DNA of 60,009 nt from Syntrophorhabdales bacterium (GTDB taxonomy: Bacteria; Desulfobacterota; Syntrophorhabdia; Syntrophorhabdales; WCHB1-27): positions 1-60,009 of the forward strand of contig DATKNH010000112.1 in NCBI GenBank assembly GCA_035541455.1, read 5' to 3'. This document shows, piece by piece, positions 1 to 60,009 of this stretch. The notes under the pieces are model-generated. The model had not been told where the DNA came from. It did not search any database and saw nothing but the letters and a program-made list of their open reading frames with translations. A program made the position numbers and the translations under genes. Each line of letters opens with the position of its first letter. Position 1 is the stretch's first letter.

Positions 1-81
1 CCGCCCAAAGGCGTGATGTCGTATCTCGATTATATCAAGAAAATGATGCAATCCCGCTCTGACACAAAGGGCCATCATTAA
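1..81 (+). CDS. C-terminal end of an unidentified protein (cut by window edge)
   Basis: An open frame enters from the left edge and ends at a TAA at 79-81, giving 26 residues that finish KGHH. The gene just downstream has its own ribosome-binding site 20 bp later and encodes a SdhB-type [2Fe-2S] domain, so this may be a preceding redox subunit of the same operon. That is inference from position only. The visible tail carries no recognisable motif. Confidence 0.55.
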   Translation, partial: PPKGVMSYLDYIKKMMQSRSDTKGHH

Positions 82-101
82 CGATCAGGAGGCGAACCCA
101 T

Positions 102-1016
102 ATGCCGACCAAAAAGATAGCATCCAGGACCAGGAGAACAAAGAGCCGATCGCCTGTTCCCAAGAAGAGGATATCCGCTGCCAAGAAAATGATAAAAGTG
201 AAGGTCTTCAGGTTCGACCCGGCGGTCGGTCGGAAGCCCTCGTACAAGACGTACCAAGTGCCTTTCGAAGAAGGCATGAGCGCCATGGGCGCACTCGATT
301 ACATCTATCAGCATGAGGACGGCACGATTGCGTACTACGATCATGCGGGCTGTTCATTAGGCATCTGCGGCCGCTGCACGGCGCGGATAAATGGTAAGCC
401 GGGTCTTCTCTGCCAGACCCCGGTCAAAGGGGATCTCACCCTTGAACCGCTCAATCAGAAGAAAGTTCTCAAGGATCTGGTGATGGAAGCGGCTCCCGCG
501 AGCGAAGCCAAAGAACAGGCAGGAGAACCTGAGCGGCCTGCCATCACCGACATCAACGCTGTGCCTCTTCTCATCAGGCGCGAAATAGAGGCGCTCATTG
601 CAGCTCCAATCATCAAGGCCTTCGTTGAGGAATTCGGAAAAGAGAAGACCCTGGAGGTCGCCGGGCGCGTCATCAAGGCCCTCGCGCGCCAGATGGGCCA
701 ACGTCTTGCAACGATGACCGGAGGAAACACCCTGGAACATTTTGCGAAGGCAGCAGCTATTTTTGGTCAGGGTCCCGATTACGAGGAGACCATTGAAGCA
801 ACGCCCCGGAAACTGTCCACCAATGTGTTCCGCTGTAAGTATGCGGAAATGTATCGCAGGCACGGCCTCGAGGACGTCGGGTATCTGCTCTCTTGCGGGC
901 GCGACTTTGCGTTGATGGAAGGGTTCAATCCGAGGATTAAGCTTACCCGCACGCAGACAGTCATGGAGGGAGCGCCTTTCTGTGACATGCGTTGGACCTA
1001 TGAAGAGGAAGAATAA
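102..1016 (+). CDS. [2Fe-2S] ferredoxin domain fused to an L-2-amino-thiazoline-4-carboxylate (ATC) hydrolase-like domain
   Basis: 304 residues. A very Lys/Arg-rich N-terminal stretch (1-30) precedes a SdhB/FrdB-type plant ferredoxin fold (about 31-115) with cluster cysteines C84, C89, C92 and C104 (spacing x4, x2, x11). After a linker, residues about 145-304 resemble the ATC hydrolase family: a conserved Cys-Lys-Tyr-Ala-Glu-Met motif, a Cys-Gly-Arg-Asp motif, then RTQTVMEGAPFCD near the end. ATC hydrolase opens the thiazoline ring of ATC to N-carbamoyl-cysteine in Pseudomonas. I have no evidence for that substrate here. An AGGAGG site precedes the ATG. The MFS transporter and M20 amidohydrolase downstream form an apparent operon. 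The fusion is unusual: the iron-sulfur half suggests a redox role or complex docking. Confidence 0.8.
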   Translation: MPTKKIASRTRRTKSRSPVPKKRISAAKKMIKVKVFRFDPAVGRKPSYKTYQVPFEEGMSAMGALDYIYQHEDGTIAYYDHAGCSLGICGRCTARINGKPGLLCQTPVKGDLTLEPLNQKKVLKDLVMEAAPASEAKEQAGEPERPAITDINAVPLLIRREIEALIAAPIIKAFVEEFGKEKTLEVAGRVIKALARQMGQRLATMTGGNTLEHFAKAAAIFGQGPDYEETIEATPRKLSTNVFRCKYAEMYRRHGLEDVGYLLSCGRDFALMEGFNPRIKLTRTQTVMEGAPFCDMRWTYEEEE

Positions 1017-1041
1017 TACACAACTGTGAGGTGACCCCCCC

Positions 1042-2313
1042 ATGACAGCGCTTAATACCGGTGTGGCCGCGGCAAAAAAAATAGGCAAGGTGCGATTGTG
1101 GATCGCGGTAATTGCGTTCATCGCCTACATGGTAGCTTTTTTTGACCGTGCGAACGTGACCGTCCTTATCGCGCACAAGAGTTTCACCGATGCGTTCGGC
1201 ATCACCGCGGACAAATCGACGCAGGGCCTCCTGTTGAGCATATTCATGCTGTTTTACGGCATCACCTGTTTCTTTGCAGGCCCGGTGGTGCAGCGATTCG
1301 GAGCTAGGAAGACCCTCGGGTACGGCCTTCTTTCGTGGGCTGTCTTCACCGCCATCATGGGCTCGGTCTCGAGCGTCGTCGTACTTCTTGCGTGCCGCGT
1401 GCTCCTCGGCATCGGCGAAGCGGTCCTGGGGCCGGGCGTCTCAAAGCTCGTGCAGACTTGGTTTCCTGTGAGGGAGAGGGCCAAAGTGAATGGCGCATGG
1501 TTCATCGGCCTCTTGATGTCGCAAATCGTAGCGCCGCCCATGATTACCGGGCTTGTCACCTCGTTCGGCTGGAGGGAGAGCTTCTATTTTCTCGCCATCA
1601 TCGGCGTCATCCCGGTCATCATAGCGTTTCTTTACGTGTATGACCTTCCTGCACGGCACCCACGGATCTCCAAAGAAGAAGTCGACTACATTACAGAAGG
1701 GGCAGGCCAGAAGCCCACGGGCGGGGCAAAGCCTGCCGGGGGTTTTGGCTTCGTGAAAGAGAGCAACTTCTGGCTTGTAGCTATTCTCTATGCCATTTCA
1801 ACGGGTATAGGTTGGGGCGTGATGGGATGGCTCCCGACCTATTTCAAGGCGGTGCTCGGCTTCTCCTTCGCAAGGATGGGCATTATGGCTGCCCTGCCCT
1901 TTCTGGTCGGCGCCGCTTCAGTCCTCGCATTCACGCCGCTGATGGACAAGTTCAATTCACGTGCGTCATTTGCCATGATCGCGTTTCTTGGTTTCGGCAT
2001 CTCTCTGTTCGCGGCGATGAAGGCCTCCAGCCAGGCCTCTGCGGTTGTTATCTTCTGCATTGCCAACGGTTTCTTCATGCCGAACGTGCCTTCCCTGTTC
2101 ACGATCCTGCAGAACACTGTCAAGCCGACGCAGATCGCGAACGCGACAGGGATCTTCAACGGCATCGCCTATATCGTCGCTTCGATTTTTCCCTACGCAA
2201 TGGGAGCGCTCTACAAGTCCACGGGCAACCTCAAGAATGGATTTTATCTGCTTCTTGGCATGACGGTCCTGGCGATTATCATGGGGATCCCGTTGATGAA
2301 GCGGCGCCTGTAA
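1042..2313 (+). CDS. MFS transporter, anion:cation symporter (ACS)-like
   Basis: 423 residues with about 12 hydrophobic segments. Family marks include DRANVTVL in the first helix, the loop-2/3 motif VQRFGARKTLGYG, RVLLGIGEAVLGPG in helix 4, WFPVRERAKVNGAW, and the post-helix-6 sequence PARHPRISKEEVDYI. These are typical of the phthalate/hexuronate/sialate ACS group, which imports organic anions with H+ or Na+. A GAGGTGA site sits 8 nt before the ATG. The gene lies 25 bp after the ferredoxin-ATC hydrolase fusion and before an M20 amidohydrolase, so the likely job is uptake of an acylated or N-substituted acid processed by those enzymes. The substrate is unknown. Confidence 0.88.
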   Translation: MTALNTGVAAAKKIGKVRLWIAVIAFIAYMVAFFDRANVTVLIAHKSFTDAFGITADKSTQGLLLSIFMLFYGITCFFAGPVVQRFGARKTLGYGLLSWAVFTAIMGSVSSVVVLLACRVLLGIGEAVLGPGVSKLVQTWFPVRERAKVNGAWFIGLLMSQIVAPPMITGLVTSFGWRESFYFLAIIGVIPVIIAFLYVYDLPARHPRISKEEVDYITEGAGQKPTGGAKPAGGFGFVKESNFWLVAILYAISTGIGWGVMGWLPTYFKAVLGFSFARMGIMAALPFLVGAASVLAFTPLMDKFNSRASFAMIAFLGFGISLFAAMKASSQASAVVIFCIANGFFMPNVPSLFTILQNTVKPTQIANATGIFNGIAYIVASIFPYAMGALYKSTGNLKNGFYLLLGMTVLAIIMGIPLMKRRL

Positions 2314-2397
2314 GCCTCAGGGAGGTACAGTAAGAAATTTCTAGCGAAGCCGGAATCGGCAGCAAGCGGGGTTACTGCTATGGGAAGGACAAAAGAA

Positions 2398-3549
2398 ATG
2401 ACCGGCCTTGAAGCGGAGATGATTGCGTGGAGGCACGAACTCCATGCGAATCCGGAGACTGCCTTCGAGGAACATGAGACTTCCAAGTTTGTAGCTGAAA
2501 AATTAAGATCATTCGGCCTCGATGTCCATACTGGCATCGGTCAAACAGGAGTCGTGGCGCGGCTCGTGGGGATTGAAGGGCAAGGCCGCTCCGTTGGCCT
2601 CCGGGCTGACATGGACGCACTGAACATCCAGGAAGAGAACGACTTTGATTACAAGTCCAGGAATCCTGGCAAAATGCACGCCTGCGGGCACGATGGCCAC
2701 ACGGCCATGCTGCTCGGTGCCGCCAAGTACCTTGCCGCAAACCGCAGATTCAAGGGCACGGCGACATTTATCTTTCAACCGGCTGAGGAGACCGCCGGTG
2801 GCGCAAAGGCTATGGTGGATGACGGTCTCTTCGAGCGCTTTCCTATGGATTGTGTCTTCGGATTGCATAACCATATGGCGATGCCGGAGGGTAACTTTGC
2901 CTCGACTCCCGGGAGCATGATGGCATCCTTCGATACGTTCGATATCACCATTACAGGCGTGGGGGGTCATGCGGGCGGCATGCCCGCAAACGTGCGCGAC
3001 CCCATAGTAGCCGCATCCCATGCGGTGGTCATGCTTCAGAGCATCGTGAGCAGGAATATAGAACCGCTCGAGACAGCGGTGTTGAGCGTTACGGAGATCA
3101 AGGGCGGCACAGCGTATAACGTGATTCCTGAGCAGGTGGTGCTCCGCGGCTGCACGAGGCACCTGAAACCAGAGATTCAGGACTTGGTGGAACAACGAAT
3201 GCGGGAGGTGCTCGGAGGTCTAGAACTTTCTCTCGGGGTAAGGGTGGATCTGAACTATCAACGGCGCTGCCCAGCAGTAATTAACAGCCCAAAGGAAAGG
3301 GAAAACGCTCTTCGCGCCGCATCCCTTGTAGTGGGAAGTGACCGCGTCATTGGCAATGCTTCGCCGGTGATGTATTCCGAGGATTTTTCGTGTATGCTGC
3401 GCTGTGCGCCTGGAGCTTTTCTCTTCATGGGAGCAGGAGCGCCACGACCGAATGGAATGGGACATCAGCCGAGGTATGATTTCAACGATCGTCTGCTTTC
3501 AATCGGAGCCGACTATTGGGTGAACCTCATAGAAACCATAGCTGCTTGA
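2398..3549 (+). CDS. M20 family metal-dependent amidohydrolase (hippurate hydrolase/AbgB-like)
   Basis: About 383 residues with the two-metal M20D signature: GLRADMDAL, then HACGHDGHTAMLLGAA (metal ligands Cys/His/Asp), a PAEET motif supplying the catalytic Glu pair, FGLHNH, and GGHAGGMPANVRDP in the dimerisation domain. The C-terminal metal-site stretch SEDFSCM is also present. Family members cleave N-acyl or N-carbamoyl amino acids (hippurate, indole-acetyl-amino acids). The ATG at 2398 is preferred because GGAAGGA lies 8 nt upstream; an in-frame ATG at 2380 would add six residues but has a weak site. It is the last gene of the run with the MFS transporter and the ferredoxin-ATC hydrolase fusion. 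Together they could release an amino acid from an N-substituted derivative; that role is inference. Confidence 0.88.
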   Translation: MTGLEAEMIAWRHELHANPETAFEEHETSKFVAEKLRSFGLDVHTGIGQTGVVARLVGIEGQGRSVGLRADMDALNIQEENDFDYKSRNPGKMHACGHDGHTAMLLGAAKYLAANRRFKGTATFIFQPAEETAGGAKAMVDDGLFERFPMDCVFGLHNHMAMPEGNFASTPGSMMASFDTFDITITGVGGHAGGMPANVRDPIVAASHAVVMLQSIVSRNIEPLETAVLSVTEIKGGTAYNVIPEQVVLRGCTRHLKPEIQDLVEQRMREVLGGLELSLGVRVDLNYQRRCPAVINSPKERENALRAASLVVGSDRVIGNASPVMYSEDFSCMLRCAPGAFLFMGAGAPRPNGMGHQPRYDFNDRLLSIGADYWVNLIETIAA

Positions 3550-3772
3550 GAAATGAGACCATCAGAAGCGTTCCGCCATTCCATCTTCTATTCGGCAATG
3601 TAAAGTTTTGCTTATACTGCCTGGGCGCTTCATTCGCAGGTGCTTAACGTGGAACATGCCGCTCAGCACATGTCTGTTAGTAGAGTAGTCTGCAGAGAAT
3701 CCGGACTTTAGCAGCAGAGTTCGGTTCGTGCCGCCTTGAGCCGGCCTTCATATCACAGCGTACAGGCTGGCA

Positions 3773-4153
3773 CTAGGCATGGCAATCCTTGCAGGACCTG
3801 AAATTACTCGTGTGGTGGCAATTCGCATAGCAAAAGTCGACATTTGCTTTGGGAGCCTTATCGTTCTTCTTGAAGGGTAGACCGTGTGCCATGTGGCAAA
3901 TCGAGCAATTCGGAACTTTTGTCCCGTCGTGAGGCACGTGGCGGTGGGGCGTGGTTTTCTCGCCGCTGGGCATCACGTAGTTTCCGGTCTGTGAAGCGAG
4001 CGTATCGAACGGCCCGTGACAGTTCAGGCAATTCTCCGAAGCGGCCTCAGGAGGCTTCGTTGCAGGCTTCGCGGCTTTGTTGCTCGCGAAACCGGTCCCG
4101 AGAAAAAAGCAAAAGACCGCCAAGCCCCATGAGCAAACAAATCTCGCGCTCAT
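3773..4153 (-). CDS. Small exported tetraheme-like cytochrome c (electron donor for the adjacent flavoprotein)
   Basis: 126 residues from the ATG at 4153, which has AGAGG 8 nt upstream. A frame extension to a TTG at 4171 lacks such a site. It has an N-terminal signal helix (WGLAVFCFFLGTGFA) and heme-binding motifs CLNCH, CSICH, CYANCH and CKDCH. Three are CXXCH and one is the rare CX3CH. Extra histidines (PHRHVPHD, MAHG) could be axial ligands. It resembles the tetraheme domain of flavocytochrome c fumarate reductases. It follows the Tat flavoprotein by 38 bp on the same strand, so the two probably form a split periplasmic flavocytochrome in which hemes pass electrons from the quinone pool to the flavin. 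Confidence 0.82.
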   Translation of the reverse strand: MSARFVCSWGLAVFCFFLGTGFASNKAAKPATKPPEAASENCLNCHGPFDTLASQTGNYVMPSGEKTTPHRHVPHDGTKVPNCSICHMAHGLPFKKNDKAPKANVDFCYANCHHTSNFRSCKDCHA

Positions 4154-4191
4154 TCTCTCAGCCTCTTTCAAAAAAACGTTTAAGCCCCTCT

Positions 4192-5802
4192 TCAGGCACT
4201 TCTATCCCACGGTTTTTCGGCGGCTGCGTTCATGCCTGCTATTTTACCGAAAACGAGACAGTCGATTCCGAAATTGCTGCCGCACTGGTAGAGGAAGCCA
4301 AACATGGAGCCTGCCTCGCCGGCAGCATACAGGCGACCCAAAGGCCGGCCGTTCGGCCTGAGTACCTGGGTCTTCGCATTTTTCCGCGGACCTCCGAGTG
4401 TATTGATCACCTGCGGCATCAGGGTCATTGCATAGTACGGAGGACCTTGTATGGGCTTCAGGGTAGCGGGGTTCCTGCCGAACAGCGCGTCTTTGCCGGC
4501 AGCACAAGCGTTTGACCAGCTTGCAAGCGTCGCCTCGAGGATCGATCCGTCGACATTCAGTTTCGCAGCCAGGTCCCTCGTAGAATCAGCCTTGAGTATC
4601 CAGCCTCTCGCAACTTCCTCCGAGTTGTCCTGGCTCCAGGCGAGTTTCTCCTTAAGAGACACCCAAGTCCACTGACTTGTTCGTGTCGGGCCCAGCGGGC
4701 CGGCTTTGAGCACAGTTTCATCAAAAATGGCGTAAGAGGGGATACGGGCATACTCGGTCTTGGCTGCGTCGTAGTTGAACAGTTTCTCACCACCCTTCCC
4801 GTGTAGCCAGAGCTCTTTTTCGTCAAACCAGCGGTTTCCTCGTCGGTCCGTAATGATGTAGCTGTTACCCTGAAAGAAAACTTGCGAAGAGGTCTTGGTT
4901 GTAGGTGGCCAGTAGTGGAGCATAGGTCCGGCCATGTCCTGCATGTGCCAGAGGTCGGCACCCGCACCCATTGCCATTTTGATCCCGTCTCCCGTATTGT
5001 AGGGCGTTCCCACCGTCTTGAGCGGCACGGTTCCGGCCATTCCGGCCCCAGGCACCAGGTAGTCACGCTGCATCTCTTCACTATTCTCAAAGCCTCCGGC
5101 AGCGAGAATGACCGCTCTCCTGGCCTTGATGGTTATGGGCCTTCCGCCCTTGTCGGCAAGGACGCCTATTACTTCCCGCCTCTCATTGAGAATGAGTTCA
5201 CGCCCAGGGGTCTCATAGAGGATCTTGATCTTGCGCTTTTCTTCAACCTGCGGTTTGATAAGAAGGGCCCAAAAATCTTTGCCCCATCCGAGCGTCCCAT
5301 CAGGCCTGGTCATGTTGAAGCCTTTATCCACTTCTGCGCCGGGAAGGTTGGGGAACTCGGCACCGGAACAACGCGGGTTGAGGATCGTCGGGGTGACACC
5401 GAAACCGAAGCTCTTGATCCAGTCGGCGACTTTCGCGGCACCTTCCGCCATTGCCCTGACGATGTCGTCGGGTACGTGGTGGGCACCATTCAATGCTTTG
5501 AGATAGGTTATGTGTTCCTTGACATCCGTAGGACACCGGAAGATTCCCGCGTTGACCGCTGTGTTGCCACCCTCCATGCCCTCTGGAGCCTTTTCGATGA
5601 TGACCACCTTGGCTCCCTTGTCGAAAGCGGTTATGGCAGCGGTCGCACCCGCGCCGCCATACCCGACGATAACAACATCGGCGCTATAGTCCCATTTCTT
5701 AGGCACGCCGGAAGAGGAAGCAGCTTCCGCGCGACCGGCCGATATTCCAACCGCGGCTGCGGCACCCGCAATGGAACTCTTTAGGAAGTCACGACGATTC
5801 AT
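4192..5802 (-). CDS. Tat-exported FAD-dependent reductase (flavocytochrome c / fumarate reductase-type flavoprotein)
   Basis: 536 residues from the ATG at 5802, which is preceded by AGGAGGGCCAT. The N-terminus has a twin-arginine signal (NRRDFLKSS followed by an Ala-rich helix and an AEA cleavage region). An FAD-binding GYGGAGATAA motif, an EKAPEGMEGGNTAVNAG segment, AVILAAGGFENS and a C-terminal LYAAGEAGSMFG-type FAD contact follow. The overall architecture is that of fumarate, urocanate and related periplasmic enoate reductases. The C-terminal NRLGGN-type sequence of classical fumarate reductase is replaced by a different one (QCGSNFGIDC), so the acceptor is probably not fumarate. It is upstream of and co-oriented with the tetraheme-like cytochrome. 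The likely role is anaerobic respiration with an organic acceptor; the substrate is unknown. Confidence 0.85.
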   Translation of the reverse strand: MNRRDFLKSSIAGAAAAVGISAGRAEAASSSGVPKKWDYSADVVIVGYGGAGATAAITAFDKGAKVVIIEKAPEGMEGGNTAVNAGIFRCPTDVKEHITYLKALNGAHHVPDDIVRAMAEGAAKVADWIKSFGFGVTPTILNPRCSGAEFPNLPGAEVDKGFNMTRPDGTLGWGKDFWALLIKPQVEEKRKIKILYETPGRELILNERREVIGVLADKGGRPITIKARRAVILAAGGFENSEEMQRDYLVPGAGMAGTVPLKTVGTPYNTGDGIKMAMGAGADLWHMQDMAGPMLHYWPPTTKTSSQVFFQGNSYIITDRRGNRWFDEKELWLHGKGGEKLFNYDAAKTEYARIPSYAIFDETVLKAGPLGPTRTSQWTWVSLKEKLAWSQDNSEEVARGWILKADSTRDLAAKLNVDGSILEATLASWSNACAAGKDALFGRNPATLKPIQGPPYYAMTLMPQVINTLGGPRKNAKTQVLRPNGRPLGRLYAAGEAGSMFGFLYQCGSNFGIDCLVFGKIAGMNAAAEKPWDRSA

Positions 5803-5995
5803 ATGGCCCTCCTGGGTTCGTGTTTTAAGATTAGAAGAGGCTGCAGGGACTAATCGGACCTGCAATACGATCTCATGCTACCAAACACTTCCCGCGATTG
5901 TAAAGACCAAAGCGGGCGGTCAGTGTTGTTGTGCAGTGCACCTGCGAATAGTGCCGGTGGGGCAAGGCAGGACTCAAGTGAGATAGATTGGCGCT

Positions 5996-6289
5996 CTAAG
6001 GTGGCCAGGGAAGAATGTAAGGATGTGGACAAGATGAGTTCTGTATCGGGATGCAATCTTCACAAATCCATCCGTCTTGGAATTCGTCTGCCGCGATCAA
6101 CGGCTTGATCCCGCGACAACACATACACCTTATAAGTTTGGCACCTTGTGCCAAAAGTTGTACTCTCCTCGATCGAGGCTCTGCTTTGAGTGTCAATGTT
6201 CTGTCGTGATCTCTGCCCTCCAACAGCTCTATATCATCAAGTAGGTCATCATTATCAAAAATCTCGGAAACATTTTCTTTCTTCTTCAT
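5996..6289 (-). CDS. Small protein with a CxxC...CxxC zinc-ribbon-like motif
   Basis: 97 residues beginning MKKKENVSEIFDNDDLLDD. The ATG at 6289 has an excellent AAGGAG site 8 nt upstream, which favours it over the upstream in-frame start. An acidic N-terminus leads into a C-terminal pair of cysteine couplets (CMCC and CEDC separated by about 18 residues) that could bind a zinc ion. The architecture suggests a small regulatory or adaptor protein. The family is not recognised, and the gene stands alone. Confidence 0.6.
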   Translation of the reverse strand: MKKKENVSEIFDNDDLLDDIELLEGRDHDRTLTLKAEPRSRRVQLLAQGAKLIRCMCCRGIKPLIAADEFQDGWICEDCIPIQNSSCPHPYILPWPP

Positions 6290-7267
6290 GATCGCGCTCC
6301 TTCCTCTCAAAAGATCACACCTTCTTCTTTTTCATCAGCAAGTCGTATGCCCAGGCGCGTTAGATTGCCACGGGATCTGTGTCAATGTCTATTTTTATTG
6401 CCCAGAAGGGCTTGTACCCAACCCTGTAACATTTTTCAAGATAAGATGTTGTGAAGGGGTTTGTGTGCATACTGCGCACAGATGACGAAGGATATTTCAT
6501 TCATCTTCTAACTACACGTGAAATTGGGAAGTGCGTGATCTCGTCTGTACGATTGGTCTGATGGTGGGATGAGTAGAAGATTATCGTTTCAAAGCCCCAG
6601 TCAGTTTGAACGGGACCGGGCAGCATGTGAACTCACCGCCAGAAAGACACTGGCCGCTAAAGGCATTACCTGAGGACGAATAATAAGCGAAGAGAGACGT
6701 CGTTGTCTCGAAAATACTCAAGGATGGAAGCGAAAGGGTTGGCTCTAACTCCTGCAGGTCATCGCCTTCCGAATCAGTCACATCTCTTCGGTTAGGGGTT
6801 TTCCACATTCTATGTAGAACAACCTGTGCATAACTCCCCGATCAAAGACTGTAAGTATCTGTTATTTCTTGGGTGATGACCACTTTGCTCAGTATTGTAA
6901 CATCCCTGAAATATCCCTGTAATGTCTAATGATTCCAAGCTCTATTCAAAAATTAAGATGTCTTAATGCTGCTCTGCATGGCAAACCAATAGCCTTCCAA
7001 AAAATGCTCTTATTACGGTCAATTACGGATCATCGTTTTGTGTGGTCTGAAAACCCTTCTCAACACTGGCTACAGAAGGGGCATGCACATTACTCGTAAA
7101 GACTGAGGTCGAGTGATAAAATCGAACGGTAGCCTCCGTCTACAAATTCAAATCGGTTATCTTCATTCTCTTGGCCCCCTCTTGGCCCCATTGACCCGGC
7201 CCCGTCTTGACTCCTTCTAAACGAATGACTAACTAAGAGGTATAGTCTCAGTCAAGGAGGTAGAGCC
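6290..7267. other. Gene-poor AT-rich stretch
   Basis: Nearly 1 kb with no convincing coding frame. The short frames present lack ribosome-binding sites and recognisable domains. Base composition looks more AT-rich than the flanks. It holds a short 11-bp tandem duplication at 7168-7189 (CTCTTGGCCCC twice) and the promoter region for the SRPBCC gene at the right end. It may be a decayed insertion, but I can identify no mobile-element gene, terminal repeat or tRNA target. Confidence 0.45.
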
Positions 7268-7696
7268 GTGGCAGATATTGTTCATAGAGTCGGTATCAGA
7301 TCGACGCCCAAGAAGGTTTTTGAAACGTTATCCACTATTGATGGGCTTTCCCATTGGTGGATCGTGGATACGAAAGGGAGCGCCAAGAAAGGCGGAACTA
7401 TTCTCTTCGGATTTGCTGACATGAAGGTCGTTGAGTCGAAGCCTAACAAACTGGTGAAATGGAAATGCGTGAAGGGGCCGAAGGAGTGGCTGGGGACGGA
7501 GCTGATCTTTGAACTGAAGCCAAAAAAAGATCGAACTGTTGTCCTATTCACACATGCCAACTGGAAGAAGCCCACAGAATTTATGCACCACTGCAGTACC
7601 AAGTGGGCTACCTTTCTCTTGAGCCTGAGGGACTGGCTCGAAAGGGGCGAGGGCCGCCCTGCTCCCTACGATGTCAAAATCGACGTTGATGATTAA
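7268..7696 (+). CDS. SRPBCC / AHSA1-like ligand-binding domain protein
   Basis: 142 residues, GTG start with AAGGAGG 7 nt upstream. The sequence has the Bet v1/START-like pattern of the AHSA1 group: an opening strand (DIVHRVGIRSTPKKVFETLS), GLSHWW, a central region describing a beta-sheet cup, and a closing long helix (HHCSTKWATFLLSLRDWLERG). Members bind hydrophobic ligands or act as toxin/stress-related accessory proteins. The single-domain form gives no clear substrate. A zinc-ribbon micro-protein starts 30 bp downstream and is probably co-transcribed. Confidence 0.82.
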   Translation: MADIVHRVGIRSTPKKVFETLSTIDGLSHWWIVDTKGSAKKGGTILFGFADMKVVESKPNKLVKWKCVKGPKEWLGTELIFELKPKKDRTVVLFTHANWKKPTEFMHHCSTKWATFLLSLRDWLERGEGRPAPYDVKIDVDD

Positions 7697-7725
7697 GCAA
7701 AATAACTGAAGAAAGGGGTGATGGT

Positions 7726-7878
7726 ATGGCCGAAGAAAAGTATATATGCAGGAAGTGTGGTTGGGAGTTCGTCGCGATTCCTGGAGAGGAAGAACCCCCT
7801 GAATGTCCTGAATGCGCAAGCGATGAGATTGAAAAACTTGAGCTTGCTACATTCGGAAGTACCACCAAGCGTGAATGA
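7726..7878 (+). CDS. 50-residue zinc-ribbon protein (paralogue of the one at 54961)
   Basis: The frame MAEEKYICRKCG...CPEC ends at the TGA at 7876-7878. It has two CxxC couplets separated by 15 residues, as in rubredoxin-like zinc ribbons, then a tail TFGSTTKRE. AAGGGG lies about 8 nt before the ATG. The first six residues and the first couplet are nearly identical to the 52-residue protein at 54961-55119, showing that a micro-protein family is duplicated in this genome. The function is unknown; a small metal-binding redox or RNA/protein-contact role is possible. Confidence 0.7.
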   Translation: MAEEKYICRKCGWEFVAIPGEEEPPECPECASDEIEKLELATFGSTTKRE

Positions 7879-7911
7879 CCCGCTGCAGGACGTTGTATTT
7901 GCATCGTGACA

Positions 7912-8985
7912 TCATCTCATCTGCCTCTTGGGACTTCGCACGCCGGCACCCGCCTGCGATTCACGTACAGCCCCGGGACTGTTATTCAGATTGCTTGCCC
8001 TTGGTCCTGCAGAGGCAACTGAAACCAGCTCGAACACTTCTTCCTTGCCGTCTCTAGAAAATACAAAAATTTTATGTTCACCCGGTTTGCATTTAATGAT
8101 GTCATCGACGTTGGCATCAGTCACATCGACCCCGTCGATCCTCACTACCGTATCACCTGATTTAATCCCGGCTTTCTGTGCGGGCCCTCCCCTTGTAACT
8201 GAATCGACATCTTTTGTTTTGGGGTTGATCTGCATTCCCCAGTCACCGGCATATACGTGAGGATCATCAGAATATACCCGGACGTATGATTCTCGTGGAG
8301 CATCTGTGCTAGCCGGCGGAAGAGCAGTGTGAGCGGTCGAAGCTGGTGGTGGAGTCGTTTCTCTCAATGTCGGATAGAGCCCTGCCTCTTCTATTATGTG
8401 GTCAATTGCCTCCAGGAGTGCAGGGCCTGCCGTGGTCGAAAAAAACTCCGTATCGTTATTCCCCTGTTTGTCGTGCAGTTGGATAAAAAGATATGAGGTC
8501 ATGAGCCAGGTCACCATTTCAGACCTGCTCGCGTCATACGTTTGGAGAGAATCCGTGTTCTCGGCCAAGCTGATTATGGAGCGATCAAAGCTGTAGCCTG
8601 CCTGCCCGTATACCCGTCGCCCCCACTCCAGATATTTCTTGAATAGCACGTACTGTACTTTCTGCATGACCTTGCGATGGGCTTCCTCAGGGGTAGAAGC
8701 CCCTACACTTCGGTTGATTTCTTCAGGACTAGAGGCATTCGGAAAAGTTTCTCTCATGATACTATTCTCATCAAGGGTTGCTGATGGCCCCAGCCCAACC
8801 AAATCTAATGAACGCTTTAATCGAATGAGTGCTTCAGCCGTTGATGGAACAGCAGGTTTATTGTCTGTTATCCCCTCGGTGGATTCGACTGTCTTCTCAC
8901 CCTCCGGGTTTGGTTCTGCTGCAGTTAATACCGAGAGCCCCATAAGAAAGATGAGGATGTTCAGTGCCACAATATGCCTTGTCAT
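7912..8985 (-). CDS. Exported PDZ-domain protein
   Basis: 357 residues with a signal peptide (ALNILIFLMGLSVLTAAEP). A helical middle region of unknown fold (about 45-200) and a Pro/Thr/Ala-rich linker follow. A PDZ domain lies at about 240-325, with GGPAQKAGIKSGDTVVRIDGVDV as the diagnostic carboxylate-binding/helix segment. No protease domain is present, so it more likely recruits or senses exported proteins. GGAGG precedes the ATG by 4 nt. It converges on the zinc-ribbon gene. No operon partner is evident. Confidence 0.78.
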   Translation of the reverse strand: MTRHIVALNILIFLMGLSVLTAAEPNPEGEKTVESTEGITDNKPAVPSTAEALIRLKRSLDLVGLGPSATLDENSIMRETFPNASSPEEINRSVGASTPEEAHRKVMQKVQYVLFKKYLEWGRRVYGQAGYSFDRSIISLAENTDSLQTYDASRSEMVTWLMTSYLFIQLHDKQGNNDTEFFSTTAGPALLEAIDHIIEEAGLYPTLRETTPPPASTAHTALPPASTDAPRESYVRVYSDDPHVYAGDWGMQINPKTKDVDSVTRGGPAQKAGIKSGDTVVRIDGVDVTDANVDDIIKCKPGEHKIFVFSRDGKEEVFELVSVASAGPRASNLNNSPGAVRESQAGAGVRSPKRQMR

Positions 8986-9125
8986 AAGTCCTCCACAACT
9001 CAGTTTTCGGCAGGATTTTCAGACTATTAAGGCAGGCAATTTTCTCGGTTAAGGGGATGAGAGAGGACGCGCAGGATCATTTTCGTTCAGTGCCCCCCAT
9101 AGAGATTGCTCGGTCATGAGAGTGC

Positions 9126-9572
9126 TCAGTCATGTGCCCCACGGCGCCAAGTCTTGAGCATCGAATCAATTTTTTCCATCGGAGTACCCGCGATGACATT
9201 GACAACCAGCCAGACGGCATCGGCTACCAGGGTCCTGCGATTCATAACGTCAGTGTAAAAGGATTCTATACCATCAATGAGCTGCCGGTTTGTTACCTTC
9301 TCAAAATACTTGGAATGGTAATCACCATACGATTCCAGTACCTTTTCCATGCACGCATTCATCTTGGTGTCTTTGGCGAAATTCCAGTACGAGAAGTTGC
9401 TACCCAGGCCCATGCCATCGAGGAAGCCGTTAACGTAACCTGAACGCGTGAGCGGGTCCTGATTGAGCCACCAATTGCCATCCCTTCGATTTTCTTCGGC
9501 GGCTGAAACGGCGGGCAGAATGCTTGCCAAACAAATAAGTACCAGGACTTGTACGATGAAATTGCGTTTCAT
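9126..9572 (-). CDS. Secreted small hypothetical protein
   Basis: 148 residues from the ATG at 9572, with GGAGG 7-8 nt upstream. An N-terminal signal peptide (FIVQVLVLICLASILPAVSAAEE) is followed by a mature domain with WWLNQDPLTRSGYVNGFLDGM, a conserved-looking DGIESFYTD segment and a C-terminal helix. The R-x-GYVxGxxDG pattern recalls Rap1a/Tai-like periplasmic immunity proteins, but this resemblance is weak and I do not assign it. It is transcribed on its own, divergently from nrdJ. Confidence 0.62.
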   Translation of the reverse strand: MKRNFIVQVLVLICLASILPAVSAAEENRRDGNWWLNQDPLTRSGYVNGFLDGMGLGSNFSYWNFAKDTKMNACMEKVLESYGDYHSKYFEKVTNRQLIDGIESFYTDVMNRRTLVADAVWLVVNVIAGTPMEKIDSMLKTWRRGAHD

Positions 9573-9801
9573 TGTCCCACCTCCGTAGTGCGGCCCGACC
9601 TTAAGAACCGCTTTGCGGTGAATTCGGTAGCAACCCCTGCTATAAGGGTTGTAGCACACTTTCCAGTCTTTTTCTCTCTCGGCCTGTTTTCACGAGCCCA
9701 AGGCCAGGAAGCACTATGGCTGCGGGTTCCGGGATACCAAATCTGTAAGAGCGCTGGGAAGCGTGGTCTAAGGGCGTCGGTAATCTAATAGAAGATTTGG
9801 C

Positions 9802-9831
9802 TTGACGATCACTATATATAGTAGGTATATT
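9802..9831 (+). promoter_or_regulatory. Candidate sigma70 promoter for nrdJ
   Basis: TTGACG at 9802-9807 and TATATT at 9826-9831 are separated by 18 bp, about 78 bp upstream of the nrdJ ATG. The spacer is almost entirely occupied by a perfect palindromic core matching an NrdR box. That would place a repressor between the -35 and -10 elements. Confidence 0.5.
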
Positions 9832-9848
9832 GACAATATATACTAGAT
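9809..9848 (+). promoter_or_regulatory. Candidate NrdR box pair upstream of nrdJ
   Basis: Box 1 (9809-9824) contains the perfect palindrome ACTATATATAGT and matches 13 of 16 positions of the NrdR consensus acaCWAtATaTWGtgt. Box 2 (9833-9848) matches about 11 of 16. Centre-to-centre distance is 24 bp, less than the roughly 31 bp (three helical turns) typical of NrdR pairs, so box 2 is less certain. NrdR represses ribonucleotide reductase genes in response to dATP/ATP. Confidence 0.45.
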
Positions 9849-9908
9849 GTTGTGTTTACGCATCAACAACTCAACATTTTACCCATGTTCTGAGAAGGAG
9901 ACTGTATC

Positions 9909-12119
9909 ATGGACAATCATCAGCCCATCGCCCCACGATTATCGAAAAACGCCTCAACGGTCCTGGAGCGACGCTATCTGCGAAAAGACCAGCATGGCCA
10001 CGTTATTGAAACGGCCGCTGATATGTTCCGGCGTGTTGCAAGCGCGATTGCCCAGGCTGATACAAAGTTCAGCGATGGCGCTGGCACTCAAGCTCTGGCA
10101 CGTCAATTTTATGATATCATGGCCAACCTCGAGTTCCTGCCTAACTCCCCTACGCTCATGAATGCCGGCCGCGAGCTCGGTCAACTGTCCGCATGCTTTG
10201 TGCTTCCCATTGGAGACTCTATGGAGGGGATATTTGATGCAGTCAAACACACCGCCCTCATCCATAAGTCGGGCGGAGGAACAGGCTTTTCTTTTTCGTC
10301 TCTCCGTCCCAAGAATGATGTTGTCCGGTCAACCACGGGCATCTCCAGCGGACCTGTTTCTTTCATGCGAGTCTTCGACACCGCCACGGAAGCCGTCAAA
10401 CAAGGCGGTACAAGGCGAGGCGCCAATATGGCTCTCATGCGCGTCGATCACCCGGATATCCTGGAATTTATCCGGTGCAAGGCCGACCAGAAGCAGTTGA
10501 ACAATTTCAACATCTCGGTGGGCCTGACCGACGCCTTTATGGAGGCATTGGAACGGGATGAATCCTATCCGCTGATCAATCCCCGGAGCAAGGAAGTTGC
10601 TGGAACAGCGAGAGCCAGCGAGGTCTTTGACCTGGTTGTCAGGCATGCATGGGAGAATGGAGAGCCTGGTATCATTTTTCTCGATCGTTTGAACCGGGAC
10701 AACCCCACCCCTCATGTCGGCACTATCGAATCCACAAACCCGTGCGGCGAGCAGCCGCTGCTCCCCTATGAATCCTGCAACCTGGGGTCAATCAACTTGG
10801 GCCTGATGGTAAAGGACGGTCAAATCGACTGGCAGCGACTGCAAGGGATTGTGCATCTGGCGGTACATTTTCTCGACAACGTGATTGAGCTCAACCGATA
10901 CCCCCTGCCCGAGATCGCCCGGATGACGTACGCCAACCGAAAGATCGGTCTTGGTGTCATGGGGTGGGCTGACATGCTCATCGCACTCGGGATTCCTTAC
11001 TGCTCGGAGCATGCGATCGAACTCGGCGGGAAGGTCATGGAGTTTATCAATGAGGAAGGACATCGTGCCTCCATCGGTCTTGCCAGGGAGAGAGGTGCAT
11101 TTCCTAACTTCGAAGGCTCACTTTTTTCTCAACAGGGAAAACCCCTGGTCAGAAACGCTACGGTTACCACCATTGCTCCGACAGGAACGCTTTCTATTAT
11201 TGCGAATGCCTCATCCGGAATCGAACCGATTTTTGCCGTCTCATTTGTACGGCAGGTCCTGGACAACAACACCCTGGTCGAGGTCCACCCCTTGTTCGAG
11301 ACCATGGCAAGGAAAAGCGGGATCTATTCTGAGGCCCTCATGGAGAAAATTGCCGAGCACGGCACGATCCAAGACATCGAGGAGATTCCTGCTGATATCC
11401 GCCGCATATTCGTTACAGCCCACGACATCACACCGGAGGATCATATCCGCATGCAGGCGGCATTTCAGAAGAGCACGGACAATGCGGTAAGCAAGACGGT
11501 GAATTTTCCGAAAACTGCTACGGTTGAGGATGTCAGGAAGGTCTACGAGCTTGCGTACGGACTGGGCTGTAAGGGCGTCACGATATATCGTGACGGGTCA
11601 CGGGAACACCAGGTGCTCTCTACCGCGAAGACGCCGCAAGAATCGGGGGAGAGCGAGGCAAGAATCGTCCGTGAACGTCCTGTATCCCTCGGGGGCTGGA
11701 CCTACCGCATGCAGACCGGCTGCGGGCCTCTCTACGTTACCATTAACGAGGACGAAAATGGGCTGTTCGAGTTGTTTACCACCATGGGCAAGGCTGGCGG
11801 TTGCGCCGCTTCACAAAGCGAAGCCATCGGCCGGATGGTCTCTCTTGCCTGGAGAAGCGGCGTTCAACCGGAAGAGGTCACCAAGCAGCTTCTGGACATC
11901 TCCTGCCATTCACCTTCCGGCTTTGGTGAAAACAAGATCCTCTCTTGCGCCGATGCGGTGGCCAAGGCTATTCGGAACCACATGTCTTCCAATGGTCATT
12001 CGGGCAAAATGGAAAGGAGGCCGCCGCTTAAAGGAGCGTGCCGCGAATGTGGCGGCAAGGTGGAGCACGAAGGAGGTTGCTCCGTGTGTCATTCCTGCGG
12101 GTTCAGCGAGTGTGCTTAG
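9909..12119 (+). CDS. nrdJ: Adenosylcobalamin-dependent (class II) ribonucleotide reductase
   Basis: 736 residues. It makes deoxyribonucleotides using B12 to generate the thiyl radical, without oxygen. Visible signatures are NSPTLMNAGRELGQLSACF (substrate-site cysteine), HKSGGGTGFSFSSLRP, TRRGANMA, NPCGEQPLLPYESCNLGS (active-site cysteine and general acid/base residues), and ATVTTIAPTGTLSIIA. A TSCxxxx-type C-terminal domain follows, and the tail is a zinc-ribbon-like CRECGG...CHSCGFSEC segment carrying the redox-shuttling cysteines. AAGGAG precedes the ATG by 9 nt. No class I or III enzyme is seen here. A candidate NrdR-controlled promoter lies upstream. There is no cobalamin riboswitch signature. 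The gene stands alone between the divergent secreted-protein gene and the convergent MATE gene. Confidence 0.95.
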   Translation: MDNHQPIAPRLSKNASTVLERRYLRKDQHGHVIETAADMFRRVASAIAQADTKFSDGAGTQALARQFYDIMANLEFLPNSPTLMNAGRELGQLSACFVLPIGDSMEGIFDAVKHTALIHKSGGGTGFSFSSLRPKNDVVRSTTGISSGPVSFMRVFDTATEAVKQGGTRRGANMALMRVDHPDILEFIRCKADQKQLNNFNISVGLTDAFMEALERDESYPLINPRSKEVAGTARASEVFDLVVRHAWENGEPGIIFLDRLNRDNPTPHVGTIESTNPCGEQPLLPYESCNLGSINLGLMVKDGQIDWQRLQGIVHLAVHFLDNVIELNRYPLPEIARMTYANRKIGLGVMGWADMLIALGIPYCSEHAIELGGKVMEFINEEGHRASIGLARERGAFPNFEGSLFSQQGKPLVRNATVTTIAPTGTLSIIANASSGIEPIFAVSFVRQVLDNNTLVEVHPLFETMARKSGIYSEALMEKIAEHGTIQDIEEIPADIRRIFVTAHDITPEDHIRMQAAFQKSTDNAVSKTVNFPKTATVEDVRKVYELAYGLGCKGVTIYRDGSREHQVLSTAKTPQESGESEARIVRERPVSLGGWTYRMQTGCGPLYVTINEDENGLFELFTTMGKAGGCAASQSEAIGRMVSLAWRSGVQPEEVTKQLLDISCHSPSGFGENKILSCADAVAKAIRNHMSSNGHSGKMERRPPLKGACRECGGKVEHEGGCSVCHSCGFSECA

Positions 12120-12197
12120 TTGATTTTGAAGGTCATTCTGTTACAAATCCAATGGTACGCGCAAGGTGCAGCAATGAACCTTCTCTCTATCGGCTGT

Positions 12198-13592
12198 TCA
12201 CTCAACGACCGGGAGCACGGGAGGAGCTTTGATGACTGTCGAAGTTTTCCACTTTCCGGAAAAATAGTAGAGCAGACTGGCAACCATAGTCGCCATAAAG
12301 CTCAGTGCCACGGCCACCCATATGCCATTCACTCCAAGGCTGGTCTTTGACAAGAGCCACGAGCCGGGTACCCTCACGATCCACTGCGACATCAAGGAAA
12401 GCATCATGGTGATCATGGTGTGACCGGCGCCGTTGATGACACCATTCGACACGAAGGCAATCGAGAAGAAAAGGTAGCAGGGACCCACGATGTGCAGGTA
12501 GCTGACGCCTATGTCCACGACGTTTGGATCGTCCCCGAGACCGAACATCATGAGGATCAGCCTTGAAAGAAAGACGGCAAACAGGGATATGAGGATGGTG
12601 ATTGACGACGTCATGACAAGGCCCCACCGGAATATCTCCTTCACTCTGTGCGTCTTGCGCGCGCCGAGGTTCTGCCCGGTGAGCGCGGCAGTCGCCATAC
12701 TCATGGACAGGGCGGGCATGAAAACGATCATGTCCACCCGCCCCACGGCTCCAAAGGCGTTTGTTGCTGCGGCTCCGAAGCCATTGACGAAGCTCACTAT
12801 GAAGAGGCTGCCGATGGAGACGAGTGACTGTTGCACGATGGATGGAAGCCCTATCTTGAAGAGCAGCAGGGTGAGGTGTCTGTCCAGCATGAGTTTCCGG
12901 GGATGAAATGCGATCAGGTGCTTCTTTCGGTTCAAGTACAGGATGTTCACCGCTACGGCGCTTGCCTGGGCGACAATGGTCGCGTACGCTGCGCCGTTGA
13001 GGCCCCACTGCGGAAAAGGGCCGAATCCTCCGATGAAGAAAGGATCGAGCACTGCGTTGAGGCCGAGCCCCACGGACATGAATACGAGAGGGGTAAGGGT
13101 GTCGCCTATCCCCCTGAGCATGAAGTTGACGAGCATGCCGAAATAGAAGAACATGAAAGCGGCTAGGTTCAAGCGCAGGTAGGTCGAGGCCATGGCATAG
13201 TTCTCGGGCGGCGTCGCCATGAGTCTCAAGAGATGATCGCTCAAGAGAATCCCCGTGATAGTCAACACCGTTGCGATGAGCAGGCATAGGGAGAAGGCGT
13301 TGGCCACCACCTTCTCCACCATAGCGTAATCTTTTCCCCCGTAATATTGCGACACGACAATGGTGGTCGCGATCGACATGCCCATGGCAAAACCGAAGAG
13401 CACATAGAGTACGGGTAAACTGACTCCCACAGCTCCCACCGCATTTTCTCCGATGAGGTGCCCCACCCAGATGGTATTTATCAGGCTGTAGCCGATCTGC
13501 AGCGCATTGCCTGCCAGCATCGGGATGGAGAAGAGCAGGAGGTGTCTGGGTATACTGCCCTCTGTGAGGTCCTTTCCGAACTTTTTGGCCAT
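12198..13592 (-). CDS. MATE-family multidrug/Na+ antiporter
   Basis: 464 residues and about 12 transmembrane segments in two homologous halves. Marks include the opening SIPRHLLLFSIPMLAGNALQ, INTIWVGHLIGENAVGAVG, AMGMSIATTIVVSQYYGG, and the second-half repeat LVSIGSLFIVSFVNGFGAAATNAFG with TGQNLGARK. MATE proteins export cationic drugs or metabolites in exchange for Na+ or H+. An unrelated-looking 508-residue frame on the same strand is a shadow of this gene. It converges on nrdJ and is not obviously linked to neighbours, so the substrate is unknown. Confidence 0.92.
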   Translation of the reverse strand: MAKKFGKDLTEGSIPRHLLLFSIPMLAGNALQIGYSLINTIWVGHLIGENAVGAVGVSLPVLYVLFGFAMGMSIATTIVVSQYYGGKDYAMVEKVVANAFSLCLLIATVLTITGILLSDHLLRLMATPPENYAMASTYLRLNLAAFMFFYFGMLVNFMLRGIGDTLTPLVFMSVGLGLNAVLDPFFIGGFGPFPQWGLNGAAYATIVAQASAVAVNILYLNRKKHLIAFHPRKLMLDRHLTLLLFKIGLPSIVQQSLVSIGSLFIVSFVNGFGAAATNAFGAVGRVDMIVFMPALSMSMATAALTGQNLGARKTHRVKEIFRWGLVMTSSITILISLFAVFLSRLILMMFGLGDDPNVVDIGVSYLHIVGPCYLFFSIAFVSNGVINGAGHTMITMMLSLMSQWIVRVPGSWLLSKTSLGVNGIWVAVALSFMATMVASLLYYFSGKWKTSTVIKAPPVLPVVE

Positions 13593-13898
13593 GTAGTCTC
13601 GCGCCGTGGGGAGAAGTTACAACATCCGGGAGCAGAATTACAACAGATGCTCGCGGGCAAGCCGGGTACCCGTGGGATTTTCCGCGGGCGTTACTCGGAG
13701 CATGCGTTCGCGCAGACAGGCCATGCATTCACCCACGCTTGAAAGCATGCTCCTCCGCTGCTCGACGCGGCCTGGATTGCGCTTGTTTTCCGAGAAACCC
13801 GGATTATATTAAGACAGGGCAACAAAGAGCGAAACGGATTATTGAAATCAACAATTGAGACCGAAACGGGGTTTAGCAGGATTATCCCGGAGGCCACC
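13593..13898. other. Intergenic region between divergent MATE and GSU3473-type genes
   Basis: About 300 bp holding the upstream regions of both genes. I see no convincing coding frame. An AT-rich GGATTATATTAAG near 13801 could be part of a promoter for the + strand gene. No strong terminator or operator is visible. Confidence 0.4.
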
Positions 13899-14114
13899 AT
13901 GATGTTACATGTGCAGTATCAAAATAGCCATTACGATTTTGTCAATGCTCAGACTCTTGATAGACTTCTTGCAGAAAACGAGATTCGAAGATTCAGACGT
14001 CCGTCCGAGAAGAGATGGATCTACGTTGACACTGATCCCATTAGAGGTTTAGGAGGACACTATTCAGGTCCCAACAGACGACATCGTACTTTTAGATTGT
14101 CCCTGTCTGCTTAG
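13899..14114 (+). CDS. GSU3473-family small protein
   Basis: 71 residues from the ATG at 13899, just after GGAGGCCACC (the ATG at 13902 is equally possible). The pattern MLHVQYQNSHYDFV, a Leu-rich middle, IRRFRRPSEKRWIYV, then DPIRGLGGHYSGPNRRH matches the GSU3473 family seen in Geobacter and other deltaproteobacteria, as I recall it. Length is typical. The function is unknown; the basic and aromatic C-terminus suggests nucleic acid or protein binding. It is monocistronic. Confidence 0.78.
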   Translation: MMLHVQYQNSHYDFVNAQTLDRLLAENEIRRFRRPSEKRWIYVDTDPIRGLGGHYSGPNRRHRTFRLSLSA

Positions 14115-14393
14115 TGTAGGCTGAGGTCGTCTGGCTGCTCTGCATGCTCGTCCGGTTCATAACGTGCCCGTGCAATTCATCGAAACAGGGCCAAATCTTC
14201 TCGATAAAAGGAATCTGTTACACTGGACGGATTAGGCCGTTGTACTGACAAAAAATAGCCGTATGATGTATTGCCTTTGGCTTATAGCCCCGGTAGAGTG
14301 TTACTGTACTCCTGACATCATTACAATGAGTGTTGAGGAAAAGCAGTAAGGCAGCGACGCCATGGAACGCACCATCTCCCGAGGAGGTCTGAC

Positions 14394-14615
14394 ATGAAGG
14401 CTCTTGCAAACAATTCCCTTGATACGCAGACGACAGCCTGGCGGCCAGATCCCGTTGACCGGGTCTTCAAGACCATTGAAGCAATGAACGATGATGAAAG
14501 GATTCTGTTGTATGAGAATGGAATCGAATTCATTCTCTGGCTGCGCGAGAAGAATCCGTCACTGCTGACAACGTTGGCGGCAGACATCAGAGAACGGCGC
14601 GCAGACCAAGCGTAG
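14394..14615 (+). CDS. Small hypothetical protein
   Basis: 73 residues, ATG with AGGAGG 6 nt upstream. The sequence is predicted mostly helical (DPVDRVFKTIEAMNDDERILLYENGIEFILWLREKNP), acidic in the middle and basic at the end. No cysteine couplets, signal peptide or known family are apparent. The strong ribosome-binding site is the main reason to accept it as a gene. Confidence 0.6.
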   Translation: MKALANNSLDTQTTAWRPDPVDRVFKTIEAMNDDERILLYENGIEFILWLREKNPSLLTTLAADIRERRADQA

Positions 14616-14676
14616 CTGACCAGGTTGATTCACTCCAGGCCAACAGCCGCTGCTTAATTCGGCGTGAGACGCTCCA

Positions 14677-15279
14677 TCAGTTCTTGTCTACGCCTAGTAT
14701 GGCTCCCTCCAGCGTGTCTGCAACCCATCCAATAACAAGAATCGCTCTTGCAACGCGAGGCACGTTCACTGAACTCAAGGGCACCGAGTAGTTCAAGCTT
14801 GCGATCTCATTCTCGTCCACGTGCAGATTAAACGACCAGAAGTCAGCCACGGTTTTTAGTGTGTCCAGCAAATCGTCGATGGAAGCGCCTTTAAGGTTTC
14901 CGATTTCAGTGCGTACGTACACCGAGCTCTCTTCGGCTACACCCTCGACCGGCGGAGAGAGCGTTAACACCACGGCTTGTTTTCTTTCGTTGTCTCCGAC
15001 CCTCACATTGAAAAAGACGAGATCAGTCCCGTTGGGGTCTGTAGTGATACGCGAAGTAATAATGCTCTCGGGGAAACTTAGCGATGATACGTGATCGTAA
15101 ATCTTTTGAATGACGGGGCTCTTGCACTTCGTTTCGGGCTCTTCAATAACCAGTTTGTTCTTAGCATGTCCAGGGACAACATTAACCGCGGAGCAAACAG
15201 GGCATTTCCCTTTTTTTCCGATCGACTTGAGACTGACCTCTATCTCCGCTCCGCAACTGGCACACTTAAAAATTATCAT
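14677..15279 (-). CDS. Zinc-ribbon protein with a YbjN-like domain
   Basis: 200 residues from the ATG at 15279, which has GGGGGA 5 nt upstream; a longer start at 15303 has no such site. The N-terminus is a zinc ribbon (CASCGAEIEV...GKCPVCSAVNVV). Residues about 55-200 form an alpha/beta domain with the layout of YbjN/type III chaperone-like proteins (repeated beta-strands, an EEssvyvRTEIGNL strand, then a helix and a closing amphipathic helix). This is a structural guess, not a firm family match. No operon partner. Confidence 0.6.
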   Translation of the reverse strand: MIIFKCASCGAEIEVSLKSIGKKGKCPVCSAVNVVPGHAKNKLVIEEPETKCKSPVIQKIYDHVSSLSFPESIITSRITTDPNGTDLVFFNVRVGDNERKQAVVLTLSPPVEGVAEESSVYVRTEIGNLKGASIDDLLDTLKTVADFWSFNLHVDENEIASLNYSVPLSSVNVPRVARAILVIGWVADTLEGAILGVDKN

Positions 15280-15818
15280 TCTGTCCCCCGACTTTCTTTC
15301 CATTCTACAACTTTCAGTGTCTTTTTGGAATTACAAATTCATGGCTGCGGCAAGACGGCACCTCGGGCAGTGCATCGTGCTCGCCACTCCTGCTGAGCAA
15401 CTCCGGTGCAATGGGAGCGTGTAACGCTGCGGGCGCTGTCCCTCAAGAGAAGGCACGCAATGACTCACGGCCAGGCCGGGAAGTCTGGCCATATGCGGCA
15501 ATGAATGGCTAAGGCTCGACATAAACTATCGGCTTATTTTCTCCAGAATTGACGAAGTGCAGCAGCGACCATCGCGCACAGGGAAAAGGCGCGCCATTAA
15601 AGGCTACAGATACGCTCGCGCGGGAGCAATCAGAATGCTCCGGACCTTCGTGATTAGGCCAAAAGGCTTAATGCCTCTTACTGATAAAAATTAACCCGCT
15701 GGCCGATTGCTTTTGGCATTGCGGGTCGTTACCATTACAACATGCGGTGCAAAGGATTCATTTCGGTAGGGCTGATAGACGTAAATCAAGGCATCGCCAA
15801 ACAATCGGGAGGGCAGAG
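15280..15818. other. Intergenic region, no recognised gene
   Basis: About 540 bp between divergent genes. Short frames on both strands lack ribosome-binding sites. It contains a few imperfect inverted repeats, for example around 15655-15680, and the upstream region of the lipoprotein gene at 15819. I see no RNA gene or mobile element in it. Confidence 0.4.
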
Positions 15819-16361
15819 ATGAAACGTTTAGTGGTAGTTGCTGTAATGATGCTTATTATAGGGTGTGCGGGATATGCGGCTGCAGAAGACCTGATGGAGA
15901 AGGACCTGAGAATTCTGGCCGATCAATACACAGCTGCAAGCAGCAACGGAGACACGGAACTTTTTACAAAGAGCTTCAGAAGCTACATGATAGGCTCAAA
16001 CCGGTTAAACAAAGCGGCGGAGCAGCAACGGAAGATCTATGAGTTTTCATTTGATACCACCATAGACAAATTTGAGATTATGGCTGACAAGAAAAGTTGC
16101 GTCGTAGCGAATGCGGATTACGAAGCCAAGCGACATGGACAGACCCTTGCCAAGGGCAAGATCACGGCGACGTACTCCGTCAAGGATGACAGGCTGGTTC
16201 TCGTGATGGTCAGATTTGCGGATGAAGTGGTGAAATACAAGGACGCGGACAAGCTTATCAATGAAAAATCCCAGGACAAACAGAACAACGTGATGTTTGT
16301 TCCTGACCCGAATTCCCAGCCTGATTTCAGCAACGCCAAGAAACTGGAGCAGGAGATCTAG
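15819..16361 (+). CDS. Putative lipoprotein with an NTF2/SnoaL-like domain
   Basis: 180 residues from the ATG at 15819, preceded by GGGAGGG at 5-6 nt. The N-terminus has a hydrophobic helix ending in LIIGC, a plausible lipobox, so the mature protein would be lipid-anchored. The rest begins with a long helix (LRILADQYTAASSNGDTELF), followed by alternating strands (YEFSFDTTIDKFEIM, CVVANADYEAK, GKITATYSV, LVLVMVRFA), as in NTF2-like cups. The ligand is unknown. The VanZ-like gene starts 11 bp downstream, so the two are probably co-transcribed. Confidence 0.68.
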   Translation: MKRLVVVAVMMLIIGCAGYAAAEDLMEKDLRILADQYTAASSNGDTELFTKSFRSYMIGSNRLNKAAEQQRKIYEFSFDTTIDKFEIMADKKSCVVANADYEAKRHGQTLAKGKITATYSVKDDRLVLVMVRFADEVVKYKDADKLINEKSQDKQNNVMFVPDPNSQPDFSNAKKLEQEI

Positions 16362-16371
16362 GACGATACAG

Positions 16372-16815
16372 ATGATGAAGCAAGGTGTCATACTACTGCG
16401 CTGCGAGAAGGAAGCAAGTCTTTGGAGCGATCTGAAGTTTCCGAATCTGTGGCTTGCAATCGGTCTTTTGTTGGTGACATCGGTGATAGTTCTCTCGTTG
16501 ATGCCGCACCCGCCGCACGTGGCGCAGTTCAGAGGCAATGACAAAGTCGGTCATTTTGCAGCCTACGTCGCAATGACATTCTGGTTCGATCAGATATACA
16601 GGAGGAGTCGAGCCCGTTGGGTAATAGCCATCGGGTTCGTGGTTTTGGGCATATGCCTGGAGTACCTGCAACGCCTGAGCGGGTACCGATCGTTTGAGTG
16701 CGCCGATATGGGGGCCAATGCAGCCGGAGTGCTCTGTGCTCTACTTCTGGCCCAGACTCCGCTCTCGCGATGCCTCGCCGCACTGGAAAGATCAGTACTG
16801 CGCTTCGTCTATTAG
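16372..16815 (+). CDS. VanZ-like integral membrane protein
   Basis: 147 residues with four hydrophobic segments. VanZ-family marks are the first-helix end SLMPHPP, then GNDKVGHFAAYVAMTFWF, a third helix ending GICLEYLQRLSGYRSFECADMGANAAGV. The invariant-looking K-x-x-H-F and E...R...D-x-x-N residues are all present. VanZ proteins confer low-level teicoplanin resistance in enterococci; their role in Gram-negatives is unknown. It follows the lipoprotein gene closely and ends at a bidirectional hairpin. Confidence 0.8.
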   Translation: MMKQGVILLRCEKEASLWSDLKFPNLWLAIGLLLVTSVIVLSLMPHPPHVAQFRGNDKVGHFAAYVAMTFWFDQIYRRSRARWVIAIGFVVLGICLEYLQRLSGYRSFECADMGANAAGVLCALLLAQTPLSRCLAALERSVLRFVY

Positions 16816-16819
16816 CCGC

Positions 16820-16846
16820 TGCCGGCGGAATGTCTTACCGCCGGCA
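16820..16846. terminator. Hairpin terminator between convergent genes
   Basis: A perfect 9-bp inverted repeat (TGCCGGCGG / CCGCCGGCA) with a 9-nt loop begins 5 bp after the VanZ stop. It has no strong T-run, but it lies between convergent genes and is the obvious termination structure for one or both. Confidence 0.5.
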
Positions 16847-16879
16847 ATGAACGGCCGCGGCAAAAATTCTCTAAAATCC

Positions 16880-18073
16880 TCAATTCCGGACCGCGAATGC
16901 CCTGCCGAAGGTATCAGTTGCTTTCAATGCGTTAAAGATCTCCCGGTCGTCATAGAATCGGCCATCTTTGTCACGCTCCCTGCGCGCCCCTGCCATGGAC
17001 TGAATGAGCAAACTTTTCGACGCAGCGTCAGCCACCTTCGCGAGAGCTTCGTCGCTGGCGTCACTCAGGCCCAGCTCTTCAAAGGTGGTCGGCAATCCAA
17101 CTGACCTGCAGAACTCAAAAATATTTTCCAGAAATTGAGGGCTTCTTCCCTCGAGCATGAGCTGCACCAACGTGCCAAACCCCGACTGCTCGCCGTGAAA
17201 GGGATGGCGCTCGAAAGATTCCGGGATATGGTCAAAGCCATGCGCCACTGCATGAGCCGCGGACAAACCGCAGTTCTCAAACCCGAGACCGCTCAAAAGG
17301 ACGGTCGCTTCGACCACAGCCTCGACGCCTGGTCCGGGTATGCCGGTCTCGACCTCTTTTTTGGCCTGGAGGCCAAACTCGAGGAGGATATCGAGGCAAA
17401 GTTTCGCCAGCGCTCTGCCGGTAATCGTACTCAACGCGCGCGTACCTATGGACGGACTGGCGGTCCTGTAATTCATGTCAGCTTCGAAGTGTGTATTGAG
17501 CGCATCTCCCATGCCGGCGACAAAGAGGCGGATGGGCGATTTGGCGATCACAGCCGTATCCACAAAGACCATAGTGGGGTTGACCGGGAATTTGAGGAGA
17601 GCTTCCACAGTGCCTTTGTCAGAATAGACGAGCGCGGAAGCCGATGTTGAGCCGTCAGTGGCCGCGACAGTGGGAACGTTGATGCAGGCAACACCGGCTC
17701 CGAACCTGGGTATGAATTCAGGCGGAACTTTCTGCACGTTTGTCGCAGGCCCCGTGGCAGCGGCACGGCCGGTGTCGATGGTCTTTCCTCCTCCGCAATT
17801 CATGATCGCGTCATGACCTCCCGCGACGCATGCATTCTTTACCCGTTCGATCTCCGCGAAATTACATTGACCGTTGAATTGGGTGAGGGCATACCTGATC
17901 TTTTTCTCCCGGAGCGGTTTGGCGAGCACGGGTTCCACTATCTTTCTTGCGCTCGGTGAAGCCAGGATCAACGGATTCTTAATGCCGAGCATTTCCAGCT
18001 GTTCGCCCATCTCCAGCAGGGCACCGGGGCCTTGCACGTATCTGAGGGGACTTCTCAAAACCTTGAGCGCCAT
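16880..18073 (-). CDS. Iron/zinc-dependent alcohol dehydrogenase family, glycerol dehydrogenase-like
   Basis: 397 residues from the ATG at 18073, with GGGAGG 8 nt upstream. It has the Fe-ADH/GldA pattern: GGGKTIDTGRAAA nucleotide loop, PTVAATDGSTSAS, GMGDALNTHFEA (metal Asp), AAHAVAHGF and HPFHGEQSGFGT (metal His residues). Such enzymes interconvert alcohols or polyols with ketones using NAD+. It is the last gene of the molybdenum-hydroxylase operon, 76 bp after a MoaD-like gene. The inferred role is a dehydrogenase step on the same substrate as the Mo enzyme; which alcohol is unknown. Confidence 0.88.
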   Translation of the reverse strand: MALKVLRSPLRYVQGPGALLEMGEQLEMLGIKNPLILASPSARKIVEPVLAKPLREKKIRYALTQFNGQCNFAEIERVKNACVAGGHDAIMNCGGGKTIDTGRAAATGPATNVQKVPPEFIPRFGAGVACINVPTVAATDGSTSASALVYSDKGTVEALLKFPVNPTMVFVDTAVIAKSPIRLFVAGMGDALNTHFEADMNYRTASPSIGTRALSTITGRALAKLCLDILLEFGLQAKKEVETGIPGPGVEAVVEATVLLSGLGFENCGLSAAHAVAHGFDHIPESFERHPFHGEQSGFGTLVQLMLEGRSPQFLENIFEFCRSVGLPTTFEELGLSDASDEALAKVADAASKSLLIQSMAGARRERDKDGRFYDDREIFNALKATDTFGRAFAVRN

Positions 18074-18149
18074 TATGTAAACCTCCCAATTTTTGCGGTG
18101 GATGATGACAGGCACGGACGGTCCGCCCGAGCGCAGCCGTCTGTGTTCT

Positions 18150-18389
18150 CTACCCTCCTGAGAAAGGCGAATAGAGGGCGACCTCATCCCCGTCCTTGAG
18201 GTAATATGCAGACTCTATGGTTCGTCCGTTAACGGTTATGATGTAGTTCAAGCCCTCCGTCAACTTCAACTCCTCGACCAATTGCTGGACCGTTTTGCCC
18301 TCGTTCACTCTTTTTTTCAAGGAGAATCTGCCCTTCGCCTCTTGCGAATGATATGCAACATTCCCCCAAAGCTTAATTTCTATGTCCAC
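18150..18389 (-). CDS. MoaD/ThiS-family ubiquitin-like sulfur carrier protein
   Basis: 79 residues, GTG start with only a weak upstream site. The beta-grasp sequence ends in the signature Gly-Gly (YSPFSGG), the C-terminus that is thiocarboxylated to donate sulfur. In MoaD this sulfur builds the dithiolene of molybdopterin; in related proteins it feeds other sulfur pathways. Its position inside the molybdenum-hydroxylase operon favours a cofactor-supply role for that enzyme, which remains inference. Confidence 0.82.
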   Translation of the reverse strand: MDIEIKLWGNVAYHSQEAKGRFSLKKRVNEGKTVQQLVEELKLTEGLNYIITVNGRTIESAYYLKDGDEVALYSPFSGG

Positions 18390-18460
18390 GTTACTTTTTC
18401 ATGCGCCAGCGTCAGCACGGTACGCGGCGAACCGACAGACTTTTCTTCTACATGTGCTGG

Positions 18461-18588
18461 TGTCAATTTGTATTCAAGATGGAGACCGGGGCGACCCGAG
18501 GCCTGGGCTATGCAGGCGTACCTCGCGATACGTCCAAGTAGAACAGGCCGAAGGGCAATGAAGGTGTACGCTTGAAGACAAATTGACA
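18461..18588. repeat. Inverted-repeat element, copy 1 (related to the copy at 39954)
   Basis: A 128-bp segment is bounded by 18-bp inverted repeats (TGTCAATTTGTATTCAAG at 18461-18478 and its complement at 18571-18588, one mismatch). Its ends match the second copy at 14 of 18 positions, and the interiors share GGCGACC, an AGGCGTAC block and a GGC...GAAG.TGTA block. It sits directly after the stop codon of the FAD-binding subunit gene, inside the operon. It has no transposase and looks like a MITE-like or structured-RNA intergenic repeat. Confidence 0.72.
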
Positions 18589-19557
18589 TTAGATGCAGCC
18601 GAGGATGGCGCGTTTAACCATCGTCTTCGCTATCTGCACCATATAGCCATTGTACGGCATGGGTTTTGCCCCTGAGACCGCCGCTGCCCCTGCGGCTTCC
18701 GCGCTGGTATCGCTTATCTCTTTTCCCGTGATCGCTTCCTCAGCCGCTCTCGCCCGAATCGGGATAACGTAGACGGCATTGAGACAGATCCGCGCGGCTG
18801 TGACTTTCTTTTCTGAGACCGCTGCCATCGCCGCGCAATTCACGATAGGGAAGTCGATGGCCTTGCGAAGCGCAAACTTGATGAATGCGCTTTTTCCGAA
18901 AGGCCTGGGTATTACTACTTCCGTGACAATCTCGTCATCATGGAGAACGGTTGTCCTGGTCACATCCACTTGAAAGAAATCTTCTGCTTTGATCACGCGA
19001 TGCGATGTCTGCAGTGAGGCATCCAGCGCAATCAATGCAGGGGCTGTATCGCTGGGATGGACCGCGTAGCAGCCTCCTTCGACGCTGCCGCCGAAGATGG
19101 AGTGATAGCGGTTATCACCATCGATGGCATAGCACTTCCCACCTCCTTTTCTGAGGCAGGGGAAGCGGTTATTCTGATTGCGGTAATACCAGCATCGTAT
19201 ATCCTGGCAGATGTTGCCGCCGATAGTCCCCATCTCTCTCAGGTGGGTAGAAGCGGTTCTACGGGCTGCCTCTGCCAGGGCCGGGAACAGGTCGCGTACC
19301 CTCCTGTCAGTGGCGATATCCTCCAGTCGCGTCAGTGCGCCTATACGAAGAGCGCCACCCTCTTCTTCGATAAAATCGAGACCGGCTATGGTTTTGATAT
19401 TGACCAGGGCCTCAGGGTAAGAGGGCAGAATCTCGTCTTTCATTTTGCCGAGAAGATCTGTGCCGCCTGCAATCACGGCTGCTCTTTTGCCGTAGCGCTG
19501 CAAAACGGCGACTGCCTCATCCACGCTCCTCGCGTTGACGTGCGCAAAGTTCTTCAT
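18589..19557 (-). CDS. FAD-binding subunit of a molybdenum hydroxylase (CoxM/HcrB-like, Cys-rich)
   Basis: 322 residues. It binds FAD through AGGTDLLGKMK near the N-terminus and TIGGNICQD, as in CoxM and xanthine dehydrogenase middle domains. A Cys-rich insertion (RCWYYRNQ...PCLRKGGGKC...GGCYAVHPSDTAPAL) places four cysteines with spacing x11, x7 and x20. In the 4-hydroxybenzoyl-CoA reductase beta subunit the equivalent cysteines hold an extra [4Fe-4S] cluster (spacing x15, x7, x8). A fourth cluster would widen the redox span of the complex. It starts 10 bp after the Mo-subunit gene, with GAGGGGAAGAAC before the ATG. Confidence 0.9.
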   Translation of the reverse strand: MKNFAHVNARSVDEAVAVLQRYGKRAAVIAGGTDLLGKMKDEILPSYPEALVNIKTIAGLDFIEEEGGALRIGALTRLEDIATDRRVRDLFPALAEAARRTASTHLREMGTIGGNICQDIRCWYYRNQNNRFPCLRKGGGKCYAIDGDNRYHSIFGGSVEGGCYAVHPSDTAPALIALDASLQTSHRVIKAEDFFQVDVTRTTVLHDDEIVTEVVIPRPFGKSAFIKFALRKAIDFPIVNCAAMAAVSEKKVTAARICLNAVYVIPIRARAAEEAITGKEISDTSAEAAGAAAVSGAKPMPYNGYMVQIAKTMVKRAILGCI

Positions 19558-19567
19558 GTTCTTCCCC

Positions 19568-22006
19568 TCATATCTTGCCCAGGGCTCTCAGTACCCTGTC
19601 CGGAGTAGCAGGCAGGTCGACCCAGGCACCGACGGCGTTGTGCACAGCCGCGTAGAAAGCCGCCGGCACCACGGTGGCAACGTCTTCGCCGATGCCCACA
19701 GAGCCATACGGGCCGTAGCCCATTCCCGTCTCAATGACAATCGTGTCGATGGGCCCGCAGTCAAGCATGGTGTTGATCTTGTAGTCGATGAGGTTGCCAT
19801 TCAACACCACACCCGTCGCAGGGCAGTAGATCGTGTCCTCTGTGCGTGACCGGCTCACGCCCATCACAGAACCGCCGTACTGCTGGCCTTCTACTGCATC
19901 AGGATTGACAGCCTTGCCCACGTCATTCGCGTTCGCAACCCTGGTCACTTCTATCTCTCCTGTCTCAGGATCAACCTCGACCTCAACAAAATGCGCCTGC
20001 CTGACAAATATTGGTCTTGGCCCCGGCGTTCCCATGAAAGCGCCCTGCTGATTCTGCCATCCCCACGCAAAGAGCGGCTCGGTGGAGCCAATGTCCATCT
20101 TGCCCATGAAAAAAGCGGGACGGACCAGCTCCGCCATGGTCATCTTCCGGGACGGGTCTTTCTTCACATAAACGACGCTCTTCTTGATATCCAGGTCCTC
20201 AGGTTTACAATCGGGAAAAGGCGGGTAATAGCCCATATCGGCCCGCTCCGGCACTCTGGGTGTCGTGGCGATCTGAAGGATCTTCTGTTTGAGCTGCCTC
20301 GCCGCATTCCGGATGGCATAGCCATTGACCGTCAGATTGGTGGACGAATCGGGAGTCATCGTTGTGAAGCCGGCTTCTTCAAACTGTCGGTAGTGCACAT
20401 CTTCGTAGCGAAACCCCAGCTCGTCCGCAGCAATCTGACAATAGGCTGTTTCAGCAGCACACCCGTTGTCACAGCGCTGGGCGAGAATGCGAGCCGACCC
20501 ATCATCCCGTTCTATCCTCATCCCTATGGCTCCGGCGCCGGCCGAATCACTCCATTCGTGCGTAAACGTGAAACCTATGCCGTGGAGCCTGCCATTAGGG
20601 AGTTTCTTCTTTCCCGGCAGGTGCCATTTTTTCTCCCACTGGATCGCCTTCTTCCCCGCCTCGATGCACTCTGCGAGGCTGTCTCTGTTTTTAAAGCCAT
20701 GGGCCCGCTTCACATCGGCGAGTTCGGCCATGGGGCGTCCCTCGGCACCATCGTTCCGGAACGCCACGATCGTCGGATCCATTTCGAGGGCCTCGGCTAC
20801 GTGGCTCAACACAGCGCCCAGACAGAGGGCGTTCATATTCTGCTCGCATCTGAAGGCAGATCCCGGCATGATGTTGAGCACCGCGCCATTTGATTCCTGC
20901 AGCAGATGCTGCACCCTGGTGTTTTCCACGAAATGGCCCAGATGCGCAAATCCTTTTCTGCCGAACCATGATGTTGCGGCAACCGCGCATATTGTCCCGT
21001 CGTTTTTAAAGCCGACCTTCACCTGGTACCGGGCATTATCCATGCCGGCACCGCAAAAGTCTTCTCTTCTTGTGAACTGCCATTTGACAGGCTTTCCCGT
21101 TCTCCTCGAGAGAATGCCGGCGATGATGTTCGGCTGCATATTGAGCGCCATCTGCGACCAACCGCCGAAGCTTCCACCCTGGAACAGACAATGGAGCGTT
21201 ACCTGGCTGACCGGCAACTTAAAATAGTGAGCTATCTGACGCTTCGAGAGATGAGGACGTTGATGCTTGAGCCACAGCTCGGGGTACTCCCCGTTCCACC
21301 TGAACAGGCCATTCGGCCGCTCCGGGCCGACCCAGTTTTCCTTCTCTTTTCTCATCCTCCATTCGATGATTCTGTCAGCTTCTTTGAATCCTGCATCGGG
21401 GTTACCCCATATCATGGTGGCCTGCCGCTGCTGCGCAGGGAGGACAAAGTTTCCATCGGGCCATGATTCAGGGTTGCTCAACGGGGCTCCCTGTTTCAGC
21501 GCCTCTTCCTGATCCAGATTAAAAGGGCGTTCTTCCCAGTCGATCTCCACCAGCTTCAGTGCTTCGTTTGCGATATCCTCCGTATCGGCCGCAACGGCAA
21601 CACCCATGGGCATGCCCTGCCAGTAGCCGACCCGGTTGAGTACGGGTTCGTGCCCTTCGGTTCCTCCTCCGAAATGACCGCTTACATCCGCCCTCTCCGG
21701 CAGCTCCGGATCATCATACCTGAGGAGAGCTCTTACGCCTTTCAATCCTGCTGCCTTGTCTGTATCCATGCGCTTTATGCGGGCATGAGGATAGGGGCAG
21801 GTAAGAATGCGCAACCACAATTGGCCCGGCAGGCGCACATCCGCCGTGTAGAGAGCATAGCCCGTCGCCTTCTCGTAGCCGTCTTTTCGCCGGATACCGC
21901 GTCGGCCGATCGCCTCATACTCTTTCAGGGGGTGCTTGTCGGCCCTCAGCGCGTGCTCAGGCGCTATGATTCTTTCCTTGTCATTTCTGCGCGGCTTACT
22001 TTTCAT
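19568..22006 (-). CDS. Molybdopterin-binding catalytic subunit of a molybdenum hydroxylase (CoxL/HcrA-like)
   Basis: About 812 residues from the ATG at 22006, which overlaps the end of the [2Fe-2S] subunit gene (ATGAAAAGTAA), indicating translational coupling. It has the aldehyde oxidase/xanthine dehydrogenase domain order: an a/b hammerhead opening (ATGYALYTADVRLPG), the Mo-cofactor loop FQGGSFGGWSQM, a substrate-channel segment, and the C-terminal GIGE catalytic glutamate followed by DLPATPDRVLRAL. It hydroxylates or dehydroxylates an aromatic, N-heteroaromatic or CoA-activated carbonyl compound. The actual substrate cannot be deduced. It is a central member of the 16.9-24.9 kb operon. Confidence 0.93.
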   Translation of the reverse strand: MKSKPRRNDKERIIAPEHALRADKHPLKEYEAIGRRGIRRKDGYEKATGYALYTADVRLPGQLWLRILTCPYPHARIKRMDTDKAAGLKGVRALLRYDDPELPERADVSGHFGGGTEGHEPVLNRVGYWQGMPMGVAVAADTEDIANEALKLVEIDWEERPFNLDQEEALKQGAPLSNPESWPDGNFVLPAQQRQATMIWGNPDAGFKEADRIIEWRMRKEKENWVGPERPNGLFRWNGEYPELWLKHQRPHLSKRQIAHYFKLPVSQVTLHCLFQGGSFGGWSQMALNMQPNIIAGILSRRTGKPVKWQFTRREDFCGAGMDNARYQVKVGFKNDGTICAVAATSWFGRKGFAHLGHFVENTRVQHLLQESNGAVLNIMPGSAFRCEQNMNALCLGAVLSHVAEALEMDPTIVAFRNDGAEGRPMAELADVKRAHGFKNRDSLAECIEAGKKAIQWEKKWHLPGKKKLPNGRLHGIGFTFTHEWSDSAGAGAIGMRIERDDGSARILAQRCDNGCAAETAYCQIAADELGFRYEDVHYRQFEEAGFTTMTPDSSTNLTVNGYAIRNAARQLKQKILQIATTPRVPERADMGYYPPFPDCKPEDLDIKKSVVYVKKDPSRKMTMAELVRPAFFMGKMDIGSTEPLFAWGWQNQQGAFMGTPGPRPIFVRQAHFVEVEVDPETGEIEVTRVANANDVGKAVNPDAVEGQQYGGSVMGVSRSRTEDTIYCPATGVVLNGNLIDYKINTMLDCGPIDTIVIETGMGYGPYGSVGIGEDVATVVPAAFYAAVHNAVGAWVDLPATPDRVLRALGKI

Positions 22007-22592
22007 GGACCGCACCATCCGCCCTGCGGCTCTCCCGCAGGAGCTCCGCCGCTTCAGCGACGGCTTTCGGGTGCTGCGGATACGTGCCGCAACGGCACAG
22101 ATTGCCGGAAAGAGCCTCCCGTATCTCATCCTCAGTCGGATCAGGATTTCTGTCCAGCAGCGCTTTTGCAGTGACCACAAATCCGGGCGTGCAGTAACCA
22201 CACTGCATGCAGTGATGCTTGACATACGTCTCGATGAGAGGGTGCTTCGCAGCCGCAATACCTTCGGCAGTTTCCACGCTCGCGCCATCGCACTCTATTG
22301 CCAGTGTCATACAGGAGAGCACGGGCCTTCCATTCATGATCACCGTGCATGAGCCGCACGCGCCTCGGTCGCAGAACATCTTCACCCCGGTCAGTCCCAG
22401 CGTATCGTGAATCACCGAATAGAGGGTCACATTAGGCTCTACGCTAAGCTCGTACTTTGCGCCATTGACGTTGAGGCCGATCAGTCCTTCGGGTCGGGGC
22501 AATGGCTCTGCGCCATGGCCGGTGACAATATGGGACTTCAGTTCATCGACGGTCTCGAAGCCCGTTCGGCAATAGGGACAAATGAATTGCAT
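21996..22592 (-). CDS. [2Fe-2S] subunit of a molybdenum hydroxylase with an N-terminal C2H2 zinc finger
   Basis: 198 residues. Residues 1-32 form a classic C-x2-C-x12-H-x4-H finger (CPYCRTGF...HIVTGH). The rest is a standard CoxS/HcrC ferredoxin: the plant-type cluster at CDRGACGSCTVIMNGRPVLSC, then the second cluster in the four-helix part (CMQCGYCTPGFV...GNLCRCGTYP). Canonical subunits are about 155-165 residues, so the finger is an addition of about 35. AGGAGG precedes the ATG. The extra finger could bind DNA/RNA or a partner protein, or stabilise the complex; this is unknown. Confidence 0.9.
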   Translation of the reverse strand: MQFICPYCRTGFETVDELKSHIVTGHGAEPLPRPEGLIGLNVNGAKYELSVEPNVTLYSVIHDTLGLTGVKMFCDRGACGSCTVIMNGRPVLSCMTLAIECDGASVETAEGIAAAKHPLIETYVKHHCMQCGYCTPGFVVTAKALLDRNPDPTEDEIREALSGNLCRCGTYPQHPKAVAEAAELLRESRRADGAVHEK

Positions 22593-22600
22593 ACCTCCTC

Positions 22601-23812
22601 CTATCTCAGGCGGCGCAGAAAGATCGATTGTTTTATACGCGTCTCATAATCGTTCCTGAAGTACTTCAGGGTGTCGAGCACCGGAACGGGGGCTGCCTGT
22701 CCGAGGCCGCACAGCGACGAATCCATCATCACTGCGGAGAGTTCCTCCAGTGTGTTGATATCTTCCTCGACTCCATCGCCATTCTTGAGTCTCTTCAGAA
22801 CCTCGAGCATCACCCCCGTACCTTCACGACAGGGCGTGCATTCGCCACAAGACTCATCGTTCAGGAACTCCATGCTGCGATAGACAAAATCGATTACATC
22901 TCTGGTGCGGTTTAAAACGGTGACCGCACCCGAGCCCAGGACGGTCTCGTATGAAAGAGGTGTAGTCGTCATCGAACCCGGGACGATGCCGCCGGTAGCG
23001 CCACCGATCTGCACCAGTTTCACATCTTCAGCGCCGGCAAGCGCCAGCAGGTCGGAAAGCGTGCTCCCCAGCGCAAGCTCATACACGCCAGGCCGCTTCA
23101 CATCGCCACTCACTGAAAATACTTTTGTGCCTGTGCTCTGGGCAGTGCCTATATTGGAAAACCATGCAGCACCCCTCATGATAATACGGGGAATATTCAT
23201 CAGCGTCTCGACGTTGTTGACGATGGTCGGCTGACCGAACAGACCGCTTTCCGGCGGATAAGGAGGACGAAACCGGGCCTCTCCTCTTTTACCCTCGATG
23301 GAATTCATCAAGGCTGATTCTTCCCCGCATACGTAAGCGCCGGCGCCTTCACGTATCTCGATTGGAATATCAATAAGCCCTTCCACGGCTGCTTGGCCGA
23401 TAGCTTCTTTAAGACCGTCCAGAAGAAAACGGTACTCTCCGCGAACATAGACATACGCCTTGGCTGCCCCTATGGCGCAGGCAGCGATGGCCAGGCCCTC
23501 GAGAAAGGAGTAAGGATCGTGTTGGATGATGTAGCGATCTTTGAACGTCCCTACCTCACCCTCATCCGCATTGCAGATCACGAATTTCTCACTGCCCGAC
23601 GCTGCCCGAGCAGATTCCCATTTCACGCCGCAGGGAAAACCTGCCCCTCCTCTTCCCCTTAGCCCCGATGACTTGATCTCTGCAATGACCGCGGCGGGTC
23701 CCATGTCGCGGGCCTTCTTGAGGGCCAGATAGCCGCCTCTCTGCAGGTACGTCTCTATGTTACGGGGGTCTATGGTTCCGCAGAGCTCCAGGACAATTCG
23801 CCTCTCCGGCAT
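22601..23812 (-). CDS. NADH-binding NuoF/HydB-like flavoprotein subunit
   Basis: 403 residues. Marks are the FMN/NADH site segments GLRGRGGAGFPCGVKWE, CNADEGEVGTFKDR, GAGAYVCGEESALMNSIEGK and the C-terminal [4Fe-4S] site ESCGECTPCREG...CGLGQAAP. Related NuoF, HydB and formate-dehydrogenase beta subunits oxidise NADH or reduce NAD+ through FMN and the cluster. The C-terminal ferredoxin tail of hydrogenase-associated HydB is absent. It lies between the NuoG/NuoE fusion and the Mo-hydroxylase subunits, with GGGAG 8 nt before its ATG. The inferred role is linking the Mo enzyme to the NAD pool. Confidence 0.92.
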   Translation of the reverse strand: MPERRIVLELCGTIDPRNIETYLQRGGYLALKKARDMGPAAVIAEIKSSGLRGRGGAGFPCGVKWESARAASGSEKFVICNADEGEVGTFKDRYIIQHDPYSFLEGLAIAACAIGAAKAYVYVRGEYRFLLDGLKEAIGQAAVEGLIDIPIEIREGAGAYVCGEESALMNSIEGKRGEARFRPPYPPESGLFGQPTIVNNVETLMNIPRIIMRGAAWFSNIGTAQSTGTKVFSVSGDVKRPGVYELALGSTLSDLLALAGAEDVKLVQIGGATGGIVPGSMTTTPLSYETVLGSGAVTVLNRTRDVIDFVYRSMEFLNDESCGECTPCREGTGVMLEVLKRLKNGDGVEEDINTLEELSAVMMDSSLCGLGQAAPVPVLDTLKYFRNDYETRIKQSIFLRRLR

Positions 23813-23824
23813 AATACAATCTCC

Positions 23825-24937
23825 CTATGCTTCCCGATGCTGCTTCAGTATGCCGGCGATCTTCTCCGGCGTGAGGTTACCGTGCACTGTCTCGTCTATC
23901 AGCATGGCCGGCGCCTTATCGCAGGCACCAATGCAATTTGTCAGTTCGAAAGAGAAGCATCCGTCGACCGTTGTCTCGCCCGGTCCTATGCCGATTGCAT
24001 TCTTCACGCTCTCGATGATCACGGGCGCTTCCTTGAGGTAGCACGGCAGACTTCTGCATATCCTGATCACGTGCTTTCCCAGCGGCTTTCTCGCGATGAA
24101 GGAGTAAAAAGTTGCAACGCCGTAAACCTCACTCAGGGGAACGTTAAGCTCGGCCGCAATCTCCGCCATCGAATCCTCCGAGACGTAGCCGGCGCTACCC
24201 TGGCTCTCCTTGAGCAGGTCAAGGAGCTTTGCCCTGGTTCCATTAACCGAGAAACAGCTGGCGGAAGGTTTTGCTTTGAGCTTCTCTTTTGGCCTCTTAA
24301 CGCCTTCGGGCCACATCAGTGCATTGGTCGGGCAGTACTCTATGCATATGCCGCAATCCCTGCATACTTCCTTGTCGAGAGTCACATCGCAGTCGACGAC
24401 GACCTTTGAATGAGAACCGCGGTACGCCATGCTGTAGATTCTTTGGCAAGCCACCTCATCGCAGGCTCTTATACACTTGCGGCAAAGAATACATTTGGAC
24501 ATGTCCCTGTACACGTAAGGATTCTGCTCTTCAGCTGCATAGAGGCGCGGTTTCTTGACGTGAAAGCGGGGAGGACCCGCCTCCAGGTCGGAAGCAAGCT
24601 TGTGCAGGCCGCATTCCCTCGCCTCCAGATCTGTGACACACGTGCCCGTATGTCCGGCAAGAAGAAGCTCTACCGTTGCCAGGCGAGCGTTGCGCACCCT
24701 GGCGGAATTTGTTGTGACGATCATGCCGTCTGCAACAGGCGTGTGACAGGAGCCGACCAGGGCGCGGGAGCCTTCGACCTCTACGACGCAGATGCGGCAG
24801 TTACCGGAGGGCTTGATCCCCTCCTGATGGCAGAGTCTTGGAATGCTTATGCCTGCAGACTCCGCGGCCTCAAGAATCGTGGTGCCCTCAGGCGCGCTCA
24901 CTTTCACGCCGTCAACCGTGATATGCAGATCGTTCAT
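23825..24937 (-). CDS. Fused NuoG N-terminal ferredoxin/iron-sulfur domain and NuoE-like thioredoxin domain
   Basis: 370 residues from the ATG at 24937, which has GAGG 6 nt upstream; a start at 24955 is less supported. Domains in order: plant-type [2Fe-2S] (CHQEG...GNCRICVVEV...GSC, 1-85), a His/Cys motif (GHTGTCVTDLEARECGLHKLA), two [4Fe-4S] ferredoxin motifs (CILCRKCIRAC and CRDCGICIEYCPT, about 145-215), then a NuoE/HoxE thioredoxin-fold domain (about 225-370). Its [2Fe-2S] cysteines are CRSLPC and CIGAC. NuoE is normally a separate ~160-residue subunit. The gene is first in the operon, so it probably forms the NADH-entry module with the NuoF-like subunit. Confidence 0.9.
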   Translation of the reverse strand: MNDLHITVDGVKVSAPEGTTILEAAESAGISIPRLCHQEGIKPSGNCRICVVEVEGSRALVGSCHTPVADGMIVTTNSARVRNARLATVELLLAGHTGTCVTDLEARECGLHKLASDLEAGPPRFHVKKPRLYAAEEQNPYVYRDMSKCILCRKCIRACDEVACQRIYSMAYRGSHSKVVVDCDVTLDKEVCRDCGICIEYCPTNALMWPEGVKRPKEKLKAKPSASCFSVNGTRAKLLDLLKESQGSAGYVSEDSMAEIAAELNVPLSEVYGVATFYSFIARKPLGKHVIRICRSLPCYLKEAPVIIESVKNAIGIGPGETTVDGCFSFELTNCIGACDKAPAMLIDETVHGNLTPEKIAGILKQHREA

Positions 24938-25125
24938 TCTCTGCCTCGCTTTCATTCAGCCAGGGAAGGCGTTTTGCTTTGCCCATGCATCCTCGGGGAA
25001 ACCCGGCTTCGACTCGCGAAACGATCTCGCTTTACTATAAACCAAGTGCAGAAATTTTACCCGAAGACAAAACGGTTTGCACGAGGGTATTCTTGTCATG
25101 CCACTGATAGGAGTTGCCGAAGCGG

Positions 25126-26676
25126 CTATTTCCTTTTCCTGTTGTAGCCGAACCTTTCCTCAAACACCGGCGCTATGAGATTATCCACAGGAGCATAGCT
25201 ATCCGTGATAACAATCGCGTGAGGATTGGCGAGAAGCTTGCGCATCAACGCATCCGAGACTATGGCGGATTTTGCTTCACTGCGATAATCTTTCTTCAGC
25301 CAGGCATCAAACTCCGCCATGTCAAGAGGGCGAACGCTCGCCATGACAATGAATGTGCTGATCCGGAGATTCTCGAAATCAGGGCTCACAGAAAAAAGGT
25401 ACACGTTCTTCTCGCCAAAAACTGCCTGCAACGTCTTCATGTAAGAAGGCAGAAAGGCGCCCTTTTGAAAGTTGTCGATGATGTTCGATAAAAGTATGCC
25501 GTCCGGGGTCATGATTGATTTCAACTGGGCCATGAATTCCTTGGTGGTGAGGTGATAGGGGATCGAAAGATCGTTGTATGCATCCGTAAATATCACGTCG
25601 TACTTCTCTGCGGAGTTCATGACGTACCAGCGGCCGTCGGTGTTGTAGGTCTTGATACGTGTGTTCGCCGGAAGCCCCAATTTATCGTACACGATCTTTG
25701 TGATCATCGGGTCTATCTCGGCGACATCAATCTTTGCTTCGGGGTAAGTAATCTCCATATAGCGAGGAAAGGTGTAGCCGCCACCGCCTATACTGAGCGA
25801 TTTGAAGGGCGCATGCTGGGCAAATCGCCATTTCATGATCTCTGCGTAGATGCGTTCGTATTCATACTCTATGTGGGTAGGGTCTTCCAAACAAACATAG
25901 GAGTGGATCAGGTTATCGAGGATGAGCGCCTGAAGCGTTTTCCCTTCAGTGCTCTGCGTTTTTGCCAGCTTCAACGTGTAGTAGTCGCTCTCCCTGTAGT
26001 AATAGTACCGCTCATCAACGTGCGGCTTATGCGCGAACACGTAAAAGCCTGAAAAAAGAACGAACATGGCTACGAGAAATATCGCTTGCGCCTTCCTGGC
26101 TTTGAAGAGGGCACCGAAGATAAGCGCCGCAGCAACAAGAAGCGCCCCCATTGACATAATGATCGGGCGCGTTCCCATCAGGGAGATCAGCGCAAACCCT
26201 GTTGCGAACGTGCCGATTATTGCGCCCAGGGTCGATACCGCGTAAATTTTCCCCACGACATTCCCCGCTCGTTCCACATTCTTCAAGGTGAGCCGCACCA
26301 CGACCGGCGATATCGTGCCCAGGATACACCCTGGAATAAAGAAAATAATTGTGGTGACCGTGAAAATACGCCACATGAGCGAGAGCGGAAAACGGTGCGC
26401 AGCCACAAGGTCGGTAAGCGGGATAATCGTGAGAGAGCTGAGGCCGGAGAGGAGTAGCAAGATGCCGAGGGTCTTTCTGGCCGGGAAACGGTCTACGATT
26501 TTTCCGCCGATGTACGCTCCGATGCTGATTCCTGCCAGTATGACGCCGATAATGCTCGTCCAGGTATAAATGGAGACGCCCACAAAGGGCGCAAGTATCC
26601 GACCCGCCACCATTTCAATAACCAGGGAGCAGAAACTTGCAATAAACATGACGACGTACGCTTCCAAAAGAGTCAT
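25126..26676 (-). CDS. Membrane-anchored spermidine synthase-like protein
   Basis: 516 residues. The N-terminal ~230 residues contain seven or eight hydrophobic segments of MFS-like type (IASFCSLVIEMVAGRILAPFVG and others). The C-terminal ~280 residues have a Rossmann-type aminopropyltransferase fold: SIGGGGYTFPR (SAM loop), DVAEIDPMITKIVYD, DGRWYV and FTDAYNDLSIPYHL. Many such fusions exist in bacteria and their substrate is not established. A role in polyamine or other aminopropyl/methyl transfer at the membrane is possible. The upstream site is weak (GGAAA). It is not in an evident operon. Confidence 0.85.
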   Translation of the reverse strand: MTLLEAYVVMFIASFCSLVIEMVAGRILAPFVGVSIYTWTSIIGVILAGISIGAYIGGKIVDRFPARKTLGILLLLSGLSSLTIIPLTDLVAAHRFPLSLMWRIFTVTTIIFFIPGCILGTISPVVVRLTLKNVERAGNVVGKIYAVSTLGAIIGTFATGFALISLMGTRPIIMSMGALLVAAALIFGALFKARKAQAIFLVAMFVLFSGFYVFAHKPHVDERYYYYRESDYYTLKLAKTQSTEGKTLQALILDNLIHSYVCLEDPTHIEYEYERIYAEIMKWRFAQHAPFKSLSIGGGGYTFPRYMEITYPEAKIDVAEIDPMITKIVYDKLGLPANTRIKTYNTDGRWYVMNSAEKYDVIFTDAYNDLSIPYHLTTKEFMAQLKSIMTPDGILLSNIIDNFQKGAFLPSYMKTLQAVFGEKNVYLFSVSPDFENLRISTFIVMASVRPLDMAEFDAWLKKDYRSEAKSAIVSDALMRKLLANPHAIVITDSYAPVDNLIAPVFEERFGYNRKRK

Positions 26677-27092
26677 GAGAAAAAAATTTCCTTTCTATAG
26701 TATGGATCAGACCAACAGATGTCCTAGGACCTCTGCGCGGACATCTAGTTTTAGTGGATTCACAATTCTTTGTCAAACACTTTTTGGCGCGTTTGGCGAC
26801 GGATTCGCTCAATAGAGATCGCAGAGCTCCGGCGATGCCTGAGATAGTCGAACGTCGTCAAACCTACTGGAATGGCCCGACTTTTTGTACTATACTATCC
26901 ATGAGGGCTTGCGTCCCCCTTTCACCGGCAAGGGCGAGGTGATGCCGCGCTTTCGCTCGCCTGTCCGACAGAGTTGCATAGATTCCTGCTGGATGGGGAA
27001 GAGCGGGGCACAGTGCTCGGGGATGGGTCGAAGACCGGCTATCTGTCCGAGCAAAATAACACGGCTAACCGTGGGAATCTTGTGGGCTGACT
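26677..27092. promoter_or_regulatory. Long upstream region between divergent genes, with possible promoter and leader
   Basis: 416 bp. A TATACT -10-like hexamer at 26891-26896 with a weak -35 at 26868 would start transcription near 26903, leaving a leader of about 190 nt before the response-regulator gene. The leader ends in a CACGGCTAACCGTG hairpin at 27060-27073. At 26717-26746 is an 8-bp inverted repeat (AGATGTCC / GGACATCT) that could be an operator. I match no known riboswitch. Confidence 0.4.
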
Positions 27093-27776
27093 ATGAATGT
27101 ACTTCTGATTGAGGACGAACTCAAGGTTGCAAGCTTCATCAGTAAAGGCCTCGAGGAGGAGGGTTACGCCGTGCAGGTAGCCTATAATGGTGCGGAGGGT
27201 CTGCAGCTCCTCAAAGCTGCCGCGTACGACATTGTGCTGCTTGACCTCATGCTTCCCGAGATAGACGGACTTGAAGTGCTGAAGACTGCGCGGAGCTGGG
27301 GCATGACGACCCCCGTGCTGATCATTACCGCCAAGAGCTCTAAAGAGGATGTCGTGCGCGGTCTCGACACGGGTAGCGACGATTATCTCACCAAGCCGTT
27401 CTCCTTCGAAGAGCTTCTCGCCCGTATGCGGGCGCTCCTCCGGAGAAAATCGGGCAGAGATGCCCACATCCTCCGTTACCGGGATATGACGCTCGATCCC
27501 TTTAACAGGGCCCTGACGGTTGGATCCAAACAGACCGAGTTGACAGAGAAAGAATTCATGATCATGGAATTGATGATCAAGAACAACGAGAGACCTGTAA
27601 GCCGCAAGGAAGTAGCAGAGTGTGTGTGGCAGGATGGTTCAGATTCTACCAACATCGTGGATGTCTATATAAATTTCTTGAGAAAGAAGATCGAGTCAAT
27701 TTCCAAAAAGAAATATATCCACACTGTGAGGGGCACCGGCTACGTCCTTAAAGAGGAAGATGAAAAGGCTGACTAA
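27093..27776 (+). CDS. OmpR/PhoB-family response regulator
   Basis: 227 residues. A receiver domain (1-115) has the acidic pocket in VLLIEDE, phosphoacceptor LLDLMLPEIDG, the switch Thr/Ser in IITAKSS and TKPFSFEELLAR with the conserved Lys. A winged helix-turn-helix (130-225) has VSRKEVAECVW and YINFLRKKI...IHTVRGTGYVLK. It is phosphorylated by a sensor kinase and binds tandem DNA repeats. The coding end overlaps the kinase start by 17 nt, and HtrA and a pilin-platform gene follow, so envelope stress or secretion is the likely context. No strong ribosome-binding site is seen. Confidence 0.93.
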   Translation: MNVLLIEDELKVASFISKGLEEEGYAVQVAYNGAEGLQLLKAAAYDIVLLDLMLPEIDGLEVLKTARSWGMTTPVLIITAKSSKEDVVRGLDTGSDDYLTKPFSFEELLARMRALLRRKSGRDAHILRYRDMTLDPFNRALTVGSKQTELTEKEFMIMELMIKNNERPVSRKEVAECVWQDGSDSTNIVDVYINFLRKKIESISKKKYIHTVRGTGYVLKEEDEKAD

Positions 27777-29178
27777 TCTACCGATACGTTGGCGTCTTTC
27801 TCTGTTATTCGGCGGAATACTGCTCCTGGTTCTAACGGCCTTCGGAGGCGGAGTCTACGTCTATTTCAAGAACAGCCTGCAGCGAAGCATCGATACCAAA
27901 ATACGTTCGATCGCGGAAGTCATATCGTCATCAATAACGGACACCCACGATCCGACCGTATTCGGTAACTTCGAACGTTACCTGGAGAATGTATTGGGGC
28001 GAAAACCCAAAGGCAAATTCATCCAGATCATGGACAGATCGGGAAGAATCGGCGCCAAGATGAGCGACATCGAAACGCAGACTCTGCCGACGAGTTTTTC
28101 GACGCTGGAAAGGGCCACCCAGGGCGAGACCGTATACGAAACAATAGAAACAGGAACTCCCCGCCTTCGCATGATAACGTTTCCTATCATCGAGAATAAG
28201 AAGGTTACAAGCATCGTGCAGGTAGGGACCTCGCTAGAAGACTTCGACGAAACAATGAAACGGCTTCTCATTATCCTGCTTATCGGCATCCCTTCGTCCA
28301 TAGTCGCGGCAATTGCAGTCGGCTACTACATGGCCAAAAAGGCGCTGAAACCTGTGGACCAGATCAGGAGGGCTGCCATCAAAATCTCGTCGAGCAACCT
28401 CGATGAACGGATAGATGTCGGCCGCAGAAAAGACGAGCTAAGCCGGCTGGCGCACACCTTTAACGAGATGATTGCGAGGCTGAAAGATGCGTTCCAGAGA
28501 ATCAATCAATTCAGTATTGATGTCTCCCACGAACTGAAGACTCCTCTCACCATACTGAAGGGCGAAACGGAGGTAGCCCTCAGGAAACCTAGAGATAATG
28601 GAGTATACCAGCAGCTACTCACGAGCAACCTAGAGGAGATTAACCAGATGGCCAGAATCATAGATGATCTTCTCCTCCTGGCTAAAGCCGATACCGGCGA
28701 GACCCAGCTCAAAGTAAACGAGGTGGATCTGAAAGATCTGATACTGGAAGTTTACTCGGGCATGAGCATCCTCGCCGAGAAGAAGAACATAGAACTCACG
28801 GTGGAGGAATTGCATGAAACCAGGCTGCCCGGAGATGAGTTGAAGCTGCGGAGGATGCTCTGGAATGTCGTGGAAAATGGCATAAAATACACGCAACCGG
28901 GCGGGAGAGTCGCCATTTCCTCACGCCCCGAAAACGGGTCAATACGGATCAATGTGAAAGACACGGGAGTCGGCATATCGGAAAAGGATTTGAAGTACGT
29001 GTTCGACAGGTTCTACAGGGCAGGCGGCTCGAGAAACAGGGAGAGCGGGAGCGGCCTGGGCCTGTCGATCAGCAAGTGGATTGCAGAGGCACACAAGGGC
29101 ACGATAGAGGTGGAAAGCCATGCCTCTTCTGGCACCATCTTCTCGATCAAACTACCGCTGGCTGGAGGAGCTACATGA
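27760..29178 (+). CDS. Sensor histidine kinase paired with the preceding regulator
   Basis: 472 residues. There is an N-terminal membrane helix (LSLLFGGILLLVLTAFGG), a periplasmic sensor region of about 130 residues, a second membrane helix (LLIILLIGIPSSIVAAIAVGYYM), then HAMP, a HisKA dimerisation helix with FSIDVSHELKTPL and a HATPase domain (N-box VVENGIKYT, DTGVGISEKD, GSGLGLSISKWIA). CusS/QseC-type architecture. It overlaps the response regulator by 17 nt and the HtrA start by 4 nt, so the three are translationally coupled. Confidence 0.93.
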   Translation: MKRLTNLPIRWRLSLLFGGILLLVLTAFGGGVYVYFKNSLQRSIDTKIRSIAEVISSSITDTHDPTVFGNFERYLENVLGRKPKGKFIQIMDRSGRIGAKMSDIETQTLPTSFSTLERATQGETVYETIETGTPRLRMITFPIIENKKVTSIVQVGTSLEDFDETMKRLLIILLIGIPSSIVAAIAVGYYMAKKALKPVDQIRRAAIKISSSNLDERIDVGRRKDELSRLAHTFNEMIARLKDAFQRINQFSIDVSHELKTPLTILKGETEVALRKPRDNGVYQQLLTSNLEEINQMARIIDDLLLLAKADTGETQLKVNEVDLKDLILEVYSGMSILAEKKNIELTVEELHETRLPGDELKLRRMLWNVVENGIKYTQPGGRVAISSRPENGSIRINVKDTGVGISEKDLKYVFDRFYRAGGSRNRESGSGLGLSISKWIAEAHKGTIEVESHASSGTIFSIKLPLAGGAT

Positions 29179-30626
29179 GAGACAAGAAGTGGTTCGGCGT
29201 AATTCTTCTGCTTATATTGATCCTGGCAGCTTCACTATACGCGAGAGAGAAACTGACCTCTCGTGAAGAGGCCAGTGCACCCAAGAGTGTGGGCACCCAC
29301 CAACCCGCTTTCAGCGGAGGACTGCCGCAGTTCACCACGCTGGTCAAGGAAGTCTCTCCGTCGGTTGTCAATATCAGCACCACCACTGTAGTTAAGGGAA
29401 TGGACCAGGGCGAACGTTTCATGGGCCCATTCAGGGAATTCTTCGGGGAGGACTTTTTCGAAAAATTCTTCGGAGACCATCCGCAAAGGGAATTCAAACA
29501 GCGGAGCCTCGGGTCCGGATTCATTATCGATAAGGAAGGCTATATACTGACGAATAACCACGTGGTGGAAAAGGCCTCGGCTATAAAAGTGAGGCTGAAA
29601 GACGGCAAGGAGTACGATGCAAAAGTCGTGGGTAAAGACTCAAAGACCGACATCGCGGTAATCAAAATAAGCACGAAAAATGGTGTGACCGTTGCACCCC
29701 TGGGGGACTCGGATAAACTTGAGGTAGGGGAATGGGTCCTTGCCGTGGGCAATCCCTTTGGTCTTGAGCATACGGTCACCGCAGGCATTGTGAGCGCCAA
29801 GGGAAGAGTGATCGGGCAGGGGCCCTATGATGACTTCATCCAAACAGATGCGTCCATCAACCCGGGGAATAGTGGCGGACCCCTGTTCAACCTGAAAGGC
29901 GAGGTTGTCGGCATTAATACTGCTATTGTGTCCGGCGGTACGGGTATCGGCTTCGCCATACCCATCAATCTTGCCAAATCATTGCTGCCGCAACTGAAAA
30001 GCAAGGGCAAAGTGGTCAGGGGATGGCTCGGTGTCGTCATTCAGAAGGTTACCCCGGAGCTGGCAAAAAGTTTCAATCTGAAAGAGTCGGAAGGTGCACT
30101 CGTCTCTGATGTGATGGAGGACAGCCCGGCCAGCAAAGCCGACATACACAGGGGCGATGTGATCATATCGTTCGATGGCAACAGGATCAAAGAAATGGAA
30201 CAGCTGCCGAAGCTCGTTGCCGGCACGGAGGTGGGCAAAAAGGTGAAACTCGGCCTCATAAGGGATGGCAAGAATATCGAGGTGGATATCACGGTCGGCG
30301 AACTCAAAGATGAAAAGAGAGAGGCAAGGGAAGCGCCGGAGACTGAAAAGAATTACGGTCTGGTGGTGCAGAATATCACTCCGGAGATTGCCCGCCACCT
30401 CAACCTCAAAGATCGACGGGGCGTCATTGTCACCGATATTCAGCCCGGCAGCCCCGCAGAAAATGCGGACCTGAGAGCAGGTGACATCATAGCGGAGATT
30501 AACAAGAAACCGGTTCGCAATGTGGTGGATTTCAAGGAGATTATGAAAAGCGCTAACCTGAAGAACGGCATAGTCATTCTTGTGAAACGGGAGAACGTCA
30601 CGTTCTATGGCGTGATGAAGGAATAA
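29175..30626 (+). CDS. HtrA/DegP-like periplasmic serine protease with two PDZ domains
   Basis: 483 residues from the ATG at 29175 (GGAGGAG 5-6 nt upstream), overlapping the kinase stop. One N-terminal hydrophobic helix anchors or exports it. The trypsin-like triad is H129 (TNNHVV), D159 (KTDIAV) and S233 (NPGNSGGP). PDZ1 spans about 290-375 and PDZ2 about 390-480. It degrades or refolds misfolded envelope proteins. Its position behind a two-component pair parallels CpxAR- and DegP-type envelope stress circuits, which suggests but does not prove that this pair controls it. Confidence 0.94.
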   Translation: MRDKKWFGVILLLILILAASLYAREKLTSREEASAPKSVGTHQPAFSGGLPQFTTLVKEVSPSVVNISTTTVVKGMDQGERFMGPFREFFGEDFFEKFFGDHPQREFKQRSLGSGFIIDKEGYILTNNHVVEKASAIKVRLKDGKEYDAKVVGKDSKTDIAVIKISTKNGVTVAPLGDSDKLEVGEWVLAVGNPFGLEHTVTAGIVSAKGRVIGQGPYDDFIQTDASINPGNSGGPLFNLKGEVVGINTAIVSGGTGIGFAIPINLAKSLLPQLKSKGKVVRGWLGVVIQKVTPELAKSFNLKESEGALVSDVMEDSPASKADIHRGDVIISFDGNRIKEMEQLPKLVAGTEVGKKVKLGLIRDGKNIEVDITVGELKDEKREAREAPETEKNYGLVVQNITPEIARHLNLKDRRGVIVTDIQPGSPAENADLRAGDIIAEINKKPVRNVVDFKEIMKSANLKNGIVILVKRENVTFYGVMKE

Positions 30627-30658
30627 ACTTTTTGCGCGTATGGACGATAATAGTCCAT

Positions 30659-31864
30659 ATGCCACTCTTTGAATGGGAAGGCCGCACCTCCAAAGGCGAA
30701 GTAAAGTACGGTTCGCTCGCCGCCGAGTCTGAACTCGACCTCAGAACAATGATGAGACGGGAAGGTATCATTCTCGTCAAATCGAAAGAGAAAAAAGAGG
30801 AAAAAAGCGCGCGCTACAGCTTAAAAAAGAAGGTGAAGCCGGCGCAGATAGGCGTCTTCACCCGCCAGCTGGCGACCATGCTCACATCGGGGCTGCCGCT
30901 GGTCCAGTCCCTGGAGGCGCTTTCACAGCAGCTGGATGATGGCAATTTGCGCCTTATCGTGAAGAACATAAAACAAAAGATCGAAGAGGGCGTGCGTTTC
31001 GCCGACGCCTTGAGAGGTTTTCCAAAGTGTTTCGACGATCTCTACGTAAACCTTATTCTTGCGGGGGAAGAGGGCGGCAACCTTGACAGCGTCCTTATCC
31101 GGATCGCCAGCTACATTGAGAAAACCGAAAAACTGAAGAAGAAAGTAAAGTCCGCGCTCATCTATCCCGCAAGCATCATCGTTGTCGCAATAGCGGTAGT
31201 CATGGTTCTTCTCGTGTTCGTGATACCCGTGTTTGAAGGGATGTTCAACAGTTTCGGCAGGGCATTGCCTGCGCCGACCCAAATGGTTATAAACCTCTCC
31301 AAGTTCGTAAAGTCATGCATTCACTTCATTATCGCAGGAATGGTGGTCGGGGCATTTCTCTTGAGGAGATACTATAAAACCGAGATTGGCGCCAAACAGA
31401 TAGATGCGCTCCTCCTGCGCCTTCCCGTACTGGGTCTTCTCTTGAAGAAAGCCTCGCTGGCAAGGGTCACCCGGACGCTTTCGACGCTTCTCACCAGTGG
31501 CATCGCCATCCTGGAGAGCCTTATCATTGTCGCCAAGACCGCGGGCAATAAGGTTATAGAGGAAGCCCTGGTTACGGCCCGTACACACATCAGCCAGGGA
31601 CGCTCTATCTCCGAACCGCTCAAGGAGAGCGGTGTGTTCCCGCCCATGGTGATCCAGATGATACAAGTAGGTGAAACGACCGGAGCGCTCGACACCATGC
31701 TCAACAAAGTCGCCGACTTCTACGAGGATGACGTGGACAACGCAGTGACGAACCTGACAGCTCTTCTCGAGCCTGCGCTCATGGTCTTTCTCGGCGTCGT
31801 GCTGGGCGGTCTGATTGTCGCTATGTATCTCCCGATCTTCCAGCTCGGATCGGTCGTCGGCTAA
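30659..31864 (+). CDS. Type II secretion / type IV pilus inner-membrane platform protein (GspF/PilC family)
   Basis: 401 residues from the ATG at 30659; an upstream in-frame TTG has no supporting site. The sequence opens MPLFEWEGRTSKGEVKYG, then carries two copies of the GspF repeat (FTRQLATMLTSGLPLVQSLEAL and TRTLSTLLTSGIAILESLIIV, each ending GEEGGNLDS- or GETTGALDTM-type segments) with three membrane helices. It is the core of a pilus or secretion platform. The next gene on this strand is not a pilus gene and the pilin operon is not here, so this is an isolated component following HtrA. A PilB/GspE-type ATPase lies 18 kb away at 49730. Confidence 0.93.
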   Translation: MPLFEWEGRTSKGEVKYGSLAAESELDLRTMMRREGIILVKSKEKKEEKSARYSLKKKVKPAQIGVFTRQLATMLTSGLPLVQSLEALSQQLDDGNLRLIVKNIKQKIEEGVRFADALRGFPKCFDDLYVNLILAGEEGGNLDSVLIRIASYIEKTEKLKKKVKSALIYPASIIVVAIAVVMVLLVFVIPVFEGMFNSFGRALPAPTQMVINLSKFVKSCIHFIIAGMVVGAFLLRRYYKTEIGAKQIDALLLRLPVLGLLLKKASLARVTRTLSTLLTSGIAILESLIIVAKTAGNKVIEEALVTARTHISQGRSISEPLKESGVFPPMVIQMIQVGETTGALDTMLNKVADFYEDDVDNAVTNLTALLEPALMVFLGVVLGGLIVAMYLPIFQLGSVVG

Positions 31865-31866
31865 CA

Positions 31867-32514
31867 TCAGGGCGCTTGCGTATCTGCGTTTTGTCCGTTT
31901 TCCAGTTTTCGCTTTCTCCTCAGGAAGTAGATCGCCCACACCAGTGCACCGGCTCCTAGAATCGCCAAGGCAAGCCACCCTTCGATTTTCCTGGCTTCTC
32001 TGAAAATGTTTTCCGCCGCGGCACCGAAAAGAAAACCGATACAGCTGAAGGCCACCACCCATATCAGCGCACCCGCTGCGTTAAGCGCGAGAAAGCGATA
32101 GACGCTGATACGGCTCGCGCCAATGACCAACGGCGTTACAGTCCGGAAACCGTACATGAAACGGAACAACAGCATTATCCATGTGCTGTGGCGATCAACG
32201 AGGCGGCTCACCCTCATTGCTTTCGCCCGCCACACAGAGCGCTTTTCCAGGAAAGGCTTTCCCTTGAGCCTTCCGATGAAGAAATAGACCTGGTCCCCTG
32301 CAAGGCTCCCCGCGAATGCCGCGAGCATCACAAGCCAGAGCTTCATGTATCCCTGATGAGCGGCAAAACCCGCAGCGATCACTATGGTCTCACCCTCCAC
32401 GAATGTTCCAGCAAGAAGGGCTGGATAACCGTATGCGGCAACGAACTGTTCAACTGTCACGGACTGTGCACCCGCGATCTCTCCGGAAATTACGACAACA
32501 TCGAGAGTGAGCAC
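31867..32514 (-). CDS. DedA-family membrane protein
   Basis: About 215 residues if a GTG at 32514 is used. The frame extends further upstream but would overlap the regulator gene, so the start is uncertain. Family marks: TVEQFVAAYGYPALLAGTFVEGETIVIAAG, GDQVYFFIGRLKGK and FRFMYGFRTVTPLVIGASR, with the conserved Arg/Gly pattern. DedA proteins act in undecaprenyl phosphate or phospholipid recycling and proton-motive-force-dependent envelope maintenance. It lies downstream of the sigma54 regulator on the same strand and may be co-transcribed with it. Confidence 0.82.
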   Translation of the reverse strand: MLTLDVVVISGEIAGAQSVTVEQFVAAYGYPALLAGTFVEGETIVIAAGFAAHQGYMKLWLVMLAAFAGSLAGDQVYFFIGRLKGKPFLEKRSVWRAKAMRVSRLVDRHSTWIMLLFRFMYGFRTVTPLVIGASRISVYRFLALNAAGALIWVVAFSCIGFLFGAAAENIFREARKIEGWLALAILGAGALVWAIYFLRRKRKLENGQNADTQAP

Positions 32515-32549
32515 TGCTGCGCAAAAAACAGTCAGAGCAAAGAAATGGG

Positions 32550-33908
32550 CTAGTGTGTACCTTCCCTGCTGATACCCAGTTTCTTCATCTTGTACCTCAG
32601 CATCCTTTCGCTGATGCCAAGGGCTGAGGCCGCCCTCGTTTGCACCCATCCGGCCCCCACCAGAGCTTCAAGGATCATCTTCCTTTCTGCCGTTTCCACA
32701 ACCTGCTTCATCCCCGCATCGGGCACCGGTTTTTCGGCGGCGACAAACATAGGAAAATCCTCCCTCGAAAGATATTCTCCCCGTGTCAGCACTACTGCCC
32801 TCTCTACCATATTCTCCAACTCCCGCACATTGCCGGGATAATCATGCTTTATGAGGAGATCCCTGGCTTCCCGCGTCAAGCCTTTAATCGATTTTTTGTG
32901 TCTTTCAGCATATTTTTTCAGGAAGTGATCCATGAGGAGTGGAATGTCATCTTTTCGCTCGCGTAACGGCGGAATCACCACAGTCACTACATTAAGCCTG
33001 TAAAAAAGGTCCTCCCTGAAGCGGCCTGATCTTACCTCTTCCCCTAGATTCTTGTTTGTTGCGCTGATGATGCGCACATCAACCTTAATGGGACGCAAGC
33101 CCCCTATCCTCTCTATCTCTTTCTCCTGCAAGACCCTGAGCAGCTTGGGCTGAAGCAGGAGAGGGACATCTCCGATCTCGTCCAGAAATATACTGCCTTT
33201 GTGCGCCATTTCAAATTTCCCCACCTTCCGCTGGTAGGCGCCGGTAAAGGATCCTCTTTCGTGGCCAAAAAGTTCACTCTCGAGAAGAGTTTCGGGAATA
33301 GCCGAACAGTTGACCTTGATGAATGCATTTCCTTTTCTGTCGCTCAGATCATGGATCGCATCGGCGATCACCTCTTTCCCCGTGCCGCTTTCACCTTCGA
33401 TGAGACAGGTGGAGTCGGTTTTGGCAAGCCTCACCACCAAACTCATAACCTGATGCATCTTTTCGCTCGTGTAGATGATCTCCTCTGATTTCAGCCTGTC
33501 CTTCAGAGCCTCTTTCAGGATCATATTTTCCCGCACAAGGTAGCGCTTCTCCTCTACCTTCTTTATTTTAAAGAGTAGATCATCGAGATCGATAGGTTTG
33601 GTCAGGTATTCGAACGCGCCTGCTTTCAGCGCGGTCACCGCGTTCTCTATGCTGCCAAAGGCCGTGACCATGATCACTTCCACTTCAGGATTGATCTCCT
33701 TGAATGTCTTGAGAAGCGTCAGGCCGTCAGTATCCGGCAGTTTGTAGTCCAGAAGCACGACCTCAAAGGTTTCATTCCTGAATAGATCGAGAGCTGTTCT
33801 TCCGTCTCCCGCAGCACTCGCGGCGTAGCCCTCTTTTGTGAGCAGACCGGCAAGCAGACTTCTCTGCGCCTCCTCGTCTTCCACCACAAGTATGCTCATC
33901 CGATCCAT
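32550..33908 (-). CDS. Sigma54-dependent response regulator (NtrC/ZraR type)
   Basis: 452 residues from the ATG at 33908, with AGGAGG 6 nt upstream. Receiver domain (SILVVEDEE, phosphoacceptor in LLDYKLPDTDG, TKPIDL), then an AAA+ domain with Walker A EGESGTGKEV, a GSFTGA loop (normally GAFTGA), Walker B FLDEIGDV, and arginine-finger region SGRFREDLFYRLNV, and a C-terminal Fis-type helix-turn-helix (AASALGISERMLRYKMKKLGI). It opens sigma54 promoters when phosphorylated. Its kinase partner is upstream on the same strand, with a CpxP-like gene ahead of it. The trio resembles ZraP-ZraS-ZraR. The Ser in the GSFTGA loop is unusual. Confidence 0.94.
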   Translation of the reverse strand: MDRMSILVVEDEEAQRSLLAGLLTKEGYAASAAGDGRTALDLFRNETFEVVLLDYKLPDTDGLTLLKTFKEINPEVEVIMVTAFGSIENAVTALKAGAFEYLTKPIDLDDLLFKIKKVEEKRYLVRENMILKEALKDRLKSEEIIYTSEKMHQVMSLVVRLAKTDSTCLIEGESGTGKEVIADAIHDLSDRKGNAFIKVNCSAIPETLLESELFGHERGSFTGAYQRKVGKFEMAHKGSIFLDEIGDVPLLLQPKLLRVLQEKEIERIGGLRPIKVDVRIISATNKNLGEEVRSGRFREDLFYRLNVVTVVIPPLRERKDDIPLLMDHFLKKYAERHKKSIKGLTREARDLLIKHDYPGNVRELENMVERAVVLTRGEYLSREDFPMFVAAEKPVPDAGMKQVVETAERKMILEALVGAGWVQTRAASALGISERMLRYKMKKLGISREGTH

Positions 33909-34006
33909 GTTCTTCCTCCTCGGCAATTAATGAGATGCACGCCCCTTGTATGCCTGGTTATCATACCCGCCTGTCGTGCCGGACAACAAACCGCAAAATC
34001 ACGGCA

Positions 34007-35560
34007 CTATCGTTTCATAGGTAACGTGATTATAAACGTGGCTCCTTTGCCCTCTTCACTCGTCACGTGAATATCCCCTCCATGATCTTTGACAATAGTG
34101 AATGAGATGGGGAGCCCGAGACCCATGCCCTTGTCCTTCGTAGTGTAATGGTACTCGAATATTTTCGAGAGCTGCTCTTTCTCAATTCCCGGACCGGTGT
34201 CCCTGACGAAAAGATACACGGACGGGCCGTGAACTTGGGATGAAATCGTAACCGTACCGTTTGCCCCTATAGCCTCGATGCCATTGAGGAGTATGTTATG
34301 AAAAGCCTGCTTGAGTCTTTCTTTCTGGCATCTTACCACAAGAGTGTCTTCGACGCGATTTACGATGCGGATACCTCTCGAATCAGCCCGCTCACGAAGG
34401 ATTATGGCGACCTCCTCTATTATCGTGCTCACCTTTTCATCTTCCATCGGAGCGTGCGATTTCGTCGCAAGCAGGAATTCTTCCACAAGATGATTTACCC
34501 GTGTCAGTTCCGCCCGCACGATATCAATGAATTTGTAGTACTCATCCTTTTTTTCCTCGGCCGGCACAAATTCACGTTTGAGTCTCTGGATAGACATGCT
34601 CATCGCATTCAATGGATTCCTTATCTCGTGCGCCATTCCTGAGGCAAGCTTTCCCAGGGAAACAAGGCGCTCCTTAAGCTCCATTTGCCGTTCCATTTCT
34701 TTAAGCCTTTCTGAAGCCTTCCTTTCCAGCCGGAATATGACGTATATACCAGCGGCACCACCCAAAAGCAGCAGAGAAAGAAGAGCGATGAAACTGTACG
34801 TGGTCCTCTTCTGGGTATCCCTCACGACGCCGCTCGACATACTGATCTCAAGGATGTAATTCGGGAAATAGCGGGTGCTGAGGGGCGCTACTACGCTGTA
34901 CCCTTTGTTGGACGCGGGTTTGAGCCCCAGGTATGGAGCGCCCGTTGGATCAAAGACGGATATGCCGCTCACGTTGAGCCGCTTTCCTTCTGCCATCAAA
35001 ATCGACTCAACGATTGCTTTCTTTCTCAGATTCATCAATTCCTCTTCATCAAGGCTCACAAACAGGAGGTGGTTTTTTGCTTTGACTCCGATGAGGAGCG
35101 TTTGATCCCCATCTGACGGCATCCTGAGGACAGTGCGTTCGCCTTTTTTTGCGAGCGCCTCCACATACGGCGCAGGCACGTTCATTGACCCCTTCCGTTC
35201 AATCTGTCCGCCCTTCTCGTTAGTCACGAGCGCGTGGCGGTGCTTTATATGCTCCGCATCCGGAACTGCCAACCTGTTCAGTTCGTCGTAGAGGTCATCC
35301 ACGATGGATTCGTCGTATCCGAGAATATTGAGATAGACGGGTGTAATGATCGCAGGAGACTTCTCCAACAATTCGAGGTAGCCTATGCTCCTGTCTATCT
35401 CCCGTTGAATGCTCTTTGACAGGATTTCACCTTCAGCCTGGAGAATGCCTTCGATGTTTTCTTTGATGATTCTGATCTGAAAAAAACCGGTGAAAACTAT
35501 AAGAACAAAGAATATAACAAACAGGGAAAGGGGAAAAAATAAAGCCCTCTTATCTCCCAT
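34007..35560 (-). CDS. Sensor histidine kinase (ZraS/NtrB-like) for the sigma54 regulator
   Basis: 517 residues: first membrane helix (LFFPLSLFVIFFVLIVFTGFF), a large periplasmic sensor region of about 230 residues with a Cache-like layout, second helix (FIALLSLLLLGGAAGIYVIF), then HisKA (SLGKLASGMAHEIRNPLNAM) and HATPase (NILLNGIEAI, DTGPGIEKEQ, GMGLGLPISF). No PAS domain is evident. It overlaps the end of the CpxP-like gene by 11 nt and is followed after 98 bp by the regulator, the usual order of a ZraPSR-type envelope stress module. Confidence 0.92.
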   Translation of the reverse strand: MGDKRALFFPLSLFVIFFVLIVFTGFFQIRIIKENIEGILQAEGEILSKSIQREIDRSIGYLELLEKSPAIITPVYLNILGYDESIVDDLYDELNRLAVPDAEHIKHRHALVTNEKGGQIERKGSMNVPAPYVEALAKKGERTVLRMPSDGDQTLLIGVKAKNHLLFVSLDEEELMNLRKKAIVESILMAEGKRLNVSGISVFDPTGAPYLGLKPASNKGYSVVAPLSTRYFPNYILEISMSSGVVRDTQKRTTYSFIALLSLLLLGGAAGIYVIFRLERKASERLKEMERQMELKERLVSLGKLASGMAHEIRNPLNAMSMSIQRLKREFVPAEEKKDEYYKFIDIVRAELTRVNHLVEEFLLATKSHAPMEDEKVSTIIEEVAIILRERADSRGIRIVNRVEDTLVVRCQKERLKQAFHNILLNGIEAIGANGTVTISSQVHGPSVYLFVRDTGPGIEKEQLSKIFEYHYTTKDKGMGLGLPISFTIVKDHGGDIHVTSEEGKGATFIITLPMKR

Positions 35561-36002
35561 GCCCTCTGTACCGGGGTGCTGGCGCCATCCATCTTTGTTG
35601 GGACGGCGGCGAGACCCCTCTCATCCTTTCTCCATTTGAGAACTTCTCATATTGGCCCCTCTGCTGTTCATTGAGAACCCCGGAAACCTCCCCGCGATAA
35701 CGTCTGTAAAGATTCTCTTTCGATGATTGGACACTGTTGAGCTCGTTTTCAAGCCTGCGCGACCGTTCCCTGCCTGCTTCCGAGTTCCGGTCAACACTCT
35801 GGAGTTCCAGTCTTTTCCTCGCAGACTCGTTATTAAGCGTTCTCAACTCGTCCATGTATTTCTTCTTTATCTCTTGTGCCTGCTCCCTCTGCGAATCGCT
35901 GAGGTTCAATCCTTTTTCGAATTCCTGATAGGAATTCTGAGCCTCGGCAGGTGCGAAAAAGAGACCGAGGAAGATGAGGGTCGCAAGTATCCAGAAGCTC
36001 AT
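35550..36002 (-). CDS. Periplasmic Spy/CpxP/ZraP-like protein
   Basis: 150 residues with a signal peptide ending near APAEAQ. The mature part is almost wholly helical and highly charged, with a LNLSDSQREQAQEIKKKY segment and a second helix near VLNEQQRGQYEKF. This matches the paired LTxxQ-like motifs of Spy/CpxP/ZraP chaperones, which bind misfolded proteins or zinc and hold the adjacent kinase off. The C-terminus is Pro/Arg/Gly-rich. It overlaps the kinase gene by 11 nt, so the pair is translationally coupled and likely functionally linked. Confidence 0.78.
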   Translation of the reverse strand: MSFWILATLIFLGLFFAPAEAQNSYQEFEKGLNLSDSQREQAQEIKKKYMDELRTLNNESARKRLELQSVDRNSEAGRERSRRLENELNSVQSSKENLYRRYRGEVSGVLNEQQRGQYEKFSNGERMRGVSPPSQQRWMAPAPRYRGHGR

Positions 36003-36420
36003 ACTCTTAGCACCTGCCCGGACCGCGGGTAGTCAAAGAGACAGTTTATTATACCGTAAGGGGTACCCACGATTCATGCCGATGGACGTCAGTCAGGGTC
36101 AGGTGCCCCTATCGCCGCAGCGTCTGCACAGCGGGAAAACCTATCGCGGGCCTTCCGCACGCAGAACGCACTTCACGCGCAGCAACATGGGTGCCACGGC
36201 TACACAAGCATAAGCCCTTGAGATTGGTCACGTTTGTGAAGTGCAAACTGCGAAGGATTGACAAATTGGTCAGAAAGTGTGGCGATGGGTCGACAAAAAC
36301 GTCGATCGGTTGGACCATTTGCACGGGATAAGGCAGCACGATCCTGCTGGGGGAAAGCGTGTAAAACCCTTTATCATTACTAACAAAAATGCTATACTAA
36401 TGGTCATTTCGAGAAACAAC
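36003..36420. promoter_or_regulatory. Intergenic region with a possible thiD promoter
   Basis: 418 bp between divergent genes. A TATACT hexamer at 36393-36398 with a weak -35 at 36370 (17-bp spacer) would start transcription near 36405, which supports the ATG at 36421 as the thiD start. No THI-box (TPP riboswitch) sequence is present. On the other strand, facing the CpxP-like gene, a TATAAT-type sequence is seen but no clear -24/-12 sigma54 site. Confidence 0.4.
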
Positions 36421-37338
36421 ATGAAACATGTCCTCACTATCGCAGGCCATGACCTTACCAGCGGGGCAGGAATAACCAAGGACCTGGAGATTTTCCTGGC
36501 GCTCGGTTTGCATCCCTTATCAATCCCGACGAGTTTTGCGATCCAGGGCCCCAAGGGAGTCACTGGCCTGATACCCACTCCATCGAGAGCATTCAATAGA
36601 ATGCTGAAAACCGCAGGGGACGAAGTGCGGCTGGATGGCATAAAGATAGGGATTCTGGGGCGAATAGCGCAGATAAGAGCCGTCTCTTCGCTTCTCAACC
36701 GATATCATGACAAACCGACAGTACTGGATCCGGTACTGTCTTCGAAAAACGGTTTTCGATTCATAAGCAATGATGGGCTCAGCGCTATGATCCGGGAGCT
36801 CTTTCCCTTGAGTTACCTGATCACACCCAACCTCGATGAAGCGTCGCTCATCCTGCAGAAACCAATAAGGAACATCAGAGAGATGGAGAGGGCCATCAGA
36901 CTGCTCTCACAATTAGGCCCCAAAAACGTGTTATTAAAGGGTGGGCACCTTGCCGGAGATCCTATCGATCTGCTTTTTGACGGAAATGAAATCCTTACGC
37001 ACAAAAGGCAGAGGATAGACCGGCAAGTACACGGCACGGGTTGCGCCTTGTCATCTCTCATGCTTAGTTTCATAGTGCTGGGCTATCCGATGAAAGAAGC
37101 GTTTGTCAGGTCTGAGCAGCTCATGGAGATTCTCCTCAGAGAGAGCTACAGACTGGATGAGAACGGCTACTGGTACTCGAACCTCACGAAGATTGCCTGC
37201 GGGGAACACAAAGACTTGAAGAGTCTCAATTCTCCCCGCAAAACATCAGCAGGTCGACACGGCCAAAAGCGCAATGCTGCGTTGCTTGATGCCAGCGATC
37301 CTGCAGATCTTTTTAAAAAGATGGAGATCGTGCAATGA
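36421..37338 (+). CDS. thiD: Hydroxymethylpyrimidine (phosphate) kinase
   Basis: 305 residues from the ATG at 36421; longer starts exist in frame but lie upstream of the predicted transcription start. Ribokinase-type fold with the GHDLTSGAGITKDLE opening, FAIQGPKGVTG, DPVLSSKNGFRF, TPNLDEASLIL and the anion-hole/catalytic HGTGCALSSL. It phosphorylates HMP to HMP-PP for thiamin synthesis. The C-terminal ~40 residues extend beyond the kinase core and are basic. It overlaps thiC by 4 nt, giving a two-gene pyrimidine-branch operon. Confidence 0.92.
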   Translation: MKHVLTIAGHDLTSGAGITKDLEIFLALGLHPLSIPTSFAIQGPKGVTGLIPTPSRAFNRMLKTAGDEVRLDGIKIGILGRIAQIRAVSSLLNRYHDKPTVLDPVLSSKNGFRFISNDGLSAMIRELFPLSYLITPNLDEASLILQKPIRNIREMERAIRLLSQLGPKNVLLKGGHLAGDPIDLLFDGNEILTHKRQRIDRQVHGTGCALSSLMLSFIVLGYPMKEAFVRSEQLMEILLRESYRLDENGYWYSNLTKIACGEHKDLKSLNSPRKTSAGRHGQKRNAALLDASDPADLFKKMEIVQ

Positions 37339-38624
37339 TGGAAAACCAGCTAGTCAAGGCCCGTGAAGGGCAGATCACGCAGGCTGTGGAGCAGATAGCA
37401 CAGGATGAGGCTGTCGATAAAGAACGGTTGCGCGCTCTTGTCGCTTCCGGAAAGGTCGTTATTCTCGAGAACAACCAACACAAGGGCTTCACCCCCAAAG
37501 GCGTCGGCAAAGATCTCTCTATCAAAGTCAATGCAAACCTGGGTACGTCGCCGGAATGCGTTGATATCAATGTAGAGATAGAGAAGTTGAATATGGCGAT
37601 GGAGGCCGGTGCCGACACGGTCATGGATCTGTCCACAGGCGGAGATCTTGATGACATACGAAGAATCATCATAGAACACTCAAAGATACCATTAGGCACA
37701 GTGCCCATATACCAGGCAGCCGTTGAAGCCATCAAGAAGAGAAAGAGCGTAACGAAAATGGACCCTGAGGAGCTTTTCGATGTGATTGAAAAGCACGGTC
37801 AAAGCGGTGTCGATTTCGTAACGGTCCACACCGGTGTCACGCGTCAAACACTGGAAAGGCTCAAATTACAGGGACGCGTCACCGACATAGTGAGCAGAGG
37901 CGGGGCTTTTCTCGCCGAGTGGATCATTGTCAACAACCGCGAGAATCCGCTCTACGAACAGTTCGACAGGCTGGTCGCCATAGCGAAGAAATATGACATG
38001 ACGCTCTCCCTGGGAGACGGACTGCGTCCCGGCTCCACGGGCGATGCCACTGACAGGGCGCAGATACAGGAGCTCATAACATTGGGCGAGCTCTGCCAGG
38101 AAGCCTGGCAGAAAGGTGTCCAGGTGATGATCGAAGGACCGGGGCATGTACCTCTAAACCTGATCGAGGGGAACATCATGCTCGAGAAGAAGCTCTGTAA
38201 CGAGGCGCCATTTTACGTGCTCGGCCCGATCGTTACCGATGTCGCTCCCGGATACGACCACATCACTGCCGCCATAGGCGGCGCTCTGGCAGGCTACTGC
38301 GGGGCCGATTTCATTTGTTACGTTACACCTTCAGAGCACCTGGGTCTTCCTTCTCCTCTCGATGTAAGAGAAGGCGTTGTGGTGGCGAGAATTGCTGCGC
38401 ACGCAGCAGACATTGCACGAGGTAACGAGAAGGCTATTGAACGGGACAGGCAGATGTCCAGGTTTCGCAAGGCCCTTGATTGGGAGGGCCAACTGAAAAT
38501 GGCTATCGATCCCGAGAAGATACGTTCTTTCCGCAAGGAGCGAAGCCTGCACGATGATGTGTGCAGCATGTGCGGCGAGTACTGTGCCATGAAGCTTGTC
38601 AAAGACTATTTTGCCAAAAAGTGA
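37335..38624 (+). CDS. thiC: Phosphomethylpyrimidine synthase (ThiC)
   Basis: 429 residues. It is a radical-SAM enzyme that rearranges AIR to HMP-P, the thiamin pyrimidine. Marks: NLGTSPECVDINVEIEKL, MDLSTGGDLDDIRR, EGPGHVPL, GPIVTDVAPGYDH, YVTPSEHLGLP and the C-terminal [4Fe-4S] site CSMCGEYC, with CxxCx4C spacing. The ATG overlaps the thiD stop (ATGA). The length fits the shorter, non-enterobacterial ThiC group. The thiazole branch and thiE are not seen in this window. Confidence 0.96.
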   Translation: MMENQLVKAREGQITQAVEQIAQDEAVDKERLRALVASGKVVILENNQHKGFTPKGVGKDLSIKVNANLGTSPECVDINVEIEKLNMAMEAGADTVMDLSTGGDLDDIRRIIIEHSKIPLGTVPIYQAAVEAIKKRKSVTKMDPEELFDVIEKHGQSGVDFVTVHTGVTRQTLERLKLQGRVTDIVSRGGAFLAEWIIVNNRENPLYEQFDRLVAIAKKYDMTLSLGDGLRPGSTGDATDRAQIQELITLGELCQEAWQKGVQVMIEGPGHVPLNLIEGNIMLEKKLCNEAPFYVLGPIVTDVAPGYDHITAAIGGALAGYCGADFICYVTPSEHLGLPSPLDVREGVVVARIAAHAADIARGNEKAIERDRQMSRFRKALDWEGQLKMAIDPEKIRSFRKERSLHDDVCSMCGEYCAMKLVKDYFAKK

Positions 38625-38636
38625 GGCTGCGCCCAC

Positions 38637-39860
38637 TTGCAACAGGCCGGCGCATGGCCCATCCATCTTTATACCGTCTCTCAGCTCACTTCCCGCATCA
38701 GGGAGTCTCTGCATAAGCAGTTCAGAGGCATACTTGTTGAGGGAGAAATATCTAATTTCAAGCTCTATCCTTCCGGCCACCTCTATTTTACGCTGAAAGA
38801 CGAATCTTCTTCGCTCAGGGCAATCATGTTCAACTTTCAGGGCAAATACCCTGAGGGGTTCATCAAAGACGGCGCGGCAGTGATCTGCAGCGGAAGAATC
38901 GACGTTTACGAAAAAAGGGGAGAGTACAGGCTTCTTGTCGACGAACTCGAGGTGAGAGGGCTGGGCCTCCTTCAGCTTCAGTTTCAGATACTCAAGGAAA
39001 AGCTCTTTAAGGAAGGTCTCTTTGACGAATCCCGCAAGCGTCCCCTCCCCCTGCTGCCGTTTAAGATAGGCATCGTTACCTCTCCTGCGGGAGCGGCGAT
39101 ACGGGATATGCTCAAGGTCATATCGCAGAAGTATGAGAATATGACGGTGCTCATCTATCCGGTCCGGGTGCAGGGAGATGGGGCCGGCCTGGAGATCGCA
39201 GAAGGAATACGATGCTTTAACGAGCATAAGGAAGTAGACGTGATTATCGTGGGCAGAGGAGGAGGCTCTCTTGAAGACCTCGCATGCTTCAATGAAGAGT
39301 GCGTAGCACGTGCCATCCACGCGTCAGAAATACCTGTCATATCAGCAGTCGGTCACGAGATCGATTTTACGATAGCCGATTTTGTTGCCGACCTGAGAGC
39401 GCCGACGCCGACCGCAGCCGCGGAAATGGTCGTGCGGAACAAACAAGAGCTCCTGGCGTCGCTGCTTGCCTGCGAGCAGAAGCTGGAAAGCTGTATCAGA
39501 AAACGACTTGAAAAGAATAGGCTACTCTTGTACCAATCCTTTGCGGAGCTTAGAGAAAGAAAGGATCTCTTCACTAAACACAGGATATACGTGGATGAGC
39601 TTTCCAGCGCGCTCGTGAGGTCTGTGGCTGCAATTCTCGATCAGAAGAGGACAAGACTCAACGGCACAGCCCAGCGTCTCGATGATCTGAATCCCGAAAG
39701 TATTCTGAAAAGGGGATACAGCATCACCGTCAATAAAGCTACCAAGGAAGTAATCAAAGAGAGCAGTCAACTCCTCCCAAAGGATAAAGTACAGATAAAA
39801 TTGTACAAGGGTGAGATCGACGCTGTCGTCTCAAAAACAACTCCGCCAGAGAGTGCCTGA
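38637..39860 (+). CDS. xseA: Exodeoxyribonuclease VII large subunit
   Basis: 407 residues, TTG start at 38637 with a weak GAGG upstream. An N-terminal OB-fold (VEGEISNFKLYPSGHLYFTLKDE) precedes the catalytic domain with GIVTSPAGAAIRDM, YPVRVQGDGA, VDVIIVGRGGGSLEDL, FNEECVARAI and SAVGHEIDFTIADFVADLRAPTPTAAAE, then a long coiled coil and the C-terminal RGYSITVNK strand. It degrades single-stranded DNA with XseB. The small-subunit gene xseB, usually adjacent, is not seen. It follows thiC by 12 bp and is followed by a repeat element. Confidence 0.95.
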   Translation: MQQAGAWPIHLYTVSQLTSRIRESLHKQFRGILVEGEISNFKLYPSGHLYFTLKDESSSLRAIMFNFQGKYPEGFIKDGAAVICSGRIDVYEKRGEYRLLVDELEVRGLGLLQLQFQILKEKLFKEGLFDESRKRPLPLLPFKIGIVTSPAGAAIRDMLKVISQKYENMTVLIYPVRVQGDGAGLEIAEGIRCFNEHKEVDVIIVGRGGGSLEDLACFNEECVARAIHASEIPVISAVGHEIDFTIADFVADLRAPTPTAAAEMVVRNKQELLASLLACEQKLESCIRKRLEKNRLLLYQSFAELRERKDLFTKHRIYVDELSSALVRSVAAILDQKRTRLNGTAQRLDDLNPESILKRGYSITVNKATKEVIKESSQLLPKDKVQIKLYKGEIDAVVSKTTPPESA

Positions 39861-39953
39861 AGATCTTTTCGAGTTCAAGCTGGACGACCCAGCCTTCGGC
39901 CGGGTACCCCGGGCGGCGGCGAAGACCGAATTCGCCGGAAACCCATGCTTACG

Positions 39954-40082
39954 TGATGCCAAGTTGCATTCAAAAATAGAGCGAGGCGACCAGGAGGATA
40001 GCGACGGAGGCGTACTACTAGTAGCTCGGAGTCGTGCCGACGCAGGCAACGAAGCTGTATGAATGAATGCAACTTGGCATCA
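39954..40082. repeat. Inverted-repeat element, copy 2 (related to the copy at 18461)
   Basis: 129 bp bounded by perfect 19-bp inverted repeats (TGATGCCAAGTTGCATTCA at 39954-39972 and its complement at 40064-40082). The interior contains a GGCGACC block, AGGCGTAC and a CTACTAGTAG palindrome, with blocks shared with copy 1. Its right end supplies the TGA stop codon of the patatin-like gene. It lies between convergent xseA and patatin genes and has no transposase, so it looks like a MITE-like or structured intergenic repeat. Confidence 0.8.
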
Positions 40083-40967
40083 GCGGTATTTTGCGAGTAG
40101 CGACTGAATCTTCGGCACAGCCTTCCCGGTGGCCTTGATGCCCTCTTCCATCATCAGCTTCTTCTGGCTGAAATCAAAGAGTGGAACGCCGTGCAGGTCA
40201 GGCTCGATGATCACATCAGCGCACTCCAGCTTAGATCTGCTCGCTTCTCTTGCCATAATGTTTATCGACTGGGCGATGACATCTATGGCTGAATCGATCT
40301 GATAATTTTTGACGTCCTTCTGGAGACTGACGCCGATAATGATGTCTGCACCTTTCTTGCGCGCGATATCACAGGCTACGTTGTCAGTAACACCGCCATC
40401 AACAAGCATTCTCTTGTCGAACGTAACCGGCGCAAAAATACCTGGAATCGCGCAGGAGGCATGAACCGCCCTTGCCATAGATCCTTTCTCGAGGGTGACC
40501 GTCTCCCCGGTATTCAAGTCTGTTGCAACAGGGAAGAAGGGTATCTTTGTATCCTCTATTCTTTTTGCCGCTACATTACGCTCGACAAAGCTTTCAAGCT
40601 TCGCTCCCTGTACCGGACCCATTTTTGAATAGACGATAGAGAAATCGAGTATGTCACTCTTCTCTATCTTGAAGGCGAGCCATTCCAATTGGAAACCGTC
40701 GGGATTCGACGCGTAGATGCTGCCGATAAGACTACCCACGCTTGTACCCACTATCATGTTCACCGGAATCTTTTCCTGTTCCAGTACCCTGATCACGCCA
40801 ACATGCGCAAAGCCTTTGGCAGAGCCTCCCCCAAGCACAAGAGCCACTTTCGGTTCCCTCTTCGGGGCAGCGACGGGCTCAATACTCTTGGGTGTCTGGC
40901 AGGAAGAAAGAAAAATCATAACCAGCAACACTGCTGGTATGAAAAGACTACGAACGAGAGCCGACAT
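40080..40967 (-). CDS. Patatin-like phospholipase, lipoprotein
   Basis: 295 residues. The lipoprotein signal ends LSSC near residue 23. Patatin marks: the oxyanion-hole GGGSAKGFAHVG, the nucleophile elbow GTSVGS and the DGG Asp motif (VDGGVTDNV) supply the Ser-Asp dyad. Such proteins are lipid acyl hydrolases or outer-membrane RssA-like lipases. The ATG lies within the end of the upstream hydrolase gene (20-nt overlap). Its TGA stop is formed by the terminal repeat of the adjacent element, so an insertion may have set or replaced the original end. Confidence 0.9.
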   Translation of the reverse strand: MSALVRSLFIPAVLLVMIFLSSCQTPKSIEPVAAPKREPKVALVLGGGSAKGFAHVGVIRVLEQEKIPVNMIVGTSVGSLIGSIYASNPDGFQLEWLAFKIEKSDILDFSIVYSKMGPVQGAKLESFVERNVAAKRIEDTKIPFFPVATDLNTGETVTLEKGSMARAVHASCAIPGIFAPVTFDKRMLVDGGVTDNVACDIARKKGADIIIGVSLQKDVKNYQIDSAIDVIAQSINIMAREASRSKLECADVIIEPDLHGVPLFDFSQKKLMMEEGIKATGKAVPKIQSLLAKYR

Positions 40968-41586
40968 ACGGATTGGTGGCCTTTTCCATGCCTATCGTAC
41001 TTTTGGGCGAGCTGCCATAATTGTGGCCGGGAAGCACCACCGTCGAGTCGGGCAGTGTGAAGAGCTTATTGCGTATGGAGGAAACAAGCACCTGCCAGGA
41101 GCCGCCGTCCAGATCGGTTCTCCCAACACCTCCTACGAACAAGGTGTCGCCCGTGAAAACGAGCCCGTGGCCATACAGGCAGATAGCGCCGGGTGAATGA
41201 CCCGGCGTGTGAAGGACTGCAAGGCTTACCTCGCCAACGCTTAACACGTCCCCGTCTTTTACGGTCTTGCCCGCGGGGGGGGACGCCTCGGCCCCAAACA
41301 TCTGCAACATTTGCGGAGATTGGTGAGTCAGGGCATGTGCTTCTTTCTCATGAATCACGATTGTCGCCTTGGTCAAATCCTGCATGCGTTTGTTGCCAAG
41401 CATGTGATCTACATGAAAATGAGTGTTGACGATGTATTTTATCTTGAGCCCGTTCTTGTTGGCTTCGTGTAGAATTCTATCTTCGTCACCCGCAGGATCT
41501 ATCACGAGAGCCTCTTTGGTCTTCTCGCAACCCACCAGATAGGCAAATACAGCCATTCTTCCCACTTCCATCTGTTTTACGATCAC
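40948..41586 (-). CDS. Metallo-beta-lactamase-fold hydrolase (glyoxalase II-like)
   Basis: 212 residues, GTG start with GGAGA 5 nt upstream. The two-metal signature THFHVDHMLGN is followed by LHTPGHSPGAICLY, FTGDTLFVGGVGRTD and a closing LPGHNYG. This is the YcbL/glyoxalase II-like subgroup, likely a thioester hydrolase. A similar hydrolase at 53654 shares the PGHSPG and GVGRTDL core. It overlaps the downstream patatin gene by 20 nt. The substrate is not known. Confidence 0.9.
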   Translation of the reverse strand: MIVKQMEVGRMAVFAYLVGCEKTKEALVIDPAGDEDRILHEANKNGLKIKYIVNTHFHVDHMLGNKRMQDLTKATIVIHEKEAHALTHQSPQMLQMFGAEASPPAGKTVKDGDVLSVGEVSLAVLHTPGHSPGAICLYGHGLVFTGDTLFVGGVGRTDLDGGSWQVLVSSIRNKLFTLPDSTVVLPGHNYGSSPKSTIGMEKATNPYVGSRS

Positions 41587-41732
41587 GGTCTCTCCATCTT
41601 CGCTACGAAAGTTGCCTAAGGATACTATTTTTAGTATAGTTATTTCAACTGCGCCTGGAGTGAAGAGTAAGTAGAATCTCTTCCGGTTTAACTGCTTACT
41701 GCTTACGTTCCCTGTACCAAAGTGGAGGTTGT

Positions 41733-42437
41733 ATGCTGCCTGTTTACATCGATGCCCGAGACATTCCGGATGCTTGGTTCCAATGCGTCTACCGGATATT
41801 TGATGACGACGGCATTCACGAATACTGCGTTGATCGAGGATCTTTTGAGGGGTGCACCAGGAGAGAGTTTGACATAATCATGGTACACATCAAATATCCC
41901 GGCACAAGGCCGCTGATCCCCGATATACCCGTCGAGCTCGGGATACCCACCCCTACGAGCATGGAATACGTAGAGGATTACCTCCAGTATCTCATGACGG
42001 ACAGCAAGAAACAGAACGAACTTTACACCTACGGCGAGCGATTGACAAACCCCAAGATACGCATAGAGGGCAGAGAACTCACGCTGGGCGTCAATCCGCT
42101 GCAGGAGGTTATAAGGATTTACAAGGAAAACAAGCTCGGTACAAACCAGGCGGTTATGGAAGTCGGCATGCCGCAAGATATCTTATTGGAGGATCCGCCG
42201 TGCCTGCGCCTCATTGACACCCGTGTCATGGATAATAAGCTCCATTTCATTCTCTATTTTAGAAGCTGGGATCTTTGGGCGGGATTTCCTTCCAACCTTG
42301 CAGCCATACAACTTCTGAAAGAATACATGTGCCACGAAACCGGGCTGGAAGACGGCTCCATCACCGCAGTAAGTAAAGGACTGCACCTTTACGAGTATTC
42401 TTTCGGCCTCGCTCTCAAAAGATTGCGGAGAGCCTGA
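41733..42437 (+). CDS. Divergent thymidylate synthase-like protein (archaeal-type)
   Basis: 234 residues. The C-terminal half retains the ThyA core: catalytic C157 in PPC, R177-S178 and D180 in FRSWD, N188 in the FPSN stretch, and HLYEYS near the end. The His that normally follows the catalytic Cys is replaced by Leu (PPCL rather than PPCH). Overall length matches the archaeal/methanogen-type enzymes rather than the ~265-residue bacterial ThyA. The first ~100 residues are not clearly like bacterial ThyA. It could be a real dTMP or dCMP-hydroxymethyl-type synthase or a related transferase. It stands alone and no thyX or folA is seen. Confidence 0.7.
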   Translation: MLPVYIDARDIPDAWFQCVYRIFDDDGIHEYCVDRGSFEGCTRREFDIIMVHIKYPGTRPLIPDIPVELGIPTPTSMEYVEDYLQYLMTDSKKQNELYTYGERLTNPKIRIEGRELTLGVNPLQEVIRIYKENKLGTNQAVMEVGMPQDILLEDPPCLRLIDTRVMDNKLHFILYFRSWDLWAGFPSNLAAIQLLKEYMCHETGLEDGSITAVSKGLHLYEYSFGLALKRLRRA

Positions 42438-42454
42438 CCGCATTTTCCTGCTCT

Positions 42455-43012
42455 CTATGCTCCGAGGAGCGCAAGCGTCAGCCCAGCTACAATCGGTATT
42501 GTCAAATTATCATCCAGAAAGGCAGGTGTGAACAACTCGGTGAGCGTGGTGACGGTCGCTACAGCAATCGCCGCAAAAGCAGCGTGCGAAAAAAGGGCGA
42601 CAATGATCAGTGCCGAACAGAAAAATGCAGCTGTTCCCTCGATAGATTTCCCAGAGAAAGGATGGCGCCCCATATTCCGGCCAATAAAGGAAGACAAGGG
42701 ATCGGAAATGCAAAGGATAAGCAGCGAACAGATCGCAACCCATTTTACAAAAAGAAGAATGGAGATAAACGCAGCAATCAAGTAAAAGAGGCTGCCGGTG
42801 GGCTTTTTGAGCTCCTTCTCTTTGAGAAACTTTCCAATTCTTGCTATGTGAAGGCGGCCCGTGATCCTCAGGAATTCCAGGAAAGCTACCGCGCAAGAAG
42901 AAACCAGGGTGAGGGCCAGCGCAACATCCCTGCCGCATAAAGCATAGGTAATGGGAATCGCTACGCCCGAAAAATGGAAGAGATTTCTTAAGATCGCCTG
43001 GTTGGCGGTCAT
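42455..43012 (-). CDS. Dolichol kinase / CTP-dependent lipid kinase-like membrane protein
   Basis: 185 residues with six or so hydrophobic segments. The motifs EKELKKPTGSLFY, ISDPLSSFIGR and FSGKSIEGTAAFF correspond to the SEC59/DGK1/VTE5 family of CTP-dependent lipid kinases (dolichol, diacylglycerol, phytol). In bacteria the substrate is often unknown, with an undecaprenol or isoprenoid alcohol possible. It overlaps the upstream hypothetical gene (43009) by 4 nt, so the two are coupled. Confidence 0.8.
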   Translation of the reverse strand: MTANQAILRNLFHFSGVAIPITYALCGRDVALALTLVSSCAVAFLEFLRITGRLHIARIGKFLKEKELKKPTGSLFYLIAAFISILLFVKWVAICSLLILCISDPLSSFIGRNMGRHPFSGKSIEGTAAFFCSALIIVALFSHAAFAAIAVATVTTLTELFTPAFLDDNLTIPIVAGLTLALLGA

Positions 43013-43893
43013 GCTGACTGAAGGTCCAGAAAATACAAGAAGAAGACTTCTTTTATGCTATTCTGCACCGATTGTAGATCGGTCGCTTCTGTCACTTCCA
43101 GTGTAGTTGAGTGGGGGGAGCGCGGATTGTGGAGCGTTATGAGCAACAGGGTACCGCTCTCGACCACCATCTCTGCAAAAATCGTCTCCTTGTAAGTAAA
43201 ACGTATGCCAAAGTAGAGCGAGGTGACCATCACGTCTCTGCAGTGGTACAGGGTAAAATTCAGGATTTCCTCCGCCATGCGCCTGACAGGTTCCGACGTA
43301 AGTTTCTCCAGATGTTTCTTGACGGAGTGATTTTTCAGGAATGAGCCTATCTTTATTTCGAGAGCGTCCGTCTCCGGGGCTTTTCCCGATAGACGGGCAG
43401 CCGGGTCGCGCGCGTATTCTACGATTTGAGCATGCGTCAGCGATTCTTCCGCCCAAAGAGCGTCGAAGAAGATAAGTGACTGCTCCCATCCAAATTCCTT
43501 CATCGCCTCCATCATCATGTTTCTTCTCAGTAGCCGATCATAGAAGTTGGGTATGTGTACTCTCTCGAGTCTGCTATCAACGTAGGTCCCCCAGATTTGT
43601 GAGTAGAGCTCTCGAGTGCCTGTCTCATCTTCTTTCGGAGCCCTTCTGGAATCATAATCGAAAGAAGGATCCAACATGTCATGTATGTACAGGAGCAGGC
43701 GATATATGCGCCCATAAAGATACATGTTCTCGTTCCAGACGAAAATCTTCACATCCAGATATTCCTTCTTTCTCTTTACCAGCACCTTTTCGTCCCAAGG
43801 AGAATCCGTTGCCTCGGTGTAAACCTGGCGCACAGCGTCACGCATCTCGAGGGACGTCAAGACGTCTTCAACTACGACTGTTGCTTTGTCCAC
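43009..43893 (-). CDS. Hypothetical protein of unknown family
   Basis: 294 residues, no signal peptide or membrane helix. It is rich in charged and aromatic residues with predicted helical segments (YGRIYRLLLYIHDML, RNMMMEAMKEFGW) and a C-terminal alternating beta stretch (EMVVESGTLLLITLHN). It has no recognisable catalytic motif. It lies between a secreted TPR-like protein gene (1-bp gap) and the dolichol-kinase-like gene (4-nt overlap), so all three are probably one operon with HU. I cannot assign a function. Confidence 0.72.
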   Translation of the reverse strand: MDKATVVVEDVLTSLEMRDAVRQVYTEATDSPWDEKVLVKRKKEYLDVKIFVWNENMYLYGRIYRLLLYIHDMLDPSFDYDSRRAPKEDETGTRELYSQIWGTYVDSRLERVHIPNFYDRLLRRNMMMEAMKEFGWEQSLIFFDALWAEESLTHAQIVEYARDPAARLSGKAPETDALEIKIGSFLKNHSVKKHLEKLTSEPVRRMAEEILNFTLYHCRDVMVTSLYFGIRFTYKETIFAEMVVESGTLLLITLHNPRSPHSTTLEVTEATDLQSVQNSIKEVFFLYFLDLQSA

Positions 43894-44487
43894 TTAGAAT
43901 TCGCCCTCAAGCTGAAACAGGGCGAGGAGTAAATTTTTGGACTTGGTCCATGCGGATTTTGGATTGAGAGAGAACGGCGCAGACTGGCAGACTTCGAGGA
44001 GATATCTCCTCGCCTGTTCCGCGTCCCCGCGTTTTGCATACGCGGCACCAACGTAATAGGCGGATTCGACCTGCAGAGAAGAGTACTTCGAAGTCAGATC
44101 CCGCACACGCTTCTGCTTCATGTAGAGATCTTCCTTTTCCTCCTGGCTCAATGAGGGATTTTGATCAAGGAGTTTTTCATAATTAGGACGAACTATCTCC
44201 AGGAACGTGATCATGTCCTTGGAGTAGCGATAAATGGCCAGAAATGTCCTCAGGGCCTCATCTGTCTTTCCCTGCTTGAACAGTTCTTCCCCACTCTTGA
44301 ATACCGCCTGAATAGTCGTATCGTTTATCGCTGCCTCACGGGGCGGGCTGACTTTAGGGGCAGGGGTCTGCTTCGGCGGCTTTCTGGCCTGACCGTGGCT
44401 GACCCCCGAGCTCACTACCAGCAACGAGATAACACTTGAGGCGAGCAGTATGAGAAGAGGGACTCGCTGTATCTTCCTCTTCGGCAC
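43894..44487 (-). CDS. Exported TPR-like protein
   Basis: 197 residues with an N-terminal signal helix (LLILLASSVISLLVVSS), a Pro/Lys linker, then helical repeats reminiscent of TPRs (VFKSGEELFKQGKTDEALRTFLAIYRY and VESAYYVGAAYAKRGDAEQARRYLLE). It likely binds partner proteins or the envelope. It follows HU with essentially no gap and precedes the 294-residue hypothetical gene. Confidence 0.72.
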   Translation of the reverse strand: MPKRKIQRVPLLILLASSVISLLVVSSGVSHGQARKPPKQTPAPKVSPPREAAINDTTIQAVFKSGEELFKQGKTDEALRTFLAIYRYSKDMITFLEIVRPNYEKLLDQNPSLSQEEKEDLYMKQKRVRDLTSKYSSLQVESAYYVGAAYAKRGDAEQARRYLLEVCQSAPFSLNPKSAWTKSKNLLLALFQLEGEF

Positions 44488-44489
44488 GC

Positions 44490-44762
44490 TTATTGTACCG
44501 CCTCCTTGAGTTTATTGCCGGGTTTGAATTTCGGGACTGTGCACGCGCTGATGTTGATCTCTTTTCCTGTCTTTGGGTTCCTTCCTGTTCGCGCCGCCCT
44601 CTTGGAACACTGGAAGGTGCCAAATCCGGTCAGCGCAATCTTGTCACCATCCTTAAGGGCTTGAGCGATGGCGTCGGTTATAGCATTGAGTACCTTCTCA
44701 ACCACCGCCTTCTTGATTTCTGTTTCACCTGCTACCTTCGTAATCAGATCAATCTTGGTCAT
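44490..44762 (-). CDS. hup: HU-family DNA-binding protein
   Basis: 90 residues from the ATG at 44762, with GGAGG 8 nt upstream; the frame also extends to a GTG with no better site. Histone-like beta-arm protein with TKIDLITKVA opening, LTGFGTFQC, RTGRNPKTGKEI and FKPGNKLKEAV. It compacts and bends DNA. Unusual residues are the cysteines near the arm base. It may head the operon with the TPR-like, hypothetical and dolichol-kinase-like genes, in the 5' position, and tRNA-Met lies just upstream. Confidence 0.95.
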   Translation of the reverse strand: MTKIDLITKVAGETEIKKAVVEKVLNAITDAIAQALKDGDKIALTGFGTFQCSKRAARTGRNPKTGKEINISACTVPKFKPGNKLKEAVQ

Positions 44763-44812
44763 AGGAACCACCTCCAGTCAGGAGCTTCTATACTTTAATA
44801 CACTCTGCACAA

Positions 44813-44886
44813 TGGCGGTGCAGGGAGTCGAACCCCGGACACTGCGGATATGAGCCGCATGCTCTAACCAACTGAGCTACACCGCC
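44813..44886 (-). tRNA. tRNA-Met (anticodon CAT)
   Basis: 74 nt read on the - strand: GGCGGTG acceptor arm, TAGCTCAGTTGGTTAGAGC D-arm, CTCATAT anticodon loop (CAT) on a GCGG/CCGC-type stem, a GTTCGACTC T-loop and a matching CACCGCC 3' strand with discriminator A. The sequence resembles elongator Met tRNAs. CAT anticodons can also belong to tRNA-Ile2, so the assignment is likely but not absolute. The CCA end is not encoded. Confidence 0.93.
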
Positions 44887-45022
44887 TGTATGGTTTTGTA
44901 TAAGATATTAAGCCATTGTTGTCAATAGGAAAGTGGCAGTACGCGATCTTTTTCCCTTTTGTAACGCCGGAATTCTGTAGTATAAATGCTATCAGGGATA
45001 ACAGAAGCCCTAGGAGAAACCA

Positions 45023-45994
45023 ATGAGGACACTGGTGACGGGCGGGTGCGGCTTTATAGGGTCTCACGTGGCAGACGCTTTCGTGGGTGCAGGGCATGAG
45101 GTGGTCATTGTAGACAATCTGTCGTCGGGAATCCTCGCCAACAAGAATCCACAGGCACGTTTTTATCGGGTGGATATCTGCATGCCGGAACTTGAGGATG
45201 TAATCCACGATGAAAGCCCGGAGATCGTCATTCATCATGCAGCTCAGATATCTGTTCCTTTATCGGTAAAGGATCCCCTTGCCGATGCTGAGGTAAATAT
45301 CAAGGGAACCTTGAGACTCCTGGAGCTTTCCAAGAAGCACAGCGTCAAGAGATTCATTTTTGCCTCTACAGGTGGGGCAATATACGGAGAGGCAACGGTA
45401 GTGCCGACGCCTGAGGAGTACGTGCCGCAGCCATCTTCGCCGTACGCCATCTCGAAATTAAGTTGTGAACACTATATTCGCTTTTACCAGAAGCAGCATA
45501 ACCTGTTTCCAGTCATCCTCAGGTACAGCAATGTCTACGGACCGCGCCAAATACCGCATGGTGAGGCGGGCGTAGTGGCTATCTTCACGGAAGCTCTCCT
45601 GGAGAAGAGGCTGCCGATCCTGAACCATTTTCCCGATGAACCCGAGGGCATGGTGCGGGATTACTGCTTTGTAAAGGACATAGCGTCGGCAAACCTTTTA
45701 GCGGCAAGCACCAGCAAACCGGGGACGTACAATATCGGAACCGCAAGGGGCACAACCACCAGACAACTTTACGAAGGGATTCTCAAGGCCTTGCGCGTAA
45801 AAGACATTGATTTATCTGAGGTGTACGACCATCCAAAAACCGCGGACGCACGAGAAGGAGACATCAAGGTAAGTACCCTCAACATTGCCAGTGCACAACA
45901 GAAATTGGGCTTCATTCCAGCCTTCCAGCTTCACGAGGGTCTTGCACAGACGGTGGAATGGTATCTTGCCAGGCAAAAGGCCATAGGCGATTAG
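45023..45994 (+). CDS. NAD-dependent epimerase/dehydratase (UDP-glucose 4-epimerase-like)
   Basis: 323 residues; AGGAGA precedes the ATG by 6 nt. Extended SDR fold with the glycine-rich GGCGFIGSHV, DNLSSG, HAAQISVPLS, catalytic FASTGGAIYG and YAISK (Tyr-x-x-x-Lys). It acts on a nucleotide sugar, in cell-surface polysaccharide pathways. GalE versus a 4,6-dehydratase or UDP-xylose-type enzyme cannot be decided from sequence alone. It stands alone on the + strand. Confidence 0.9.
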   Translation: MRTLVTGGCGFIGSHVADAFVGAGHEVVIVDNLSSGILANKNPQARFYRVDICMPELEDVIHDESPEIVIHHAAQISVPLSVKDPLADAEVNIKGTLRLLELSKKHSVKRFIFASTGGAIYGEATVVPTPEEYVPQPSSPYAISKLSCEHYIRFYQKQHNLFPVILRYSNVYGPRQIPHGEAGVVAIFTEALLEKRLPILNHFPDEPEGMVRDYCFVKDIASANLLAASTSKPGTYNIGTARGTTTRQLYEGILKALRVKDIDLSEVYDHPKTADAREGDIKVSTLNIASAQQKLGFIPAFQLHEGLAQTVEWYLARQKAIGD

Positions 45995-46064
45995 CAATCA
46001 GCCAAGACATGACATGTTTTTTTGCCAGGGACTGATGGGCTGATGACTGCCAGAACCTAACTGC

Positions 46065-46799
46065 ATGAAACTAAAGATCCTGGGAACAGGGACAGCAACG
46101 CCCTCATTGCAGCGCGTCTCCTCCTCCTATCTTCTCTCCACTACAGGACGTGTAGTACTTGTCGACGTGGGTCCTTCTGTGGTGCGACGGCTGCTGGAGT
46201 ACGGGTACACCACCAACGATGTTGACATAATCGCGCTGACTCATTTCCATCCCGATCATTCAGTTGACCTTGCCACTTTCTTGTTTGCCTCCAATTACGG
46301 GGACACGACAAGAAAGAAGCCGCTCGTGATTTTGGGCGGAGAGGGGTTGGAGGACTTTTATCAGAGGTTCGTTCACGTATACCGGTGGCTTTCACCGGTT
46401 GGATACGATCTCGAACTCAAGTCCTTGCCGACCGGCACCTGGCGTCTCGGAGAAATTTCAGTTTCGACGGCGAGCAGCAACCATAACCCGGAGAGCATAG
46501 CCTTGCGGATCAAAGAGAGGAGAAAGGGCGGGAAAAGCATTGTCTTCACGGGCGACACCGGATACTCGAAAAAAATTGTTATTCTCGCATCGCGTGCGGA
46601 CCTCCTCGTCAGCGAATGTTCTTTCCCCAATAAGAATGTCCGTGGTCATCTGAATCTGAATATACTGGGGAGGATTGTGCAAGAGGCAAAACCAAAGCGG
46701 GTTATCCTGTCCCATCTGTACCCCGAGTGGGAGGACTTCAAAGGCATATTGCCGGCGCCCCTGCTCCTGGGTTTTGACGGACTGGAACTGGAAATTTAG
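46065..46799 (+). CDS. Metallo-beta-lactamase-fold nuclease (ribonuclease Z-like)
   Basis: 244 residues; no clear ribosome-binding site before the ATG. The signature LGTGTATPS and THFHPDHSVDL mark RNase Z/ElaC-type beta-CASP-like members, with FTGDTGYS and VSECSFPNKN later, and ILSHLYP near the end. The short length and lack of a flexible arm point to a phosphodiesterase/RNase BN-type or related nuclease. Substrate unknown; tRNA 3' processing is one option. Confidence 0.85.
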   Translation: MKLKILGTGTATPSLQRVSSSYLLSTTGRVVLVDVGPSVVRRLLEYGYTTNDVDIIALTHFHPDHSVDLATFLFASNYGDTTRKKPLVILGGEGLEDFYQRFVHVYRWLSPVGYDLELKSLPTGTWRLGEISVSTASSNHNPESIALRIKERRKGGKSIVFTGDTGYSKKIVILASRADLLVSECSFPNKNVRGHLNLNILGRIVQEAKPKRVILSHLYPEWEDFKGILPAPLLLGFDGLELEI

Positions 46800-46858
46800 G
46801 TGGCGGCACACTCCCTGCTTCAATCGTTAAAAAAATTTCAAGACGGTAAAGATTTTTG

Positions 46859-46887
46859 TTGACAAACGGCGGGGGGAGGTATATTGT
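46859..46887 (+). promoter_or_regulatory. Sigma70 promoter of a candidate small RNA
   Basis: TTGACA at 46859-46864, 17-bp spacer, TATTGT at 46882-46887. Transcription would start near 46894. The run ends at a strong terminator at 47015, so the unit is short and independent of the tolQ gene beyond it. Confidence 0.6.
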
Positions 46888-46893
46888 ATACAA

Positions 46894-47042
46894 TAGTTGA
46901 TGCGATGAAATTCACAATCTGTTGCTTTTTTGACGAATAAGCGCCGCCAAGTAAGGGCAACGAAAAAACGACAGATACTATAACACTGTAACTTCTCATA
47001 ATTACTCCCCTTTTCCCCCTGGGCCCCACCCAGGGGGTTTTT
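46894..47042 (+). ncRNA. Candidate independent small RNA of about 150 nt
   Basis: Flanked by its own promoter and a strong intrinsic terminator with no fitting protein gene. A long hairpin forms between 46917-46932 and 46961-46976 (15 of 16 positions pair, including two G-U), with a 28-nt loop, then a single-stranded-looking C-rich stretch and the terminator. An 11-codon frame (MKFTICCFFDE) inside it lacks a ribosome-binding site. I do not recognise it as 6S, tmRNA, SRP or a known riboswitch. Confidence 0.55.
47015..47042 (+). terminator. Strong intrinsic terminator
   Basis: A perfect 9-bp stem CCCCCTGGG / CCCAGGGGG with a 5-nt loop CCCCA is followed directly by TTTTT. It ends the candidate small RNA and insulates the tolQ operon. 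Confidence 0.9.
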
Positions 47043-47071
47043 ACTTTACAACGCAGGCCTTTTGATTGTAT

Positions 47072-47077
47072 TATAAT
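47072..47077 (+). promoter_or_regulatory. -10 element placing tolQ transcription start at or near its ATG
   Basis: TATAAT ends 7 nt before the tolQ ATG at 47085 and there is no ribosome-binding site between them. The -35 is poor (TTTACA 21 nt upstream). A leaderless mRNA is a possible reading. Confidence 0.4.
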
Positions 47078-47084
47078 TTTACGT

Positions 47085-47759
47085 ATGGGGCTATCCGATT
47101 TTAATGCCTACACCGGTGGGTTGCTCGCTCTTCTCTACTCGGCGGGTGCCGTTGCGAAGACCGTTGTTTTCATCCTCTTCTGCTTTTCCCTCGTCTCTTG
47201 GGCTGTCATTTTCTTGAAATGGAAACAATTCTCGAGGATTGACCGGGATGGAGATCGGTTCCTCAAAATAATAAAAGAGAGTGATTCCTTTAAGCGTCTG
47301 GCAAATGCCTACCGGGAGAACCCTGAAAGTCCCTTCTACCGCCTGCTGATTGCTACGTACAAAGAAACGGCCGTGCGGCAAAAGGAAAGTCTGGAGATGC
47401 GACCGGAAATCGTGCCTGCTGTCGAGAATGTGCTCAGAATTACCACGACCGAAGAAATGGAGAGGCTGGAGTCTCGCCTGTCGTTCCTGGCCACCACGGC
47501 GAACGCTGCCCCGTTCATAGGGCTATTCGGCACGGTGTGGGGCATCATGGACTCGTTCAGAGAGATAGGACTCAGGGGCTCCACCAGTCTGGTGGTGGTT
47601 GCACCCGGAATCAGTGAAGCGTTGATTACTACAGCCCTCGGGCTTGCCACTGCCATACCCGCAGTTCTTGGATATAACTACCTGCTCGCGAGATTGAAAG
47701 GCATCTCCTCGAAGTTGGAAAATGCCTCCGGGCATATTTTGAACCTCATTACCCGATGA
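47085..47759 (+). CDS. TolQ/ExbB proton-channel protein
   Basis: 224 residues with three membrane helices. Marks: VAKTVVFILFCFSLVSWAVIFLKWKQF, a cytoplasmic region with LSFLATTANAAPFIGLFGTVWGIMDSFREIG and VVAPGISEALITTALGLATAIPAVLGYN. It forms the motor with ExbD/TolR and passes proton-motive force to a TonB/TolA partner. It has no clear ribosome-binding site and sits just after a -10 sequence. ExbD/TolR overlaps its stop by 4 nt. Confidence 0.92.
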   Translation: MGLSDFNAYTGGLLALLYSAGAVAKTVVFILFCFSLVSWAVIFLKWKQFSRIDRDGDRFLKIIKESDSFKRLANAYRENPESPFYRLLIATYKETAVRQKESLEMRPEIVPAVENVLRITTTEEMERLESRLSFLATTANAAPFIGLFGTVWGIMDSFREIGLRGSTSLVVVAPGISEALITTALGLATAIPAVLGYNYLLARLKGISSKLENASGHILNLITR

Positions 47760-48166
47760 CACCCGCCGGACGACAAAGAGGACCGCTTTCAGAGATTAAC
47801 GTGGTCCCCCTTGTTGACATCATGCTCGTGCTTCTGATCATTTTCATGATAGCCGCGCCTATGATGCAGCACGGGATGTCGATCGATCTGCCTAAAGTCA
47901 CCACTAAACCGCTCCCGTCAAAAGAGGATGTTCAGGTGCTCACCATCACCAAGGACAAAACGGTGATCCTGAATGAAAAAAGACTGGAGGCAAGTGATCT
48001 AAAGGCCGCCATCCAGCTGCTCTTCACCAATAAGCCCGACAAAGAAATATTCCTCCGCGCGGACAGTAGGGTTCCTTACGGATTTGTGGTCAGCTGCATG
48101 GCGCTCATCCGCGAGGCAGGCGTGGATAAAATAAATATCGTGACAAAAAATATAGACGAGAAATGA
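47756..48166 (+). CDS. ExbD/TolR biopolymer transport protein
   Basis: 136 residues, starting with an ATG that overlaps the TolQ stop. Single N-terminal membrane helix with INVVPLVDIMLVLLIIFMIAAP (the Asp that carries protons), then a periplasmic domain with KEIFLRADSRVPYGFVVSCMALIREAGVDKINIVT. It couples the motor to the TonB/TolA protein that follows with another 4-nt overlap. Confidence 0.93.
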   Translation: MTPAGRQRGPLSEINVVPLVDIMLVLLIIFMIAAPMMQHGMSIDLPKVTTKPLPSKEDVQVLTITKDKTVILNEKRLEASDLKAAIQLLFTNKPDKEIFLRADSRVPYGFVVSCMALIREAGVDKINIVTKNIDEK

Positions 48167-48924
48167 GGGAAGAGAACTGGCACAAAATGCTCATGATCTC
48201 AGCCGCTCTGCATCTCGTAGTTCTTGCGGCACTGAGTTTCCCTGTCAAAAAAGCCTTCAGGAAGTTCGACGCCTCTAAATCGTACTATTCCGTGAATCTG
48301 GTGGGTGATATTGGACCTGGCCTGGGCAGCGCAGGGGAGGAAAAGGGCAAGGCCATCCCGTCACAAAAGCCTGAGATAGCCAAGCCTCAACAGACAGCCC
48401 AAAAGAAGACGCGCCCCACGCCCACAAGAGAAAAGGACGTCCGAAGCCTTGCACCAAAAAAATCTGAGAAGGAAAAACCGCAAAACACGGCGAAGGACGA
48501 TTTAAAAAATGTTGAAGATAGAATCCGTGAGATGAAGCGGCGTACCGGGAATACAAGCGTAGCGAGCGCCAAAGGCACGCCCGGCACCTCGGAGTTCTCC
48601 GGCAGTGGCGGAGCCGGAGGACGCCTCATAGATCCTGCACTGGCGCGTTATCTTGTAGGCGTGAGGGAAAAGATAGAGACTTCCTGGCATATCCCTTTCA
48701 TATCATCCCAGCAGAAGAACCTTGAGGTAAATGCCACCATCAAAATCAGACGAGATGGACGGATTGTCGACATCACTATTGACAAACGTTCGGGAAACAG
48801 GGTTTATGACGAATCAGTGGTACGTGTCTTACGCATGGTTGACCCTCTGCCTCCCCTGCCTTCCTCTGTGACAGACGACCCTTTGGAAGTGGAACTGACC
48901 CTTCGACCAGAGGGCGTATCCTAG
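48163..48924 (+). CDS. TonB/TolA-like energy-transducing protein
   Basis: 253 residues: an N-terminal membrane helix (MLMISAALHLVVLAALSFPV), a Lys/Pro/Glu-rich periplasmic spacer with a coiled-coil segment, and a TonB C-terminal-like domain (ATIKIRRDGRIVDITIDKRSGNRVYDESVVRVLRMVDPLPPLP). It transduces energy to outer-membrane proteins. TolB and Pal genes do not follow, so Ton- versus Tol-type function is unresolved. It overlaps ExbD by 4 nt. Confidence 0.88.
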   Translation: MREENWHKMLMISAALHLVVLAALSFPVKKAFRKFDASKSYYSVNLVGDIGPGLGSAGEEKGKAIPSQKPEIAKPQQTAQKKTRPTPTREKDVRSLAPKKSEKEKPQNTAKDDLKNVEDRIREMKRRTGNTSVASAKGTPGTSEFSGSGGAGGRLIDPALARYLVGVREKIETSWHIPFISSQQKNLEVNATIKIRRDGRIVDITIDKRSGNRVYDESVVRVLRMVDPLPPLPSSVTDDPLEVELTLRPEGVS

Positions 48925-48983
48925 AATTTCCGTTTATTTCGCAGTATCTCTGTCAGACACGCGCGTGAGTAAGCGTTTCTGCG

Positions 48984-49733
48984 CTATTTGTTCTCTCGTT
49001 TCTTTCCTAACAAGGGCAGAAAACAGCCCAGAAAATGGATCAACTGGTTCCTGAATATGTAAAGTACAGACACGAGCATTGCACTGCCGACAAGATACAT
49101 GGAGAACTCCTGGTAGTGACCCCTCCTAACGGCGCTTCCTTGAAGCACCAGCATCAGTGTCCCCGGGAGCCTCCCGAGTACGTTAAGCAGAATTAAGTCG
49201 ATGTAGCGCATCCTGGTCAGGCCTAAAATGTAGCAAAGAGAATCTTTCGGAAAGCCGGGCAGGATAAAGAGCAGCCAGGCTATGTAGAGTCCCTTGTGGG
49301 CGACGAAGTTATCGAACCTGTCGATGTACTCCTTCTTCACGATTTTGTGAACGAACCCGGCGCCAAGGAGGCGGCCTATCGTAAATGCAATCAACGAACC
49401 GATGGTCAATCCTATTGTGGAGAGCAGCGTTCCTTCCCAAACGCCAAAGAGCAACCCTCCGACAAAACCGGTCACCTCTCCCGGTATGGGTGCAATGACG
49501 ACCTGCATGCATTGGATGAAGATATAGACGATCCATGCGTAAGGTCCGTAAGATGCGACAAAAGTTTTCAGCCTTCTCAGGTTAAAGAAATACCTGTAGA
49601 AGAGAAGCGTATCTCTCCATGCACCAGAATAGTACGTGTAGAAGAGCAAAGCGACAAGCAAGAGAATAAGAACGCCGAGGAGCACGCGCAGCGCTGCAGA
49701 AAGATAGGGGGATTTCACGATCTTCCGTCTCAC
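48984..49733 (-). CDS. TVP38/TMEM64-family membrane protein
   Basis: 249 residues, GTG start overlapping the stop of the ATPase gene. About six hydrophobic segments, with the family region IQCMQVVIAPIPGEVTGFVGGLLFG, GSLIAFTIGRLLG and FILPGFPKDSLCYILGLT. Members of the DedA/VTT superfamily are thought to be lipid scramblases or envelope transport factors. It ends an operon with uppS and the cNMP-PilB fusion; the reason for that linkage is not evident. Confidence 0.87.
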   Translation of the reverse strand: MRRKIVKSPYLSAALRVLLGVLILLLVALLFYTYYSGAWRDTLLFYRYFFNLRRLKTFVASYGPYAWIVYIFIQCMQVVIAPIPGEVTGFVGGLLFGVWEGTLLSTIGLTIGSLIAFTIGRLLGAGFVHKIVKKEYIDRFDNFVAHKGLYIAWLLFILPGFPKDSLCYILGLTRMRYIDLILLNVLGRLPGTLMLVLQGSAVRRGHYQEFSMYLVGSAMLVSVLYIFRNQLIHFLGCFLPLLGKKRENK

Positions 49734-51724
49734 GAGTCCAGAACCACCGTTCTTAAGACCTCATCGACGGAGGTTAAACCATCGCGGAGGAGCGTAGCGC
49801 TGTAGTCCTTGAGGGTGCGCATTCCCCCTGCTATCGCAGCTCTCCTGATCTCCTCAGTGCTTGTTCCCTGGGCTATGAGATGTTTGATCTCCTCACTTGC
49901 TCGCAGGACCTCAAATATGCCTACCCGCCCCCGGTAGCCAGTCATGTTACAATGAGGACATCCGCGCCCTCTGAACACAGGCACACCTCGTGAAAGGCCC
50001 AGGTACTGGGCTACGGTTCCATCAGGGATATACTCTTCTCTGCATTCAGGACAGACTCTTCTCACCAGTCTCTGCGCCACAACTCCTATCAGGGATGTGG
50101 ATATCAGAAGCGGTTGGATATCCATTTCCATCAGCCGTATAAAGGTTGATGAAGCATCATTCGTATGGAGCGTGGTGAAGACGAGATGGCCTGTAAGTGC
50201 TGCCTGAACAGCAATTGCCGCGCTCTCTTTATCCCTGGTCTCCCCTACAAGAATAATGTCCGGGTCTTGTCTGAGGAAAGAGCGCAACACTCTCGCAAAA
50301 TCAAGCCCGATATCGGTATGAATCTGAACCTGAGCCGCACCGGCAAGCTCATATTCGATGGGGTCTTCTGCAGTGAGTATATTCACTTCCGGCCTGTGCA
50401 GTTCAGAAAGCGCGCTGTAGAGCGTGGTGGTTTTCCCGGAGCCGGTGGGACCGGTAACATAGATAATACCGTAGGGCTTTCTTATCATTTCCCGCACCAG
50501 CTCGAGAGTGCGCCCGTCTGTAATCAACCGGTCGAGTCCGAGAATACTCTCCTTGGTCAGTATTCTCACTACGATCTTCTCGCCATGCTTCGTGGGAATC
50601 GTCGAGACCCGAAAATCGACCATTCTCTCTTGCAGGCGCATACTGATCCTTCCATCCTGGGGAAAACGCCGTTCAGTGATGTCGATGCCCGAGATAATCT
50701 TGAACCGGCTGGTAAGCGGCATTTGAAACTTCTTGGGAAGCACCTCTTCTTCACTCAGCAACCCATCAACACGGAAACGGACCCTCAAACCTTCTTCTAC
50801 TGGCTCCAAATGTATATCGCTCGCACCTTTCTTGAGAGCACGGGCGATGATGTTGCTGGAGAGCCTCACAATCGGGGCGCCTGCCGCTTCTTTTTCCAAG
50901 TCCACCATGGTAGAAACTTCTTCGCTCTTATCCGGGGAATGAATATCCTTGACTGAATCAAGCCTCCCGGCTTCAGTCCCATCTGTAGAAATACCAATGC
51001 CGGAGGCTTTACTGCTGCCCCCTCCTTCCATCACTTTCCGATAGCCATCCTTCATAAAGAAACTGAAATCTTCGGCTGTCATGAGAACAGGCTCGATGGG
51101 CACGTGCTTTACAAATTTTCTGACTTCATCGAGGACAAGGATATCCGCGGGGTTCACCATGGCAAGAGTCAGGGTCCCCGCCGAATAGCCCAAAGGGAGC
51201 ACCCTGTGCCTAAGAAGGAACTGCTCAGGCATTAACCCAACGATCTCCCTGTCCAGACTGAGCCTGGTCGGAGAAACAACGTTCAATCCTTTATTGAGGT
51301 TCATCTCCTCTATACGACCCGCAAACATCCTGTTGAGTGACAGGGACATCGAAGGACTTGCGAGGAGCAGCGATTCAAAGTCTTTACCCCCCAGCAGGTA
51401 AACTTCCGTGGGCTCAGCAGCAACCACGGTCGCGCTCCTTGGTTTGCCGCTCAAAAGCGACATTTCTCCGAAACAGGCGCCCTTACCTATTTTCGCCAGG
51501 GTCAGATCAGCCCCGATAGACGGTTCTCTTTTCTTTACTTCGACAAGACCACTTATGATGAGAAAGAGGGCGTCGCCAGGCTCTCCTTCCTTGACGATGA
51601 CAGCGCCGGCAGGATACGCGCCTTTTTTCAGTCTTGCGGCGATTGTCGTTAGGGTCACGTCATCAAGGCCCGACAGGAGTTCTGTCTGCCTGAGGTAGAC
51701 GACGGCTTCCTCCGGCACGCTCAT
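49730..51724 (-). CDS. Type II secretion/type IV pilus ATPase with N-terminal cyclic-nucleotide-binding domain (GspE/PilB fusion)
   Basis: 664 residues. Residues about 10-140 form a cNMP-binding (CRP-like) domain: YPAGAVIVKEGEPGDALFLIISGLVEV and FGEMSLLSGKPRSATVVA, the latter with the phosphate-cassette pattern. A MshEN/GspE_N-like segment follows, then the ATPase: GASDIHLEP, Walker A GPTGSGKTTT, Asp box, Walker B ILVGETRD, His box HTND, and the zinc motif CPEC...CPHC. GspE/PilB normally lacks the cyclic-nucleotide module. It overlaps uppS by 4 nt. cAMP- or cGMP-gated pilus or secretion assembly is an inference. Confidence 0.93.
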   Translation of the reverse strand: MSVPEEAVVYLRQTELLSGLDDVTLTTIAARLKKGAYPAGAVIVKEGEPGDALFLIISGLVEVKKREPSIGADLTLAKIGKGACFGEMSLLSGKPRSATVVAAEPTEVYLLGGKDFESLLLASPSMSLSLNRMFAGRIEEMNLNKGLNVVSPTRLSLDREIVGLMPEQFLLRHRVLPLGYSAGTLTLAMVNPADILVLDEVRKFVKHVPIEPVLMTAEDFSFFMKDGYRKVMEGGGSSKASGIGISTDGTEAGRLDSVKDIHSPDKSEEVSTMVDLEKEAAGAPIVRLSSNIIARALKKGASDIHLEPVEEGLRVRFRVDGLLSEEEVLPKKFQMPLTSRFKIISGIDITERRFPQDGRISMRLQERMVDFRVSTIPTKHGEKIVVRILTKESILGLDRLITDGRTLELVREMIRKPYGIIYVTGPTGSGKTTTLYSALSELHRPEVNILTAEDPIEYELAGAAQVQIHTDIGLDFARVLRSFLRQDPDIILVGETRDKESAAIAVQAALTGHLVFTTLHTNDASSTFIRLMEMDIQPLLISTSLIGVVAQRLVRRVCPECREEYIPDGTVAQYLGLSRGVPVFRGRGCPHCNMTGYRGRVGIFEVLRASEEIKHLIAQGTSTEEIRRAAIAGGMRTLKDYSATLLRDGLTSVDEVLRTVVLDS

Positions 51725-52491
51725 CTACCGAATCTCCTGGTACGTTCCTGGTAACTACGGATAGCCCTAAAAAAGTCTATCTTACGGAAGGCAGGCCAAA
51801 GCGCATCGCAAAAATAGAACTCACTGTATGCGCTTTGCCACAGGAGAAAACCGGAAAGGCGAACCTCTCCACTGGTTCTGATGATCAGGTCCGGATCAGG
51901 AATGCCGCATGTGTAAAGATGGCTGGCAATATCTTCTGCGGTCAGCGATGCGGCAAGATCTGCTACAGAGCCTTCCTTCTTTTCCAGTATACTCTTGCGC
52001 ACGGCTTCCACGATCTCCTCTCTGCCGCCATAGGCGATTGCAATATTGAGTATCCTTTCTCCATGGTCCCTTGTGGATTCTTCCGATTTCCGTATGGCTG
52101 CCCTGACGCTGTCCGGCAACGTGTCGAGATTCCCGACGGTCGTTATCCTGTAACCGTAACGCCTCACTACCGGATTATTGGAAAGCTCCTCCATCTTTTC
52201 CTTTATCACGCTGAAGAGCCCCTCAACCTCTTCCGTGCTTCTCTGAATATTGTCAGGCGAAAGCACCCATATCGTGATTATTTTGACGTCCAGCTCGCCG
52301 CACCACTGCAGTACCGCGTCCAATCTGCGGGCTCCCTCGCGGTGTCCGTCTGCAAGATCGTCAAAGCCCATTTCGCGCGCGTAGCGTCGATTGCCATCGA
52401 GAATGAGGCCGAGGTGGGTTGGTATAGGACCTTGCTTGATTTCTCGGGAAAGAAGTCTCTCGTAAACGAAGTATAAGAATCTTTTTACCAA
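51721..52491 (-). CDS. uppS: Isoprenyl transferase (cis-prenyltransferase, UppS/short-chain Z-type)
   Basis: 256 residues if the TTG at 52491 is used; the open frame continues to 52641, and neither start has a good ribosome-binding site. The shorter form equals the length of the mycobacterial short-chain Z-prenyl synthase family. Marks: the catalytic Asp in LILDGNRRYA, SPDNIQRSTEEVEGLF, GNLDTLP, AYGGREEIVEAVRK, PDLIIRTSGEVRLSGFLLWQSAYSEFYF. It makes C15-C55 Z-isoprenyl diphosphates for envelope lipid carriers. It is the first gene of an operon with the ATPase fusion and the TVP38 protein. Confidence 0.9.
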   Translation of the reverse strand: MVKRFLYFVYERLLSREIKQGPIPTHLGLILDGNRRYAREMGFDDLADGHREGARRLDAVLQWCGELDVKIITIWVLSPDNIQRSTEEVEGLFSVIKEKMEELSNNPVVRRYGYRITTVGNLDTLPDSVRAAIRKSEESTRDHGERILNIAIAYGGREEIVEAVRKSILEKKEGSVADLAASLTAEDIASHLYTCGIPDPDLIIRTSGEVRLSGFLLWQSAYSEFYFCDALWPAFRKIDFFRAIRSYQERTRRFGR

Positions 52492-52631
52492 ACCAAGTAC
52501 ATTATATGTGTATTCCGGAAAAATTCCAATATCTAAATCGCTGGCCACTAATCGAGCTTGTGCTTTGACCGGGAACAGGTGCTCCGCCAAAGCACGCAGA
52601 TGGCTTGAAGGGGCGGGTAAAAAAGAAGTAG

Positions 52632-52645
52632 TATAGTGCACTATA
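52632..52645. promoter_or_regulatory. Perfect 14-bp palindrome between divergent genes
   Basis: TATAGTGCACTATA reads identically on both strands and lies between the start regions of uppS and the PP-loop gene at 52662. It could be an operator or part of overlapping divergent -10 sequences. Confidence 0.4.
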
Positions 52646-52661
52646 AGAGCTTATCTCATTT

Positions 52662-53657
52662 ATGCCCATAAGAGCGATATCACTCATGTCAGGCGGGCTG
52701 GACAGCGCCCTCGCGACGAAACTTGTGCTCGATCAAGGCGTGGAGGTTGTGGGGCTCCACTTTACGTCGCTGCTATGCAACAGCATCAGCGGCGATAGAG
52801 GAGGAATGGCAGTGAAGACTGCTCAGGATCTCGGCATTCCATTGATCATACAGGATAAGGGTGCCGAGTTCCTGGAGATCGTAAAAAAGCCGGCCCATGG
52901 CTACGGAAAAAACATGAATCCATGCATAGATTGCAAGGTATTCATGCTGCGAGAGGCATCCAGGATTATGCAGGCGGAAGGAGCCAGCTTCGTCATCACC
53001 GGTGAAGTCCTTGGCCAGAGACCCATGTCGCAGATGAGACGGACCATAATGATGATCGAGAAGGAAAGCGGCCTTTCAGGGTATATCCTGAGACCCCTTT
53101 CGGCAAGGCTCTTTCCCTCCACAAAGGCCGAAGAGGAAGGACTGATAAACCGCGAACAACTCCTTTCCATCTCGGGGAGGTCGCGAAAGGAGCAGTACCG
53201 CCTGGCTGAGAAGCACGCACTTCGCGCCTTCGGAGCCCCTGCAGGCGGCTGTTTGCTTACAGACCCCGTCTACTCGCAGAAGTTGTCAGAGCTGATGGCC
53301 CGGGATGTGCCCTTTTCCATGAAGGACATTGCCCTTCTGAGGATCGGCCGCCATTTCAGAATCGACGGGATGAAACTGGTCCTGGGGCGTAACAGCGATG
53401 AAAACAAATGGCTGACGTCATTCTGGAGTCCTCCGTTTACACTGGCCTATCCAGTCCTTTTCAAAGGCCCGACGGCAATGTTCAAAGGTTCCCCGGAGCG
53501 GGCCACGCTACGGAAGATCATTTCCATTGTAGCTTTCTACAGCAGAAATACGTCACCCGCCGTGAGCCTGGAGTTCTTTGACGGCCATGCCCGCAGGGAG
53601 ACAACTGAAAGAATAGATATCAATCCCGACAGTTACAGGATCGAGCAGAGACTATGA
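52662..53657 (+). CDS. tRNA 2-thiolation-type PP-loop protein (MnmA/ThiI-like) with C-terminal extension
   Basis: 331 residues. N-terminal PP-loop ATP pyrophosphatase signature SGGLDSALA with GVEVVGLHF and later NPCIDCKVFMLREA, GEVLGQRPMSQ, RPLSARLFP (thiolation-enzyme-like). The C-terminal ~110 residues (starting near LRIGRHFRIDG) carry a separate, positively charged domain similar to those fused to thiouridylases in deltaproteobacteria. It likely thiolates tRNA or another substrate; the target nucleoside is uncertain. The final codon overlaps the next gene (ATGA). Confidence 0.85.
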   Translation: MPIRAISLMSGGLDSALATKLVLDQGVEVVGLHFTSLLCNSISGDRGGMAVKTAQDLGIPLIIQDKGAEFLEIVKKPAHGYGKNMNPCIDCKVFMLREASRIMQAEGASFVITGEVLGQRPMSQMRRTIMMIEKESGLSGYILRPLSARLFPSTKAEEEGLINREQLLSISGRSRKEQYRLAEKHALRAFGAPAGGCLLTDPVYSQKLSELMARDVPFSMKDIALLRIGRHFRIDGMKLVLGRNSDENKWLTSFWSPPFTLAYPVLFKGPTAMFKGSPERATLRKIISIVAFYSRNTSPAVSLEFFDGHARRETTERIDINPDSYRIEQRL

Positions 53658-54322
53658 AACTCATTGAAGATCTGTACGTCTACCCCTGGGTCTCGGCCCA
53701 GGAGAACAACGCGAATACTATTTTCATAGATGGTGAGGTGCCAACGCTGATCGACCCTGGCCACACGCACCTCTTTAGCCATGTGATTCAGGGGGCTGTG
53801 CGGGACGGCATCGCTCTTGAATCGAGCAAACTCGTCATATGTACGCACGGCCATCCGGACCACCTGGAAGCAGCGGGACGCTTTGATCCGGAAGTAATAA
53901 TCGCTATCAGTCGGAGGGAATACGAATACCTCAAACACGAAGGAAAAGACCTGTTTATGATGACCGGGTGTCAGGTACCAAAAGCGCCGTTCAACCTTCT
54001 CCTGACAGAGGGCTCCCTCACGCTGGGGACCAAACGCTTTCAGGTACTCCATACTCCCGGCCATTCACCGGGATCACTATGCTTGTACTGGCAGGATCGT
54101 AAGGTGCTCTTTTCCGGGGATACTCTCTTCTATATGGGTGTGGGACGCACCGACCTGCCGGGAGGAGATATACGCACGTTGGCGGAGAGTATCGCACGAC
54201 TCTCGAAGCTGGATATTGAATACCTCGTGCCCGGACACGGAGAAGTTGTCAAGGGAAAGAAGACAATCGAAAAGAACTTCCAAGTGGTTCTTCAGGAATT
54301 CTTTTCCGTGAACTCTATGTGA
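53654..54322 (+). CDS. Metallo-beta-lactamase-fold hydrolase (glyoxalase II-like)
   Basis: 222 residues. Metal signature THGHPDHLEAAGRF, then HTPGHSPGSLCLYW, SGDTLFYMGVGRTDL and the closing VPGHGEV. It is close to the hydrolase at 40948 in the PGHSPG to GVGRTDL core, so the two are likely paralogues. It overlaps the PP-loop gene by 4 nt. Substrate unknown. Confidence 0.9.
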   Translation: MKLIEDLYVYPWVSAQENNANTIFIDGEVPTLIDPGHTHLFSHVIQGAVRDGIALESSKLVICTHGHPDHLEAAGRFDPEVIIAISRREYEYLKHEGKDLFMMTGCQVPKAPFNLLLTEGSLTLGTKRFQVLHTPGHSPGSLCLYWQDRKVLFSGDTLFYMGVGRTDLPGGDIRTLAESIARLSKLDIEYLVPGHGEVVKGKKTIEKNFQVVLQEFFSVNSM

Positions 54323-54340
54323 CGGGTACTTACAGGATTG

Positions 54341-54369
54341 TTGACATTACCGGTGCATCGATGTACTAT
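54341..54369 (+). promoter_or_regulatory. Sigma70 promoter for the small Cys-rich protein cluster
   Basis: TTGACA at 54341-54346, 17-bp spacer, TACTAT at 54364-54369. The -35 is a perfect consensus. Transcription would begin near 54376, 26 nt before the first micro-gene. Confidence 0.65.
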
Positions 54370-54401
54370 GTTAGCGTACGAGTGAAGGTTTACTCCTGTT
54401 C

Positions 54402-54575
54402 ATGACACAGCTCACATGCGAAAGATATAATCAGGAAGTAGACATCACCATACAGCCGTGCCCGCATCCCCTTGACTATTGCACTCACAGGAGTCGCTGC
54501 ATTATCAACCGGATGTGTATGGATGATCCTGAATGCAGGGAAAAAAGGAGGGCAAACGGTGAAGATACCCGATGA
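54402..54575 (+). CDS. 57-residue Cys-rich protein
   Basis: Starts MTQLTCERYNQEV and includes CPHPLDYCTHRSRC, MCMDDPEC, then a basic tail; seven cysteines or His in metal-ligand-like spacing. It resembles small deltaproteobacterial proteins of the CpHP-x-DYC type as I recall them. It has only a weak ribosome-binding site. Its end overlaps the next gene (start at 54559) by 17 nt, consistent with coupling. It may bind zinc or an iron-sulfur cluster; function unknown. Confidence 0.58.
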   Translation: MTQLTCERYNQEVDITIQPCPHPLDYCTHRSRCIINRMCMDDPECREKRRANGEDTR

Positions 54576-54750
54576 ATATCTGTGCGATCAATGCGGCTGC
54601 CTTTTTCTGTTGCCGAATCCAAAGAACATATTTTGTCCCAATTGCGGCGGTAGCCAGGTGCGCAAGGAAATAGGTTACAACGAGTTGTCCGACGAGGATG
54701 TATATGTCGGCATGACCCGCAGTCCTCAAAAAATTGATGTGATCTGGTAA
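54559..54750 (+). CDS. 63-residue zinc-ribbon protein
   Basis: GTG start at 54559 with AAGGAGG 7 nt upstream, the best site in the region; a longer frame upstream lacks it. CDQCGCLFLLPNPKNIFCPNCGG gives two CxxC couplets 12 residues apart, then an acidic tail ending RSPQKIDVIW. A small zinc ribbon of unknown partner. It is followed 10 bp later by a tiny membrane protein. Confidence 0.7.
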   Translation: MKIPDEYLCDQCGCLFLLPNPKNIFCPNCGGSQVRKEIGYNELSDEDVYVGMTRSPQKIDVIW

Positions 54751-54760
54751 CACTGGAGAC

Positions 54761-54850
54761 ATGCTGGAACTGATAGCCCTGCCACTCATCGTCATTGCGT
54801 GGTTCCTCCTCAACCGGTATATTCTCCCCCGTCTGGGCATTGGAACCTGA
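54761..54850 (+). CDS. 29-residue single-helix membrane micro-protein (possible UGA-Sec extension)
   Basis: MLELIALPLIVIAWFLLNRY ends ILPRLGIGT before a TGA; GGAG lies 4 nt upstream of the ATG. One hydrophobic helix spans almost the whole peptide. The TGA at 54848-54850 is followed by a hairpin (54861-54877) at SECIS-like spacing; if read as selenocysteine, the frame continues 15 residues to TAA at 54896-54898. Selenoprotein status is speculative. It is part of the small Cys-rich cluster. Confidence 0.5.
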   Translation: MLELIALPLIVIAWFLLNRYILPRLGIGT

Positions 54851-54960
54851 GTTGCCCCCGGCAGGAAGGATTCCTGCGACACCGGACGACAGTTGTAATA
54901 CTTCATTGGTCCTCTTATATTATATAAGCAACCAGCGCAGACACTACGGAGGTAGAAAGA

Positions 54961-55119
54961 ATGGCAGAGGAAAAGTATACCTGCAATAAGTGTGGCAAGA
55001 CCTTTGAAAAGAGTTCTGACGCAAGCAAAACTGCGTGTCCGATATGCGGCAGCTTGGACAACCGGAAGTCATCAGAACCTGTCTCTTTGGGATGCGGAAA
55101 GACTACCCGATTCAGCTGA
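54961..55119 (+). CDS. 52-residue zinc-ribbon protein (paralogue of the one at 7726)
   Basis: MAEEKYTCNKCGKTFEKSSD..ACPICGSLDNRKS, with the second CxxC at CPIC and a third Cys later (LGCGKTT). GGAGG precedes the ATG by 8 nt. The first half repeats the start of the 50-residue protein at 7726. Thioredoxin follows 200 bp downstream, and a redox-linked metal role is possible but unproven. Confidence 0.72.
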   Translation: MAEEKYTCNKCGKTFEKSSDASKTACPICGSLDNRKSSEPVSLGCGKTTRFS

Positions 55120-55319
55120 AAGTAGCACCCTGAATGGCGTGACCATTCACTACAGCATGTTGTCCTGAAGCTATCCTCAGCGGCTCGTGTGTGCCATGTA
55201 TCTTTTCAACGGGGAGGCATGACACACAGCGAAGCGATCAAGAATACCGCCTCTGCCGACCGCGAGGCACGGCGTTGAAATGACAAGCATTGCGAAATGG
55301 ATACTAAAAGGAGGTAATT

Positions 55320-55646
55320 ATGGAGAAAGCCTTGGTGCTGAATGACGCAGATTTTGCAAAAGAAGTGGCTGAATCTACAATGCCTGTCCTGGTCGATTTC
55401 TGGGCCACGTGGTGCGGACCGTGCCAGATGATGGGCCCCATTGTGGAGGGTTTGGCGGGAGAGTATGAGGGCAAGGTGAAGGTAATGAAGATGAATGTGG
55501 ACGCAAATCCCATGACGCCGGCAAAGTTCGGCATAAGGGGGATTCCAACACTGCTTCTCTTTCAGAACGGGGAAGTGGTCGATCGAATTGTGGGAGCCGT
55601 TCCCAAGGGCACCGTTGAGAATTCCCTCAAGAAAGTGCTCGGCTGA
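55320..55646 (+). CDS. trxA: Thioredoxin
   Basis: 108 residues, ATG with AAGGAGG 5 nt upstream. Active site W31-C32-G33-P34-C35 and the cis-proline GIPTLLLF (residues about 74-81). It is a general disulfide reductant, also the electron donor of class II ribonucleotide reductase such as the nrdJ product. It is followed 4 bp later by a thioesterase gene. Confidence 0.96.
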   Translation: MEKALVLNDADFAKEVAESTMPVLVDFWATWCGPCQMMGPIVEGLAGEYEGKVKVMKMNVDANPMTPAKFGIRGIPTLLLFQNGEVVDRIVGAVPKGTVENSLKKVLG

Positions 55647-55650
55647 TCAT

Positions 55651-56091
55651 ATGCAAGATTGGCAACGCGAAGCCTTTTTCAACAAGGTCGCACAGGAGCC
55701 TTATTCAAAGCTTCTCAGTATAAAACTCGTGGATGTGCAGGAAGGCTACGCTCTCTGCGAGATGCACTACACCGATGCTCTCGATAATATCCATGGCATA
55801 GCGCACGGTGGCGCTGTCTTCTCATTGATCGACGAAGCCTTCGAGATCTCGTCAAACAGCCATGGGACTGTGGCACTGGCTCTGAACATGAACATGACGT
55901 ACATTAAGCCCGCGCTGAAGAACAGCCTTCTGCGCGCAGAGTCGAGAGAAGTAAGCAGGGGAAGAAGAACTGCAACATATCAGATTACGGTCAACGACAG
56001 CGAAGGTCTCGTCGCGACGTGCCAGGCACTTGTGTATAGAAAAGATGCTGAAATAGGATTTCTGAAGACTACTTCTTCGGCTGAACGGTGA
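55651..56091 (+). CDS. Hotdog-fold acyl-CoA thioesterase (PaaI-like)
   Basis: 146 residues from the ATG at 55651, in frame with an overlapping longer frame that reads into thioredoxin. Marks: HGIAHGGAVFSLIDEAFEI (the HGG motif with the catalytic Asp/Glu pair), NMNMTYIKPAL and a closing beta strand. It hydrolyses phenylacetyl- or other acyl-CoA thioesters, often aromatic. The gene end overlaps the convergent BamD-LptA gene by 23 bp. Confidence 0.87.
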   Translation: MQDWQREAFFNKVAQEPYSKLLSIKLVDVQEGYALCEMHYTDALDNIHGIAHGGAVFSLIDEAFEISSNSHGTVALALNMNMTYIKPALKNSLLRAESREVSRGRRTATYQITVNDSEGLVATCQALVYRKDAEIGFLKTTSSAER

Positions 56092-57667
56092 CGCGGGCCT
56101 TCGTATCCTTTTCCCCTTCCACAGTCACGCGGTCTTCATTGATGTAATAGATCACAGTTTCTCCTGCGAGCCTGTCAGCGCCCGAGTAAACAACCACGTT
56201 GCCCTTCAATGTTATCTCGCCCTTGGCATTTTCGAACAAGGCCTGCCTGCAGGTCGCCGTTCTGTCGCCCTTCACGATCTTCACATTGCCTTCCGCATCG
56301 GCTTTCTCCACCTCGTTGCTCTCTTCGTTCAGGTACGCGGTGAGCGTATCTGAAAAAATCTGCAGATCATCCTGCTTGGTCAACACGTTTCCCTTGAAGA
56401 TAATAATTTTTCCCTTCTCCAGCCCTTCCATCGAATCGGATACAATATCCACAGGCTTTTTCGTATTGAAAAAACCGAGTGCGCCGCCCTTTCCTTCAGG
56501 CTTTCCTGCCTGTCCATTCGATGTGACCTGTCCCTGTGCCGGCGGCTCTCCAGTTAGCCCCTTACCCTTTGTGGCCTGCCCGGAGTCAGCAGACGCCAGT
56601 TTCTGGGGTTCAGCCGGAGCCGCTTCCTCGGCAGGAGGATAGAGTTCTATCTGACGCAGTTTCTTCTCCTCGGTCAGGCGCGGGAGTGGCTCTGTACCGC
56701 TCTTATCTGCTGGGGGCGCCGCTTCCGGTTTCCGTTCTGCTTTCTGTTCCGTCGCGGGTGCTGTCTTCTGATCTGGCTTTGTTGTGGCCTGGGCCGTGCC
56801 GCTCTTGCCTGTGGCGGCGTCTTTTTGGGCCCCTGTCGTTGCTGCTGCAGTAGGGGATCGGACCGTTATCTGCTTCGATTTTTTTCCAGTGCCGCTTCCA
56901 GACGCTGCATCTGCCACAGTGACCTTTGTTTTAGTCACCTTCTTACCTTTGGATGCAAGAAGCGGGCTGTCAGGATACTCTTTGACCAGCCTCTCGTGAT
57001 ACAGGTTGGCCCTCTGGGGCTCATCGAGTTCCTTGTAGGATGCTGAAAGTATAAAGTATGCCTGGTCGATGCCCTTCGCTGTCGGATACTTGGTAATGAA
57101 GTACTCCAGCCGGGTCACGGCAGCATTATAGTTACCGGTCTTGTAGTAGAATTCTCCGACGTACAACTCCCGATCAGCGAGTTTCTGGGTCATTCGCTGC
57201 AAAGGCACAGCCGCGTCCTTGGCATATTGCGTCTCAGGGTATCTGTTCTGAAGGTACGTAAACCTTTCAATGGCTTTGAGCGTATAGGTCTGGTCTCTGT
57301 CTATGGTTAAGGAAAGTTTGTCAAAAGACTCTCCCAGACGCCAGAGCACGTAGGGAGCATTCTCGTCGTCAGGGTGGGAGTTGAGAAAATCGGTGTACAC
57401 GCTGGATGCCATCAGATACTCTTTTCGCTCGAAGTAAACGTCGCCGAGCTTGACTGCCGCCACGTCAGCCATGGGGTCGAAAGGATAATTCTCTCTGATT
57501 TGCGCAAACTTGGCTATGGCTTGATCCCATTTTTTCTTCTTCATCAACTCCACGCCCTCGACGTAAATCACGCCCGGGTTGTCGACTTTCTTTGTTACGG
57601 TCTTTTTAGAGCAGGAGAGCGGTAAAAGACACGCAAGAACCAAAAGCAGTACTGCAGTTTTACGCAT
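56069..57667 (-). CDS. BamD-like TPR lipoprotein fused to an LptA/OstA-like domain
   Basis: 532 residues. A lipoprotein-like signal (LLPLSC) precedes BamD-type TPR/outer-membrane-assembly repeats (about 30-245: DQAIAKFAQIRENYPFDPMAD, KLGDVYFERKEYLMAS, GESFDKLSLTID, ARLEYFITKYPTAKGIDQAYFILS). A long Ala/Lys/Thr/Pro-rich linker (about 250-400) leads to an OstA/LptA N-domain (about 405-532: ISDSMEGLEKGKIIIFKGNV, SDTLTAYL, GNVKIVKGDR, LKGNVVVYSGADRLAGETVIYYI). BamD helps insert beta-barrels; LptA bridges lipopolysaccharide across the periplasm. Joined in one gene, they could couple the two outer-membrane pathways. The fusion should be checked for an assembly artefact. Confidence 0.88.
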   Translation of the reverse strand: MRKTAVLLLVLACLLPLSCSKKTVTKKVDNPGVIYVEGVELMKKKKWDQAIAKFAQIRENYPFDPMADVAAVKLGDVYFERKEYLMASSVYTDFLNSHPDDENAPYVLWRLGESFDKLSLTIDRDQTYTLKAIERFTYLQNRYPETQYAKDAAVPLQRMTQKLADRELYVGEFYYKTGNYNAAVTRLEYFITKYPTAKGIDQAYFILSASYKELDEPQRANLYHERLVKEYPDSPLLASKGKKVTKTKVTVADAASGSGTGKKSKQITVRSPTAAATTGAQKDAATGKSGTAQATTKPDQKTAPATEQKAERKPEAAPPADKSGTEPLPRLTEEKKLRQIELYPPAEEAAPAEPQKLASADSGQATKGKGLTGEPPAQGQVTSNGQAGKPEGKGGALGFFNTKKPVDIVSDSMEGLEKGKIIIFKGNVLTKQDDLQIFSDTLTAYLNEESNEVEKADAEGNVKIVKGDRTATCRQALFENAKGEITLKGNVVVYSGADRLAGETVIYYINEDRVTVEGEKDTKARVTVQPKK

Positions 57668-57770
57668 GAGGCTTAGTATAACAGAAGAGCGCTACTTATG
57701 CTAATGTACTTAAAGGCTGGCGACTGCACGCAACGCAAAGAAGTGCGGCGAGCGGCAAGGTGGGCGACAA

Positions 57771-58409
57771 TTGAAAACCAATTCTTCAGAGACATTGATA
57801 CAACAAGGGCTGGGTTTCTTCAGCATTGTGCACTCACCATCCACCGTGGAGAAGCTCTCCATCTATATGCAGGAACTGGATCGCTGGAACAGACGCGTCA
57901 ATCTCACTGCGAAACGGCCGGTTGAGTGGGTGATCCGGGAGCTTCTTTACGACGCCTTTTTCCTCTCCAGCGTGATCAAAGACGTCAGGGTAGCCGTCGA
58001 CATAGGCTCAGGAAACGGGATTTTGGCGCTCACCCTTGCGATCATCGATGAAACAATGCAGATGTTTTCCGTTGATAAGTCCCTCAGGAAGATTCAGTTC
58101 CAGAGACACATCAAAAGGAGTCTCAAACTCCCCAACCTTTCTCTCATCCAGGGACGTATCGAAAGTCTGGAGCCACTCTGCGTGGACGCTCTGTTGAGCA
58201 AGGGGTTTGGATCGTCGAGCCTCATACTCAAGACAGGCGGAAAGCACCTGAACGAAGGAGGCGCGGCGTACCTTCTCAAAGGACTCACTGAAAGAGCCGG
58301 AGCCTTCCCCGGCTTTCACCTGGAGACTGCTCGACACTACCGCCTCCCTGAGAACCCTAAAGAGTACCAACTCTTCGTCTACAGAAAGATGGCCGGTGGT
58401 TCAAACTGA
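57771..58409 (+). CDS. rsmG: 16S rRNA (guanine527-N7)-methyltransferase RsmG
   Basis: 212 residues, TTG start with AAGGTGGG upstream. SAM-binding DIGSGNGILALTLA, a later ENPKEYQLFVYRK at the C-terminus, and an N-terminal helical extension typical of GidB. It methylates G527 of 16S rRNA. It immediately precedes parA-parB, as in many chromosomes near the origin. Confidence 0.93.
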   Translation: MKTNSSETLIQQGLGFFSIVHSPSTVEKLSIYMQELDRWNRRVNLTAKRPVEWVIRELLYDAFFLSSVIKDVRVAVDIGSGNGILALTLAIIDETMQMFSVDKSLRKIQFQRHIKRSLKLPNLSLIQGRIESLEPLCVDALLSKGFGSSSLILKTGGKHLNEGGAAYLLKGLTERAGAFPGFHLETARHYRLPENPKEYQLFVYRKMAGGSN

Positions 58410-58462
58410 CAGGGTACAAAAAATTTTATAGTTTGGGCCATTTGTGCTAATGTATTTGGTCG

Positions 58463-59227
58463 ATGCGAAAGATTATTGCCGTTGCGAACCAAAAAGGCGG
58501 CGTGGGAAAAACAACAACCGCCGTCAACCTCGCCGCCTCTATAGCCATTGCAGAGAAAAAGACGTTGCTCGTCGACATGGATCCTCAGTGTAACGCAACC
58601 AGCGGCGTCGGCGTCTCGTATAGCAAACTCTCATCAACTATCTACGATGTGCTGATCGGCAAGAAGAGCATGAAGGAAATCGTTCTTGAGACACAGGCTC
58701 CGAACCTCTCTCTCGCGCCGTCTCATCCGGACCTCATCGGCGTCGAGGTTGAGCTTCTCGATCACGAGGACAGGGAAATGGTCCTGAAAAGTGCGTTGTC
58801 GGAATTGAAGGATCAGCAGTCGCATATCATCATTGATTGTCCGCCTTCCCTTGGGCTGCTCACTGTCAATGCCCTGGCCGCATCCGACTACGTGCTCATA
58901 CCATTGCAGTGCGAGTACTATGCCCTGGAAGGTCTCGTGCTTCTTCTCAAGACGATCACCATCATCAAGAAGCGCGTGAACCCTGACCTGGAAATACTGG
59001 GTGTGCTCCTGACAATGTTCGACAAAAGGAACAATCTCTCGTTCCGAGTAATGGAGGAAGCAAGACGCCATCTGGGCAACAAGGTCTTTAACACCGTGAT
59101 TCCCCGGAACGTAAGATTGAGTGAGGCGCCCAGCTATGGAAAACCTGTGGTACTCTATGATATAAACTCCAAAGGCGCAGAAAGCTATTTGGAGCTTGCA
59201 GCCGAAATCTCATCAAGCAGAAACTAG
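58463..59227 (+). CDS. parA: Chromosome partitioning ATPase ParA (Soj-like)
   Basis: 254 residues. Deviant Walker [15 protein letters not shown] (residues 11-24), [11 protein letters not shown] and the second-motif [13 protein letters not shown], as in Soj/ParA. It dimerises on DNA with ATP and is driven by ParB-parS. The ATG lies 53 bp after rsmG, and parB follows with no gap. The small size and absence of an N-terminal HTH mark it as chromosomal rather than plasmid type I. Confidence 0.95.
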
Positions 59228-60009
59228 ATGCGTAAGAAAGATCCTCTTGGCAAGGGCTTATCTGCCATTCTGAAGGATATCGAGGAGAAAGGGACGACCA
59301 CTCTCGTCCCCGTGGCCCAGATTAAGGCCAACCCTCGGCAGCCGCGCCTCACTGTCAGACAAGAGCCCCTGGAGGACCTCGCCAACTCCATAAAAGAAAA
59401 AGGTTTGCTGCAGCCGATCCTCGTCAGAAAAAAGGAGAACGGCTACGAAATCATAGCAGGCGAGCGTAGATTCAGGGCGTGTCGAATAGCCGGGCTCACG
59501 GAGGTCCCGGTTATCGTCAAGGACGTCGATGATAGAGAATCTCTCGAAATGGCCCTTATCGAGAACATACAGCGGGAAGACCTCTCGCCCATAGAACTGG
59601 CAACCGTTTACACCCGCTTCGTCGATGAGTTTGGTTATACGCACGAGGCACTCGCCAAAAAGATCGGCATTGAGAGAAGCTCTGTCTCCAACATTATACG
59701 GCTGCTGAAACTGCCGGAGTGGGTCAAGGGACTGATCTCAGATGGAAAGCTCACCTCAGGGCATGGGAGGGTTCTCATCACGCTCAAGAATGAGGCGGAG
59801 CAGAAAAAATACGTCAAGAAAATACTGAGCGAAGGGGCTTCGGTGCGCGAAGTTGAACGCGCCCGCAAGGCAGGAACCCTTCGCAGAAGCCCTTATAGTG
59901 ATATTGAAGAAGCCTTGATGGATGCTCTAAAAACAAAGGTACAGGTCACCTACGCGAGAAATAAAGGAAAGCTGATCATCGAGTTTTATTCCAAAGACGA
60001 CCTTGAAAG
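59228..60009 (+). CDS. parB: ParB (Spo0J-like) DNA-binding partition protein, truncated by window edge
   Basis: The frame starts MRKKDPLGKGLSAILKDIEE right after parA and runs open past the right edge (260 codons visible of about 280). It has the conserved NPRQPR, an ENIQREDLSPIE segment, GERRFRACR (CTP/DNA-contact box) and an HTH with IGIERSSVSNIIRLLKLP. It binds parS sites and slides as a CTP clamp. It is the partner of ParA. No parS-like site was found in the visible region near it. Confidence 0.93.
   Translation, partial: MRKKDPLGKGLSAILKDIEEKGTTTLVPVAQIKANPRQPRLTVRQEPLEDLANSIKEKGLLQPILVRKKENGYEIIAGERRFRACRIAGLTEVPVIVKDVDDRESLEMALIENIQREDLSPIELATVYTRFVDEFGYTHEALAKKIGIERSSVSNIIRLLKLPEWVKGLISDGKLTSGHGRVLITLKNEAEQKKYVKKILSEGASVREVERARKAGTLRRSPYSDIEEALMDALKTKVQVTYARNKGKLIIEFYSKDDLE

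Follow-up and report, generated by a model that had tools for sequence, protein, structure and literature searches.

Five adjacent genes, coding for a xanthine-oxidase-family molybdenum hydroxylase and for subunits of a complex-I-like NADH module, probably specify a single soluble complex that links the hydroxylase to NAD(H); this assessment covers the complex as such, whichever way its electrons flow. The genes lie in a window of 60,009 nt that constitutes one complete contig (C112) of genome G000 (3.9 Mb in 173 contigs, an estimated 97% complete), from an uncultured anaerobe, whose class holds 46 genomes, all of one order.

An earlier note on this DNA had described seven co-oriented, tightly spaced genes. 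All seven were found on the minus strand between positions 16880 and 24937, and every family named is backed by domain matches (Table 1), with Pfam E-values of 1e-43 for Complex1_51K, 8e-45 for 2Fe-2S_thioredx, 3e-39 for FAD_binding_5, 1e-46 for MoCoBD_2, 5e-28 for Fer2_2, 9e-23 for Fe-ADH and 3e-10 for ThiS. The order of transcription is NuoG-NuoE, NuoF, 2Fe-2S, Mo, FAD, MoaD-like, GldA-like. Tight spacing holds for the first five genes, which are 12 bp (NuoG-NuoE to NuoF), 8 bp (NuoF to 2Fe-2S) and 10 bp (Mo to FAD) apart or overlap by 11 bp (2Fe-2S and Mo), but not for the MoaD and GldA genes, which follow gaps of 199 and 76 bp, respectively. The GldA reading frame stays open upstream of 18073, where homology begins, and the metal-ligand segments MGDAL, AHAVAHGF and HPFHGE are kept. 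Promoter- and terminator-like sites in the operon region were no commoner than in shuffled sequence. Rfam detected no riboswitch or Moco-regulated leader, its sole match being a tRNA at 44813-44886.

Table 1. Features of the seven-gene region (positions in the 60,009-nt window).
Feature	Position	Strand	Evidence
NuoG(N-terminal)-NuoE fusion, 370 aa	23825..24937	-	domains, motifs
NuoF-like FMN/NADH subunit, 403 aa	22601..23812	-	domains, residues
[2Fe-2S]2 small subunit of Mo enzyme, 198 aa, N-terminal extension	21996..22592	-	
C2H2 zinc-finger-like motif CPYC...H...H, residues 5-26 of 2Fe-2S subunit	22515..22580	-	
Mo-cofactor (catalytic) subunit, xanthine oxidase family, 812 aa	19568..22006	-	Q249, R386, E774 conserved
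RCEQ loop of Mo subunit, residues 386-389, invariant	20840..20851	-	
FAD subunit, 322 aa	18589..19557	-	
Cys-rich loop in FAD subunit (C122, C134, C142, C163), PaoB-like spacing	19069..19194	-	
MoaD/ThiS-like sulfur carrier, 79 aa, GG at C-terminus	18150..18389	-	
GldA-like metal-dependent alcohol dehydrogenase, 397 aa	16880..18073	-	

Judging from Pfam and motif checks, the operon is predicted to encode a full electron-transfer chain. The NuoG part of the fusion has a 2Fe-2S domain (Fer2_4) and two 4Fe-4S motifs, CILCRKCIRAC and CRDCGICIEYC, and the NuoE part a thioredoxin-like 2Fe-2S domain. NuoF carries the features for FMN and a 4Fe-4S cluster, the small subunit those for two 2Fe-2S clusters, and the large subunit the Mo cofactor domains; the FAD subunit combines an FAD domain with a four-Cys loop that is probably a 4Fe-4S site. 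In the N5-like His/Cys motif of the NuoG part, HTGTCVTD, the second Cys is replaced by Asp (D103), as it is in all eight members in which the site is fully readable. In the physical complex that we infer, the FAD/4Fe-4S subunit of a cytoplasmic Mo hydroxylase would dock onto a NuoG-NuoE/NuoF diaphorase. Electrons would then pass between Mo, two 2Fe-2S clusters, FAD/4Fe-4S, the NuoG-type clusters, the FMN of NuoF and NAD(H), with no ferredoxin bifurcation.

Membership of the catalytic subunit in the xanthine oxidase family is shown by its two MoCoBD domains and its a/b hammerhead (Pfam E=1e-46, 2e-27 and 1e-15), and it is accompanied by the [2Fe-2S]2 and FAD subunits. Residues Q249, R386 and E774, placed by alignment with paralogs, are invariant in 13 aligned Mo subunits; we take the first two to be the active-site Gln and Arg, and E774 the conserved catalytic Glu near the C-terminus. 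AlphaFold puts the protein in the same family with modest confidence (pLDDT 66). Its best PDB match is the alpha subunit of 4-hydroxybenzoyl-CoA reductase (HBCR; 190 bits), followed by quinoline oxidoreductase. Identity with HBCR was considered and rejected: the alpha model (TIGR03194) gives 273-275 bits against a cut-off of 994.55, a score below that of most other Mo hydroxylases of G000. Another G000 protein (C28) passes this cut-off with 1125 bits; the Cys loop is absent from its FAD subunit. Similarly, the operon FAD subunit obtains 149 of the 404.55 bits set for the beta model (TIGR03195). The earlier note had called this subunit Cys-rich as in HBCR; the Cys-rich loop is indeed there, but its spacing better fits PaoB-type aldehyde oxidases. 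The 4Fe-4S ligands of HcrB are C122, C138, C146 and C155, and C146 aligns to a Tyr; the top PDB matches, 5y6q_B and PaoB, share the Cys spacing. The likeness of the Mo enzyme to HBCR is superficial.

Every clade member covering the site has the RCEQ loop, with a Cys directly after the active-site Arg. This Cys led us to consider a Mo-Cu CO dehydrogenase site. The active-site loop of form I aerobic CO dehydrogenase (CoxL) is AYRCSFR; the Cys is at the same place and the remainder differs. A Cys directly after this Arg is also present, as RCVG or RCHG, in other Mo paralogs of G000 (L028, L029, L030, L020), and the candidate is not supported. Altogether, G000 encodes about 20 xanthine-oxidase-family Mo subunits. 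In one of the other enzymes (C138, L027:10634-12976), a whole GltD/NfnL-like module (Fer4_20 + Pyr_redox_2) sits at the Cys-rich loop of the FAD subunit; this insertion is a second, different NAD(P)H wiring of xanthine-oxidase-family enzymes. In a tree of Mo subunits, the NAD-linked sequences, those with Nuo genes, form one group (94/97) that is sister to a group of Tat-exported enzymes, the two together making up a 100/100 clade from which the other Mo hydroxylases of G000 are excluded.

The N-terminal extension of the 2Fe-2S subunit separates these enzymes further. The CPYC...H...H motif is present in 10 of 10 NAD-linked loci with an intact gene and in none of the 17 other 2Fe-2S subunits of G000; AlphaFold models the segment as strand-strand-helix (pLDDT about 87-95). 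NAD-linked members have no Tat signal, and the nearest relatives with a Tat signal (L093, L066, L100) have neither the zinc-finger-like motif nor NuoF/G. Because NAD(H) is cytoplasmic, this pattern fits a role of the Nuo module as working partner of the cytoplasmic forms. At L098 (5698-6420), a Tat-exported 2Fe-2S subunit keeps the zinc-finger-like motif; its Mo subunit is only 29% identical.

The MoaD and GldA genes are accessory and not part of the core, as they are missing beside several of the operons. Arrangements vary: MoaD followed by the contig end (G044), GldA then MoaD (G043), GldA, a ThiF/MoeB-like E1 and MoaD (G296), a MoaD-like gene with GldA far off (G091:C316) or a MoaD-like gene (G126:C45). 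A role in sulfuration or assembly of the cofactor is probable for MoaD, and the GldA-like enzyme may act on an alcohol or ketone of the same pathway. Common neighbours of the operons are genes for SDR dehydrogenases, LIV-type ABC importers, glycolate-oxidase-like proteins and 2-oxoacid oxidoreductases; in a single genome (G043), bamBCDE-like genes come after the operon, and their BamB-like product matches class II benzoyl-CoA reductase (4z3w) with E=7e-201. These neighbours suggest a role in breaking down aromatic or related organic acids, with no one substrate singled out. Separately, genes for isochorismatase-family hydrolases 62% identical to each other lie beside two Mo operons (L039:3128-3748 and L093:4432-5073), one NAD-linked and the other Tat-exported, a hint that the substrate may be an amide or contain nitrogen.

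As to direction, oxidation of the substrate is favoured, with a chance that we put at about even: in catabolism, a (hetero)aromatic ring or an aldehyde carbon would be hydroxylated with oxygen from water, and NADH would form. We rank below it, as the main alternative though a rather unlikely one, the same complex working in reverse, in which NADH would drive the reductive removal of a hydroxyl group from a phenolic or aryl-CoA compound, as an electron sink or as a funnel into the benzoyl-CoA pathway; what is left falls to other arrangements. HBCR is the closest solved structure for the Mo subunit, Ucdh is a xanthine-oxidase-family dehydroxylase that runs on NADH (PMC12771579), and the bamBCDE-like genes of G043 would suit dehydroxylation as well as oxidation. 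Against the reductive direction, however, stand the low HBCR-alpha score, the Tat-exported relatives, which better fit a periplasmic oxidase, and the confinement of the bam linkage to one genome.

Among named relatives, those closest at the Mo subunit are MAG Chersky.21_67 ('Syntrophobacterales'; 89% identity) and bog_1155 ('Syntrophaceae'; 73%). One contig search recovered only the two nearest relatives. A search of 395 genomes of one phylum extended the set to six more genera, spread over six families, whose Mo subunits are 46-56% identical. The order of the core, NuoG/NuoE-NuoF-2Fe-2S-Mo-FAD, recurs exactly or nearly so in G044/L038, G043/L039 and L058-L064 and is rearranged in L095; NuoG and NuoE are separate genes in some relatives, and several carry frameshifts. 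Co-location of the five core genes, for which the earlier note had proposed a synteny check, is thus borne out in several families of the phylum. Wherever flanks are readable and the FAD gene is adjacent, NuoF and/or NuoG-NuoE lie beside the Mo subunit of the 46-56% relatives (G126:C69, G091:C316, G354, G112, G296, G327, G126:C45); at G126:C326, NuoG-E pieces lie downstream, and at G091:C58 and G285:C83 the contig ends before Nuo genes could show. Scanning viral contigs for NuoGE yielded nothing useful, and a plasmid scan gave only generic relatives, about 30% identical.

It seems improbable to us that the Nuo genes serve a different cellular enzyme and share no more than regulation with the Mo hydroxylase. 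The NAD(H)-linked complex is predicted here from genes, whose co-location on MAG contigs can also reflect co-regulation, and two clade Mo paralogs have no Nuo genes. Yet in the reciprocal search for NuoF (E<=1e-128, the same 395 genomes), all eight loci found, in seven genomes, were beside this Mo subunit. The operon NuoF clade (100/100) is separate from the eight further NuoF copies in G000, and evolutionary distances correlate most strongly, among all pairs, between the FAD subunit and NuoF (r=0.83; Mo-NuoF, 0.42), a measure that is supportive only because co-inherited operons correlate somewhat anyway. Service to a different enzyme, which the earlier note had named as a reason to abandon the idea, was not encountered for the core genes. 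The soluble NADH-linked complex proposed there is upheld by the conserved five-gene core, the exclusive NuoF partnership and the FAD-NuoF distances, and gives up MoaD and GldA as core members. The two paralogs mentioned above (G000:C71, L019:8304-13772; G044:C336, L043) also lack 2Fe-2S and FAD genes and adjoin MoaD, SDR and LIV-type ABC importer genes. The G000 copy has, in addition, a DMSO-reductase-family enzyme next to it; its frame is broken near residue 315 and is open in G044.

Electrons from ferredoxin had been suggested as well. Losey et al. (PMC7311640) separate bifurcating NuoF-type subunits (extra Fe-S domains, GGPSG in SLBB and, close to the NADH site, Ala or Glu plus Met) from non-bifurcating ones (no GGPSG, and Thr/Ser plus Lys/Ser/Ala close to the NADH site); the placement in the operon NuoF of their criterion at T. 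maritima position 367 is uncertain. The operon NuoF has T89 and K91 at the diagnostic positions, GAYVCGEE, and GGATG in place of GGPSG, and neither an N-terminal thioredoxin-like 2Fe-2S nor a C-terminal 2x4Fe-4S domain was found on it. As an internal control, five NuoF paralogs of G000 carry the bifurcating residue pattern, with GAFVCGEE in place of GAYVCGEE. The Tyr presumably occupies the position of the Nqo1 NADH-site Tyr. Since the operon NuoF fits the published description of non-bifurcating NADH-dependent enzymes, coupling to ferredoxin appears unlikely, and this part of the earlier proposal is not sustained. An electron-bifurcating or -confurcating Mo enzyme linking substrate, NAD(H) and ferredoxin in the manner of HydABC or WorABC is the least probable arrangement of all: although the NuoF and NuoG segments score highest in the PDB with HydB and HydA of bifurcating hydrogenases, and the NuoG part has two 4Fe-4S motifs, NuoF lacks both extra domains and differs in its residues from the bifurcating-type paralogs.

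More tentatively, and with rather less than even confidence, we may be dealing with a xanthine-oxidase-family class defined by a constitutive non-bifurcating complex-I-type NADH module, with the zinc-finger-like extension as docking domain on the 2Fe-2S subunit, the RCEQ loop serving chemistry on a substrate new to the family, and the Nuo module lost with export in Tat-targeted relatives. The extension, the N5 Asp and the RCEQ loop offer handles for annotating genes labelled just 'xanthine dehydrogenase family'. If the proposed complex is real, anaerobes degrading plant-derived or aromatic matter would gain a way to hydroxylate or dehydroxylate substrates through NAD(H), independently of ferredoxin.

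No published description of a NuoG-NuoE/NuoF plus Mo hydroxylase assembly was found in the open-licence literature, the body of work searched. HcrABC of Thauera aromatica (1rm6) is likewise a three-subunit xanthine-oxidase-family enzyme with a Cys-rich FAD-subunit loop; the operon differs in a Mo subunit far under the HBCR-alpha cut-off, an unmatched C146 and PaoB-like Cys spacing, and HBCR receives electrons from ferredoxin with no Nuo module. PaoABC and the Methylobacillus aldehyde oxidase (5g5g, 5y6q) provide the best FAD-subunit matches, with the same four-Cys spacing; in contrast, PaoABC is periplasmic, has no NuoF/NuoGE, and its Mo subunit is just distantly related. Ucdh, the urolithin C dehydroxylase of Enterocloster bolteae, is a cytoplasmic, NADH-using member of the family (PMC12771579), described with three subunits and no reported complex-I-like module. 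A precedent is the WorABC module of tungsten oxidoreductases (PMC13328260): class IV enzymes (WorLSABC, 9mqx) have a complex-I-like module on a pterin oxidoreductase, and some WORs a ThiS-like gene nearby, but their catalytic subunit belongs to the AOR family and their module bifurcates, whereas here the family is that of xanthine oxidase and the module of the non-bifurcating type. FdsABG formate dehydrogenases and the Hyd1ABC [FeFe]-hydrogenases of S. wolfei share a soluble, non-bifurcating NuoE/NuoF/NuoG-type module on a catalytic subunit of a different enzyme family. Complex-I-type NADH modules are thus already known from hydrogenases, formate dehydrogenases and class IV WORs, and finding such a module as a conserved partner alongside xanthine-oxidase-family enzymes would carry this modular principle over to Mo hydroxylases.
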